Source of the DNA: Lonicera japonica | Lineage: Eukaryota > Streptophyta > Magnoliopsida > Dipsacales > Caprifoliaceae | Reading direction: 5' to 3' | DNA length: 64,000 nucleotides | NCBI GenBank assembly: GCA_021464415.1 | Contig: CM038469.1 | Location: 61,299,650-61,363,649, forward strand | Shown: in pieces, positions 1 through 64,000 of the stretch | How positions within the stretch are numbered: the first letter of the stretch is position 1 | Layout of the letters: the number at the start of each line of letters is the position of its first letter | Program-made: the position numbers and the translations under genes | Notes under the pieces: generated by a model | The model's database searches: none | What the model was told of the DNA's origin: nothing | Seen by the model: the letters and a program-made list of their open reading frames with translations, nothing else

Positions 1-2363
1 ATGATATCACTGATTAGGAACCAAAAGTAAGATTTTTCGAACAATTTAGTTGTAATAATTTGAATAAACAACTAAACAAAATCAAATTCTTTCACGTAAG
101 CATAACACAAATCCTCCACGTGAGTTTGTTTGATCTTATATTCAAAAACCATGACATTTTTGTTTACCACTTTAAAAGAATTTTGCATGTGCACTTATTA
201 ATTATCAGATAATGCTCCACTTATTTTAATTAAAATACACGCTTTTAACTTATTACTTTTCATGAAAATAAATAAATAAAAATTTAAAAATTCATAATAC
301 AAATTATATTCTTATCGTTAAATTTAGCATATTAATTACTTTCCAATTTTTATTTTATTTTTTAAAAAATTAGGACATTGCCATAAATATAGTGAGCCTG
401 TTAGTTTAAAGAGGGAGTAAGAAAAATAATACTCTATTATGTGGCCCATGGGTAGTCACCATTCCCGCCTCAAATCGTTTGCGTTTATGTTTGTGTAATC
501 ATGATACTTTTGTTATAGACCCAAAAAAAAAAAAACCATGATACTTTTGTTCAATTTTTGACTTTCAATTTTTCAGAATAAATTACTGTCAAAGTAATTA
601 ACAGTAAAATGCAAAAAAAAGAACGACTTAAACACTAATTTCAATAGAATTAATTGTTAAAAATGCCAATGGTTTTGTAATCTAGTGACATTATCTCTTA
701 TTTGTATCGAATTTAATAAAGTGGTTTGTATTGTTCTAATTACCTTGATATGAATGATCAATAAAAAATATTGTTAAAAATAAGACTAACTTCCATTATG
801 CGACATTAAAATAAAAAATAGTTGAACTCTTAAATTAATACAAAGGAATTGTCTTTTCCAGCTAGTGGTAGAGCCACATGTAACCAAATAAATTTTTAAA
901 AAGAAGTTAAACATGTGTATATATATATTAGTTAAGTTAATTTGCTCCATTTAACTTTTAAAATAAATATTAGTACTCTTTTTAATTTATATATAAAAAA
1001 ATGACATTACTATGACTCTATGATCCTGTTTTCAGCAAGGCATTGTCCTTCGTTTTAGCCAAAACCATCACATGAATGAAGTGCTAAAAATTCAAGTCAA
1101 TTAAGAGGAACTTGGCTGCCTTAGGCGCCTTTTGTTTTCTCTATCAGAATTATTCAGATGTAATATTTGTAGAATTTAAGCTTGATATAGTTCACTACCA
1201 TCACCGATACTGTCCCCGACTTAACCACCTATCACTAGGTGCGGGGTTTTTAACTTAAAAGGCATCGGTGATATTAAAGGTGAACCACTTATTATTTAGT
1301 TACATGTTTTTCTCTTATATTTTACGATGTAGGATCTTGCTATTCTTTTAACAATATTGCCTCTGAATAATAATATACCATCTGAATGGCAGCACATTTC
1401 CAAAAGTGCCCCCCGCATTGATGACGCTGTCTTTGACGAAATTTATCCGAGCTTAAGTTATGAATATGAATGTCTCTTTGAGGCGATGATCAGTAGATGC
1501 GTTTTCTTTTTTCCTTTTTGTTGATTTTTTTTGGTTTTGGGCGGAAGGTTGTAGGTTTTGTTATATACAAATAATATAATTAATATATAGGGTATAGCTA
1601 TTTGCACTTCAATTAAATCCTCTAGCATTTTAAAATGAATTTCAATATAAATTTTTTTTTTGAGGCAAATTTCAATATCAATTTGTAATTTTAGGAAAAC
1701 TTTATTTACGTTTATGATGAATTTTGGAGTGCTAAAGAACTTAATTGCAGTGTCAATAGTCTTATTTAGTTAATATGAGAAGATATATATAGCAAATTAG
1801 AATTCAACCCAAGTTTTTAAAAGGCTATTTACTCAGACCCACTTCGTTTTCCAAATTAGTTATCGCCCCAACATTTAGGATTCAGCCCATCCTTTGCATT
1901 TATCCCAATCTGGAAAATACATTTCTTTGTAATTTAATTTGATAAATTGTTTTGCTAAATGACTTACTTGCCCTTAGGGTTTCTTCTATATTTTACTCCT
2001 ACTCAACTTTGTCCATTATGTTTAGTTAATATGTTTTGTAGATTTATGCAAGTCCAAATTTATTGACCTCGGCTTGAAGATCATTCTTCCCGCCAAACTT
2101 CTATATTGCCGTAAAGGATCAACATAGTTTGGCGATTAAAAAAATAAATCGAAACTTCGCCCTTTAATTAGATGAATCTGGAGTTTATTAACCATTGGCA
2201 TTGGATTTATGTATTGAGGTAAGCCTTGGCCCCATCTCAATTGCTCAGATCAATTCCTATTAGTCCCACGATAAGAATTGTAATTTGTCTATATTTCTTG
2301 GAGATTCATGTAATCATTACATAAATTTACAGATAATGGCATTTTTTTTATCCTAGTATTATA
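1..2363. other. AT-rich intergenic DNA, no gene seen
   Basis: I found no coding region or RNA gene here. The stretch is AT-rich with A/T homopolymers. An E2F-like motif (TTCCCGCCAAA, about 2087-2097) sits in it without a recognisable gene beside it. The slightly less AT-rich part around 1000-1450 and 1850-2300 could be decayed genic or transposon sequence, but I cannot name it. Confidence 0.5.
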
Positions 2364-2374
2364 TAGATACTTTA

Positions 2375-2960
2375 GGGTGTGCAAAATCTAATCGAATCCA
2401 ATTTTGATTGGATTCAGTGAAATTAACAGATTTTATTGGTTTGCGTTTTATAAAACCAACAAAATATTAGATTGGTTTGATTATTATCTTGGTGAACCAA
2501 TGTCAAACCAATCCAATCCAACTTCAATTAAAAGTGACACATATTCCTATGCAATTGGTTATTATTATATACTAAGTTATTAATATAGACCATGCTGCAC
2601 CTTATTATTGCTTAATATATAAAAGACCATAATAAATAAACCCTAATTTACTTATCTTTTATTTTACTAATGAATTAGACTTTAATATGGATTGACTTAA
2701 TTTTTATTTTTATTTTAGTAATAAAAGGGAACTTTTTATTTATATTATCTTAGTCTTTTGAATGTTATTAAAACTTAATTAACCCTTAGACAAAATATAT
2801 TGGTTTCGAACCAATCCAATCTCAAATTAGAATGGATTATATTGGATTTTGAAACCAAATCGGACTGAATTGGATTCTAAAATATAAAATTAGGTTGGAT
2901 TGAATTGAATTGGTTGGTAGATTGTAATAAATTTATTGGTTTCGAACCGATGTACACCTT
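2375..2960. mobile_element. MITE with 11-bp flanking direct repeat
   Basis: A non-coding 586-bp element has short imperfect terminal inverted repeats (GGGTGTGCA at the left; AAGGTGTACA when the right end is read on the other strand). The interior is rich in CCAATCCAAT/ATTGGATTGG blocks in both orientations, so it can fold back. It is flanked by a perfect direct repeat TAGATACTTTA (2364-2374 and 2961-2971), read as a target-site duplication. The length of the duplication would fit a Mutator-like element (9-11 bp). Superfamily assignment is an inference. Confidence 0.7.
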
Positions 2961-2971
2961 TAGATACTTTA

Positions 2972-4956
2972 TGTATCTTAGTTGATGATCCAAAATTGAA
3001 TATACATTTTTTATACTTCAATGTTTAATACTTTTGTATCTCAACGTCCTATTTGTTTTGTAATATGTACTCATATGTTTAACTGTTTGCACCAACTCAT
3101 GTATGTCAGTGCATGTTTGCTTCGTAATTTTGCATTTCTTTTGAAAAATGAAATAAAAAGAAAGAAGGTCTAAGTCTTTTGATTCTTTTACTAAGAATAA
3201 AGAAAACTCCAACTCGTGCTATTAAATGCATATTATGAGAACAAATATATTTGAATGGTAGACGTATCCATAAATATGTCTAAGTTTTATATTGCTTATC
3301 TTATGAGGATTTGGTAGAGTAGTAGTCATATTTGAAATAGCACGTAGGCATATTAGCAATGTCTTTTTTAATATAGTTGTGTTTTTAGTTTTATTTGTGT
3401 AATATCTTTTTAATATGACTGTGTTTTTTATTTTACTTGTGTAATATTTTTTTAATATGTCTCCAGCTTGTAATATTTACGTCTAATATGTCTTGCATAT
3501 TCCTCAAGTTTAATGTTTGATATTTTATATTTATGGCAAGTCAACTTTTAATTTTTTTAGTATATATTTATCGCAAGGCAAGTCATAATTACCAATATTT
3601 ATCACTTGTAATTTACATTTGTGAAATTTTAAATTTGAAACTTTTTAAATTTGAATTTAAAACCATAAAAATCCCTAAAAATATACATTTTAGTAACAAC
3701 TAAATATAATTTTAGGTGAATAATAAATTTAAATTTGAAAAGTTAAAAAAGGATAAGATGTGAAAAACAAAAACCAAAAACTTAAAAGAAAAACAAAATA
3801 AAAAATATATTTAGTAATTATCTACTCATTTAGTCCAATTCTTAATTTTCTAAATGGAGTGAATTAAAAGCAAAACAATTTGAATTATCTAAGCTAAAGA
3901 CAACAAGGCCCAGACCTATAATATGTCGTAATTATGTTTAAGTACATGCAATAGCATTAAATAATATTTTATCATTTGAATCATAAACTAAAAATAAAAG
4001 AAGGGTAAAATAATCTGGAAAATATATTTAATGTCTATTAATACACAAATAAACAATTTTTTAAAATTTAATTATCAAACTTCGAATTTAACCTTTACAT
4101 TAAATTCATAATTCAGATAACAAAACAATCACATCTTTAAACTCTATACATAATAAATATAAAATTTTAAGTAAGTCAAAAAAATCCAATTAGGTTTTTG
4201 AGTGTGGGAGTCTATCTTTTGACATATGGGATGGGATTTGGCGTTGATTGATACACATTAAAGGTCAAAGTCTTTTGTGTAGTTATTCTGAATGTTCTAC
4301 AGAAGGTGTAGCAGTCGTGTGGTTCATTAATTCCACTTCATAGCTTCTGTGTGCAACCTAAGATTATTATTGAAACAATTTTAAAATCGATTTAATACTG
4401 TTAAGGTTAATTTTTGAAATTATTAAAATAATACTTGGTCAGTAATAATTATATACTGTGAAAGAAAATTAGTTGAAGTGCGCAAAAACTGACTCGAATA
4501 TCCTGTGAAATAACCGACAAAAAAAAAAAAAAAAAAGCTTCTCTGAATATTTTATTACACGTAAATATTACAAAAAATAATTAATTAGCAAATAAAATAT
4601 TATCAAAATTTGAATTGATATTATAGATGAAAAGTTACACTTATCTTTAACATTTGAATCAAATTGACCTCGTGGGGCTTTCAAAATAAAAAATTGACCT
4701 CGTGGAAAAAAAGTGTCGTAGTTTATTTTTATCATTTTTTTTTGTATCAAATTATCTAGACAGATTATTGAATGGTTTTCCCTGCATTAATTTTTTAAGA
4801 AACAAAATACACCCAACGTGTATTAGAAATAGTGTTATGCATACATGTCACTATTTGCGTGTTCAAATTATAAACGCTGACAAAAATGTGACGTTTATTT
4901 ATTATAAAAATAGAGATAAGTAAATATTTGTATCGTATTTTTTTTTATGTTAAATA
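2972..4956. other. AT-rich intergenic DNA, no gene seen
   Basis: No exon-like coding sequence is visible; short open frames here are in low-complexity AT sequence. A short direct repeat with the core TTGACCTCGTGG occurs twice near 4660-4705. Poly-A/T tracts are common (for example about 4519-4537). Confidence 0.5.
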
Positions 4957-4959
4957 CAA

Positions 4960-5792
4960 GAGTGTGTTTGTCGCGCAGAATTAAAAGTAGGATATAATTA
5001 ATTAATTTTATTCGGTTTTTGTTGTCGGAAAGGATAAGATAAATAAATCCTATCATATATTTGGCGCAAGGGTGGATATCCCGCATTTGGCGCAACACAG
5101 GAATGAATTGTATTCGAGATTAATTATCATTTTATGTCTTTAGAACTGGATAAATATATACCACCTCTATAGGTGGTATTATTTTATCCCATTATTGCCG
5201 GATAACAAAATGAATATAAAATTTAATTTCTAATTATTTTTTTTAATTTTGTTCTTTACACCTTTTAAATAATCAAATTTATTAATGAAAAATTTCAATC
5301 ACCCAAAATCACAGTAATTCAACTAATAAAATTCATTTCTTTTATAATATGGCATATTTTTTTATTAAATGAATGTATTTATAAAAAATTTTAATTTTAG
5401 AAAAAAAAGGTAACATTAGAATTTGAAACTGTATTTAATGCCTAATTCAATAAATATTGTATGTGATATAGAACTTTTCTCCCGAAATAGTTTTTTATGA
5501 AACTTATTTATAAATAGAAAAATCGCATTAGTTAAAAAAAAAGTGTGCACAACAATTAAAATTACATATATTTTTAAAAGAAAAGCAAATTGTATTATAT
5601 AATATCTGGACTTGTAATCCGGAACTCCATCAAATGCAAAATTTATTAAATCTTTATCCGACTAGTTATTATCATATTCGATCCCGCTTAATCCTTATCC
5701 CACTGATTCCTTTGCTATCATATTTCACATAATTCCTATCCGACTCATATCCTATCTTATCTTACCTCCTTATCTGGCGCGCCAAACGCACC
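4960..5792. mobile_element. MITE-like element with TATCC-rich ends
   Basis: An 833-bp AT-rich non-coding segment starts GAGTGTGTTTGTCGCGC and ends with the complementary GCGCGCCAAACGCACC, forming imperfect terminal inverted repeats. The trinucleotide CAA flanks both ends and may be a 3-bp target duplication (Tourist/PIF-Harbinger elements usually use TWA, so this is atypical). Internal GGATAAGAT/ATCTTATCC blocks recur inverted near both ends. Similar TATCC-rich sequence lies inside intron 1 of the first LHT gene (about 8080-8390), suggesting a family. Confidence 0.55.
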
Positions 5793-5795
5793 CAA

Positions 5796-6900
5796 GATGA
5801 TTGAGTTATTTTGTATGAGATAAGTTGCACTAGACATAAAAAAATTAAAACAAAACGACTATCACACGAGTAAATTGTTGTTCCCATTTCTTTGTTGATT
5901 GTCATATTTTGCAAAATAATTTTTTGGGAATTTGTTCCGTGTGCACGATGAATCCCACATTATCCATTTGATTTGTTACTTGTGGGTAAAAATATGTTGG
6001 AAGAATCAATGTTTTTTGGTTATAGAAAATGAAAAGAAAGAAATATTGAATTCTAATAACTTCCCCTATTGAAGATCCTCATTCAGTGGGAGCAGAATCC
6101 CAACTTGTGGCATCAACCGCCATCAAGCCCTTTTTGTATGGGCTTATATTTGACTATTTATTTATTTTGTTACCCTGTTTCAAGATTATGTTATAGATAA
6201 TTAAGTGACTAAATTTAGCGAGTATTGTTAAAATAGTAATATCCATTAATTTTTATTTACAAGTACATTGAGAAAAAACAGAATATATTTACATTTATTT
6301 TGAAAACGTGGCCTGCAAATTCGCAAGTATTAAAAAATAGAACATCTCATAAATTTAAATTTAAGATCCGGTGATCAAAATTAAATAAAATTTATTTAAG
6401 GACACAATAATATGTGACCTATGTATTAGTCATCATTAATCTTTAGATATAAATTATTTTTTATTGGACTCAATTACTAATCAATATATAAATGATAAGG
6501 TCCCTTTGAAAGTAAGCCAACATGAATTTGTGTTACTGTAAAAAAATAACATGTGTCCTATGAATTTGGTAAGATTCTTATATTAGGATAGTAATAAAAT
6601 TTACTAGTATGATTACTAAAATAGAATAAGAATAAATATTGTTATGATTGTTTCCATAGGAAGGGGTACTTATTCGACGAAATTGTAATTTAAATTAAAT
6701 GCGACCCTAACGTTTTCTCTATTTTTGGAAAAAAAACTAATAATTCACCATAATAGAATATACTGTAAATTAAGATTCCCAAAAAACTATAAATAAATAA
6801 ATACGGTTAAGATTAACACAAAGAAATTAGCTTAATCTAGTTTTGTACCGAGTGTGAAAAGTGGACTACTAATAAGCAAATTTTCAATAACTGCCACCCT
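5796..6900. other. Intergenic DNA upstream of the first LHT gene
   Basis: No gene is seen. This AT-rich stretch is the distal upstream region of the transporter gene that begins at 7042. Confidence 0.5.
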
Positions 6901-6902
6901 AG

Positions 6903-6909
6903 TATAAAG
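6903..6909 (+). promoter_or_regulatory. Candidate TATA box of LHT gene A
   Basis: TATAAAG lies 133 bases before the ATG at 7042. A pyrimidine-rich CTCTCTCTCC leader near 6995-7025 follows, typical of plant 5' untranslated regions. The transcription start is not shown by the sequence. Confidence 0.4.
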
Positions 6910-7041
6910 GTTTAAGAGTTTCAGTCAAACTAATCCATCAACTTCATGCCCTTCCAAATCCTTTAAATCCGCAAAATATTTCATATCTTCACTCAATCTC
7001 TCTCTCCTTCTTCTCTTTTTCACTCTGTTTTGCTTACGGCC

Positions 7042-10000
7042 ATGGGTACTCAAGGTCCAACTGATCAACACTACAACGATGTAATTCTCTCTCTTTCTCT
7101 TAATGTTTTTGTTTTTAATTTTACATTACCATTTTGTCATGTATATTTTCTTTTCTTTTTTTAAAGAGAAATGTTAAACAAATGAAATACTTGAAGAAAA
7201 GTTTTTTCACTTAGGTTGCGTTTGTTTTTTGTAACCTTTGATTGCTGAATGTTAATTACTGAATCCTGAATCCAATTTCTGAAAATACTATTTACTTTTT
7301 TTATTTTGAATGAAGATTTGAATATTAGGTGTTTGTATAAACAATTGTTTAAATTCAGTATTAAGCATTCAGCAAGCACTGATGCTCATGCTGAATACTT
7401 AATCATTCAAAAAAATAGCGGTTAACATATTGCTGATTTAAAAAAAAAAAAAACAGTTAATTGTACCTCTAAATGCTTAAAACTCTCTCATTAAACATTC
7501 AGAAGCAAAAACAAACATTGTTGTAGTTAAAATGACAGTAATTAGTATTGGTTTCCAAATCAACACCTCAGTGTCTGTTGAGTACCTTTTTGTTTGTTTA
7601 GTATTTCTCGTTTTCTTTTAATTGGGTGTATTTTTAATTCTATCAAAATCCGTATGATTACACGAACCAATAGGCACAGTAGTAGTTCGGACAGGCATTA
7701 CTAATTGCCATTACATTTTGAAAGAGTTAGGGTTAACTTGTGTCAAAGACATTATTATTGATTTAATTGTAAAATCATAAGATTTTTGGGTTTGAAAACC
7801 CTCATACTTTATATATATATAGATAAGTTCGCTAATAGCTCACCAGTTTTGAGTCGTATAATTTTAGCCTAGTAGTGAACTGTACAAAATATGTTCTAGG
7901 AGAGTTTAAAAATGAATGATGCTAAACATATTTTAAAATTTTTACAAAATTCTGATACAAACTGATGTAGTAGTGAGAATTGAGAAATGGACGAAACAGT
8001 ACATCAAAATTCTGGTCCCATTAGTTTATCTGATAGGTAATTGAAGAAGTTAGTACAAAAATATTGTATTTGACATGTAAGATAAGACGACGGAATAAGA
8101 TATTAAGATTGGATATGACCGTCGAATATTAATCTTGTGGAGGCTTCTTATATCTTATCCCATGGGAAGAGGGATAAAATTAACAATTCCGCATAGGAGG
8201 TGGATTATTTTGTCCTCTATTGATGGTAAGACAATACGTTAAAAAGACAATTATTTATATGAATATATAAAAATTAAACTCTACATATAGATTATTAATA
8301 TTTTATCCAATCTTATAATCCGAGATAGCTCCAAATGCAGGACTAGATAATAGAAATTTATTATCCGGATGGTCAAACACACCCAAATAGAATAATAGAA
8401 ATTTAACTTAGTTATGTCTGCAACTTGATATCAAAATTAAAGGCCTTGCTAGATGTAACAACTCATAATGGATTATATGTTATTTTATTGTTGTTTGGAG
8501 AATCAAGGATGAAAAGGAAAATAATAGAAATAACTTTTGTTTGGAAAAGATCGAAGTAAAGAAGGGAATATTCTTGCCTTTTTACTTGTATACCTTTTAC
8601 AGTGAAATTTTGTGTAATATGATAGGCGTAATTTTGGAATAGTGTAATAGCTCATTGATTTAGTTTATTTTCCGTCTAATGCAGTCCAATTCGGAAAGGA
8701 AACAAAATTATGGATTGGTAATCCTTCATTTTCCTTTCCATTCCGCCTCAAGTGTCTATTAGGGTGCGTTTGATTGCAAGCGTGGAATTTGCATGGAAAG
8801 AAAATAAGTTACCGGTAATTGAATTGCCTAGAATTGAGTTGCATGGAAAATGAAGTGTAGTGTGTTTGATTGCCTTAATTTTCTACCCGGAAAATATTGG
8901 TTGTATTGTGGCATTTTTAATGTAGAAAAAATTATGGGTATTTTTTTTTACATAATTTTATAGTCATGATGGATCTTGTTTAATTGATCTTGATGAGTAG
9001 ATTTTAAATATAATTTTTTTATTAAATTTTGAATTTTGTAGTTTAAGTTATAGCATTTTTAGTGTAGAAAATGGGTAAAATGTTGTCTCGAAAACCGTGC
9101 AATTGCCTGGAACATAAAAACTAGCCCCCCCCCCCATAAGAAAATATTTTCCTTGTTTACAAGGAAAATGTAAGTGTGTGAGCCAAAAGTGGGAATTCAA
9201 TTGCCTAGAAAAAAAAGCCAATCAAACACCTTAAGTTGTCAAATCAAGTGGAAAATGGATATTTTCCATGGAAAATACTCCCAATCAAACACACCCTTAG
9301 AATCACTCCCTTCCTTTCCTTTCTTTCCAATTCCTTCAATCCAAATAGAACAATAAGAATCCCATTTTATTTCTGTCATTTTGAGGAAAACTCCAATTTC
9401 CACCTAATCCTCATATGTGTTTGTTTCATTTGATTATATAACAAATGAAACTATTAATTTGAGATAGAAAAAAGAGTTTTATTTTAGGAAGGAGGACTTA
9501 GCATTATTTTAGTGATGGAGGATTCCAGCTATTGCATTCAAATGGTGTGGTGCATTTAACAAGAACACAATACGTGTATTTAGGACTTACGCATCTTTCT
9601 CTAAAAACTCGAAAATGCACTTGTTATAGCATCAACTCCTTGTCATTTGAACTCATTGAAAGAAAGAACATGTCTATTGCATGATAACGATAAATAAATG
9701 GGATTGTCACACAATTTATCTACAATATATAGTTATGTTTTGGCAATCCAACATTTGAATCAAGGTCAACATGCTTTTTGTGCCCCTAAAGTCTTGCAAT
9801 AATTCCGACTAGTACCAAAATTCATTGACGTGTGTATATACTGAAAAAGAAAATATGTGATCATAATTTACAGATGGATGAACGGACTGCGAAACAGAAG
9901 GCAATTGATGATTGGCTACCGATTACTTCATCAAGGAATGCAAAATGGTGGTACTCGGCTTTCCACAATGTTACCGCGATGGTTGGAGCTGGTGTTCTCA

Positions 10001-12970
10001 GTCTCCCTTATGCCATGTCGGAACTTGGATGGTGTGTATACTTAACCCTGAGAAATTTCATAGTTTGGTTCAATAATCTTATTATTGCTTGGCAGAGCGT
10101 TTTTATGTATTTTGGTTCAAACTGGATATTGTTATATTGAGTGAAACACACTGTCTTTGGGACTTTTACTAAGGTCTAAGGCCACTATAAATTATGCCGT
10201 AAATGAACAAAATTTTTAAGAGCATCCATTATGGATGTGGTAAGTAGGATAGGAAGGTTAAAGTTATTTACATTTGTTATGGGTAGTTGAAATATAGATT
10301 AAACACTACTAAATGATAAGCGCATGATAAATTTAAGTTTGACAAACAGACAAAGTTCACTGTCATACTGGCTTGACAAAGCCATTTGATGCATTGTCGG
10401 AACAGCAACCGTTTAAGCATGACTCAAAGCAGTGAAAAGTGTCCATTTAACCATTATCCGAACCACTAAAGTCCATTCCATATTGGTACTACCCCCTCGG
10501 TGCAGACCCAGATTTAGATAGAGGGGTCAGCTGAAATGAGTTAGGGATATTTTGCTTTTATTATTAACTAATGGTGGAGTTTCTTTTGTTGGATTGGACT
10601 GGAGATTGCTTTGTCAGGCCCCAGTTTTGACTCTATGCCCATTAGAGAGGGGCATGTAGGGTGATTGGACCACTAAACTCCGTTTTCACCTATACCCACT
10701 AACAAAAACACAAGTATTTTTAACTGTATACTACTTCTCTTTGCAAATATGTCTAAATTTGTGTTACCTTTTTTTTTCAGGGGTCCTGGCGTATCTGTAA
10801 TGGTGATATCATGGATAGTGACTTTATACACCTTATGGCAAATGGTTGAGATGCACGAGATGGTACCAGGGAAACGTTTCGACAGATACCATGAGCTAGG
10901 CCAACACGCCTTTGGTGAAAAGCTTGGCCTCTATATTGTGGTGCCACAACAGCTAATAGTTGAGGTTGGAGTGAACATAGTGTATATGGTCACTGGCGGA
11001 AGGTCACTGCAAAAGTTCCACGATGTAGTGTGCAACGATTGCAAAGACATTAAACTTACCTACTTCATTATGATCTTTGCATCTGTCCATTTTGTGCTTT
11101 CTCACCTTCCCAACTTCAACTCCATTTCTGGTGTATCTTTGGCCGCTGCAGTCATGTCCTTAAGGTACAACACTAGTGTGCTTCCTTTTCCTACATGCCA
11201 TTTCATCATCCTTAGAAGTTCAACAAAAGGTTAGGTTGATTTTGGTATATCGCATTAGCTGATGGCTGGATATAGAAAAATGTGACTCTCTTGGTTAATT
11301 TATTATTTGACCTCTAAATGCATAATGCTGAAAGGTACCTTGAAAAACATATTTGATTTTATTTGGCTCTGAATGCTGAATAGGTTGTAGTTTACAATTT
11401 AGACCTTATTATTTGATTTAATTCACCAGATGATGAATAAAAGAATAAGGGCAGTATTGGGATAAAATCTCATTAAAGTTGAATAAAGTAGTATTCATCG
11501 CAGGACTTGCCTATTAACATTGATTGCTGAATTTATTTTAATTCAATTCAGCGTTAAGATGTGAGAAAACAAACACCATTTCTACTTAAGCATGACTTTC
11601 ATTGAGCATGAAGATGTAAAAACAAATACCACCTCGGTTAGAAAGGATTCTTAATTTTAGAAAGTTTAATATGGTTGATAGTAATGCTGTGATGCAGTTA
11701 CTCTACTATTGCTTGGGCTGCCTCGGTGAAAAAAGGCGTGCAACCCAATGTGGAATATGGATACAAAGCGAAGACCACAGCCGGGACGATTTTTAACTTT
11801 TTTAGTGCATTGGGAGATGTTGCTTTTGCGTATGCAGGGCACAATGTGGTGTTGGAGATTCAAGCAACAATCCCTTCTACACCCGAAAAGCCTTCTAAAG
11901 GTCCCATGTGGAAGGGAGTGGTAGTAGCCTATATTGTCGTGGCAATTTGCTACTTCCCTGTTGCCCTAATCGGCTATTGGATGTTTGGAAATGCAGTCTC
12001 CGATAATATCCTCATCACGCTTGAAAAACCCAATTGGCTTATCGCTATGGCCAATATCTTTGTCGTTGTTCATGTCATTGGAAGCTATCAGGTCCAAATT
12101 CAAACTTTCCCCATCACTCTTCTGTTGTTTTTCTTCTTTCACAGTTTTTTTTTTAATCTCTACTTTCTGTTGTTTCTGTTTTTGCAGATCTATGCAATGC
12201 CAGTGTTTGATATGATAGAAACAGTGCTGGTAAAGAAACTTAAGTTCACACCTAGCCGTACCCTTCGCTTTATTTCGCGTAATGTTTATGTGGGTAAGTA
12301 AATCCCATTACAGATTACAATCATATATTTGAGATCTTTTCTGCTGAGTTATATAATACTCCCTCCATCTGAATGCCCCAAGTTATATAGTCCAGTTTTT
12401 TGTTTTGGACATAATCAGTATACACTCATGACAAAAACTCAAGCTAAGACTCTTATTTTGAGACAGAGACTGCATTTGAATTTGTAATTTGATATATTTT
12501 CTTTGCCTGCCAGCATTCACAATGTTTGTGGCGATTGTTTTCCCTTTCTTTGGTGGACTTCTTGGTTTCTTCGGAGGATTCGCCTTTGCCCCAACAACTT
12601 ATTTTGTAAGCAAAATCGCCTCTTTCCATCATGAACATTTGCATACAATGTTATGTGTTTTAGCATATGTTGATTAATTCAGCGGGATTAATTTTCTCAT
12701 TCTTTTCTTTTTTGCAGCTCCCTTGTATAATGTGGCTTGCAATCTACAAGCCAAAGAAGTTCAGCCTATCTTGGATTACTAATTGGGTATGTGCGTCTTA
12801 AAATGTTACAATTTTTTGGCACTTGGATTGAATTTTTAGCTTAAATTTAGTACATGTTGATAATTTTTCAGATATGCATAATATTGGGAGTTCTTTTGAT
12901 GATTATATCGCCTATTGGAGGGCTAAGGCAGATCATAATCCAAGCCAAGGACTATGAATTCTTCTCTTAA
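7042..12970 (+). CDS. LHT1: LHT1-like amino acid transporter, copy A (8 exons)
   Basis: Lysine/histidine transporter-type member of the plant AAAP (amino acid/auxin permease) family, a proton-coupled importer of neutral, basic and acidic amino acids at the plasma membrane in roots and mesophyll. Exons: 7042-7080, 9874-10031, 10781-11164, 11698-12091, 12188-12293, 12514-12605, 12718-12786 and 12872-12970. All junctions are GT-AG and keep frame, giving 446 aa, the length I recall for LHT1. Visible landmarks are the [19 protein letters not shown] block before the first membrane segment, [12 protein letters not shown], the [14 protein letters not shown] stretch, [34 protein letters not shown], and the C-terminal [20 protein letters not shown]. 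About ten hydrophobic segments are present. Exon 1 codes only 13 residues and is followed by a 2.8-kb intron full of MITEs. The start is the only ATG giving this short acidic N-terminus. The family assignment is certain; one-to-one orthology with LHT1 is inferred. Confidence 0.93.
7215..7540. repeat. MITE-like insertion in intron 1 of LHT gene A
   Basis: This intronic stretch begins GGTTGCGTTTGTTTTTTG, ends with inverted TTTGCTTCTG/CAAAAACAAAC-type sequence, and has internal CTGAATGCTTAA/TTAAGCATTCAG blocks in both orientations. Related ...GCTGAAT...CATTAA... sequence occurs in intron 3 (about 11266-11640) and in intron 2 of LHT gene B (about 20398-20600). Exact ends and target duplication are not resolved. 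Confidence 0.4.
8762..9296. mobile_element. Tourist-like MITE in intron 1 of LHT gene A
   Basis: A 535-bp non-coding element begins GGGTGCGTTTGATTG and ends CAATCAAACACACCC, giving imperfect terminal inverted repeats. It is flanked on both sides by TTA (8759-8761 and 9297-9299), the target duplication expected for PIF/Harbinger (Tourist) elements. Internal TTTTCCATGGAAAA palindromes resemble sequence at 21330-21560 and 59690-59900. A poly-C run lies at about 9125-9134. Confidence 0.75.
11266..11645. repeat. MITE-like sequence in intron 3 of LHT gene A
   Basis: The middle part (about 11437-11525: AAGGGCAGTATTGGGATAAAA and following CATTAA/TTGAAT blocks) matches the insertion in intron 2 of LHT gene B (about 20500-20560, AAGGGCAACGCTGGGATAAAA). 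This shows one repeat family in both paralogues at different intron positions. Ends are not resolved. Confidence 0.4.
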
Positions 12971-14776
12971 GGCTTTAATTTTGGGCCCCTTCAATATTTG
13001 TAATTTATTCTCTATTGTAAGCTTTTAGTAGCCATGGTCTTCCAATGTTTTGAGGGCGATTGTATATATGTGAGTTTTAATCGATTCTTATTTAAGTTTT
13101 GCATTATGCACCTCAAGTAATTTTACTCTTTTTTTTGTTCAAACGGTCTTATGATAAATTGAGTTTGCTTGCATGTCTTAGACTAAACTTGGTCAAAGGC
13201 AGACCATCCACTTCAGTCTTCAGGGTTAAAAAATTCAGAAAAAATTACTTGTGGTCTTTTCCTTCAAAGATTGCAACTCCTAAAGAGATTATGTTGAAAA
13301 TTATAATGGAACTCTTAATTTAAGACAATTTCTAAAAGAATTTCGAGAACTCCAATCATTATAGTCTTTAATATCTTTGATTTAGTAATTAACTATCTAA
13401 TGTATTTTGATTGATTTTCTAATGCATTTTGGAACCCCAGCTTAATATAGCAAACATTGAAGAAAAATGAAATTTCAGACCCTAAAGATGAAACGTCTTT
13501 ATAAGTATATATAATCTCGTGTGAATTTCATTCCACAACAAAAACACAACAAGATAAATTATATTAAAAAATAATATTTCATATATATACACACATAAGT
13601 CATCTATTAAGTGTATTACACATTTATAATTTATATATATATATATATTAATAGGTAATATATACAATAAAGTTATTATCATAATTTATATATAACATAG
13701 ATGATTATAAAAATGGGCAGGCTAAGAGTATTCTTTCTATTAAAAGATATAAGACCCGAGATAAATAATTGGGCCTCCCCTTGATCGATGGCCGGGCCAC
13801 AAAAGTTTTATTTCAAGATATTGTGCTAATTAAGATGGACTCTAAACTAAATCTCTGGTATTTTCCAAGTTTGGCTCCACTTTTGATGATATTTATCAAT
13901 TGGAGAATGATTGTGAGGTGCAGTTTTATTTTGTTAATAGGGATGTGAATATACTCGCTACTGCTACACTTATAAATTTTATCATTTATTTTTACTGAAT
14001 TTATTAAGTTATACATTCATAAAATATAATATATATATATATATATATCCCATTTAATACATCTAGTAAGGCCAGGTGATAAGATTTGTAAATAAACAAA
14101 AAAAAATTCTATATAATTTATTTTGTTTTTTTTGCTTATTGTAATAATGGGATTCTGTGTTTCTAAAATGCTTTGACTGATCATGCTGCTAATGATATTT
14201 CTTAATGGACGTGGCTAGTACCAAAAAAAAAGTACTTATCTTTGCTGACAGTACAGTGCTTGTAAATTCCACTCTTCAAACTCGCCCCTTTTATAGTATG
14301 ACAAAAAAAAAATTTGGATGAAAATAATAGAGAAACAAAAAGATTTTTTTTGGAATTCTTCTCCTAAGCATAATAAAACTCTTTTTCATGGGATGGTTTT
14401 TAAAATTTATAGAAGAATTAGACGTGGATTTGGTACCGTTACCAAATTAAAACTTTTGTATCGTATATTATATTAAAAATTCAGTATGCCAAAATTTATT
14501 ATCATTGCTATAGCAAAAATTTTAATATATCCAACTTCAATATGATACGATATATTACCAAAAAATCAATTAAAAAAAAAAGCGGACAATAGCAATGTAC
14601 TTGTAAGGCTGTAACTTGATGCCAGCAAATTAACAAGTAAGAAACAAACAATTATCACACAAACCAACACTGGATACCGAACAATACTCACAATACCGCA
14701 CAAATTTGGGCTTGGGCCGTGTGTGAGTGAAAACTCTAAAATGCAAACACCATATTTTTTTTTTGTACACTCACAC
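12971..14776. other. 3' flank of LHT gene A and AT-rich intergenic DNA
   Basis: The first ~150 bases are the likely 3' untranslated region. The rest is AT-rich with TA microsatellites (about 13633-13650 and 14026-14048) and no gene. Near 14430-14560, TATCGTATATTATA/TATGATACGATATA blocks form an imperfect inverted repeat; similar sequence recurs at 15180-15370. Confidence 0.5.
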
Positions 14777-14779
14777 TAA

Positions 14780-15096
14780 GGTCTCGTTTGGTTCACAGAT
14801 TTTAGTACTCGAGAAAGAAAAATCGTTCATTTCCTTTGTTTGATAAGAACAAATTTCGGAAACTTTCCGAGAGAGGAAAAGTAGGGGGTAAAACCATTCC
14901 TTTCAAAACACATGGGATTGATTTTCTCATGTGATTTCCAAGTATTTATTACAAAAAATTTAGACAATAATACCCTTACATAAATACTTTACATGCTTTA
15001 CCAAATACAAGAAAGGAAATTTGACAAGAAATTTAGTTTCTCACTTTCATGAAAAGATAAGAGAATTGATTTTACTTCCGTGAACCAAACGAGACC
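14780..15096. mobile_element. Tourist-like MITE (family T1), copy 1
   Basis: The 317-bp element starts GGTCTCGTTTGGTTCAC and ends GTGAACCAAACGAGACC, a perfect 17-bp terminal inverted repeat. It is flanked by TAA on both sides (14777-14779 and 15097-15099), the PIF/Harbinger-type duplication. The same family occurs in the opposite orientation at 34199-34498. Confidence 0.88.
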
Positions 15097-15908
15097 TAAG
15101 TGTGTACAAATTCGATCCTCCATTTATTACAAGTTGATCTAATTGTTGTAGGGTTATTGGTATTTTGGTATTTGACACAAATAGTAACACTAATAATGGT
15201 ACGATATAGCAAATCATAACAATATTAATATTTTGGTACAATACGATATATTATTAATAATCATTTTCAGTACTAATATAGTATCATAATATTTTAATAC
15301 AATATACTACATACCGATATTATATCATTATCAAATTTTTATATAATTTAATATTATACAATTTAATACGATAACTGTGGTATAATTTTTCACCGGTAAA
15401 AAAAAATATGGTGTTTTTAATCTCTTTTGAGTAAAGTGGGTAGTTGGTGACAACATGCGTACCATGCAATTGATTGATATGATATTGAATTATTGACATG
15501 GTATAACTAACTTTTAAGGGTGGAATGGATTTGGGCCAGTAATCTTGGAACAGCCACACATAGACAAACAAATTGATTTTCCATCATAACCATTGGGTCC
15601 ACAAAATGTTCCACCATTGAGATTTTTATAGAGAAAAAGGTAACTGGTGAAGCTTCAAGTACCTCCCTAAAATTTGCAATTCCAACTTAGACAAAAGAAC
15701 CAAATTTCCTTCCCCTCTTTTTTCATCTTCTCAAAAATAAAAAAAGCATGGTTACGAACAAATTAATAAATCAAACTTATAATATAAGAGAAGACAAAGT
15801 CTTAAACATCGATTAGATTAAAAATACTTTCTGAAAAATTACCAAAATCAAGTAAAACTAACTACTTAAAACTAATGGAGTAACATGAAGAAAAAAAAGG
15901 GGAGGGGA

Positions 15909-15913
<5 letters not shown>

Positions 15914-15939
<26 letters not shown>
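15914..15939 (+). repeat. Poly-G tract
   Basis: About 26 consecutive G residues preceded by GGGGAGGGGAGGA, a long G homopolymer in an otherwise AT-rich region. The length may be affected by sequencing error. Confidence 0.8.
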
Positions 15940-16260
15940 AAGTCAATGGAGTAAGATTAATAGCTAATAGAGAACAAAATGTTTATCTTAAAGATTTTAG
16001 TTCTCTATGAATGTGAAGAGCCACAGACACAAGCAATTGCTGGTTCATATAATATGACACATAGGCGTGGCACATAGGCGTGAAATACATTTCGGTTAAC
16101 ATTAATATTTTAATTTTCACATTTAATTAATTAATTTATATAGATTTTTAATATTTAAATTATATTTATTTATTAATTTCAAATTTAAAAGAATATGATT
16201 ATTCAATATCATCCTTTAGGGTGGACATAAAATTTGAAAAATATCATATCTAAACACAAG

Positions 16261-16976
16261 TCTCATTTTCTTATATAAGAATCTAATTTTATACATGTAT
16301 TTTAAAGGCGCTACTTTATCTAAATCAAGTATTTAAGACAAAAATATGCTTTTGATAGTAAGTAAGAGCATCATAACTCACTTCTATCCCTTTCCTTTAG
16401 ATTGATCGTACAATTTAATTTGTACTTTTTTCAATAATATATAATCTTAAATTTAATTAATAATTGAAAATAAAACTTACTTTACACAATAAACTTGGTT
16501 CATCAATTGTTCCGGAAAAAAAATGCACTAATTGCTATTTGTCTATTATTTTTTTCATATATAGAAACCAGTTATCGAAAGTTGAGAATTTCAGGATTTT
16601 GAATATGCCTTTGTGTTTATTTGTGTAAGATCGTTGAATTTTTTGTGACCATGCTTGTAAATAATAATAACTGCCTGCTGGTGCTGTTGCTGCTGCTGCC
16701 TGCTGGTGCTGCCTGGAAAAAGGTATTTTCCAGAAGAAAAACTGTGGGCCTAATAGTTGTTAGATTTTATTTTTATTTTTTTGGTCTACATAGTTGTTAG
16801 ATTTAGAGAGTAGATATTATTGTATTTGTTAATGTTCAAAGGACTGAACGTGACCCTCTTTGCGTATATAAAAAATTCAGTCTCATTTTCTTATATAAGT
16901 ATTTTTATACATGAAGACTTCTATGAAGTATTTAAGACCAAAAAAGAGCACAACACTTCTATCCCTTTCCTTTAGC
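16261..16976 (+). repeat. Direct repeat pair about 0.6 kb apart
   Basis: The segment at about 16261-16402 (TCTCATTTTCTTATATAAG ... CACTTCTATCCCTTTCCTTTAG) recurs in shortened form at about 16878-16976. Both copies begin and end with the same landmarks (TTATATAAG, ATTTAAGAC, CTTCTATCCCTTTCC). The copies could be short LTR-like ends or a local duplication; I cannot decide. Confidence 0.6.
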
Positions 16977-17344
16977 TCTCTCTTTCTTAGAGCCACTGCC
17001 CACTGGTTACATTATTAATTTTTAGTTTAGGCTTTTATTACTGGAATATTTTATTTCTTTAGTATATAGTTCATTATTCAAGAATTTGTAACTCTAAAAG
17101 ACGACTTTTCAAATTTTGTTCTGTAGGTGAATTCAATTTGGAAATCATGTCCTAAATTAGTAATATATTTATATAAATAAATAAAATATTCACGAAAATG
17201 TCACTAAACTTAAGGCTTGTTGAAATAAAATGTCTTGTTTGGAGTGTTTAGGATCTAGTTTCTAAGTTGGAAATTTTTTAAGAAATAATTTATAATTTTT
17301 TTTTTAAAGGATGAAGTTCATGTTAAATATTGAGTCCGGTGATC

Positions 17345-17480
17345 TAAATTGGGAGATAATAGTCACAAAATCAATAGATATTGGTTGTAAAATTGAGAGA
17401 TACTAGCTACAAGATTAGGAGATATTAGATGCAATTGCGAGATATTAGTCGCAAAATCAAGAAATACTTGTTTGCAGTCA
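17345..17480 (+). repeat. Degenerate tandem repeat, ~28-32-bp unit
   Basis: About five imperfect copies of a unit centred on GAGATATTAGTCGCAAAATC (variants GAGATACTAGCTACAAGATT, GAGATATTAGATGCAATTG). No coding potential is seen. Confidence 0.6.
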
Positions 17481-18372
17481 AGAGATATAGTATCTCTTAA
17501 GGACCCTAGTCTTTAAGAAAAAAGTTATGCACTGCATGTATTTTAAAGAAAGTTAAATTTAATAACCGAATCCTAATTTTGTTTGCCTTGACTGTCAATT
17601 CTTGCAAACAAATATAGCAATATTTCCACTTTTTACGACATATTGTAAATTGAAATGGATTTAGTAAAAGCATTTTCTTTGTAGATTTTGCAAAGTTTTT
17701 AATTAAAATAGTCTTGAAGCGGATGTGAGAGCAAGCAAAATTGGAACCACCTGAACACAATTAAGGGCATCTTAACAAAGATCTAAACGAAATAATCCAA
17801 ATGCGTCGTTATAAAAGTAGTAGGCATTAATTATGTGTTCGACAATGCCTCTTGTCCTAAAAACAATATCTAATTTTAATGCATCTTTTTTTATGCATCA
17901 TTTTGTCTAATTGAAATTTTATATCTGATATATTTTTTTTCCCTCAAATTCGTGCCAGAATCGCCTTCAAATGGAATTATATAATAATAGATATCTTGCT
18001 CTTACTTTCTCGATCAGTTGTAACTATTGTCATATATTAATCAACATTCAATTTAATTGATGAAGTAAAATTGTTATTATTTCCTAATTTTTACTACATT
18101 TGTTATAAACTTGCAAACATGTATAATCCCTTATTTTACGAGACATTGTTTTGTATCATCGAAGACCTGACAATATTATATACTTGAAAATAAGTAACAC
18201 AACTGAGAATTTGCTGGAGTTTTAAGCTTACAAGAAAACGCAACCAAATATAAAGGATTCTTTGACCCGCAGTATCGCCCCTCCTATCTCCCAACAGTTT
18301 GGCCGTGGTAATCCACACATTTCTTTCGTGTTGAAAGTACACACCATAGTATTTATTATTTAATAATACAAT

Positions 18373-18422
18373 TTTCATATTCATATTCATATTCATATTC
18401 ATACATCTCTCTCTCTCTCTCT
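18373..18422 (+). repeat. Compound microsatellite (TTCATA)n then (CT)n
   Basis: Four to five copies of TTCATA are followed by about nine CT dinucleotides, roughly 100 bases upstream of the ATG of LHT gene B. It lies in the probable promoter or leader. Confidence 0.8.
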
Positions 18423-18518
18423 TCTTTTTTTTTTTCTTTTCTTTTCTTTTTTTCTTGTCCTCTTCCCCCTCTCTCTCTATCTCTTGATTAAATTACAGTT
18501 GGTGGGTGCTTTTTGGCC

Positions 18519-21500
18519 ATGGCCATTGACGATTCACAACCTCCGAGTGATCACGATTACACCAGTGTAACACCTCTTCTTTCTCTCTCTCTCTATATAT
18601 ATATACACTGACACACATATAGTATGTATTTTACATGAATTGGTTGTTGGGAAATGGAGGAACAGCTCCAAATATGAAACACAAAATTGAATTGTGAGTT
18701 TAAATTTGAATGGAGAGGATATCTATATGTATATATATATATGAATTATAAGAAGAATGGTCAGTTGTATCCCGCAGCCCCCCAATTATGTTTGTTATTG
18801 GTTTCATAATAGTTTGACCAGATTTGGTTTCACTCTGTTGGAATTGCTTTATTAGTCTTCCATCTAAGCGGTTTGTGCCTCCTATTCATTCTCTGTCCCT
18901 TTAATTTCCTACTGAGAAAGATTTGCTTGTTTGTTGAGAAAATGGAGGAAAAGATCGAGCTACGAGATAATTTAGGATTTCTTTTTATACAATTTTGTTA
19001 GATGTTCTTTGAAAGAACCATCAACATATGTTAGATGTTCTTTTATACAATTTTGTTTTGTTTTCTCCTTCAATTTTTTATACATAATTTTATAGTCACA
19101 ATAAATCTTGATTTATAACTCTTGATGAGTTTATTTCAAGTATATAATCTTTATTAAAAAATATATCTTGTATTAAAAGTGATTATATTTTAAAATTTTA
19201 GTAGAAAAATGGAGAAAGAGAAAGGTGACGTGGTAGTGCAAAGTGGGAGTGTATTTTACGCATCTAATTTATACAAAACTCATTTTTAAAAGACTAATAG
19301 AAAAGAATTTTTTTTACAAGTTTTGTAAATTTTACACAAAACATAAATATAGAAAATTATTAAAAATGCCCCGACACTAAAATATGAAACACAAATTTGT
19401 GAGTATACTAATGGAGATTATATTTCGTAATTAAGAAGAAAAACCACTTCTTTCTTCAAACCCTTTAGTTATGTGTGTTCTTGCTGCTGCTTCTTCTTCC
19501 TCCTTTTATGAAAAAGAAAAGGTTGGGTTTTTGGACTTTTTGAGTAGGAGGAACAGAAAACACTTTTTATTGCTTTCTCACCTTTAGTTTTGTGAAAGCT
19601 ACTTAATCCGATGGTGAAACCTTTAAACGGGTGGCCAAAAAGAGAAGTGGTATAGCTAGCCTTGTGTCCAACCTAAAGAAACCCCAATTAGTAACAACCT
19701 TTGTTGCCTTAAATTACCAATCATTTTAATCAACATTTGTTGACTAATTAGATAGCAAACTTGTAGTTAATTAATGTTAGACCCTGGTGTTAGCTTGGTG
19801 GTTAAGCACCTGTCCTTTTACTGGACTAGTCACAGGTTGAAGCCCTCCTCTCAACTAGAATCACGGGCCTATCCTATAGCTACTTGTATAAAAAGGAATT
19901 GAATGTTGGATATCTTGCGAATTTTCTGCTTAAACTGCAAGAGCAAAGTTATTCTATGTTTTATTTTCTTTTTGGTTGAGAAAAGTTTAATGGATCATTG
20001 TCAATTACAGCTTGATGATGATAAGGAAATTGATAAGTGGCTACCAATCACATCTTCAAGGAACGCAAAATGGTGGTACTCGGCTTTTCACAACGTCACT
20101 GCCATGGTTGGTGCCGGTGTTCTCGGTCTCCCTTATGCCATGGCCGAGCTCGGATGGTATATATTAATCCTTAACCCAAACTCTTACTCTTATTTGGTTC
20201 AATCTCACAACTTAAGAGAGCCTTTTCATATGGGCTTGTTCTGCAATTTAAAAAATGCATCTTCAAGCTCAACCACACAATTCTTTATTTCCTATACATT
20301 TAAAAGATTCAAAAATCATTACCCCTTATTGTATAGATACATCTCTCTCTGTGACAAACAAAGCCAGCTACACTCATCCTATTTCTAGATTAAGGGGGTG
20401 TTTGTCTTTTTAGCCTCTTAATGTTAAATGAAAGCCAAGACTAACACGTTTGTTTCTTTTTTGAATTTACCATATATTAACATTTATAAACAAAAAGAAC
20501 AAGGGCAACGCTGGGATAAAAAATTTCATTCATTTTAAGTACACAACAGTCAATAAGGAGCCTGCCTCTTAATTCTGCACACTGAATTTTAATATTCTCT
20601 TTTCCAAAATTTCAGGGGTCCCGGTGTATCTGTATTGGTAATATCATGGATTGTGACTTTGTATACATTATGGCAAATGGTCGAGATGCACGAGATGGTA
20701 CCTGGGAAACGATTTGACAGATACCACGAGCTAGGCCAACACGCTTTTGGCGAAAAGCTCGGCCTCTATATAGTGGTGCCCCAACAGATCATTGTTGAGG
20801 TTGGAGTAAATATTGTCTATATGGTCACCGGAGGGAAGTCCTTGCAAAAATTCCACGATTTAGTATGCGGCAGCAACTGCAAAGATATTAAACTTACCTA
20901 CTTCATTATGATCTTTGCCTCTGTCCATTTTGTGCTCTCGCATCTCCCCAACTTTAATTCCATTTCTGGCGTGTCGTTGGCCGCAGCAGTAATGTCCCTG
21001 AGGTGCAAAACTGTTAAAGCTACCCTCTTCTTTCAATTTATGAGTTATGACATTTCATCAACCTTTGGAATTACGGGTGTGATTGGTAGGAACTTTTTCA
21101 ATGGATGCTTTCTACTCACTCACAATCTTTCGTGGGGTTTGATAAGAAGTCCATGACTTTCCATGGGATGACCATACTCATCCAATACCTCAAAAACCTT
21201 GAATTTGAATTATCCCCTGCCCCCTAAGAAATTGAATTTAAGGTGGGGAATTTGTATATTTCGAGGAGAAGTTAGCTTTTACTATGCACGGTATATTTTA
21301 TCATCTTTGGTGTTTGATTGACACCAAAAGATGGATATACATTATTTGCCAGTTGAAAATAAAGCCAGAGAAACACTTTCTAGTAACATTTTCCATGGAA
21401 ATCAGCTGGTAGCAATTCAATACCCTATAATTCAATTATTTTCTAGCATTTTTGCATGTTCCCTTAGTGATGTGTTTTTTTATTGGTTTACATGGAAAAA

Positions 21501-23377
21501 GAATATGGACTCCTTGGAATTGTTTTACATGCAGAAATTTTCATGGAAACAAAACCTTGTGTAGGAGGTTGTTTTAAAATTAGAGTCCAAACTAGAAACT
21601 GAGGCCAAACCAAGTTGTACCACAGAAATTGATTCCATGGTACTATTGTTGTGATGCAGCTACTCAACTATTGCTTGGACGGCTTCCGTGGGAAAGGGTG
21701 TGCAACCCGATGTTGAATACAGTTACAAAGGTAAGACCACAGCCGATGTAGTTTTCAACTTCTTCAGTGCATTGGGCGACGTTGCTTTTGCATATGCTGG
21801 GCACAATGTGGTATTAGAAATTCAAGCAACAATTCCTTCTACACCCGAGAAGCCGTCTAAAGGTCCCATGTGGAAAGGAGTTTTAGTCGCCTACATAATC
21901 GTTGCACTATGCTACTTCCCCGTTGCCTTAATTGGGTACTGGATGTTCGGAAATGCAGTATCTGACAATGTTCTCATCACGCTTGAAAAACCCGTTTGGC
22001 TCATTGCAATGGCCAACATGTTTGTCGTCATTCATGTTATTGGAAGCTATCAGGTTCTAGATAATCTTCTCTCTCGTTAAAGCATCTCCATCGGTTAGGA
22101 AATTAAAAATTATAAAATAAAAAATAATTGAGACTACAAATCCCACCTTGAAAAACCACTTAATATTTCGGGCCACTCCATCTATTGCTAGTTGGTTTTT
22201 AATTGGTTGGATGATCTAAACTCTAATATGGTATCAAAGCAGGGCTATATCATCCACATGTATGGCCCAATGGCCACATGCCTGCTCAGATTCGACATTG
22301 CTAGAGTGATGAAATCTTCTAATCACTCTAGAGTATAGTTTGGAAAATTTGAACCGCTAAGATTTAAATTTGACAATTCAAACTTTGAGTCTTGTGTTCT
22401 ATTTAAATGAGTTATCACCAGAGGAAAAACATTCTTCTTGCAAGAACTCAAAATCTTAATCATCAAATTAAATCTAACGGTTTGGATTCTCCAAACTCTA
22501 CTCTAAAGTGATTCTCATCACTCTTGAGGAACCGAATCCTACTATTTCCCGATATATTCCATCCACCCATGGCTAATTGGTTTTGAGTTGGATGCTGCAA
22601 CGTGGTAAACATGGGTTGAGACAGGAGACTTATTACCGTTCGATAGTTACCATGAGCAGTGGAGATGTTTTTAATTTATTATCAACTTTTTTCCTATTCT
22701 CGGCTAATTCTGAAATCACTTGTGCTTCTGTTAATTTAGATTTACGCAATGCCAGTATTTGACATGATGGAAACTCTGCTGGTGAGGAAATTGAGATTTA
22801 GGCCTAGTCTAACTCTTCGCTTTGTTACACGGACTCTGTATGTGGGTAAGTGAATTCCAATATATATACTAGCAGTTTCTAATTTTATAGGTTGGTTATA
22901 TTGCTTTGAAGTTGATACATTTTCTTTGCTTTCAGCATTCACAATGTTTGTCGCCATTTGTTTCCCTTTCTTCGGTGGACTTCTTGGATTCTTTGGAGGT
23001 TTCGCCTTTGCCCCAACAACATACTTTGTAAGCATCTCTAAATCTTTTCAACAACAAAATTGTATATAATCAGTGTGAACAAATTTCTCAACTTGCCCTT
23101 TGCTTTTCTTCAGCTACCTTGCATCATGTGGCTTTCAATTTACAACCCAAAGAAGTTCAGCTTATCTTGGATTGCTAACTGGGTACTTGAAACTTCAAAT
23201 CTTTCATCTGTTTTCTTTGTTTCACATCTGGCTGAAATTTTGAGCTAATTGAATCTAGCATTGCTTCATGAATTTCAGTTCTGCATTTTACTGGGCGTGC
23301 TTTTGATGATTTTATCGCCTATCGGAGGGCTAAGGCAGATTATAATACAAGCCAAAGACTACGAGTTCTTCTCTTAA
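18519..23377 (+). CDS. LHT1: LHT1-like amino acid transporter, copy B (8 exons)
   Basis: Tandem paralogue of the transporter gene at 7042, in the same orientation about 5.5 kb downstream. Exons: 18519-18566, 20011-20156, 20616-21002, 21660-22053, 22740-22845, 22936-23027, 23114-23182 and 23279-23377. Every internal junction has the same phase as in copy A; exons 4-8 have identical lengths (394, 106, 92, 69, 99) and the total is again 446 aa. Exon 1 is three codons longer, exon 2 four shorter and exon 3 one longer. Conserved landmarks include [56 protein letters not shown] and DYEFFS at the end. Copy B keeps GVLGLPYAM, the usual family form, where copy A has GVLSLPYAM. Membrane topology and role should match copy A: plasma-membrane proton-coupled amino acid uptake. 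No disabling change is visible, so both copies look functional. Confidence 0.93.
20398..20600. repeat. MITE-like insertion in intron 2 of LHT gene B
   Basis: Starts near GGGGGTGTTTGTCTTTTTAG and holds AAGGGCAACGCTGGGATAAAA, related to sequence in intron 3 of copy A. Ends are approximate; no target duplication was confirmed. Confidence 0.35.
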
Positions 23378-24283
23378 GCATTTGATATAAAACTGAACAA
23401 CCCCCCCCCCCCCCCCCGGGTCTATCTTCCCCAAAAGATCAAGATGATGACCATCGGGAAATGGTATGAGTGGATTGGATTTCGTCGTGTAAATAATAAT
23501 GGGTGGGGGGGGGAGGGGGAGGATCTCAATAGGATATTCTGAACTACAGATATATCGAGACTTATGAGAAAGGGAAAGGTTGAACCATCTAAAGTACTTC
23601 CTGGAAGCTTCGCATATTGTGTTTGCACTCCATTTATATATGTATCTTCGTTGTATTTATGAATTATTTCCCTTGATGGAAATGGATTCCACTGGGCATA
23701 TAACCATTTTATTAATGGCAGAATGATTCAGGTTTGTTACCCTTTGATAATTCCAAATGGTGTTTCTTCTGTGTTCTTGTGCACTTACACTACTTTGATC
23801 AACAACTAACAGTTTGGCTGTTTGAGTTAGAAACATGCAATACTTATCATTTTGAGCTCAAATGGCATATATCATTGCCATTTGGAGATCAAACAGTCGA
23901 CTGTTGCACAATCAATGTATTTTATATCCGAGAAAACCCATGTTACCTATCTGCTAAATGTCATGATAGTCCATTATTTGCAAAAAGTTTTGACAATTAT
24001 CAGAGCACTTAAATCACATATCAGCTAAGGGAACAATTTTAGTACCAATATTTAAGAACTTCTAGTTAACCCACCTAAATACCTAATTTTTGGAACTGCC
24101 TCTTTTATTAGTTTTCTCTTTTTCTTCCTTCTTTTGTTCCAAAACCCAACGCTGGCAAAATTTCATTTTTCTCAAATTTTTTCACAACGTAAACCAAGCC
24201 CCCCATTATGAGCTCGATCTTTTGGGAATCTTATATTTCGTATGCCATTGTCTGCTATTATGCCCACCACCCATTTATATTTC
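23378..24283. other. 3' flank of LHT gene B, intergenic
   Basis: A run of about 17 C residues (23401-23417) and a G-rich run (about 23502-23521) lie just after the stop codon. No gene is recognised up to the palindrome that starts at 24284. Confidence 0.5.
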
Positions 24284-25286
24284 GTGATTGCTCTTTGGGT
24301 TAGTCTGTTGTGGATTTTGAATCCTTGGACTGAGTTGTTTAGAGGAAGAAGTGGTAAACTTGAAAAGAAACTCAGATAGTACACGATTTGGGTTTTGGTT
24401 TATGGCTTGTATTTTGTTGTATGTTATTGGTGAGAGCAACGGAAATCAAAAAACATCTTATTTCTTGTAATGAGTGTGACTATGGTGTACATGAAGTTGC
24501 CAATTTATTGGAAAGCTTAGTCAATAAAGAATAGAAGGGAAGTTGGTTCTTTGATGTGAGAGCATTTCAAGTGCTGGATGAGTTTTGGTAGGGAGGACTT
24601 GGCTCTTCTCCATTATCCTTCCGTCCAATTTCGTTCAATGCGATTCAGTTCAAGGCTAAATGGATAAAAAAAATTATGAAACTTGGTCAAGATGATCTCT
24701 ATGATGAGTAGTTCATCTCCGCAGAATTTCATCAGAAAAATCAACTAGAAGTGGGTGAGATCATTATTTAAAATTTTAACTCACACTTCCTGTTTGAATT
24801 TCTTGATGAAATTTTGTGGAGATGATGTACTCCTTACAAAGATCATCTTCACCAAGTTTGATTAAAAAAAATCATCTATTTAACCATCGAACTAGACCAC
24901 ATTTAATGGAATTGAACGAATAATAGAGAGGATCCAAGTCCTTCCCACCAAAACTCATCCAACACTTTAAATGCTATCACATCAAATAGCCAACTTCCCT
25001 TCTGTCTATATTGACAAAAACCCAAACTTCCTTTCTAACTTCTACGTTCAAATAAGAATTAAAATATAAGCTTTGCAATAAATTCGCAACTTTATATCCA
25101 CCATAGTCACACACGTGTTATGATTTCCATTGCTCTCACCAATAACATGCAACAAAATACAAGCCATAAACCAAAACCCAAATCTTGTACTACCTGAATT
25201 TCTTGTCAATTTTACCACTTCTTTCTCTAAACAACTCAGTCCAACGATTCAAAATCCACAAAACACTAACACAAATAGCAATCACA
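24284..25286. repeat. ~1-kb near-perfect palindrome overlapping the TLC gene 3' end
   Basis: The left arm (24284-24759) and right arm (24780-25286) are inverted copies of each other with a 20-base centre. The match runs from GTGGGTGAG/CTCACACTTC at the centre, through GTTATTGGTGAGAGCAACGG versus its complement near 25122-25150, to GATTGCTC...GTTAG versus CTAAC...AGCAATC at the outside. The right arm contains the last ~97 bases of the TLC coding sequence and its 3' flank, and the left arm contains a mirror copy. Scattered substitutions and small indels show it is not brand new. Confidence 0.85.
24287..24379 (+). pseudogene. Inverted duplicate of the TLC gene C-terminal 30 codons
   Basis: The + strand reads 30 codons plus TAG (WILNPWTELFRGRSGKLEKK at its core), aligning without a frameshift to the last 30 codons of the TLC gene on the - strand (WILNRWTELFRERSGKIDKK). 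Upstream of 24284 the similarity stops, so this is only a 3' fragment carried in the left arm of the palindrome. A real gene ending here is unlikely because no upstream exon is recognisable. Confidence 0.75.
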
Positions 25287-26208
25287 ACCACGACAATCCA
25301 AGAAACCCAAATCCACCTAGGAATCACATCATCAGCAACCCCACTCAAGTAAAAAACACACATTTGATACACTAAAATGGGTCCCAAAAAACCCCTAACA
25401 ACAGAATAAAGAACATAAAATGGGAGAGACAATGATGCAAACACCTTAGCTGCAAAACCCGAATCCCCTTTCCTCACATTAGCCAGAGTCCAAGTGTTCT
25501 GACAAAAGCTGGTTACCTCCGCAAGAACAAGAAGTGATAGGATAGCATAGGCTCCATGATGAACAATGTACCTGCAAGTAGGGGGTGGTAAATTTATAAA
25601 GAACACCAAACAAAACAAAATTAGCACAAATTGACCTGAGAACCCGTGTTCATGTCCAATTTTCAAACGAAATTGACACAAAATTGAAAAAAAAAATCAA
25701 ACAAAATTGGCAGTTATATAATGTTCAATGTGTTTTCTACCCGTACTAAAACTTGTCCATGTTTGGTGTTTGTATCTTATTATTCCTTGTGGTGTAATGT
25801 GGCAAACATGACCTAAAAAACACGAATGGCCACCCCCTACCTGCAAGTAACAAAAACAAAGAGAGTGGCCAAATGGTGGCCTATAAAAAGGACATCACTG
25901 GGATAGAAGATGAGGTAGTGAAACAGGTCCATTAAAAAGTAAGCTATGCTGTGATCGAGAACTAGGATTTGGTAACTGTTATTAATAGAAGCGAAATTGC
26001 AATTTGGATCGGAGAAAATGGCGCGAATTGCGAATAACACTGCAGGTGTGCCGTGGGCTAGTGAGATTAAGCAGCTTGAAGCTTCGGGTCGGATATTAAG
26101 GTTCCAATTTGGGAAGATAATGAAGTATGCAATGATATAGATAACAAGACATACTGAAAAGAAGAGAGAAAGGTTTGGGATTGAAGGTATTAGAATTAGG
26201 GTTTCCAT
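25190..26208 (-). CDS. TLC-domain membrane protein (two exons)
   Basis: TRAM/LAG1/CLN8-type membrane protein, resembling the plant TLC-domain proteins annotated like At5g14285; the biochemical role is unknown (other TLC proteins act in ceramide synthesis or lipid sensing). Exon 1 is 26208-25841 and exon 2 is 25571-25190, joined in frame to 249 aa. An in-frame ATG at 26223 would add five residues; I chose the METLIL start. Visible: about six to seven hydrophobic segments, the TLC signature region DHSIAYFLMDLFHYL then FIGHHLATLFVFVTCRYIVHHG across the intron, and a basic C-terminus. The single 269-bp intron equals a 261-bp hAT-like MITE plus one 8-bp target-site duplication (see that entry). 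The coding 3' end lies in a 1-kb palindrome. It is transcribed towards LHT gene B. Confidence 0.85.
25579..25839 (-). mobile_element. hAT-like MITE that forms the TLC gene intron
   Basis: A 261-bp element has perfect 10-bp terminal inverted repeats, TAGGGGGTGG at 25579-25588 and CCACCCCCTA at 25830-25839. It is flanked by a perfect 8-bp direct repeat CCTGCAAG (+ strand; 25571-25578 and 25840-25847), the duplication size of hAT transposons. The start TAGGGGGTGGCCATTCGTGTTT read on the - strand resembles a common plant hAT MITE type. The annotated intron (25572-25840) is this element plus one duplication copy. The donor G comes from the duplication and its T from the element; the acceptor CAG comes from the other duplication copy. 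Confidence 0.85.
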
Positions 26209-26506
26209 TTTTTGAAAACCCAATTTAATGATTGTCAGAAGAGAATGTGGATGATATACCTAGTATATAGAGAGAGAATAATTAACGTTATATTGAGGGA
26301 CCATTTTACAGTGCATGATGATGAGGTTTGTAATTGTTCGTACTTTTCGAGGAGCTTGGGATCTGGACTTTTTTCTTTTATTAATTTTTCTCCGAATCTT
26401 GCTTTCTTAAATAATACTCTCTCTATTTTTATTTGTTTTTAAAAGTGGAATGGACAATGTTATTTTTGTCTAGTGAAAATGGTATTCTCATTACCACTTT
26501 CAATGC

Positions 26507-26931
26507 CTGAAGCTGGGGTATGAGGCAAGGCCTGAAGCGGGCAAAAGAAAGAGGCTGGGAGGGTGTTGAGATGGAAAGTGACTCGAAGACCGGAGTGGAC
26601 CTGATTAACAGTGAAGAGAACGTTGACAATCACCCCGAGCGAAATCTTATTGAAGACTGTAGGAGTCTCAAGAGACAAGTAAAAGCTAGAATATGGCATG
26701 TGCTGAGGGAAGCAAATAGATGTGCAGATGGATTGGCAAAAATTGGAGCAACTCAACGTGAGCAGCATGTTAGGATTTTAATCCCACCTGATGAAGTTGT
26801 TGAAAATCTAATGGCAGATTTGGTAGGAGTAGCCTACCCCAGGGGATATTAAGCTCGTTTTGTTGCTGCTGTATTAGACCTTCGTTGTTTTCTTTCTGTT
26901 CTTTCCTTCCTATTGTTTCACCAAAAAAAAA
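26507..26931 (+). mobile_element. 5'-truncated LINE insertion with 17-bp target duplication
   Basis: A 425-bp insertion is flanked by a perfect direct repeat ATTACCACTTTCAATGC (26490-26506 and 26932-26948) and ends in a run of A residues. Both are hallmarks of target-primed reverse transcription. It interrupts the left arm of the 8.6-kb inverted-repeat element; the arm sequence resumes at once after the second duplication. It encodes the RNase H-like end of a LINE polyprotein. Confidence 0.9.
26520..26852 (+). pseudogene. LINE RNase H-like domain fragment
   Basis: An open 110-codon frame ends in TAA and matches the C-terminal RNase H-like domain (RVT_3 type) of plant L1 LINEs. It shows GLKRAKERGWEGVEMESDSK with the acidic residues of the RNase H fold, NHPERNLIEDC, HVLREANRCADGLAKIGA near the C-terminal Asp, and the usual tail PPDEVVENLMADLVGVAYPRG. 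The first part of the domain and all upstream enzyme domains are absent, so this is the 3' end of a truncated insertion, not a host gene. No frameshift is visible, consistent with a relatively young insertion. Confidence 0.85.
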
Positions 26932-28279
26932 ATTACCACTTTCAATGCTAAAAGCTGCATCAGTAATACCATTTTCGAAAAAGAGGTTTTTTTATTTTTA
27001 ACAAAACGGCATTAAATGTACAGTTTTTAACCGGTGAAAACTACGTCATGAATACTAATTTTAATTTTGAAAACGATACCACTTTCAAAACATATATATA
27101 TATATATAATTTTTAAAACAGCATTGGCGTGCCTTTTAAATTGTGAAAATGCAATCATCATTATCACTTTCATTTGCTAAAATCAGCATATGCAATACCA
27201 CTTTTAAAAATAATAAATTTTTTTAAACGGCATTAAGTGTGCCATTTTTAATAGTAAAAATGGCTTCATCATTACCATAGATTTGCAATACCAATTTCAA
27301 AATGAGAATTTTTATTTTATTTTTGAAAATGACATTAAGTGTGCTAATTTTAATGTTATATTCGGTATTAGTGACTACATTTTTAAGCTTAAAAATGAAT
27401 TTCTTATTGCCTTTTTTAAGTTACAAAAATTGTTTTATTTATTACTTTATTTTTTTTTCTTATCTTTTTACTCTTAATATTTTATTTTATTTTATTTATT
27501 ATTCTGTGTGTAAAGCCTTTAAGAACCTTAATGTTTACAAAGTTAAACATAATGTTGAGTTTATATGTACTGTACAGTAAAAAAATTTAGCAAAACATTA
27601 ATTTTACTTAAAAATTCAAAGAGATAGCATACTTTTAATTAATGTGAACATGGTCAGTCTTATAGCTCTAATTTAAGAATCTTATTTATATTTAAATAAA
27701 TATTCAATGTAATAAATTTTGTAAACAAATAACTTAATTTAATGTACTTTTGACATTGATTAAGTTAAAATGTTAAACAATTGTGATGTAGGTCCGTTTA
27801 TTTCTTCGTGTATATATATATACTAGCTAATATTTGTGTCTACGGTACGACTCGATTGTGCCTATATATAATTAGTCTTATTATCTAAAATTATATTTAT
27901 TATTACTCTTTTTATATCTTTAACTACTTGTGATTTTTTTTAAAAAAAAATATCTCGTATTAAGAGTTCTTATTCCAATTTTTCTATTTTTTAGAGAAAT
28001 TCATTTTAACATGAGATAATGGGTTATAAGACCTTACTCCGTAATGTTTTATAACTCTAAGGACGAACTCATGTTTAATAAAGGGAAGTAGTACTAATTT
28101 GATAATTTGGTTTTACAATATAGACACTTTTCATAATATTAATTTAGTTTAAGAAAAATAATAAATGTTGATGGACAAAAATACCCTGCTATATCATTTA
28201 TTCTAATTATACAAAAGATATATTATTTCTCTCTCTTACATACACATAGTTTAGAGAGAGAAAACAGAGAACAAGAGAA

Positions 28280-28460
28280 AGGGAGAAAAGAATCGCAAGA
28301 GAGGAAAGAACAATGCCGACGACGAGAAGTTGTTTCACCAATAATCTCACATCTTCCACCACCACCATCACCACCATCATTTGATTCTCTGATCGTATCG
28401 CCGAGAGGAGCGTCGTTTTCATCATTTTCTTCTTCTTTTTTCTGGATGTGCAATCGTAAA
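28280..28460 (+). other. Possible captured gene start inside the 8.6-kb element
   Basis: A GA-rich leader-like stretch (28253-28312) is followed by ATG at 28313 and 23 codons beginning MPTTRSCFTNN, then a stop. A frame shift would continue with FDSLIVSPRGASFSSFSSSFF. Base composition is clearly higher in GC than the surroundings, and the (CCACCAT)-rich coding-like part looks like plant exon sequence. I do not recognise the protein. It could be a gene fragment captured by the element, or chance. Confidence 0.25.
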
Positions 28461-28734
28461 ACATATATAACTTTTGATCGAACTGTTGGATTTGGATATT
28501 TTTTATATATTGTTCAGAAGACAAAGTCACTATAAACTTTGCGAAAAATCAAGACGATCAGATGTCATTTTGCTATCAAAATCGACCAATTTCGACAACC
28601 CAACGGGATTTAAAAAAAATATGACCGTAACTCTTTTTTTTTTTACAAACCCTACATCAATCCATATATATATATACAGATAAATAAATTGAGTGGATGT
28701 TGATCTCATCAATTTTGTTGTTCTTTATTTTGTA

Positions 28735-29285
28735 ATGGTGTTAAAATGATTTTAGCACCTTCTGATTGTTGTCCAAATGGTGCTACATTATGGTTGTTGT
28801 TCAAGTGGTGCTAAATGCATTTAGCTCCTTCTGATTGTTGTTCAGAAGGTGCTAAATCCATTTAACACCTCATGGTTGGTGGTGTTAAATGCATTTAGCA
28901 CCTTCTAGTTGGTGGTGCTAAATGCATTTAGCACATTCTGGTTGTTGTTCAGAATGTGCTGAATGCATTTAGTACCTTCTGGTTGTTGTTCAGGTTGTTG
29001 TTCAGAATGTGCTAAATGCATTTAACACCTTTTGGTTATTGTTCAGAAAGGTTGTTGTTCAGGTTATTGTTCAGAATGTGTTAAATGCATTTAGCAACTT
29101 CTGGTTGTTGTTCAGAAGTTGCTAAATGCATTTAGCATCTTCTGGTTGCTGTTCAAGTTATGCTAAATGCATTTAGGACATTCTAGTTATAGTGCTAAAT
29201 GCATTTAGTACCTTTTGGTTGGTGCTAAATGGTCGTTGTTCATGTGTTGCTAAATGCATTTATCACCTTCTGGTTGCTGTTAGTG
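28735..29285 (+). repeat. Minisatellite with palindromic TGCTAAATGCATTTAGCA core
   Basis: About ten to twelve imperfect tandem units of roughly 40-50 bp. Each couples the 18-base palindrome TGCTAAATGCATTTAGCA (or near variants) to CCTTCTGGTTGTTGTTCAGAAGG, which can itself pair CCTTCTG with CAGAAGG. Each unit can therefore form one or two hairpins. It is not a CRISPR: the organism is a plant, and there are no distinct spacers. Confidence 0.85.
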
Positions 29286-32083
29286 TTATAATGAGTTGCG
29301 AGATATTACAAGAAAGGGGTATTAGTGTTTTTTTTGTACAGTGTCCTTAATTTTCACGACTAATTTTTAAGTATCATTTATAATTATATTATTATTAGAA
29401 TAAGCCTTTATGCCTAATTGTCTCTTTTAAAATTATCCTAAAAAAAGTAGTAGTATACTCTTAATTGGAGAATAAGAAGAATTAAATTCCCCTCTACAAC
29501 ATTAATTTAATTTTTAATCATAACCAAATTTTAAAAATATAATTGTCTACTTATTATTCAAATAGTGATAAAAGTAAGTCTGTCTAATTGCACTTCTGTT
29601 ATAATTAGGGATATAACTGTTATAATTAGGGATAGAAAATTGCCTAATTTGATAGGTTTTTGACTAAACAAACCTTAATATAGGGCGAACTCTTTCCTTT
29701 TTTTATTTTATAATCCTGAAAAGTATGGGATACTAAATGACTGAAGTTCAAGTTCAAGTAACGTCTATGTATTTGTCTCAAGTCTGTTGCAGTATAACAT
29801 TTTTTCTTTAAAATACTTTTATGATACAATATAATTACAATTGGTAAAGAGAAAAATAGTGAGTTGAAATTCATATGTATAGCATAATAAACATGGTAGA
29901 TTATAATTTTTTAAAATAAATATGCTTTTAGTTAAGTTTAGTTTCAAGTAATTATATTTTAGATATATCGAATTCAAATTGGTAAAAACTCTAAACTCAT
30001 CTATTGATTCCCTATAAATAAAGTTAATCCCAATATAATCCATTTATATATTTTCATTAGTACTTTTTGGATTTTTAAAATTTAAAAATTGTTAATCACA
30101 TATAGGACAAACATGTGACAAAAGAATAATCGAGTAAGTTTAAATTAATATGTTTACATTTAGATAAGTTTAAATTAGTATGTTTACAATTAGATCAACA
30201 TAATATTTAAACAATTAGAATTAGTTTTCAGATAAAATAAACTATTATTATTATTATTATTATTTTATTTTGAAAAAATAATATTTTGATATGCTCTAAT
30301 TAGTTTTGGATATACTCTTATCATCACATACAATTAACTTATTTATTTTTTATTTTTTATCCTTTCTCATAATTAAATATATTTTATTCTTCAAACAAAT
30401 TGATGTTGTAAATATCACTACTTTAATCCTGAGAGATAAATAAATAAATTCGAGAGTTCTAAATTTTTTAATGATTAAAAATGTATTTGTTAATGTATAT
30501 ATGATATGATGCCCTTTATATTTGCTTTTTTAGAAATAAAGGGGTCTTAAAAATTAAAAATTTTACATTTAGAAAATTAATTTTTACTATTTATAATAAG
30601 AAAATATAAATAAATTTGAGAACGTATAAATAATTTTGAGCAGTTGAATAAACAAATTTGAGCAATTGAATTAAACTTACATTGAATTTAATATAACTAA
30701 ATGTTAAATATTAATAAATAATTGATAGTAAAAACTACTCATATATGCTTAATAATCGAATAATGGTAGGAAAAAATAAACTAAATTAAATTTTAGTAGT
30801 AAAACAATTCATACATACCTAATATTCTAAAGATCTAAATTTTAATTTAAGCTATTCAATTTTTTTTAATTTATTAAGGTTTTAAACACTTTAATAGTAA
30901 TTAGGTAATTAATAATTACCTAATTATTTTAATTAGCTAACTAGGTAAATAAACACTTTAATAGTAATTAATAATTACTTGTTAAGTTATCATAGAAATA
31001 TTTTCTATGTTACACAAATCAAAATTAATTAGGAAATCAATAATTTTTTAGTTTATCACATAAATTAAAATTAATTATGAGCTAAATACATGTTTAGTTA
31101 TCAAATAAATGTGTGAGCCGTCAGATTAAAATATAAATAATCAAACTAAATCTTAGCCAATAGTTAAGACATAAGTTAAGAGTGTTTGAGTCATTAGATT
31201 AAAACATAAATATTCAAATTAAATCCAAGCCACAGCTTAAGAACATAAGTTTAAAGAGTCCCATAATATTAGCACTACGAGTTGTGTAGTGATGGTTTAT
31301 GATAAGTTTTGGGTCGAGTTGTGCCAGATTCAACATCAACCTATCAAAAAATATAACAATTATGACATTAATCTAAGGTTGAAGAGAGTTTAAAATATAA
31401 TAGTTCAAAACATTTATTATATGGCTAACTTACCCAGCTTTGACATGCAGTATTGTTAAGTATTTTTGGACATCTTCACGGGAATCGCCAAGACACCAAA
31501 AAGACTACTCTCTTTCACCGAAATATATGGGTTTGTTTGAGTTCAACATACTATATTTATCTGTACCTAAGCTGGATATAACTCAAATCTTATTTATGTT
31601 TAGAATGTACATATACTTACCACAATTAAAGAAATAAAAAATATCGGATCTTAAGATCATGGTTGGTCAAAAACATGTTGGGATGGATATTTTGTCATTC
31701 TAAATTCTGATTGCTGTTATTAAGGCAGTTGTATTTGTTATCGAACCAAATTTATATGTTTTTTTAAAGTAACCAAATTTATATTTATTAGTTATGCTTA
31801 AGGACGGTAAATTTCTTTAACATAATCTTTTTTTCCTTTCACAATAATATTAATCTATTTTTGTATGTACAATTTGTAAACTTTGAAAAACAAAATCATA
31901 AATAAATCAATATCCCTAGAAAAATTAACTTTGAATGCTGTTAAATTAAAATTTATTAATTTTGAAATTTTAGAAAATAGGTTGGAGAGAGAGAAAGTTA
32001 ACGTAACACTGTAAATAAGATATGAATATACATTATTATTACTCGACATATTCTTTTATAGATAATCTACATGTTAACTAATA
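29286..32083. other. AT-rich interior of the 8.6-kb element, no gene
   Basis: Very AT-rich sequence without credible coding regions. A short tandem duplication of ~80 bp with the landmarks GTCAGATTAAAATATAAATA and TTAAGACATAAGTT lies at about 31115-31250. A TTA microsatellite lies at about 30246-30263. Confidence 0.5.
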
Positions 32084-32086
32084 TAA

Positions 32087-32673
32087 GAGTATTTTCAATC
32101 GTCTTGTATAAATTTTGTAATAAAGAATTTGTTTTGTACTCCAACAGTCTATATTAGACTTTTGTGTAAATATTAAACTACCAATTAAATAAGCACGAGT
32201 GGAACTTATCCTATATTTATTTCCGTACTTTTCAAATTCATTTATTTCTAAATATGGGATGAGAAAATAGACGCGATATTATCTTACATGGTTGTGTAAA
32301 TTAGGTTTGTATTTTACACAATCTTTTTACACAAATTCTAAGTGTCAGAGTTTCTTAAAAGACTGCTGGAGACTCTTTTTTTTTATAAAACGTGAAAATT
32401 TTATACAAATCAAAATTATACACTACGGTGAGAGATGCTCTAAAATACAAACCCAATTCTCATCCCGCATTTAGAAATAAATGAATCTGAAAAGCAAGGA
32501 AATAAATATAGGATAAGTTCCACTTGTGCGTATTTAATTAATGGTTTAATATTTACACGAAAATATAAAATTGATTGTTGGAGTACAAAACAAATTTTTT
32601 ATTATTGTTGTGTAAATCTCACTTTGACACATAGGATTTATACAAAATTTATATAAGATGATTGGAGATGCTC
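32087..32673. mobile_element. Tourist-like MITE, foldback type
   Basis: A 587-bp element has long imperfect terminal inverted repeats: GAGTATTTTCAATCGTCTTG at the left, and GAGCATCTCCAATCATCTTA from the right end read on the other strand, continuing through TATAAATTTTGTA, AAATATAGGATAAGT and CATTTATTTCTAAAT blocks. TAA flanks both ends (32084-32086 and 32674-32676), the PIF/Harbinger duplication. It is nested in the interior of the 8.6-kb element. Confidence 0.85.
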
Positions 32674-32676
32674 TAA

Positions 32677-33944
32677 GCAATGAACTGTTATATTGGCTCT
32701 GAGGATTTTTTACCGTAGGGTTTTGTTTCTGGATACTAATTTCACATACACGCACATGTACATGGAGACGTACATCCTTTTTTTTTTTTCTCCATTATAT
32801 CTATTTTTAATTTTTTTTAACTCCGTTGTGCATAATGTTATCAATTATATAATTTATATATTAAGATATATGATAATTGGCCGAATAAATAAATGAACTA
32901 TTTTTCGAACTTTTCAATAAGATTTTTATGGACACTTCTTTGCATCTTTTAACATAATATATTTTGAATAGAACTTTATATATTAAAATATTAACTAAAG
33001 AGATAATATGCGCAGGGCCTTACCCCCCTCCTTGTGCTCTAATACAATTGACATACAATGGCCATCTTTAAATGCACATAAATGTACTTTGGCATAGTAG
33101 CATTCCACAAAGTGTTATTAAAATGCTACCAAGAGTTATCAAATTATTAATAGTGTTAACAATAGTTGTGGAGAAAGGTTTTGAAAATTAACTAGTATAT
33201 GGGAAAAACAACAAAGTTGTCGTTTGTTGTTGAGAAAATAAATTTTATGATTACACATACAAAAAAATTCATAACAAGTTACTTGTTTGTTCAAATTTTG
33301 AAAAATACTACTTGTTCGTTGGGCTAATATTTAAAGTGCTTTTGTAATATATATTTGAAGGTAAGAAATGGAAGGGGAGTTTTGCTTGTATTATGTTAAT
33401 GGGGTGATCCACTTTATTGAACAGTGGGTTACAGTTTCAAGAGGTCTCTTAAGACGGCCATTATGTTGAATGCCAACTAAAATTACAATGATCTATTAAA
33501 CAAGATACATTAATTATGTGATGAAATTGGATAAGACAAAGATTAATTTTTGGTATCTAATAGTTGTTCACACTGCTTCCACGTATTATACGTCTCTAGA
33601 GATTATTGACGAATCATTAGCGAAAGTTGTACTAGGTGTTTTGAAGAGAATGAGTTCCATAAGTGTCTTAGAGTTGTTCGTAGAAGTCGACCTGGTTGCA
33701 AAATTTGACCGATTTTACAATGAGTAGGATAGGCCTACTCCTCATCTAAAATTTATGATAAATTATCCCAACAGTAGGGCTATGTATCTTTTAAAATTTT
33801 GTGAAGATATGCACAGGGAAATGGTAGAAACTTGTTTTGGCAATTATATTTTATTCAATTTTAATTTATGTTTTCATATTATGGATTTTAGACTATTTGA
33901 AAATAATATGTTTCTATTTACTATCTTAACACTAAATAAAGAAA
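32677..33944. other. AT-rich interior of the 8.6-kb element, no gene
   Basis: No recognisable gene. Short open frames around 33518-33727 and 33755-33970 have no motif I know and no supporting splice structure, so they are not called. Confidence 0.45.
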
Positions 33945-34198
33945 AAAATATATTAATAGAACGAAAATAAGAAGAAAAAAATAAAGTAATAAATAAAACA
34001 ATTTTCGTAACTTAAAAAACGCAATAAGAAATGCATTTTTAAGCTTAAAAATGTAATTATTGATTGCGAATATAACACTAAAATTAGCACACTTAATGTC
34101 ATTTTCAAAGAAAAAATAAATTCTTCATTTTGAAATTTGGTATTGCAAATGCCGGGGTAATGATGTTGCCATTTCCGCTATTAAAAAGGGCACACTTA

Positions 34199-34498
34199 GG
34201 CCTCGTTTGGTTCACGAAAGGAAAATCAATTCCCTTTATCTTTCTCATGGATGTGGGAAACTAAATTTTCTGTCAAATTTTCTTTCTTGTGTTTGGTAAA
34301 GTATGAAAAGTATTTAGGTAAGGGTATTATTATCTAAAGTTTTGTAATAAATGCTTGAAAATCACAAGGGAAAATCAATCCCATGTGTTTTGAGATGAAT
34401 GATTTCGGGAGAGTGTTTCTGTAATTTGTACGTACCAAATAAAGGAAATGAACGACTTTCCTTTCCTGAGTACTAAAATCCGTAAACCAAACGAGGCC
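34199..34498. mobile_element. Tourist-like MITE (family T1), copy 2
   Basis: A 300-bp element in inverted orientation relative to the copy at 14780. It starts GGCCTCGTTTGGTTCACG and ends CCAAACGAGGCC, flanked by TTA (34196-34198 and 34499-34501). It interrupts a subrepeat in the right arm of the 8.6-kb element (GGGCACAC-TTA|...|TTA-ATACC), so it inserted after the arms formed. Confidence 0.88.
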
Positions 34499-34999
34499 TT
34501 AATACCATTCTTTAAAAAAAATCTCATTTTTGTAAGTGGTATTGCATATGCGGTTTTTAGCATTGAAAGTGGTAATAATGATTGCATTTAAACAATTAAA
34601 AAGGGCACGCCTAATGTCGATTTGAAAAAAAAAAAAATCTATTTTTTAAAAGTGGTATTGCAGATGTTGTTTTCAAAATTGAAATTATTATTGATGATGC
34701 CGTTTTCACTTGATAAAAATGGCACACTTTAATACCTTAAAAAAAAACTCATTTTTGGAAGTGGTATTGTTGATGCCGTTTTTAGCAATAAAAGTAGTAA
34801 TGAGGATGCTGTTTTAAATGAGAAAAAAAAACGCATTGCTAATATCACTTGTTAAAAATACATTAAATTAGTAATAAAGATGGAAAGGATATTATTTAAG
34901 GAAATTAGATTTCCGGGGAAACATTAATAAAGGAAAAAAGTCTCTGATCGAGATAGATAAAAAGAGGACGTCAAAATGTGTCGGTGTACCGAGTTTAGA

Positions 35000-37343
35000 G
35001 AGTTCTTTTGTTAAGTAGGGTTCTTTTCAAACATATTTAGGAGAATATGGTAGTTTTGAACATATTTGTGGAAATAGGGCTGTTATAAAAACACTAGTCA
35101 AAGGTGCGTTTTTTCCCTTAAAAACGCTGGTCAATCCAGCGATTTTACAAAAAAAAAATAAAATTAAAAACGCCAGAGAAGGCGGCGTTTTTACGTGAAA
35201 AAACACAAGACTATCCAACGTTTTTACGCTTAAAAACACTAGCCTATCTAGCGTTTTTAAGCCAACCATTTTTCACCTTTTTAACCTCACAGCAGGCAAC
35301 TTAAATCATATAGCAGAGCAGTCGCTTGAAACTTAAGCTTTCCTCTTCATCTTTATAATTTCAAATTTACAAATTCTTATGCTACCTCCATTCATTCACT
35401 CTAAAACCTCCATTTATTCACTTGAAAAGAAGAAGGTTAGTTTATTACAAAGTTAATTTTTTACTATATATTATTATACTTCACATATTATGTAATTTTT
35501 CAATTTGAATTCTTAAAAACACATTTAAAAGGTTCACATTTTTTTTGGTTTGTAAACAAATTGTGACAATTACTTAATAATAACAAAACAAAGAAAAATA
35601 TATATCTTATAATATAGATAGAAAATTGCTGATATAAAAAATGAAATAGTTTTAAGAGTAATGTGAAATTTTTTTAATAGGAGTAAGAAAAGTGGATTAT
35701 AATAGTTTTTTATAATTTTTGTCTTACACGTAACTTTATATCTACAATTTCAAACATACAAACTTTTATTGGTAAATTTTAAATCTACAAACTTTTAAAT
35801 GGTATTTTGTTTTAAATTCCAGAAAAATAGATAGGGAAAAAAGATAAGATATTAAAATTGGTGGAATAAGGGAGATAAAAAGTTGTTCACTTTCTTGATT
35901 TGATGGGTTGAAAACAATAAATTTTAATTGTGTTCCCATAGTAGCAAAGTCCTATAGGAAGATATATTTTCTACAAAATCATCTTATTACAAATTAAACC
36001 ATTAGCAATATTGCAGTAAACTTTTGAATTACAGTTCTGGATAAACCCTTTGAGACGGCAATTTCGTTATTTACAAGTTTGCGTTTAAAATTATAATTAA
36101 AAACTACCCTTCAAGATTAAAAATAATATCATATTGTATTTGCATCATTTTTCCCAGATAAGTCTTCGAACTCCGGTTCCAATTCCGGATTATATTCATA
36201 CGTCTCTTGCAATTGCTTGTTATGTTATGTACATAAATGCCTTTACTTCAGTTATTAAGTTATGTACACAAATGTACTATTGCATATGAATTGTTTATTA
36301 GTTTATATCTAATGGACACATACACGAAACATGTATTATATCTAAACCATACGAAATATGATAATAAATAATATACTTAAAATTGCCAAGACATACAATA
36401 TATGATGATAAACACTTTTTTTAACATAAAGCCCTACGAAATATGATAATAAATGATTTATTCAAAATTGTAAATCATTTGTTCCATAAAAAAATTTAAT
36501 TATAATGTAATATATTTAGGACAAAATGGAGGTTTTGGGACACTTTTGTCCCATAGGAAAAAATTGTAAATCATTTGTTTCACGTAATTAATTATTTTTT
36601 ATTTGACTATTATTTTTTATTTTTTTATCATGCCGGACGGCACGGGTATACCCTAGTTTATAATAACAAATACATTCTTTAAAATTATAAAATAAATTTG
36701 TCAAAAAACAAATATTGAATACACATACATACATTCCACAAATCTATAGAGTAAATCCACATATATATATTATAATCAAACAAATTCCTTTCTCATTATA
36801 ACTTGATAATATGTGAAGTATAATAATATATAGTAAAAAATCAACTTTGTAATAAACTAACATTCTTCTTTTCAAGTGAATAAATGGAGGTTCTAGAGTG
36901 AATGCATGGAGGTTTTGGAGTTAATGAATGGAGCTTTTGGAATAAATGAATAGAGGTAGTAAAAGAATTTATAGACTTGCAATTATAAAGATGAAGAGGA
37001 AAGCTTAAGTTTCAGGCGGCTGCTTCTGTTATCTGATTTAAATTGCCTACCGTTAGATTAAAAGGGTGAAAAATGGTCGACTTAAAAACGTTGGATAGGC
37101 TAGTGTTTTTAAGTGTAAAAACGCTGGATAATCTGGTGTTTTTTCGCGTAAAAACGCTGCCTTCTCTGGCGTTTTTAAATTTTATTTTTTTTTGTAAAAT
37201 CGCTAGATTGACCAGCGTTTTTAAGGGAAAAAAATACACCCTTGACTAGCGTTTTTATAACACCCCTATTTTCACAAATATGTTCAAAACTACCATATTC
37301 TCCTAAATATGTTTGAAAAGAACCCTACTTAAAAAAAGAACTC
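35000..37343. mobile_element. Mutator-like foldback element with 9-bp target duplication
   Basis: A 2,344-bp element starts GAGTTCTTTTGTTAAGTAGGG and ends CCCTACTTAAAAAAAGAACTC. Its inverted arms are about 490-540 bp long (35000-35491 and 36806-37343). It is flanked by the perfect 9-bp direct repeat GAGTTTAGA (34991-34999 and 37344-37352), the size typical of Mutator-like elements. The arms are dense in AAAAACGCT/AGCGTTTTT motifs (for example 35120-35260 and 37085-37255). The ~1.3-kb centre is AT-rich and has no transposase, so the element is non-autonomous. Confidence 0.9.
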
Positions 37344-37352
37344 GAGTTTAGA

Positions 37353-37726
37353 TTGACGTAGAGTCCCATCAATGGATTAAGCAAAATAATTTATATTATA
37401 TCTGTAAAAATAATTTATATTTGTATTCTCAAAATAATTTGTTTTTTTCACAATAGTAAGAGTATTACTTTAAAAAATTATATTATATATTACTTTGATA
37501 ATAATTGTAATTTTTTAACAATAATATCACTCTTAGTATTTACATAATATTATTAAATTAATCTCATGCCAAAATTTTATAAAATAATGCATGATTATTA
37601 GTGTGGGATTAAACATAATGAATAAATATTATAATCACAAAAAATGTATACAAAAAGTAGAGGCAAGACATTTGGTAAGCTAGCACAAGGACATGGTTTC
37701 AAGTCATAACCAGATTTAACTATATA
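37353..37726. other. AT-rich spacer, no gene
   Basis: Nothing recognisable between the foldback element and the next repeat. Confidence 0.5.
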
Positions 37727-37730
37727 TAAC

Positions 37731-38240
37731 ATCCATAAAGTTTACCCTGCGTTGCATTTTTGTTCATGATCTTTCAACTTGTACTCATAAAACTATGAAG
37801 TTTCAATTGCGTTTCACTTTTATCCGAAAGTGGATGTGATGTCAAAATCTTTAACGGAATTGCTCATGTGCCACACATGTGATATCATAACTGGTATTTC
37901 GCCTCATTTCATAATTTTTTCCACACTTCATTAGCCCTAATCCGATCTAAAGTCAATATTTTCAACCAAATGATGATTAAGAAAGCAAAAATTGGAGAAA
38001 TACGATCCATACTTGAAGAAATCAATGGCATAAATCAATGATAATAAACAAAAAAAATAGTAAATGAGGTGGAATATTGGTTATGCCCCTCACATGAGCG
38101 GCACGTGAGTAATTCCGTTAGGGTTTTGACGGCACATCCACCTTTGGACAAAAGTGAACAGGGGTGAAACTTTATGGTTTTACAAGAGCAAGTTGGAACA
38201 TCATAGACAAAAGTGCAACTTGGGGTAAACTTCACGAGTA
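37731..38240. repeat. MITE-like inverted repeat (AAGTTTACCC ends)
   Basis: The left part (AAAGTTTACCCTGCGTTGCATTTTTGT) and right part (ACAAAAGTGCAACTTGGGGTAAACTTCA) are inverted copies, with further inverted matches such as ACTATGAAGTTTCA/TGAAACTTTATGG. Ends are approximate and no target duplication was confirmed. Confidence 0.55.
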
Positions 38241-38515
38241 TTATACGTATTTAACTCTTAGAATCACATAAATAAATGTATAGGTTGTATTGTTTGTATC
38301 AAGTAAAAATGAAGAATTATTTCATGTTAAACATATAAATAATTCTTGAAAAATGTAATTTATGGATATTAATTACTATATACACTGACGTATCATATGC
38401 TTATTGTTCAGTGATAAATTTGTTGATTTTATTTACTAGAAAAAAGTTCATTGACAAAATATTTGAACAAAACTAGGTGAAAGAAAAAAAAATGTATCAA
38501 TAGAACCTCTGTATG

Positions 38516-39089
38516 CAGTGGCGAAGCCAGGAATAATTTTCAAGGGGGGCCAAAAAAAATTTAAGCCAAATCAAACTCAATAATTTTGTTTACAGACCAA
38601 TTTTTTACTAAAATACTTCTCCATTCTATTTCGATATTTCGAAAAAGTTAAAAATAATATACTAAAATTAATTATATATCTTGAAATATCTTTTGATATA
38701 TAATCCAAAAAAAAATGAAGATTGTGTTTCGGAAAAAAAAAAATAAACCGTAATAAAAAACGTCTGCCTAAATAATGAATGGAAGAAAGTGAAAATTTCA
38801 TATATATTACAAACTTACACCTTTAACTTATAATGATAGTTGCACGAAGCCCCCCGCACACATCACAAAAATCTCACAGAGCCCTCACCAAACGTTGCCC
38901 CTTTACTTATATTACAACCGCTCCCCCTCGACTTATAAGTTTAATCATAAACAACGCCCCTTGCCCAAAATTACACGTTGGCCCCTCAACTATCCCTTCC
39001 CACACATAAGCCCCTATACTCTATAAAAATTTCCAAAAAGCCCAGGCGGGGCCATGGCCCCACCTGGCCCCCATGTGGCTCCGCCCCTG
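38516..39089. mobile_element. hAT-type MITE (CAGTGGCG ends)
   Basis: A 574-bp element starts CAGTGGCGAAGCCA and ends TGGCTCCGCCCCTG, imperfect 14-bp terminal inverted repeats of the common plant hAT form CAGNGGCGGAGCCA. Flanks TCTGTATG (38508-38515) and TCTGTACA (39090-39097) match at 6 of 8 positions, consistent with an aged 8-bp duplication. The right part is unusually rich in C and G (38840-39085). No transposase is present. Confidence 0.75.
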
Positions 39090-39339
39090 TCTGTACACAT
39101 GTAACTTTGAAGGAAGAAGAAGATCGTATCTTATGCAGCACAAATAGAATTGAATAATCTAAAGTTAATATTCTTAATATATCATAATGGAGTTCTATGG
39201 ATATGAAAAGCATGCATGTAGCTGCTGTTGTGGATGGAAACTGTTCAAACTCTGAAGGAAGGGCAAAATTTTGCATAAGTGGTTAAAGGGAATAAGGAGC
39301 TTGTTAGGATGAAGTTTCCATGTAATGAATCCATGATAT

Positions 39340-42300
39340 TGGATTTTGATAAAATCAAGATTTCATCTCCATCGAGTACTGATCCTTACCATTCGGTGGT
39401 GCTTAAACCAGAGTTTAGAACGAGAGCCTCAAGAACTCGGAAGATATTTTAATGGCATAAATTTCCATTATCTTACCCGGCCAATTCTAGAATCCTTGGG
39501 GGGAGTTCTTCTTTTCATAATAACTGGGGAATGATATTTCCTTTTTCAAATGTGAAAATGATGAATCATTAGTTAGAGCTCTTATTGGAGATCTTTAGGT
39601 GATAGCTGATAACTATATGGCTCTACAAAATCATGGATTTTGTGCAGATATTGCATCTATTTAATCTACTACTAGCGTTTAGGTGCGCATCCCGGCTTTA
39701 CCTGTGCTTGTGGAGTTTTATAATGAAGATATTTCGTATTCCATTGCTAAATGTATTGGGAAACCTTTGAAGGTAAATATGAATATGTACGTTTTGGGCT
39801 TCTAAAGGAAAATATGCTCTCGTATTTGTATTCAAAATGATTTTAATCAAACTGTGGTTAATAGGGTTTGGAAATTCGTACTGGCAAGACGAAGAGATTG
39901 GTACGAAAATATTAGGGATCTGATACCTGTAGATCAAGATTTGGAGCACCGAGATCTAGATCTGGACGATGGGACAGCGGAGGCGCGTGAGAGAGCGTGG
40001 ATTGGCCAAAAATGATGATTCAAACTCTGGATTGATCATCTGGAAGAGAGGAATCGTTTGATATATGTTTGGTGATTTTTGGAGATCGTTTGAGAACGGA
40101 CAGAACTCTTTAGATGACAAAATTGAAGGTACGTACGAAGGTAACAGCCGCTTGCCGACGAAGCCGATCTCGGTAAAAACCAGACAACGGATCTAACCTT
40201 CTAATACCAAGTCAAACCTCATATGGAGATAGAGAATGGAGAGAAATAGAGAATATAACTCTAGAGAGAGAAAGAAATTCTTATTGTTTCTTGGTGATTT
40301 ACACATACAATTGAAGTAAGTATATATACAACTTGAGATAGACATTAAAGAAGAATCCAATGCTAGGTTGTGATGGTGTCTAAAGGTTGCTAGGTTGTGA
40401 TGGTGTTTAAAGGTTGCTAGAGAATGGTCTCTAATGTTATAGTATTCAATGTTAGTATCCAATGCTACAACGCTAACAGGATGGATAATTTATTTTTAAA
40501 TGTGAAAATTTGTTTACAATTTATTTTGGGCTAAAGTGGCAGCCTACCCAATGTCGATTTTGAATAAAGCTTAGAACAACTATCCTCTTTTAGGCATGAT
40601 GGAAAATTGGAAATTGTTAATATAGAAGAAGCGCAAATTGAGAGTGGTCCAGTACTGACCTGGAGATTGCTTAGAATAACTAGTTACTTCTGGTGCCGAT
40701 GTTACTTCGTTTACAGCCACTATTCCTCTATATTTGGTAGGCCTGGCCGATCAATTAATCTCCGCACCCTGGTCGATTGGATTCAGATAATGCTACCAAA
40801 TCGCATCACAATGATGGACTTCAGCCTCTTCATAGCAACCGTTATCGAACTCGATCCCCGGTACCGGCAAATGACCATGTCCATGACGATGAAAGAGTTA
40901 CCTAAGGCCGTACTGTTGTTCTAAATACCAATATCATGCATTGATCACTAGGCATATCGTAGCACTCAAAGGGGCAAACCATGCCATCAGACCCAGCGCT
41001 GATATGCGAGATACTAGGGCTTGTGGAGCCTGACTTTGATTTTCGTCAGCAGCTAATGAAAATTATAACCTGGAATTGCTGGGTGCAAGTGAGCCTGGAT
41101 TTAGTACCCATTGTTGGGGTTTAAAATTAAGCTATCAACCAAATGTCTTGGTGCTTATGGAAACAAAAGTCATTATAAGGTTCTGACGGTAGGCTTAATT
41201 TGTTGGTGTTTTATGGGATCCCATGCACTATTATTAATGTTCAAATTACGACTTATCATCCTCAAGCAGCAGTACATGTAATTCGATTCAATTGTGAAAA
41301 TAGACGATTTTTATTGGAATGTTCCTGTGTTTGGCCGTTTATTTTAAGCTAAACAAAAAAAAAATTTACTCAATTAATTAGAAGGTATTTAATGTACGCA
41401 AGATTATCATCTAAATAGGTTTTTAATTAATTTGGAATCTAAAGAAATATTTTGGTACCAGAAATCACGTTTGCAATGCTTAAATATGAGGTTTTACCAC
41501 TTATCAACTATCACTAGTCATATATAAATAGAATATAATAAATGGAAGCCTCTCATGGTTTGTAGATGTGGGCCTCTTATATCACATCTTCTATTTGCTA
41601 ATGATATTTTACTGTTTACACAAGGGAATGAGAAGCAAGTGGATGTGGTTTTGGATGTGATTCAGAAATTCAGCCAGGAGTGGGGACAAACAGTTAGTCG
41701 TGATAAATCTGTTAGGTTACTTGGTCCTAGAGTGAGTTCTTGTTATGATTCGTCATTATATTGCTACTACTGAGGGTATTTGCACAACTAAAAAAATTTG
41801 GGGAAGTATCTCGGTATTCATCTTATCCAAGGTTGGGTGAATAAGCATGCGTTTGCTTATGTCATGGATAAAGTTCAACAACATCCAAGGGGCTGAAAAG
41901 TGAAGAATTTGAGTCTCTCTGGGAGATGCACTCTTATACAATCGATGTTGGCCAGGATTCCTTCTTATACCATGCTAGCATTGTGGGTTCCTAAAGGGAC
42001 CTGTGACATCTTTAATAAGTTAAGCAAGAATTTTCTTTGGGATCTACGGAAGACAAACGAGAGATCCATCTCGTTAAATTAAGTAATGTCACAAAGCAAA
42101 AGATCGAAAGAATGAGGATTAGGATTACGAGAAGTTCGGGCAGTTAATGCATCCTTACTCATAAAGGTGGGGGTCGGCTACTAACAGATGGAGATGCGAT
42201 TTGGCCTAGAGTTTTTCATGCCAAATTTATTAAAGATACTCATCTCATGGAAGCTACTGTTAAACCAACTAATTCGTACATATGGAAAGGTGTGGTTAGA

Positions 42301-43490
42301 AGTTTAAACATGGTTAAGGGTGGGTCGTTTGGGTGGCAGGGGAGCATCAGGACATGGTGGTTTGGAAAAGATCCCAAAATGGTATTCCCACTGTCGTTCT
42401 TTCTACAAGTTTATCACTTGGACGAAAGACAATCAAAATGGTGAATCGCGGAATTGGATTTGGAAAATAGCATGCCAAAAAAATTTGAATCTTTGGCTGG
42501 CTTATTATGCACCGAAGACTTCCTCTTAATTCATATCAAGCACATATTGGTATTGCGGAGTTTGACATTTGCCCCCCATATTGTCAAGAGCTGCTGAGAC
42601 GATTAGCCACTTTTTAAGGGAATGCCCCCAGTCACAAATTGTAAGGCAAATGCTTATTTCTTATACTCGACTTGTAAATTTCTTCAATTTCAAGGTCAAA
42701 TAATTGATCTAGTTCAATGTGAAGGATCAGGCTAGCTGGTCTACATCAATATCATATAATTGATCCCAATTGTTCGTATTTGCCATTTGGAAACATCATA
42801 ATGATCAAGTGTTCTACCAAACATTGTACAATCTATATCGGGTCTTGAAGCATACTCTTACTATGGCCATAGATTTACAAATAAATAAAACAGATTCTTT
42901 TGGGTTAAGCGATCCACTTAATGGTATATGGGTTAAACCACCTCTGGGATATCTTAAGTTGAATCTGGATGGTGGTTTTTATGATGGTGAGGCAGTGTAC
43001 GAATGTGTGTTTCGGGGTGATGCAGGACGTTGGTTGTGGGGTTTTACAGGCTCATTTCATGGAAATACTAATCTCTCAGCATAGGTCAGAGCGTTAAAAG
43101 TGGGTCTGCAGCAATTGGAAAGTCGAGGGCACATGCGTGTAATTGTTGAAACTTACTCCTCTCAATCTCTAACTTCATTCAATGGGTGCCCTATGTCGAA
43201 GCATTCGGAGGCAAAGAATGTTCTCAAGTGTAATCAATTGAATATGCGTATTTGGAGTTGCTCGGTGTTGAATACTCCTCGTTGCTCGAATATGTGTGCC
43301 GATGCTGTTGCAAAGCTAGGATATAGCTTAGATTCTTCTGATATCACTTTCATTTTGAACGTAACCCAATCTCATGTTGTGAATATTGTGATTAGTGAGG
43401 CTATACTTTTTTCTTGGTCCAAAGGGAGAGCTTTAAACTCTATATATTATATAAATCGGAATAGAAAATCTCCATTACTGAAGGTGGTAT
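39340..43490 (+). mobile_element. Decayed L1-type LINE with ORF1, endonuclease, RT and RNase H remnants
   Basis: On the + strand, in order: ORF1-like DUF4283 sequence (about 39340-39870; VRIPALPVLVEFYNEDISYS and IAKCIGKPLKVNM); an apurinic endonuclease start (about 41057-41180; MKIITWNCW, then NVLVLMETKV); the reverse transcriptase core with FANDILLF in place of FADD (about 41580-41720); the post-core region with LSLSGRCTLIQSMLARIPSY (41900-42080); a zinc-binding region (about 42440-42640); and an RNase H-like domain (about 42930-43440; LKLNLDGGF, and CADAVAKLGYS). Many frameshifts and stops break it, so it is dead. An LTR remnant lies between ORF1 and the endonuclease. Confidence 0.85.
40202..40478 (-). 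mobile_element. LTR-retrotransposon LTR remnant with primer-binding site
   Basis: Read on the - strand, the segment starts TGTTAGCGTTG at 40478 and runs to about 40204. It is followed at once by TGGTATTAGAAGG, a variant of the TGGTATCAGAGC initiator-tRNA primer-binding site of plant Ty1/copia elements. A short GC-richer leader follows (to about 39960). Only one LTR was recognised and no gag or pol, so the element is truncated. It lies inside the older LINE. Confidence 0.55.
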
Positions 43491-44054
43491 AGCATAGATC
43501 AAAGTTTTTTTTCATAGCCACTAACATAAAGACCTAAAATACCAAGGACCGAAAATTAAAACCCCGAGGGGGGCCTACAACGTAATACACGAAAAAACAA
43601 CATAATACAACAACAGAAAAACACAATCCTAAAACCTCAAAAAGGTGCTAAAACAAAAACATACACAAAAAACAATACTAGAAGAGTGTCACAGGTCGAA
43701 CCACGAGAATTGTCAAAAAAACGAAAACTAAGGATGAGGCCTCTAAAGGTACATGTATCCCTTCGAGGGGTAGCTCCAATAACCTTAGTGATTGTGCAAA
43801 CCAATGCCGAGGAAACCAAAGCAGCAACAAATAGATGAGATGTCTAACGCCGATGCCGGCGGTGGTGCTGGTGGCAGCTTCGTTGGCTGGATATGAAGCC
43901 CAAACTAATTAATAGATCTAAAGAAGAAACTAGCAGATTTGGAAACTGATGTCGCACAGATCTAGTAACGGGAGACCAAGATGAGGCATAGCAAACACAC
44001 AACGACCAATATTTAATGGGTTTTGGCCCCTTTTTGTATACCCTAAAGAAAGAC

Positions 44055-44505
44055 CTACAATCTGTTCGGATCGAAGGTGATAGATGAAAAGGAAATAGTT
44101 AATTAGGAGGAGAAGAAATAAAATAAAATGAAAATGAATGAGTTTAATCTTATTATTGTTTGGATGGCTAGGGAGGGAAAAGAATGGAATGGAAATAAAT
44201 CTTGTTTTGATAGAAAAAAAAAAAGAGAAATGAAATAAATGTGATTTAATATATTATTAACAAATTATGGTTAAATTTAGAAAAACGTAAAAATATCATT
44301 AAAAATTTTTCCTTTCCCTCCTAATCCTCTCAATATTGGAAGGAAACAAAATAAATGAATAAAAGGGATTGGCATTCCCTCTCAATTTCTCCGTTTCCTC
44401 TCCACTCCCTATTATAAATCTATTCAAACGAGTGAAATGTAACCATTCCTCATCTTTTCTTTTCCTTTCCTTTCATCTCCATTCCTTCAATCCAAACGGA
44501 CTGCT
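44055..44505. repeat. MITE-like insertion private to unit 1
   Basis: The sequence absent from unit 2 starts near CTGTTCGGATCG, has TTGTTTGGATGG...GGAATGGAAAT on the left and ATTTCTCCGTTTCC...CTTCAATCCAAACGGAC on the right in inverted arrangement. The TIR-like ends fit a MITE of the GTTTGGAT..ATCCAAAC type. Ends are approximate. Confidence 0.5.
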
Positions 44506-45051
44506 AAGTTCACTGTTAAAACAATTATTTGATATTCAAAGTAAACAATGTTACCTACTCAGAAAAAACAAATTAAATGTCATAATTCATAAAAAGTCAT
44601 CAATTTTTTTTTGGTTATTTTAATGTAGCTACGTGGTTAAAATTAATTTTTTTTTTCAGTTAGGTATAAAGGTGTTCTGGCGAACCCGGAAACTTAATAA
44701 CAGAATCGAGCTGGGTCGAACCATCCATCAAAAATTTAACCAAAACAATGAAACCAAAATTGAATATCTTTGGTTCGATTTTGGGGCGTGAATGCAAAAC
44801 CAAACTAAACTGAATCATAGCATACGTGACTCAAAAATAATAATAATTCACTATCTAAAATTTTTATGCTCTTAAACTTTACCAGGTCTAGTCAGAAAAT
44901 TGATTATTTTAAATATCATGAATATTGGAATTATATTATATAAATCGGAATAAAAAATCTCCATTACCAAAGGTGGTATGGCATATATCAAAGTTTCTCT
45001 TAATAGTTGCTAACATTTAAACTTAACATACTAAAGGAAATTTAAGACTAA

Positions 45052-45998
45052 GATGCCGTTTAATAAAACAACTGAAAACTGAAACTGAAAAAACTATTTA
45101 TTTACTTCTGAAAACTGTATCTGAAAAAATGTTGTTTGTTTGAATATAACACATCTGAAAACTGTATTTTTTTTAATATGACAATTTTGCCCTTATTAGT
45201 CTATTTAGACCACATGATTCTAAATGAAAATAAAAAAGGCTGGATCAAAGCACTTTTTTCTGACACTCGCTACTACTCCTCTGTACATATAGGGAAGACC
45301 AGCTTTTTAGGAATCAAAAAGTCACAAAGTCAAAGCCAAATAAACCCCCAATGAGCTCATTTCTATACACCCACACTTGTACAATTCATTGGTAAGTTAA
45401 ATGTTCTCAAATAGTGTGTAATTCTTAACTTTGAATTTGATTCTTATTGTTAAGAAAAAGAAAAAAAAAGTTAAATAATTTGTATGTTTAATTGTCTCAG
45501 TATTTTTTTTAATTCATTTAAAACAAGCAACATAACTTTCCACAGCATCATATGACTTTGAATATTATGATGTAATGCCCAACTTAAAAGACAACCCACC
45601 TGAAGGTAATGGTATATCGATATTTCAATTTTTGTATATAGTAAACATTACCTCCATCAATCATTGATATATATATATATATAAATATATTTGAGGCTCA
45701 CCACCGAAGAGGAAGAAGCTGTGCGTGACTGCGTGGTGTTGTGTTTTGAAGCGTGCATGTTGTGTATGTATTTTGATGGTTTTAAAGAGGATAAAATAAG
45801 TATTTTCCAACATGGTGTTTTCATATTTTAGTTTTAAGAGACAACTTTGACACTTAAAATTTTGGATGCAAATTTTCAGATTTAAGTGGTAAATTAATTA
45901 TTTTTTTTGGCAACCAAACAACTTCCACACCACTTAAATCTAAATTTTTATTTTTTTTAAGTTTTCAGATTTAAGTGAGCAAAACAAACAACTCCAAA
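45052..45998. mobile_element. ~0.95-kb insertion 1 in duplication unit 2
   Basis: It splits homology between the two units. The left end is GATGCCGTTTAATAAAACA.CTGAAAACTG; the right end, read inverted, is GGAGTTGTTTGTTTTGCTCACTTAAATCTGAAAAC. It shares left-end sequence, CTGAAAACTGTATCTGAAAAAA and the AATATGACAATTT.GCCCTTATTAG block with insertion 2. It is non-coding and probably a non-autonomous DNA transposon; both insertions sit after CTAAG. Confidence 0.65.
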
Positions 45999-46136
45999 AG
46001 AGGCCTTCCAACGTAAAACATACATAAAAATATATATATATATATAAACAAACGTAATCCTAAAACCTTAAATAGGCACTAAAACATAACACATACACAA
46101 AAAACAACACCAAGAGAGCATCACACAGCCGAACTA

Positions 46137-46871
46137 AGGTGGCGTTCGATAAAACATCTGAAAACTGAAATTCAAAAAACTGTTTGTTCAGGTCTGAAAA
46201 CTGTATCTGAAAAAAAATTATCGTTTAAATATAACACATTTGAAAACTGCTTTTTTTAATATGACAATTTAGCCCTTATTAGTTTATTTATATCAAATGA
46301 TTCTAGCAAGCTAACCCATTTCATTTATGAAAATTAATAACATCTTAAATTAGTAGCTAGTGGACATTTATCTGATCACTAGGACAAGGTGAAGAATCAC
46401 ACAGCAAATTAAAGGGAAATTAAACCACTCACTATTAGCAGCAAAAAAACATAGCAATAATAATTAAGCACAAATTCCAAGTGTAACATAACAAACCAAA
46501 TAAATAAAGATTATGATTAATTACAATGTTTAAATTTATCACATCACCAATCCGTAAAAAAACCACAACCGAGTGTACACAATACAACTAAGTACAACAT
46601 TATCGAGTGTGTTACATAGCTAAGAATTCACAGTAGATTCGAATATGGACACACACAGCACTTTCAGTATTTAACATATACAACCCCTTCAATCTTGATA
46701 TCGAAAAAACCCAAAATTTGATGAATATACTTCCAAAAAACTTCAAAAACCCCAACAAAGATATAGCTACAAATTATAGAGATAGGGAGATGAATGTAAG
46801 AGAGAAATGGGGAAAAACTAGGGCTCAATTTGTGTGTGTTTGCTACAATTACTAGGACTCAAAAGATGAAA

Positions 46872-46907
<36 letters not shown>

Positions 46908-47233
46908 ATGAATGTAGTGAATCATAAACAAAGGAGAAGGAGAGAGAGAGGGGTTATGTGTTGTGGGAAGGGTAGGTGTGCGTAGGAAAAAAAGATGCGA
47001 AGGATTTGTGCGTGTGTTTTTGTTTTAAAAGAGGGTAGAATAAGTAATTCACATACTTTAAAATTCATATCTCAGTTTTAAGCGACAAATTTGCCACTTA
47101 AAACTTTTGATGAAATTTTCAAATTTTAAACGATAAAAATTAAGTTTTTAGATTTAAATTTTAGTAAACAAATAACTTTAAAACCAATTAAATCTGAAAA
47201 CTTAAAATTTTTAAATTTAAGTGCATCAAACAA
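46137..47233. mobile_element. ~1.1-kb insertion 2 in duplication unit 2
   Basis: Same family as insertion 1: left end GGTGGCGTTCGATAAAACATCTGAAAACTG; right end, read inverted, GAGGGTTGTTTGTTTGATGCACTTAAAT. AAG or CAAG lies at both flanks and may be a short target duplication. An AT/GT microsatellite lies at about 46872-46908. No transposase is seen. Confidence 0.65.
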
Positions 47234-48367
47234 ACAACCCTCAAGAGAATTGTCAAAAAATGAAAACTAAGGACGAGGCATCTAGAGACACATGTCTCCT
47301 TTCCAATAATAACTCTAGCAACCTTAGGGACTGCACAAACTAACGTAGATGAAACCAATGCTGCAAAGGCAGCAACAAATAGACGAGATGTCAATGACGG
47401 CGCCGGCTTTGTTGGCCGGAGATAAAGCCCAAACTAGCCAAAGAAGAAAGTAACGGATCTGGAAACTAATATCTCAGATCTAGTAACGGGAGGCCAAGAG
47501 GAGGCCTGGCAAACACACAACGACCAATTCGGTCATCTCAACGAAAAGTAGACGAGCGGAGGTGAGTGGAGAGATGGATAGAGAAGCACCAAGTCGTTAG
47601 AGATGAATAAGAGATGGGTGGAGAGGTTCTCTCCACCGCATCATCACTATTTTTCCTTCAGTGAGAGATGTGCTATACTATGTAATGGATTTTGGCCTTT
47701 TTTTCTATATCCAGCCCCACCCCACCCCCATAAAGAAAAAAAAAATGACCAAGTTCGCTGTTAAAATAATAATTTGGTATTAAAATTAAACAATGCTACC
47801 TAATCAGAAAAAAACAAATCAAATGTGTCATAATTCATAGAAACTCATAAATTTTTTTTCCCTTATTTTAATATAGTTTCGCGGTTGAAATTCATTTTTG
47901 TTTTGATTAGGATTAAGGATATTGTAGCGAACTCGAAAACTATCAAGTTGAACCATCTGTAAAAAATCGGACCAAAACAAAAAATTGAAACAAAATTAAA
48001 TACATTTGGTTCAATTTTGGGAAGCGACATTGCAAAATCGAACTAAACCGAATCATAGTATACGTAACTCAAAAATAATATTATTTTACTATTTAAAATT
48101 TTATGTTTCTAAAGTTTACAAGGTCTAATAAAAAATCGACTATTTGAGATATCATGAATATTAAAATTATGTTATAAATATAAGAATTAATATTTTTTCT
48201 ATCAGTATATGAATAAGTATAGAATTTTTATTATTTTGATTAAAATAATTATTGTCTTACAATTTATTAATTTTTAAAAAATACATAAAAGCTCAGTAAA
48301 ATCGAATTGAAATCAACTAAAAAATTTAATTCAAATTTAAATTTAGAAGATTTAAAAATTAAAACAA

Positions 48368-49696
48368 TGGTGGTGATGTTAGCACCCCCAATATCTATTG
48401 GTAACACTCCCACTAAAAAAAAGATAAATTTTTATTTCCACCCCACTTCATTTAATCTAGTAAAAATTAAACTAATTTTTCACCCACTTGTTTTAATTTA
48501 AAACAAAAGTTAATGAATCTCCCTCCAAAGTTAATCAAACATTTATCTCCAAATTAAATTCCCTTTTAAAATTCCTCTCTTCTACCATCTTCAACCGAGT
48601 TTAGCAACAAATTTTGGTTGCACCAAAATAGGCAACAAGACTTAAATCTCTACCATTGATGCAAAAGGGTAAACTTAAGAAGAATGGAAGGAAAAAAAGG
48701 AAACTTTGGAACAAGATAAGAAACCCAACAAACAAAACCTCCATTAATGCAAAACTCTAAATTTGAGGAGAATGGTATAAACAAAACCCAATTGATGCAA
48801 AACTCAAAAGTTAAGAATAATGGTAGAAAAAAGAGAGAAACTTTAAAAATAAGGAAATGAAAACAAGTAAGAAAAAGTTAATGAAAGAAAGATATACATG
48901 TTTTAATTTTGTTTTATTATTTATATTATTTTCATAGCATACACATCAATATATATATAAACAAAAAACACAATTTTCTGTTTGAAGCACGAAGAAGATT
49001 TAATCGGTTCTCCGTAACCGAATTGCAGGCTTGTACACTTGATTGCTTTTAACCGAATATGAAATCCCATAAAATGTTATGCTCTCGGGACCTTCATTTG
49101 ATTAAGAGCAACTGAGTGTGATTAGTGTCATTCGGCCGCTCACAGTCGAGCATAATATAACAACACACGGTTGTTCTCAACTGAATGAAGGTCCCGAGAT
49201 CATGACATTTTATGGGATTTCATACTCGATTGAGAGCAGCCGAGTGTACAAGCCTGTAACTTGGTTACGAAGAACCGAATAAGTCATCTTCGTGTTTTAA
49301 ACAGAAAATTTTATTTTTTGTTTATATATTTGATGTGTATGCTATGAAAATCATATAAACAACAAAACAAAATAAAAATATGTATGTCTCTTTTTCATTA
49401 ACTCTTTTTTATATGCTTTCTTTTTCTTATTCCAAAATTAAGTTATTATATAATTTTGCTTGTTTGAGAAGATGGTAGAGATGGTTGAGAAATTTTGGGG
49501 TAATTTGTTTTGTGTTATTATGTAATGAATTACTTAATAAGGTTATTAATTAATTAAGTATGAGATTAATTCCCAAAAATAAGTGAGAGTGGTAGGTATA
49601 ACATGAAAGTATTATTAAGATAAAAATATAAAAATAAGAGTGTTAATAAAAGTGAAAGTGTTAACAAAAATTTGATAGAATGCCAACATCACTGCC
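48368..49696. mobile_element. Mutator-like foldback element with 9-bp target duplication
   Basis: A 1,329-bp element has ends TGGTGGTGATGTTAGCA and TGCCAACATCACTGCC, imperfect inverted repeats. It is flanked by the perfect direct repeat TTAAAACAA (48359-48367 and 49697-49705). Most of the element folds back: GCATACACATCAATATATATA at about 48938 pairs with sequence at about 49327-49345, and GGGACCTTCATTTGATTAAG at about 49088 pairs with the block around 49178-49200. The centre is near 49140. No coding region is present. Confidence 0.85.
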
Positions 49697-49835
49697 TTAA
49701 AACAAAGCTAAACTTTCAAAATTAAAATTAAATTTATTTGATTATAATTTTTATCCCGGTCAAAACTGAAATTACTTCTTGTCACGTCTGGATGTCCGAG
49801 ACTGGGGAAGTCTTAACTAAAAAGGGAACCCCTCG

Positions 49836-49847
49836 TTTGGGCGGGAA
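49836..49847 (+). promoter_or_regulatory. E2F-like site upstream of the thymidylate kinase gene
   Basis: TTTGGGCGGGAA closely resembles the plant E2F consensus (TTTSSCGC/TTTGGCGGGAA). It lies in a GC-richer stretch about 2 kb before the kinase ATG and just before a probable untranslated first exon that would end at 50063 (CCAG|GTTTCA). dTMP kinase is an S-phase enzyme, so E2F control is plausible but inferred. Confidence 0.4.
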
Positions 49848-49849
49848 GA

Positions 49850-50063
49850 GATCTCTTTTCCCTCGCACGCCGCAGAAATTACTTTATTCGTCTCCACTCA
49901 CTTTGCTCTCTTCTTCTTCAACAAAATTCTCTCTCCGCTAACACCCATCATCGGAGATCAATCGATCTAGGTGCTTGATCCTTGCCGAACCTCCTCCACC
50001 AAAGTCCAAGGCCTAACCTGGGGATTAAGATCCTTCCATTTGCACCTCATCATCCATAGCCAG
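49850..50063 (+). other. Probable 5' untranslated exon of the thymidylate kinase gene
   Basis: A pyrimidine-rich, GC-richer stretch (CTCTCTTCTTCTTCAAC, CCGAACCTCCTCC) ends in a good splice donor CCAG|GTTTCATCT. A long intron-like, T-rich region without coding sequence follows to a polypyrimidine acceptor near 51744 or 51758. No long frame crosses it, so it is likely leader. The transcription start and actual splicing are not shown. Confidence 0.35.
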
Positions 50064-51820
50064 GTTTCATCTAATTTGTTCTTTTTTTCTATGCTTCCCA
50101 TGACTAAAATGAAAAAGCCCTTCTTTGCTTCCATATTGTAAACCTAATTTCTTGTTCTATCTTGGGTTTTAGGTTTCTACTTCTTTTAATTGCAAACCCA
50201 CAATTAGTCATTGAATTCGTACAGAAATCTGAAGTAATTTTATTATTATTATTATAATACATCAATTGAAATCTGAGGGTAGTCGATTGGATATAGGATC
50301 TTGAACCAACAATTGTATTTAACTATCTCCTTTTTATTTTTCTGTCTTTGTTATTTTGTAGACGAGGATAGTCGATTGGATATAGGATCTACACTGTAGC
50401 ATGTTATAATAACGTAACACATCATCAACACGTATATTGAATATGACTTGCGTTGTTTCGTTAGCTATGTTGTCATTACTGCTGGACTCAAATTTGTAAT
50501 GCTATTACTGAAGTGAAACTCGTTCACAAAATTCAATTAGAATTTGCACAGTGATGTTAGTTAATTGAATACAGATTCTAGATTTATCACGTCAACATGG
50601 AGCATCCATAATGGGTATCATTGGTAAGATAAATAGGATAAATTTATCCCTTTTAGGCTTGGACAAAATATTGATCGCCCATTTAGAAATCACTGCTCAT
50701 TTTGAAATGTATGAGCACATCATTTTTAAGCAAGGTGAAGTAACATTGAAAATTTCTATATTTGGCTCAAATATCAAAGTTTAAAGCGGTTTGATGTTTT
50801 TTCCTAGGCCCTTCATTAGTGCCCCTTAGCTAAATTCTGTATTTCTTTGCGATCTTTTGTAGCTTGATAGCTTGCCTTTTGGCTTATATAGACCCTTTTT
50901 CCAAGAACATTTTACACAGGTTTGATTCTATTGAAGCTTCGTAATAAAGTATTTTGCATATTCTTACTATTATGTAATAGCTTTTTGTTGGTGGATAGCT
51001 TGTATATTGATTTGTATTCGCACATTGTTTGTGAAATTTTAGGATTTGTGGTTCAGCTGCATACTAGTTATGCATGTGTATGATGCAATTTCAACGTTCA
51101 TATTTAGATTACTATCTCTCAATAGTTGTGATTGACAAATTTATGTTTGAACTTTGAACCAACAAATTGCGGAACTGCTTTATGTGCTTTACCCAAGCTT
51201 TACTTCTAGCTTTGATTGTTACTAGTTCCTTCTTTTTTCCTGCTAGATCTGGAGCAACTTTTTTCTCATAAATCTTTGTTTATCTTCAGTTTTAGAGTTG
51301 GGACAGACATGACCACACGACACATACATGCTATCTTTTAAATCTCTGTAAGTTTGCAGTCTCTCTCCATCCTTTGAAGTTATAATTTTTATCCTTTTGC
51401 CTTCCTGAACAATGATAATTTAATCCTCAATAAACCAGATGGTTGTACTAGTTTCAGCTGAGCACAGTATTTTATTTTCTTGGTTCTCAAACATCTCAAC
51501 TCCAGCATTGACTTTTTTTTTTTAGCATTCCATATTATTTTAATAGGTTCATGTTTCCTGCATTCTATTTGTCATTGTCCATGTTGTATCCCTCTCCTCA
51601 TTTTTGGTCCGAATCTAATGTTCTTTGCCAGAAAATCAGTTAATTGGGTAAGAACTTGGTACTTTCTCAACAACGGCGAACTTGGTACTTTCTCAACAAC
51701 GGCTGAAATGTTTTTTCTAAGTTGTTTCTCTATCTTTTTTGTAGTAATCTTGGGGCAGTATCTGTAAGGCGGTCGTTGAACAGTAAATTACCAATCAAGT
51801 CCTCTTCTAGAGAAATTCAC

Positions 51821-54800
51821 ATGGAAAATAATCACAGCAGTGACTCGAGAGGCGCTTTAATTGTTCTAGAAGGTTTGGATCGTAGTGGAAAGACCTCACA
51901 AGCTAGTAAACTAGTCTCGTATGTGGAGGGCTTAGGGCATTCAGTTGAATCTTGGCGCTTTCCTGATAGAAATACAGGTGTTGGGCAAATGATTTCTTCA
52001 TATCTTGGCAATAAATCACATTTGGATGATCACACAATTCATCTACTCTTTAGTGCAAATCGCTGGGAGAAGAGGTTTGTTTCATTATACTAGCTCTCTC
52101 TTAGTCCCACTTTACTTTTATGGTGTCTCAAATTAAGAGTCCCATTTTCTTTTTTGGATATAATCAATTTACCAACTCTCACAACAGAAAATAAGTTGTT
52201 TTATCTACCATTGATTAGGTTGAAATTAGTGTTTCTTTAGAAATTTTGAAATTCAAAGTGAGACTATTTGCTATCAGTATCATCTTAAAGTTCACGCACC
52301 AGAAAAGATTTATTTTTGCAGATCATTGATGGAGAATAAGCTTCAGACTGGAACCACTCTCATTGTTGATCGCTATTCATATTCTGGGGTGGCTTTCTCA
52401 TCTGCCAAAGGGCTTGATATTGAATGGTGTAAGGTGAATAAGATATCCAACTTTTTCATAAAAATAAGTTCTATTTCGAAGTTTACGAAAATATGAGGTC
52501 CTTTGGTGCAGGCTCCGGAGAGGGGGTTGCTGGCTCCTGATCTGGTATTATACCTTGACATACCACCTGAGGTAATATGTTTTCACTATATTTTCAACTG
52601 TTGAAATTGTGAGAATTATGCCTTTGAATACACTGGTATTTTTGGTTCTTGTGGGTAATTTGTTTGAAATTGTCTGAACTTTTTACACGTGTGGGACTTG
52701 CTGATTTCAGTTTATTAAACAAGTAATCACTATATTATGATTCTTTTGTGTCATATATAAATACCCCACCCCCAAAAAAAAAAGAAGAAAAAACTACGTT
52801 ATGAAATCAAGAGTTCTTCCGTATTAATGGGATTAAATCAATTTATTGTGTCTCCCCATAGTAAATAAGTCATAAGTGGGTTTTTTTGGTAAACTAGAAT
52901 CAGATTCAATCAAAAAACACATACAGCTTACAAGGGCATCCCCCAGAATCCCAGATTATACAAGAATCCTCTTACCAATTCCCCGGTTCTTACAAACTAA
53001 CCAATTCACAAATGTCCTACTAGTCTTAATGCCAAGCTTTAGCACAAATGAACCTATCAATTTCTTTGACTACATATGATACATCTCTAGTTCAATTTCT
53101 AAAAATCCTCTGATTTCTCTTGCACCAAATACAATATATAGTAACAGCAAAAGCTAATCCTCCTTTCCTACCCACAGACCATTCCCTTTTAGGTCTCTTA
53201 ATGGCCTCCTGAACAGTGTTGTCTAATTCATGGACCCCTCCTATGCACTGCGAATTGGGTGTGTCGACCCCAAACAGGGTACATACATTAGCGACCCCTT
53301 ATTTTAACTTGCACAGACCTATGAAAAGGGAGTGCACAGTTTCATATATACAGACAAATGTAGTTATATTTCAAAAATGTCAAGGTTCTATTATAGTATT
53401 TACATGTGTATTGAAAATGACCCGAGTATAATTCCTAGAATTGCCACCTGAAATAGCGTTCCAACTAAGCCTACCCCCACCACTGCATACTGGGCTAGTT
53501 AATGTAACCCTAACCCGTACCTGTACCAGTACCGCATACCAAAGTGTCCCATGAATTAGGTAATATTGCTCCTGAAGCTCATCATTCCAACTATTGCATC
53601 TGTAGTGCTGGTTGCATCAATGCAAAACAATGTCCCGCACCTGTCTTGAGAAGCTACAATTGTACAAGAGGTGATCCCTATCCTCATCATGCTCACCACA
53701 AAGACAAAGAACACAAATTGAATCAGTCAACCCCCCCCAACCCCCCCCCCCCCCCAATTTATAAAGTTTATCCCTAGTTCTAAGTCTGTTCTTGCAAACC
53801 AACCAACAAATTATACTACGCCGAGGGATCTGATTCTGATCTTTGTGCAACACCACACTACACCAACCCAGCCCAACAAACAACAGGACGATGAGTTCTA
53901 AGGGCATTCCATACTGATATACAAGAAAACACACAGTTATGAGACAAAGTCCACTCAGCACTGTTATTGCAAATTAAAATCAGATCTCTTGAAACAGGAT
54001 TTGGCATATTCTATTCATCATTCCTCGTATAATCTGCCATAACCAAGTGTTCCTCCCATTCCCAATCTTGTACCTGATGAACCTCCAAGCTATAACCAAG
54101 GTTGAAATTAATGTTTTTCATAAAAAGTTAGAAAAGTTCAATTGAGATCTGAGACTCGTAATTTGAGACAGATGGAGGAATTTATGCGGTTGAACACGAG
54201 CACAATGATAGGTTTTATATTAGCTCTATTCTTTTACGTCTGCTTCTTATTAGACGACATTGTCACACTAACTGAAAAATCTTTTTAAACTATCAGAAAG
54301 CTGCTGAAAGAGGAGGCTATGGAGGTGAGCGATATGAGCTGCTTGAGTTTCAAAGAAAAGTCGCCCAATCCTATCAGATGCTTCACGATGCCTCCTGGAA
54401 GGTATATTAATGTATTGTAATTGGGGGTGTGTTTGATAAAAAGTTGGAAAATGATTGGCCTAGTTGTTCTTTAACTTTTTTTGATTTTTCTATGGATTCC
54501 AGTTCTTTATGGGATAGGTAAGAAATTTTTTCCGTGAAAATAGGAGAAAAAGAGGTAGAACATCTCACCAAATCACTCTCTTTTTTCCAACTTCTCATAA
54601 AAAAATATTTTCTAACTTTGTCTTATCAAACAGAACCTAGTTGTATGCTCTTTTTCTCCCTCCTTAAGTTTGTGTGTGTTTACTAGTCATTTTTTTAAAA
54701 AATATCACTCCAAAATACTAATAGAGGTGAGAGAAATTTGCATCGGAAGGTGGCAACAAATGCTACATTATGTAGTTGCAGTGTCCATTTCTCCATATAT

Positions 54801-55206
54801 TTTTATCAATATGTTTTCTGAGCTACATTATTAAAGATGTTATTCCATGTTTACTATCTAAGGGCTGCCCTTTATTATGTAGAGATGTCTATCGAGTAAC
54901 GCAGAAAGGGCATAACCTTTCTAATGGGATGGCGCACCAATTTGTTGGGTTTCCATTGATACCCTTTCATATAAAAAGTTTCTCGGAAAAATTAGGATGA
55001 TATACGTGTATGCTTGATATTATAGCGCAAGTGTGTATATATCTATACAGATGTAGGTTACTGATCTCATTTTACTGGAATAATGTCAGATAATAGATGG
55101 TAGCCTTGCAGTGGAAGAAGTGGAGAAACAAGTGAGGGAGATCGTATCAGATTGTGTGATGACTTGCAAAAAAGGGAAGCCTGTCTCCCTTCTCTGGTCC
55201 TCTTAA
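51821..55206 (+). CDS. Thymidylate kinase (dTMP kinase), 5 coding exons
   Basis: Phosphorylates dTMP to dTDP with ATP in the thymidine nucleotide pathway for DNA synthesis; comparable to Arabidopsis ZEUS1. Coding exons 51821-52074, 52322-52433, 52512-52571, 54297-54401 and 55090-55206 join in frame to 215 aa. Visible: P-loop GLDRSGKT at residues 18-25; [10 protein letters not shown] (46-55), which holds the dTMP-site Asp-Arg; DRYSYSG (101-107), the second DR motif; and [14 protein letters not shown] (143-156) in the lid, of the eukaryotic type. The frame stays open upstream of the chosen ATG, with VRRSLNSKLPIKSSSR encoded before it. That basic, Ser-rich stretch could be an organelle-targeting extension if an upstream ATG is used, as reported for plant homologues. 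Intron 3 holds an inverted LINE remnant. Confidence 0.92.
52878..54130 (-). mobile_element. 5'-truncated L1 LINE remnant in thymidylate kinase intron 3
   Basis: Read on the - strand, the segment encodes the part of an L1 polyprotein after the reverse transcriptase core: [19 protein letters not shown]; then [19 protein letters not shown] and [20 protein letters not shown], the RT zinc-binding domain (about 53961-53617); then [15 protein letters not shown] residues near 53130. It ends in a short A run (T run at 52880-52886 on +). Frameshifts and stops are present, and a poly-C expansion lies at 53729-53754. Orientation is opposite to the host gene. No target duplication was found. It accounts for most of the 1.7-kb intron. 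Confidence 0.8.
54424..54640. repeat. MITE-like sequence in thymidylate kinase intron 4
   Basis: GGGGGTGTGTTTGATAAAAAGTTGGAAAA at the left and TTTCTAACTTTGTCTTATCAAACAGAACC at the right are inverted relatives. Inner CCAACTTCTCATAAAAA resembles sequence at about 57655-57715, which suggests a shared family. Ends are approximate. Confidence 0.45.
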
Positions 55207-58033
55207 AAACTATTTTGGCAGATAGACTATAGCGAGTATATGTATGTCAATTTCTCTCTATATAATATGATCTGTGTGAACTTGTAACTTCAATGTTGGT
55301 TTAGCATATACATTGGTAGTCATTAAACATCAGTTAAGTTCGAAAACAAAACCCCTTTATTTCTTACTTTACATAAATCTTTTTTTTCTTTTCCATATAT
55401 TTTTTGAATTATTTCATTTGTATCTCGTGTATTTTCAGCATGTTACACGCACATTCTTGGAATTATGTTCTATAGTGACCTTGTCACAATCCTTCATTTG
55501 TATGTGCTCTCGATCTTTCATTGATATCAGGGTAAAATCAATTGGTAAGGGGGAAATTTAGAGGGTTACATGCCTTGTTTATTCTCAGGAAACAGGCACA
55601 CGCACTTGTGATTTCCGTCATCAATTTTCTAAACACTGGAGTTCTATGTGAGGAAATCAAAACATTGGGGATAAAAATGAGAAACATATTATACTTTAGG
55701 GGACAAAAAGTGTTTACATCTCCAAAAACCTGAAAGAAAAATTCTTTTTTTGTAATGGCTTATTTTGTGGATTACATCTGCGTTTGAGATGGACTAAGGA
55801 AAGACCCATCACATGATGCAGAAGTGTAAGGACAGTTGTATATCATCGTCAAGAGTGGGCACCATATATCCAATGGTTTAGCTTGGGAATACGATATGAT
55901 AAGGATAATTTGCTCAAATTGGTGTGTGCCACATTCCCCTTTTCTTTTCCTTAAACTAATTGATGTGGCACATTAAATAGTTTATTTTGTTCAAATTAAG
56001 CATTTTACTTTGATTTGCAAATCTTTTTAGAAAAATAATAATCTAGTTTTAACTAAATTATTGGTTAAAAATAAAGCTTATTTATTATGATGAGATAGGA
56101 TACATTGATTGAGTTGGAAAAAAAAAAATCAAAATATTAATTTGAAATAGTGTATAATGTTAATTTTCAATGTTTATTGATAATATCAATAAATAAAACC
56201 TGTGTGCAAATTAGGTATTAAATAAAAAAATTGGGTTGCCCTACAATTCGATATGCAATTTGCATGAAAGTAATTTCTAGAAAATAAATACACCAAAGTA
56301 AAATGTAACTCAATTGTTAAGTGTAATTTCAATCATCTTACTGCCGCCTTTTTTCAAAACAGAAAAAAAGAAAGGAAAAAGAAAAAAACTTACCGCCACT
56401 ACTTCAAATCTTGTTATATCTTAGTACTCACACCGTTTCAAATTAGGAATTTACTATTCCTTTTTGAAAATCTTAAATGAGGAGTCAAATTTCTCTTAAA
56501 GACATAATATGTGTACTAAATGTTTTTTGATCTAAACTATCTATTAGTTTAAAATTTGTGTATTATTATAATAATGTGAAATTATACTGGAATCTTAAAC
56601 GAGGACGGAAAGATACTTTATTTCCAAGTTTTTGGCGACATCACCTTCCTCTTTCAAGCGAAAATTTTTAACCATTGCGTCACATAATACCTCTTTTAAA
56701 AACTATGAATTTTGTTGAAATGAATACCATGACAACGGTTGTAACTTTGTTTCAAAAATTAACAACTTGAAAAGAGAAGTCAACGTTGTATAAAATTTAT
56801 GTTGTAAGCATTTAGTGATAATGAGATCAGCATGGTAATAAAAGTATAATTTAAATTATTCAGCAAAATACAGTGCATCTTATGAAATAAAATACACATA
56901 CTTGTCAATGATCCTGAATAATCTTCTTACTTTTTAAATCAATAATCTTACTTTCAATTTTATTTATTTATTTTTGAGAATCCACTTCACTATTATTTTT
57001 AAAAGAACATTAATTTAAATTTAATTAACGTTAAAAAAAACACTGAACGAAAAATAAAAATAAAATAATTAGAATTGTAACAAAAATATATTGATTTGGA
57101 ATCTATTTCATTTTTTTGTCCATTTTTCAATGAATTTTTAGTTTATTCTGCAGTTTCTTACGTCTAAACTGAAATTTATTTCATGTTATTTGCACTCTGA
57201 TAATATTTGCAAATTGGCTAAGAATCTAGTCCACTTTTCAAAATCCAAATAAACTGGAGTATTAATTTAAGACTGAAGAATTAAGTATTTAACCAGAATA
57301 TGGGCCACCACACCATGAAAGAACCATTCTTGTTACAATAAAGAAAATATAAAAAATTGCAATTTTGGCAGCTCCATATTTGGTTAAAACGGGTGGTACC
57401 TGAGGCTGGTAAGGATTCCAGCAAATTTAGATATATAGGCTCCAAGGTTCCATATGATAAAAAAATAAAAAAATAGAACTTGATTTGATAAAAAGTTGTA
57501 AAAAAGTTGAGACACGTAACAAAAAGCTCTCCATTTTATGAGTAAATATCCTCTTAATAAAAAAATTTTAAATCTCAACCACCAAAAAAAAATATTCACA
57601 GAAAAAGTCACAAAGTAAGAATAGATACCTCACCACATGACTCAACCTTATTTTCCAACTTCTCGCAAAAATCAACTGTCCTTATTTTCTTTTTTTATGT
57701 TGTTATCAAACGGACCCATATAAATACAAAATAATTAGGCCCTAGTAATTATTTTCTTAAATGATGAACAACCGCAATCTGTCAGCTTACAAGACTTGAG
57801 AACGTTTTCGCCCCAAATAGTATTAATCTTGTATAAATTCACACAAGCCCCTTATTTCTCCCCCAATTGAAGAAAGAACGTTTTCACCGCTCAAATTACT
57901 GACGAACCAATTGAACCAATTTTTTCACAGCCGAGAAAAAAACAGAACACAAAAATTTGAATCGTTTTACAAAACAATTATTGCCAATTCAAACATTGGA
58001 TTAACGAGGAACAAGAGCGAGAAAGAGAGGTGT
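55207..58033. other. Convergent intergenic region, no gene
   Basis: Lies between the 3' ends of the thymidylate kinase and cytochrome c1 genes. The first ~300 bases are the probable kinase 3' untranslated region. The rest is AT-rich. A MITE-like inverted segment with TTGATAAAAAGTTG and CAACTTCTCGCAAAAATCAA...TTATCAAACGGACC lies at about 57400-57715. Confidence 0.5.
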
Positions 58034-61000
58034 CTAGTTGACAACATCAAGTACCAGCTTACGAGACTTGAGAACGGACCACTTCAGGCGCCTGTAATAA
58101 GCTGCTTGTAGCAAGGCCAAAGACAGTACAAATATCCACTTGAATCCCATCTGCATCATACACCACATATATTCTTGTTATCACTGAATTAACTGTACAA
58201 TGTGGCTTAATCACATCCGTTGATTATACAGGCCATTGGGTATGGGGTGAAATTTGCATAATTATAGTGTGCACATTTATTTAGAATATAATACAAACAA
58301 AATTAGCCCGAAATACATTAAAACTAGCCTGATTGAAAGATAACATACCAGTTTCCTCTCTTCCATTTCGGGTTCTGCAGCCCATGTCAAAAATGTCACA
58401 ACATCTTTACCCATCTACAAAAAAATTGCGAAAGACAATAAGCTTGATGATGATGAAAATGAGTGTAACATATATGCATATACATAGCTTGTAGCAGCAA
58501 ATTTTTTATTACTACTTTGGTGAAATAAGGAAGACTAACCTGAGCCTCAGTTGCAGGGGTACCGTCTTCATACTCAACAGCACCATCATTGAGCATTTTA
58601 GGCATAGCAATGGCTCCCCCAGGGAAGTAAGGATTATAGTGCAACCCTTCCCGGATCTACAATGTCATTAAGGCTTTTCTAATTAAACAAAGAAACATTA
58701 CAGTACCTCTGATTGAAAAACACCAAAGAAGAAAACCCCTATGAAAACAAACGAGATTATACTTAAAATTGATTGACTCCGCAATAACAACAAAAAAAAG
58801 ATTGTATTTTTGTACACGCCCTGATAAAATACTCCATCCATCCCTATTAAGAGGCCATGTTTGACTTTCACATCTTCTAAGAATGCACTAATTTCATCAA
58901 AATCAATGGTTTAGTTTAAAACTTGCTTCCTATCATAGTTTTGGTACATTTATTGAGTTCTGGAAAAGAAAGTTTACTCTTCAATTTGGTACATCCCAAA
59001 AAAGAATAGTGGACTCTTAAATTGGGAAAGAGGGAGTACATTTTTAGATTTTGACCCTCCATTCTGGCACTATCCAATTCCTGGATTTACCACAGCCTAT
59101 AAATATAATCAAGTCAGCACATTTACATCAGCTATATATAGGAAAACCTGATGTGTGACGAGGGTCAATATTTTATGCAAGAATGTACCTTTCACTACCA
59201 AGGAAATTCACAGATAAAAATATAAACAACCGGAGCTAAGTTCTTTCGAATTTGAATATGGGCAGGGAAATGAAACTGAGCCCTTGTCAACTCAAGGTGG
59301 AATAGTCCCTTGGGATTTTGCCATCCCTTGGTCTACAAGGTAAGTTAAACCCAAATAATGGGAACAGGCTATCAACTGCACCTACAGGTTGTCAAAGAAA
59401 AAGGAAGCCCATACAAATTACAAATTATCTTTTTAAGCAAGATGGTAATCATTATGTAGAATTCACATATAATTGCATAAAGGATCATATCACTTCTCCA
59501 TGTGAATATAGAAAGTCATTATGTTTTCATGAAGAAAGAACCAACAAGACTAAGCAGCAGAAGGTACCGAAACACCAGCAGGTGGGTCACGGTAACCAGT
59601 TAGGAGGGCAAATACATAGTTCTGACCATTGTGACGAGCCTGAAAAGACAGAAAGAAATTAATAAGATAAGTTCAACCACTTTGTATTTGATTCACTTCT
59701 TTTCCATGGAAAATGCCCAAAAATTCTTATTTCCCATCGTTAGTGATGTTTGATTGATATGATTTGCCAAGGAATCAATTTTCAGGGTACATCTAGATTT
59801 AGCCTGATTTTTTTTTTCATTTCCCATGGAATCCAAAACCCTCTTCTCCCCTATGTTTTTATTTTCCAAGCAACCATTTTCCATGGAATTCAGTGTTTAC
59901 CATGAAAGCCAACCAATCATAACCATATAAAAAAAGAAAAGAAAAGAAAAGGGGGATTACTTTGGTGATAAGACTTAAATCGGGAGGATATGCCCCTCCA
60001 TTAGCAAACCTAGCAGCCTGCTCATTTGAATACGGCTGAGGAAAACGATCGCTCAGTTTTCCAGGGCGGGTAAACATCTCACCCTCATCATTAGGCCCAT
60101 CAACCACCTCAATCTCAGCAGCCATAGCCTTTGTTTCCTCTTCTGTATACGCCACTCCCACCAAATCACGGTAAGAGATGAGGGACATTGAATGACACGA
60201 TGCACAGACTTGTTGGTACACCTGATGACCACGGCGGATCCTGCTCATGTAAAATTGATCACAATGTTTTAAGAGTCACAGTAACATAAGCTTAACTAAA
60301 CAAGAATATCAAGGCCCCCGTTCATAACTCGAAATTAGAGTTGCCCCCTTGCCCCTTGTTTTCATGATCTTTAGACATTGTCCCCAGCGTGCAGTGGAAT
60401 CTAAAAAAATTACTAACAAATGGGGCACAATATCTAATTTTTATAACGTAATCCTTTCACGTAACCCCCTGTATTTACATAAAAGTCCACAATTATGAAA
60501 ACAGGGGGCTAATTCTCAGTTTGCATATAAAAATATAAAAAATGTGGGTGGGGAGGTTGCGCAAAGCAAATAGCCCGAAAATAAATAATTATCATGGTTC
60601 TACCATTAAGATGAGAGGTTCTTGTATATCCCAATGGATATCAACTGGAAATATGCTAGAGAGGAAGTACTGTAGCTTAATTAAGAAGGCAACAGCCTAC
60701 AACTGTGTATTTTAGTATAGCTTAATTAAGAAAGCAATGCCCACAAGTGTAATTGAGGTTGTGACTCGTGAGGGAAAAAAACAAGGGCAAGGTAGCATAT
60801 GTTTACCAATAGTATTTGCCCCCATCAACGAGAACAAACAAAATCTATATCCATCTATAAATGTCAAATCCTTATCCATATCAGTCTGGACACTAAATTT
60901 ACCTCCAACGTCGCATCCGCCGCATCCACTCAACGTATGCACGATTTAGATAACATATGAATTTCTATTCATTTCTAAAGAGTTTGCATCATTACAAATA

Positions 61001-63319
61001 TTGTTGACGTAATAATTAAAATAAAAGAGTGTCCATTTGCAACATAACACAATATTTTGGATAAATTGAACATTAGATACCCAACTTTTAGAGATAACCT
61101 TAAAATATAATTTTAATTTGTATCTGAAACAATTTAATCATGCAAAACAGTTGAAGACAAAATAATTTAAAATTTCATGAATATGTTGTGGTAGCGATTG
61201 AAACATTCATACCAGCTGAATAATAAACCATACACTAGCCATATAGAAAACTTCAATGTTATTGTAAGTATTACACTCATATATATAAATGTAGCCAAAA
61301 TAATAAAAGTTAAAATCACAAATATGAAATTACTATATATTGTGAAGATTTGGATATAAAAATATCGACAAACATAGAAATCCGTGTTGGATGAAGATAT
61401 ATACTTGTTGGAAACTTCACCGTCCCTATCATTCACTTTTTCGGATATTTAAAAATGTTATCCAAAGCTATTCTTTCAATATTCGTCCGGATCAATGTCT
61501 ACAAAATTCAGATTTGGGTCCAGATTGAATTCATATTTTTAAATATCCATTTACGTCCCAAGCTATGAACCGCAAACAAGCACAAACAAAAAAAATACTT
61601 GGCAAGTTAAAAAAACTCACGAAGCATGGTCGTATGAACTTAGTATGCCTTTGTGGGGCCAAGGATAGCTTGGGCACTCTAAGCCATGCTCAGCCTCATC
61701 AGCCGATGCTATTGTAGCGAAGCTCAAAAGCCCAGATACACCTGCTCCCAGGAGTGCAAATGCTCTCAAGGAATTCATGCCAACTGATCCAGCTCCCTCT
61801 TGATCTTTCTTTGAATTAAGGGATGACAAAATTGGAGGGGCCTGCAAATTAACATATAGATAACAAAGCGTACAGCTTCAAGCGATCAATAATATGTCGA
61901 ATATACAAACTGAAATTAGATTTGATTATAACTTAATAACCAAGTGACCACTGTTATATTTTAATCCAATGCTACAATAGTCACACCTACTATACATCTT
62001 TGATGATTGAAACCTTTATAGGAAGCCGCATTGTGCTCAACGATTGTTATTTTATCTCTTGGTTTAAGTTTGAGTTCATGGACACCCAAAAACTAGAGTA
62101 AGCTCTTGTAAGATAGAGTTAGAGGCTACCTTGGAAGATAAATTTCAGTGACGAAATTAATATTCTAATTGAAATTTGAATAAACTTATAAGAGAAAATA
62201 TTAAATTACAGGAAAAGATAGTTCCTGACAAAATTTCATTAATTACTTTTTTCCACCAATATATTCTAGCTGCTTAGGGTATTTGGCATGCGTGTATTGG
62301 TGATAAGTATTTTAAATTAGATCATCGAAAAGTTTATGTGAACTTGATCTGAAACATGTACTGCATAAAGAGGCTTTATTGCTTGCCTACTAGCGTAACA
62401 ACTGTCAAGGAAATATCCAAACATCTCTATTTTCCCTACAATTTATATGGAGAATTATAGTGACAAAATCCGGACATCTGTATTCTCCCTACTATTTATA
62501 TAGAGCATTATAGGTACAAAATCCAGAATAAATTTTTCATTAGTGACCAAAAAACAAAGACTTTCCCTTCATATCATTGATCAATACAGCATTTCAGGAG
62601 CAGTTAATCTGATGTATCTACCAGCCCCAGTGTCCGAGTTAAGGCAGTAAATCTGATTTACAGAGCCCATTTCATACGATTTGAGGAGCTCGTTTAGGAA
62701 ATGAACCAAAACATTGCTTTGTTTAAGAAGACTCGACGAAACTACAGATCAAATGATGAAAACGAGATGATGAAATATTTAAAAAATATGCTACTATTTT
62801 GATCACAGGACATGGGTAGAATATGATGTTGCCACGTGAGGGAGTAACTTTATATTCGATAGTTCTGAAGGTTTCTGCTGCAGTGATGAAAGCTAATATA
62901 TTCCTTTTCCTTTTGCCACAGACAACTAAAAGGTCTATGAACAGATTTAAGAAGCATATGAAACTTACTTGTAGTGACCCTATTACAAAGCTGGATTTCT
63001 TAAATCCCATTACAAACGCATCAATTGCATTAGTCAAATTCCTATACAAGAACAAATTAAAGGAGGAAAAGATCTTCACAGTAGATTTAGATTTATGGAA
63101 ACCACTGATTCGTTCTCCTAATGCAATACCCCAAAAAGTAGAGACTGACTTACAAACTCAATGAGAACATAAGAGAGCCCTATTAAGTCAAATATGCAAG
63201 CAAGATGCATAAATCAGATACCCATATAAAGGAATTGCAGTTAAGGATAAGATTCTTACAGTGGATTGAGATTGAAATTTTCGTCTCAGTAACTGAGTGA
63301 TTGATCTACCTCCAGCCAT
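58034..63319 (-). CDS. CYC1: Cytochrome c1, mitochondrial complex III heme protein (7 exons)
   Basis: Heme-bearing subunit of the cytochrome bc1 complex; passes electrons from the Rieske protein to cytochrome c on the intermembrane face of the inner mitochondrial membrane. Exons (- strand): 63319-63260, 61841-61621, 60240-59961, 59639-59568, 58656-58540, 58414-58349 and 58150-58034. All junctions are GT-AG and in frame, giving 310 aa. A basic presequence ([19 protein letters not shown]) is followed by a hydrophobic sorting segment (about residues 47-65) and the mature start near [12 protein letters not shown]. The heme motif CASCH is at 106-110, with [10 protein letters not shown] before it. 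GGAIAMPKM carries the probable axial Met 229, and there is a C-terminal membrane anchor (about 276-291) followed by basic [13 protein letters not shown]. Sequence is very close to plant cytochrome c1 throughout. Intron 1 is 1.4 kb. Confidence 0.96.
58832..59036. mobile_element. Stowaway-like MITE in a cytochrome c1 intron
   Basis: A 205-bp element starts CTCCATCCATCCC, ends GGGAAAGAGGGAG (inverted CTCCCTCTTTCCC), and is flanked by TA on both sides (58830-58831 and 59037-59038). The ends match the Stowaway/Tc1-mariner MITE consensus CTCCCTCCGTCCC. It lies in the intron between exons 4 and 5. Confidence 0.75.
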
Positions 63320-64000
63320 TTTACACAATTTCTCTGCTAACATTTTCACCAAAAAAGCAGATATTGAATGATGTAAAAAATTCGCGGATAAGTAATGCTC
63401 AACATTTACTATATCGCAGTAGTGGGTTGGAAGCCCCGGGGGGGTGCATGAAAAGAGTTGAGGTGCTTCAATACTCCAGCGGCAAAGGAGTGGCTAGTGA
63501 CCAAATCTTTTACCCACTAAAGAAAAGGCACAAAACAAAACAAAAGGGCTTCGACAACTGTTACACAACTACTGAATATAATTGTGGGAAACAAGAAGGT
63601 ATCCCAGGTATCTGATGATGAAAGGTCGTTACTTTTCAACAAAAATATCTAAAACAGCACGGCTGACTCATAACAAATAAGCATAAATGTAATGCTCTGG
63701 CAATGCTTTTAAAGCCACACTAAAAGAAAAGTTGCAAACTTCTTGATAGGTTTCATAAGTGCCTTTGGCATGTGTTGATATCTATGAGGGCGTGCCCTCT
63801 CAGCAGCACAATATTCATATCTGCGGGAGATGCGAACAAGGGATTGCCTCTTTGGGGTGTCATTGGCATGTATCGGAGCCTACAACAGGTGGCATCATTG
63901 GCTCGTGTTATAGGCTGCAAGATGGCGCCCTTGGCTTGAAAAAGGCCATGAGGGTGGCATGGGACCATTGTCACAATATGACGACCAGCCATGATTGTTG
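63320..64000. other. Upstream region of cytochrome c1
   Basis: The 5' leader and promoter of the - strand gene must lie here. I see no clear TATA box. The last ~250 bases (from about 63760) are GC-richer, with short GGCATG/GGGCGTGCCC blocks; the one open frame there has no recognisable motif and may be repeat sequence. Confidence 0.4.

Follow-up and report, generated by a model that had tools for sequence, protein, structure and literature searches.

Ds of maize is a hAT element that makes 8-bp duplications, and the maize cases in which it sits in an exon are mutant alleles. Such exonic Ds copies are spliced from RNA (Science 1987), a plant precedent cited in the excerpted texts of PMC3443670 and PMC4256211. 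The excerpt of PMC3443670 presents transposon insertion as an intron-gain mechanism, gives examples from Oryza, Drosophila, Oikopleura and Zea, and refers to Giroux 1994. Introners, as described in extracts of PMC9860276, include families that recruit their splice sites from the duplication; these extracts report no evidence of introners in land plants, and the study retained only families of at least four similar introns, so that single events would be missed. For grasses, the excerpt of PMC4256211 reports that losses far outnumber gains and states, on plants, that no proposed fixed intron gain is tied to transposon structure, a statement hard to square with the Oryza case tabulated in PMC3443670. 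The passages available from PMC12595863 (plant MITEs) and PMC10487979 (introns of plant MSH1) deal with alternative splicing and intron gains, and contain no intron equal to a MITE. Among the titles listed in our literature search none concerned a land-plant introner family or the intron described here, which is weak evidence of absence, with subscription journals mostly outside its scope. The origin of new plant introns is an open question, and a clean case accounts for every base.

We analysed a window of 64,000 nucleotides from Lonicera japonica, by which we mean the whole stretch of DNA under study. It carries on its minus strand an At5g14285-like TLC-domain gene running from the ATG at 26208-26206 to the stop at 25190-25192; excerpted literature on At5g14285 concerns phosphate responses. 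The coding sequence is broken once, at 25572-25840, and we consider it likely, from the DNA sequence, that this interval is an intron born by insertion of a hAT-like MITE into the TLC gene and removed by splicing. The features of the locus are as follows, with splice borders marked by a slash.

25841..26208, minus strand: exon 1 of the TLC gene, coding part, 368 nt, with the ATG at 26208-26206; placed by profile score and TRAM_LAG1_CLN8 match
25572..25840, minus strand: predicted intron of the TLC gene, 269 nt, donor CAG/GTAGGG, acceptor CTTGCAG/G; best of 219 products
25190..25571, minus strand: exon 2 of the TLC gene, coding part including the stop, 382 nt; placed by profile score and alignment
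25579..25839, no strand assigned: non-coding element with inverted ends, 261 bp (hAT-like MITE); no stretch free of stops exceeds 49 codons in any of the six frames
25579..25588, plus strand: terminal inverted repeat TAGGGGGTGG, 10/10 match to the other end
25830..25839, plus strand: terminal inverted repeat CCACCCCCTA, 10/10 match to the other end
25571..25578, plus strand: target site duplication copy 1, CCTGCAAG, supplying the acceptor CAG/G on the coding strand
25840..25847, plus strand: target site duplication copy 2, CCTGCAAG, whose last coding-strand G forms the donor GT with the T of the element
25620..25624, minus strand: CTAAT resembling a branch point, with its A 49 nt upstream of the acceptor

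On re-checking, the coordinates, lengths and letters that the sequence-only reading had given for the 261-bp element, its 10-bp inverted ends and the 8-bp repeat were all correct, as was its equation of the intron with the element plus one duplication copy (25572-25840, 269 bp = 261 + 8). It had also held that the unspliced reading stops at the border and that removal of the interval restores the conserved TLC reading. The unspliced ORF indeed halts there at 123 aa vs 249 aa for the spliced product, on which Pfam TRAM_LAG1_CLN8 matches with 68.6 bits. The second claim was borne out by a splice test in which 540 GT-AG pairs (introns of at least 60 bases) plus the unspliced reading gave 219 distinct products, scored with a profile built from 119 relatives, leaving out the window protein and P0008, a relative from Lonicera macranthoides. 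The predicted junction scored highest of the 219 at 457.4 bits vs 407.4 bits for the runner-up, a product of 251 aa that uses an acceptor inside the element (TTCTCAG) and a donor further upstream; the unspliced form reached 211.3 bits.

Three characters of a hAT-superfamily MITE are present in the element: an 8-bp target site duplication, CCTGCAAG, perfect in both copies; short inverted ends of hAT type; and a short, non-coding body. Inverted ends of hAT type start YAG. Those seen here, TAGGGGGTGG and CCACCCCCTA, pair at 10 of 10 positions, the next two bases being unlike. The direct repeat is extendable to 12 bp (TACCTGCAAGTA, at 25569-25580 and 25838-25849), since on either side the host sequence next to the target happens to be TA, as are the ends of the element; a boundary at 8 bp thus suits a hAT element, but formally others could be drawn. 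A perfect 8-bp repeat with perfect 10-bp inverted ends around an element of 80-900 bp occurs in 2 instances in the 64-kb window, the second of them near 28.9 kb, where palindromic units are repeated in tandem, and in 1 instance across 20 mononucleotide shuffles of the window. Independently of this pattern, it is a second coincidence that these very boundaries restore a conserved protein. Within the 64-kb window we found no other copy of the element (the next best blastn hit covers 30 bp at 83%); a peptide of 42 residues, 39 of them from the reading frame of the element, drew no candidate from the protein collection; and a literature search with the letters of the inverted ends returned nothing on plant transposons among the matches listed.

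Elsewhere in the window, the tandem array spans 28794-29231 and is built of units with palindromes such as TGCTAAATGCATTTAGCA, in several periods. Three pieces (26511-26849, 43085-43489 and 53620-53973) match reverse-transcriptase-associated Pfam families, RVT_3 twice and zf-RVT once, and are probably retroelement remnants. A piece of a thymidylate kinase gene lies at 51707-52090 (plus strand) and a piece of a cytochrome c1 gene at 59862-60275 (minus strand). Two neighbouring LHT-type amino-acid transporter genes with several introns each occupy 9859-12967 and 20023-23374 on the plus strand, the first recognised by a piece that matches Pfam Aa_trans, with exons traced by a guide sequence.

GT-AG borders, a branch-like site and a restored frame mark the interval as a putative U2 spliceosomal intron. 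By splice site matrices whose ranks, like the branch consensus, are indicative only, the donor CAG/GTAGGG ranks first of 72 GT sites in the coding region and the acceptor third of 42 AG sites; the top-ranked acceptor belongs to the other occurrence of this motif, immediately upstream of the donor, and could find a donor to pair with only if the gene had an intron further upstream. On the same scale the donor scores 10.3 vs 2.4-8.0 for nine introns of the two transporter genes (12 junctions sought, 9 resolved, 3 not). The intron is 65% A+U vs 60% in each exon, and its T content is no higher (37% vs 37% and 40%). In sequence, the predicted intron coincides with a transposon insertion and takes its splice sites at the borders of that insertion, one of two marks of an introner, the other being several similar introns at different places in one genome. 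In exon 1, on the minus strand, the LFVFVTCR codons at 25841-25864 form a T-rich run before TTGCAG, which an ad hoc score places above every other acceptor-like site in the coding region; this combination may be common to orthologues.

The predicted RNA fold of the intron and its flanks is a long hairpin (-86.4 kcal/mol, z -4.45, 0 of 100 shuffles as low). Its outer stem of about 20 bp would pair the donor with the acceptor, enclosing both splice sites, because the inverted ends run on into a nearly palindromic duplication. Such a hairpin could bring the splice sites together, or it could hide the donor and impair splicing.

With a threshold of E <= 0.001 a protein search kept 483 of 1730 candidates as relatives, 120 of them listed; many of these bear the name TLC domain-containing protein At5g14285 or one like it, and many flowering plants are represented. 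In an alignment of 121 rows, the window protein and the 120 listed relatives, identity to the window protein is 62-74%, P0008 excepted. P0008 is the nearest protein among the matches listed, 96-97% identical and only 186 aa long; this closeness by itself would probably place the window in Lonicera or a near relative within Caprifoliaceae. No insertion or gap occurs at codons 118-130 in any of the 121 rows, and TCR at the junction is held in 119 of them, within VTCRY, LTCRY or ITCRY in 94; this shows the reading restored by the predicted splice to be the ancestral one. A gap-free protein alignment alone would fit genes of the relatives with or without an intron here. Metagenome sources usually call uninterrupted ORFs. 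By hand count, 42 of the 120 listed relatives have lgn, jgi or ena as their only sources, with nothing in ncbi, uniref or nr, and 12 of the 42 have a longest contig of at least 2 kb (for example P0120, 167,300 bp, and P0016, 5,050 bp); one of the 12, P0099, lies on a 57-Mb contig from ena and could well derive from a spliced annotation. If the lgn, jgi and ena sources call unspliced ORFs, these entries suggest genes that are uninterrupted at the junction in the relatives concerned. The annotation of P0008 runs across the junction without a break, as it would whether the element is spliced out or missing from that gene.

At 98 conserved columns the window protein differs in 3, inside the range of its relatives (0-6, median 1) but in its upper part, above the median: 40 of the 121 rows show 0 departures, 33 show 1, 27 show 2, 14 show 3, 6 show 4 and 1 shows 6. 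Plain decay of the window gene, considered separately, is unsupported with 3 of 98 conserved columns changed, though it may apply to P0008. That protein is shortened, leaving the family sequence beyond residue 184, and carries C in place of W150, which the window protein and all 119 other listed relatives keep; from this truncation and change, the TLC gene may be under weak constraint in Lonicera. A search of the protein collection for the truncated 123-aa unspliced form found none, the 20 relatives retrieved being 137-215 aa long with P0008 the best. A pattern search for DNA of relatives in contig collections from viruses and prokaryotes matched 1, 36 and 16 stretches, none of which encodes a relative, as one would expect of a plant gene. 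Four shorter relatives (P0121-P0124) leave the family just after AAK or a like motif, at about residue 164, which would suit alternative splicing or misprediction at that point.

In the history that we propose, a short non-autonomous hAT-like transposon would have entered a continuous exon at CTTGCAGG on the coding strand and duplicated these 8 bases. The coding-strand target context reads ...TTACTTGCAGGTACATT..., with CAG/GT already present before insertion. The duplication sets CAGG at both ends (CAG/G + TAGGGG, and CCCCTA + CTTGCAG/G): its first copy with the terminal TAGGG of the element makes the donor CAG/GTAGGG, its second copy makes the acceptor TTGCAG/G, and the element contributes an A/U-rich interior, the branch-like CTAAT and, from the other inverted end, a C-rich tail. 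The spliceosome would then cut out the element and one duplication copy to give the ancestral mRNA and its 249-aa protein, and a mutation that truncates the protein at residue 123 would become an almost neutral new intron. With inverted repeats for ends, the element would yield the same donor and tail whichever way round it sits, and the target alone decides. Among 738 target positions in the coding sequence, 8 end in AGG, one of them in CAGG; a second CAGG abuts the stop codon, outside this count. Insertions elsewhere would generally spoil the protein and be selected out, and the exact fit is therefore no evidence of target choice: survival alone explains it. Birth of the intron by insertion, as claimed by the sequence-only reading, stands as the best-supported account from its boundaries, duplication, restored protein, strong donor and gap-free relatives, with the splicing step within it a prediction. 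The term introner-like in that reading is at most tentative if it is to mean a family producing many introns.

Several other accounts have to be set against this one. The insertion might be real and recent and the element mostly retained or mis-spliced, leaving a weak or null allele, perhaps unfixed. A fold that pairs donor with acceptor in one long stem would suit such an outcome, as would the shortened L. macranthoides protein with its change at W150 and the behaviour of carrot hAT-like MITEs in introns, often kept in transcripts according to the excerpt of PMC8227079; mis-splicing would moreover have at hand the acceptor TTCTCAG inside the element, which gives the second-best product (251 aa, 407 bits). 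However, both exons are still open and conserved, the donor is the strongest of the coding region by the indicative matrix, the 3 departures at 98 conserved columns fall within the 0-6 of the relatives and P0008 reads straight across the junction, and we regard this account as unlikely. Far less probable is an older intron at the same codon, with the element coming later or replacing it. Resolved presence/absence cases in grasses are mostly losses and not gains (excerpt of PMC4256211), and the relatives are known here as proteins and not as gene structures, both in its favour; yet insertion into an existing intron would leave host bases outside the duplication, whereas this intron is exactly the element plus one duplication copy with no further intron sequence left, which counts against it.

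The direct repeats might instead stem from tandem duplication, or from break repair with filler DNA, and not from transposition. Repair can likewise leave short direct repeats at a new intron (excerpt of PMC3443670), and a potato intron was gained by tandem duplication (excerpt of PMC4974935), but perfect 10-bp inverted ends that abut the 8-bp repeat, a pattern with 1 instance in 20 shuffled windows, make such an origin highly improbable here. Insertion of a hAT-like MITE followed by splicing remains our preferred reading, and it admits an extension that we hold to be rather improbable: a land-plant introner family, formed by a hAT-like MITE with ends starting TAGGGG, of which this intron would be one member. 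Any target ending in AGG would then yield AG/GTAGGG...CCCCTA...AG/G, base-exact and in either orientation, and many single-lineage introns of Lonicera and its kin would be such copies. The signature itself, an intron equal to the element + 8 with donor AG/GTAGGG, is searchable in all plant genomes.

The rarity of well-defined land-plant cases, noted in the sequence-only reading, agrees with the excerpts of PMC9860276 and PMC4256211, although the mechanism itself has long been known from maize Ds. Like Ds, the element at this locus is a non-autonomous transposon in a plant exon, spliced out in the case of Ds and predicted to be so here; unlike Ds, it is a 261-bp MITE with other ends in an otherwise intact eudicot gene. 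It resembles introners as excerpted from PMC9860276 in that the intron is the transposon, the splice sites come from the duplication and the protein length is unchanged, but introners come in families (at least 4 similar introns kept in that study), whereas one copy is known here. Carrot hAT-like MITEs (excerpt of PMC8227079) are likewise small and non-autonomous, lie in genes and alter splicing; they are reported to make splice variants, whereas here the element and its duplication are the whole intron. The rice catalase intron (Iwamoto 1998, in the transposon-insertion row of the excerpted table of PMC3443670) is also a plant intron gain credited to a transposon, but in another gene and lineage. 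The mechanism is thus known from maize Ds and from introners, and what is new is a complete natural example in a eudicot.
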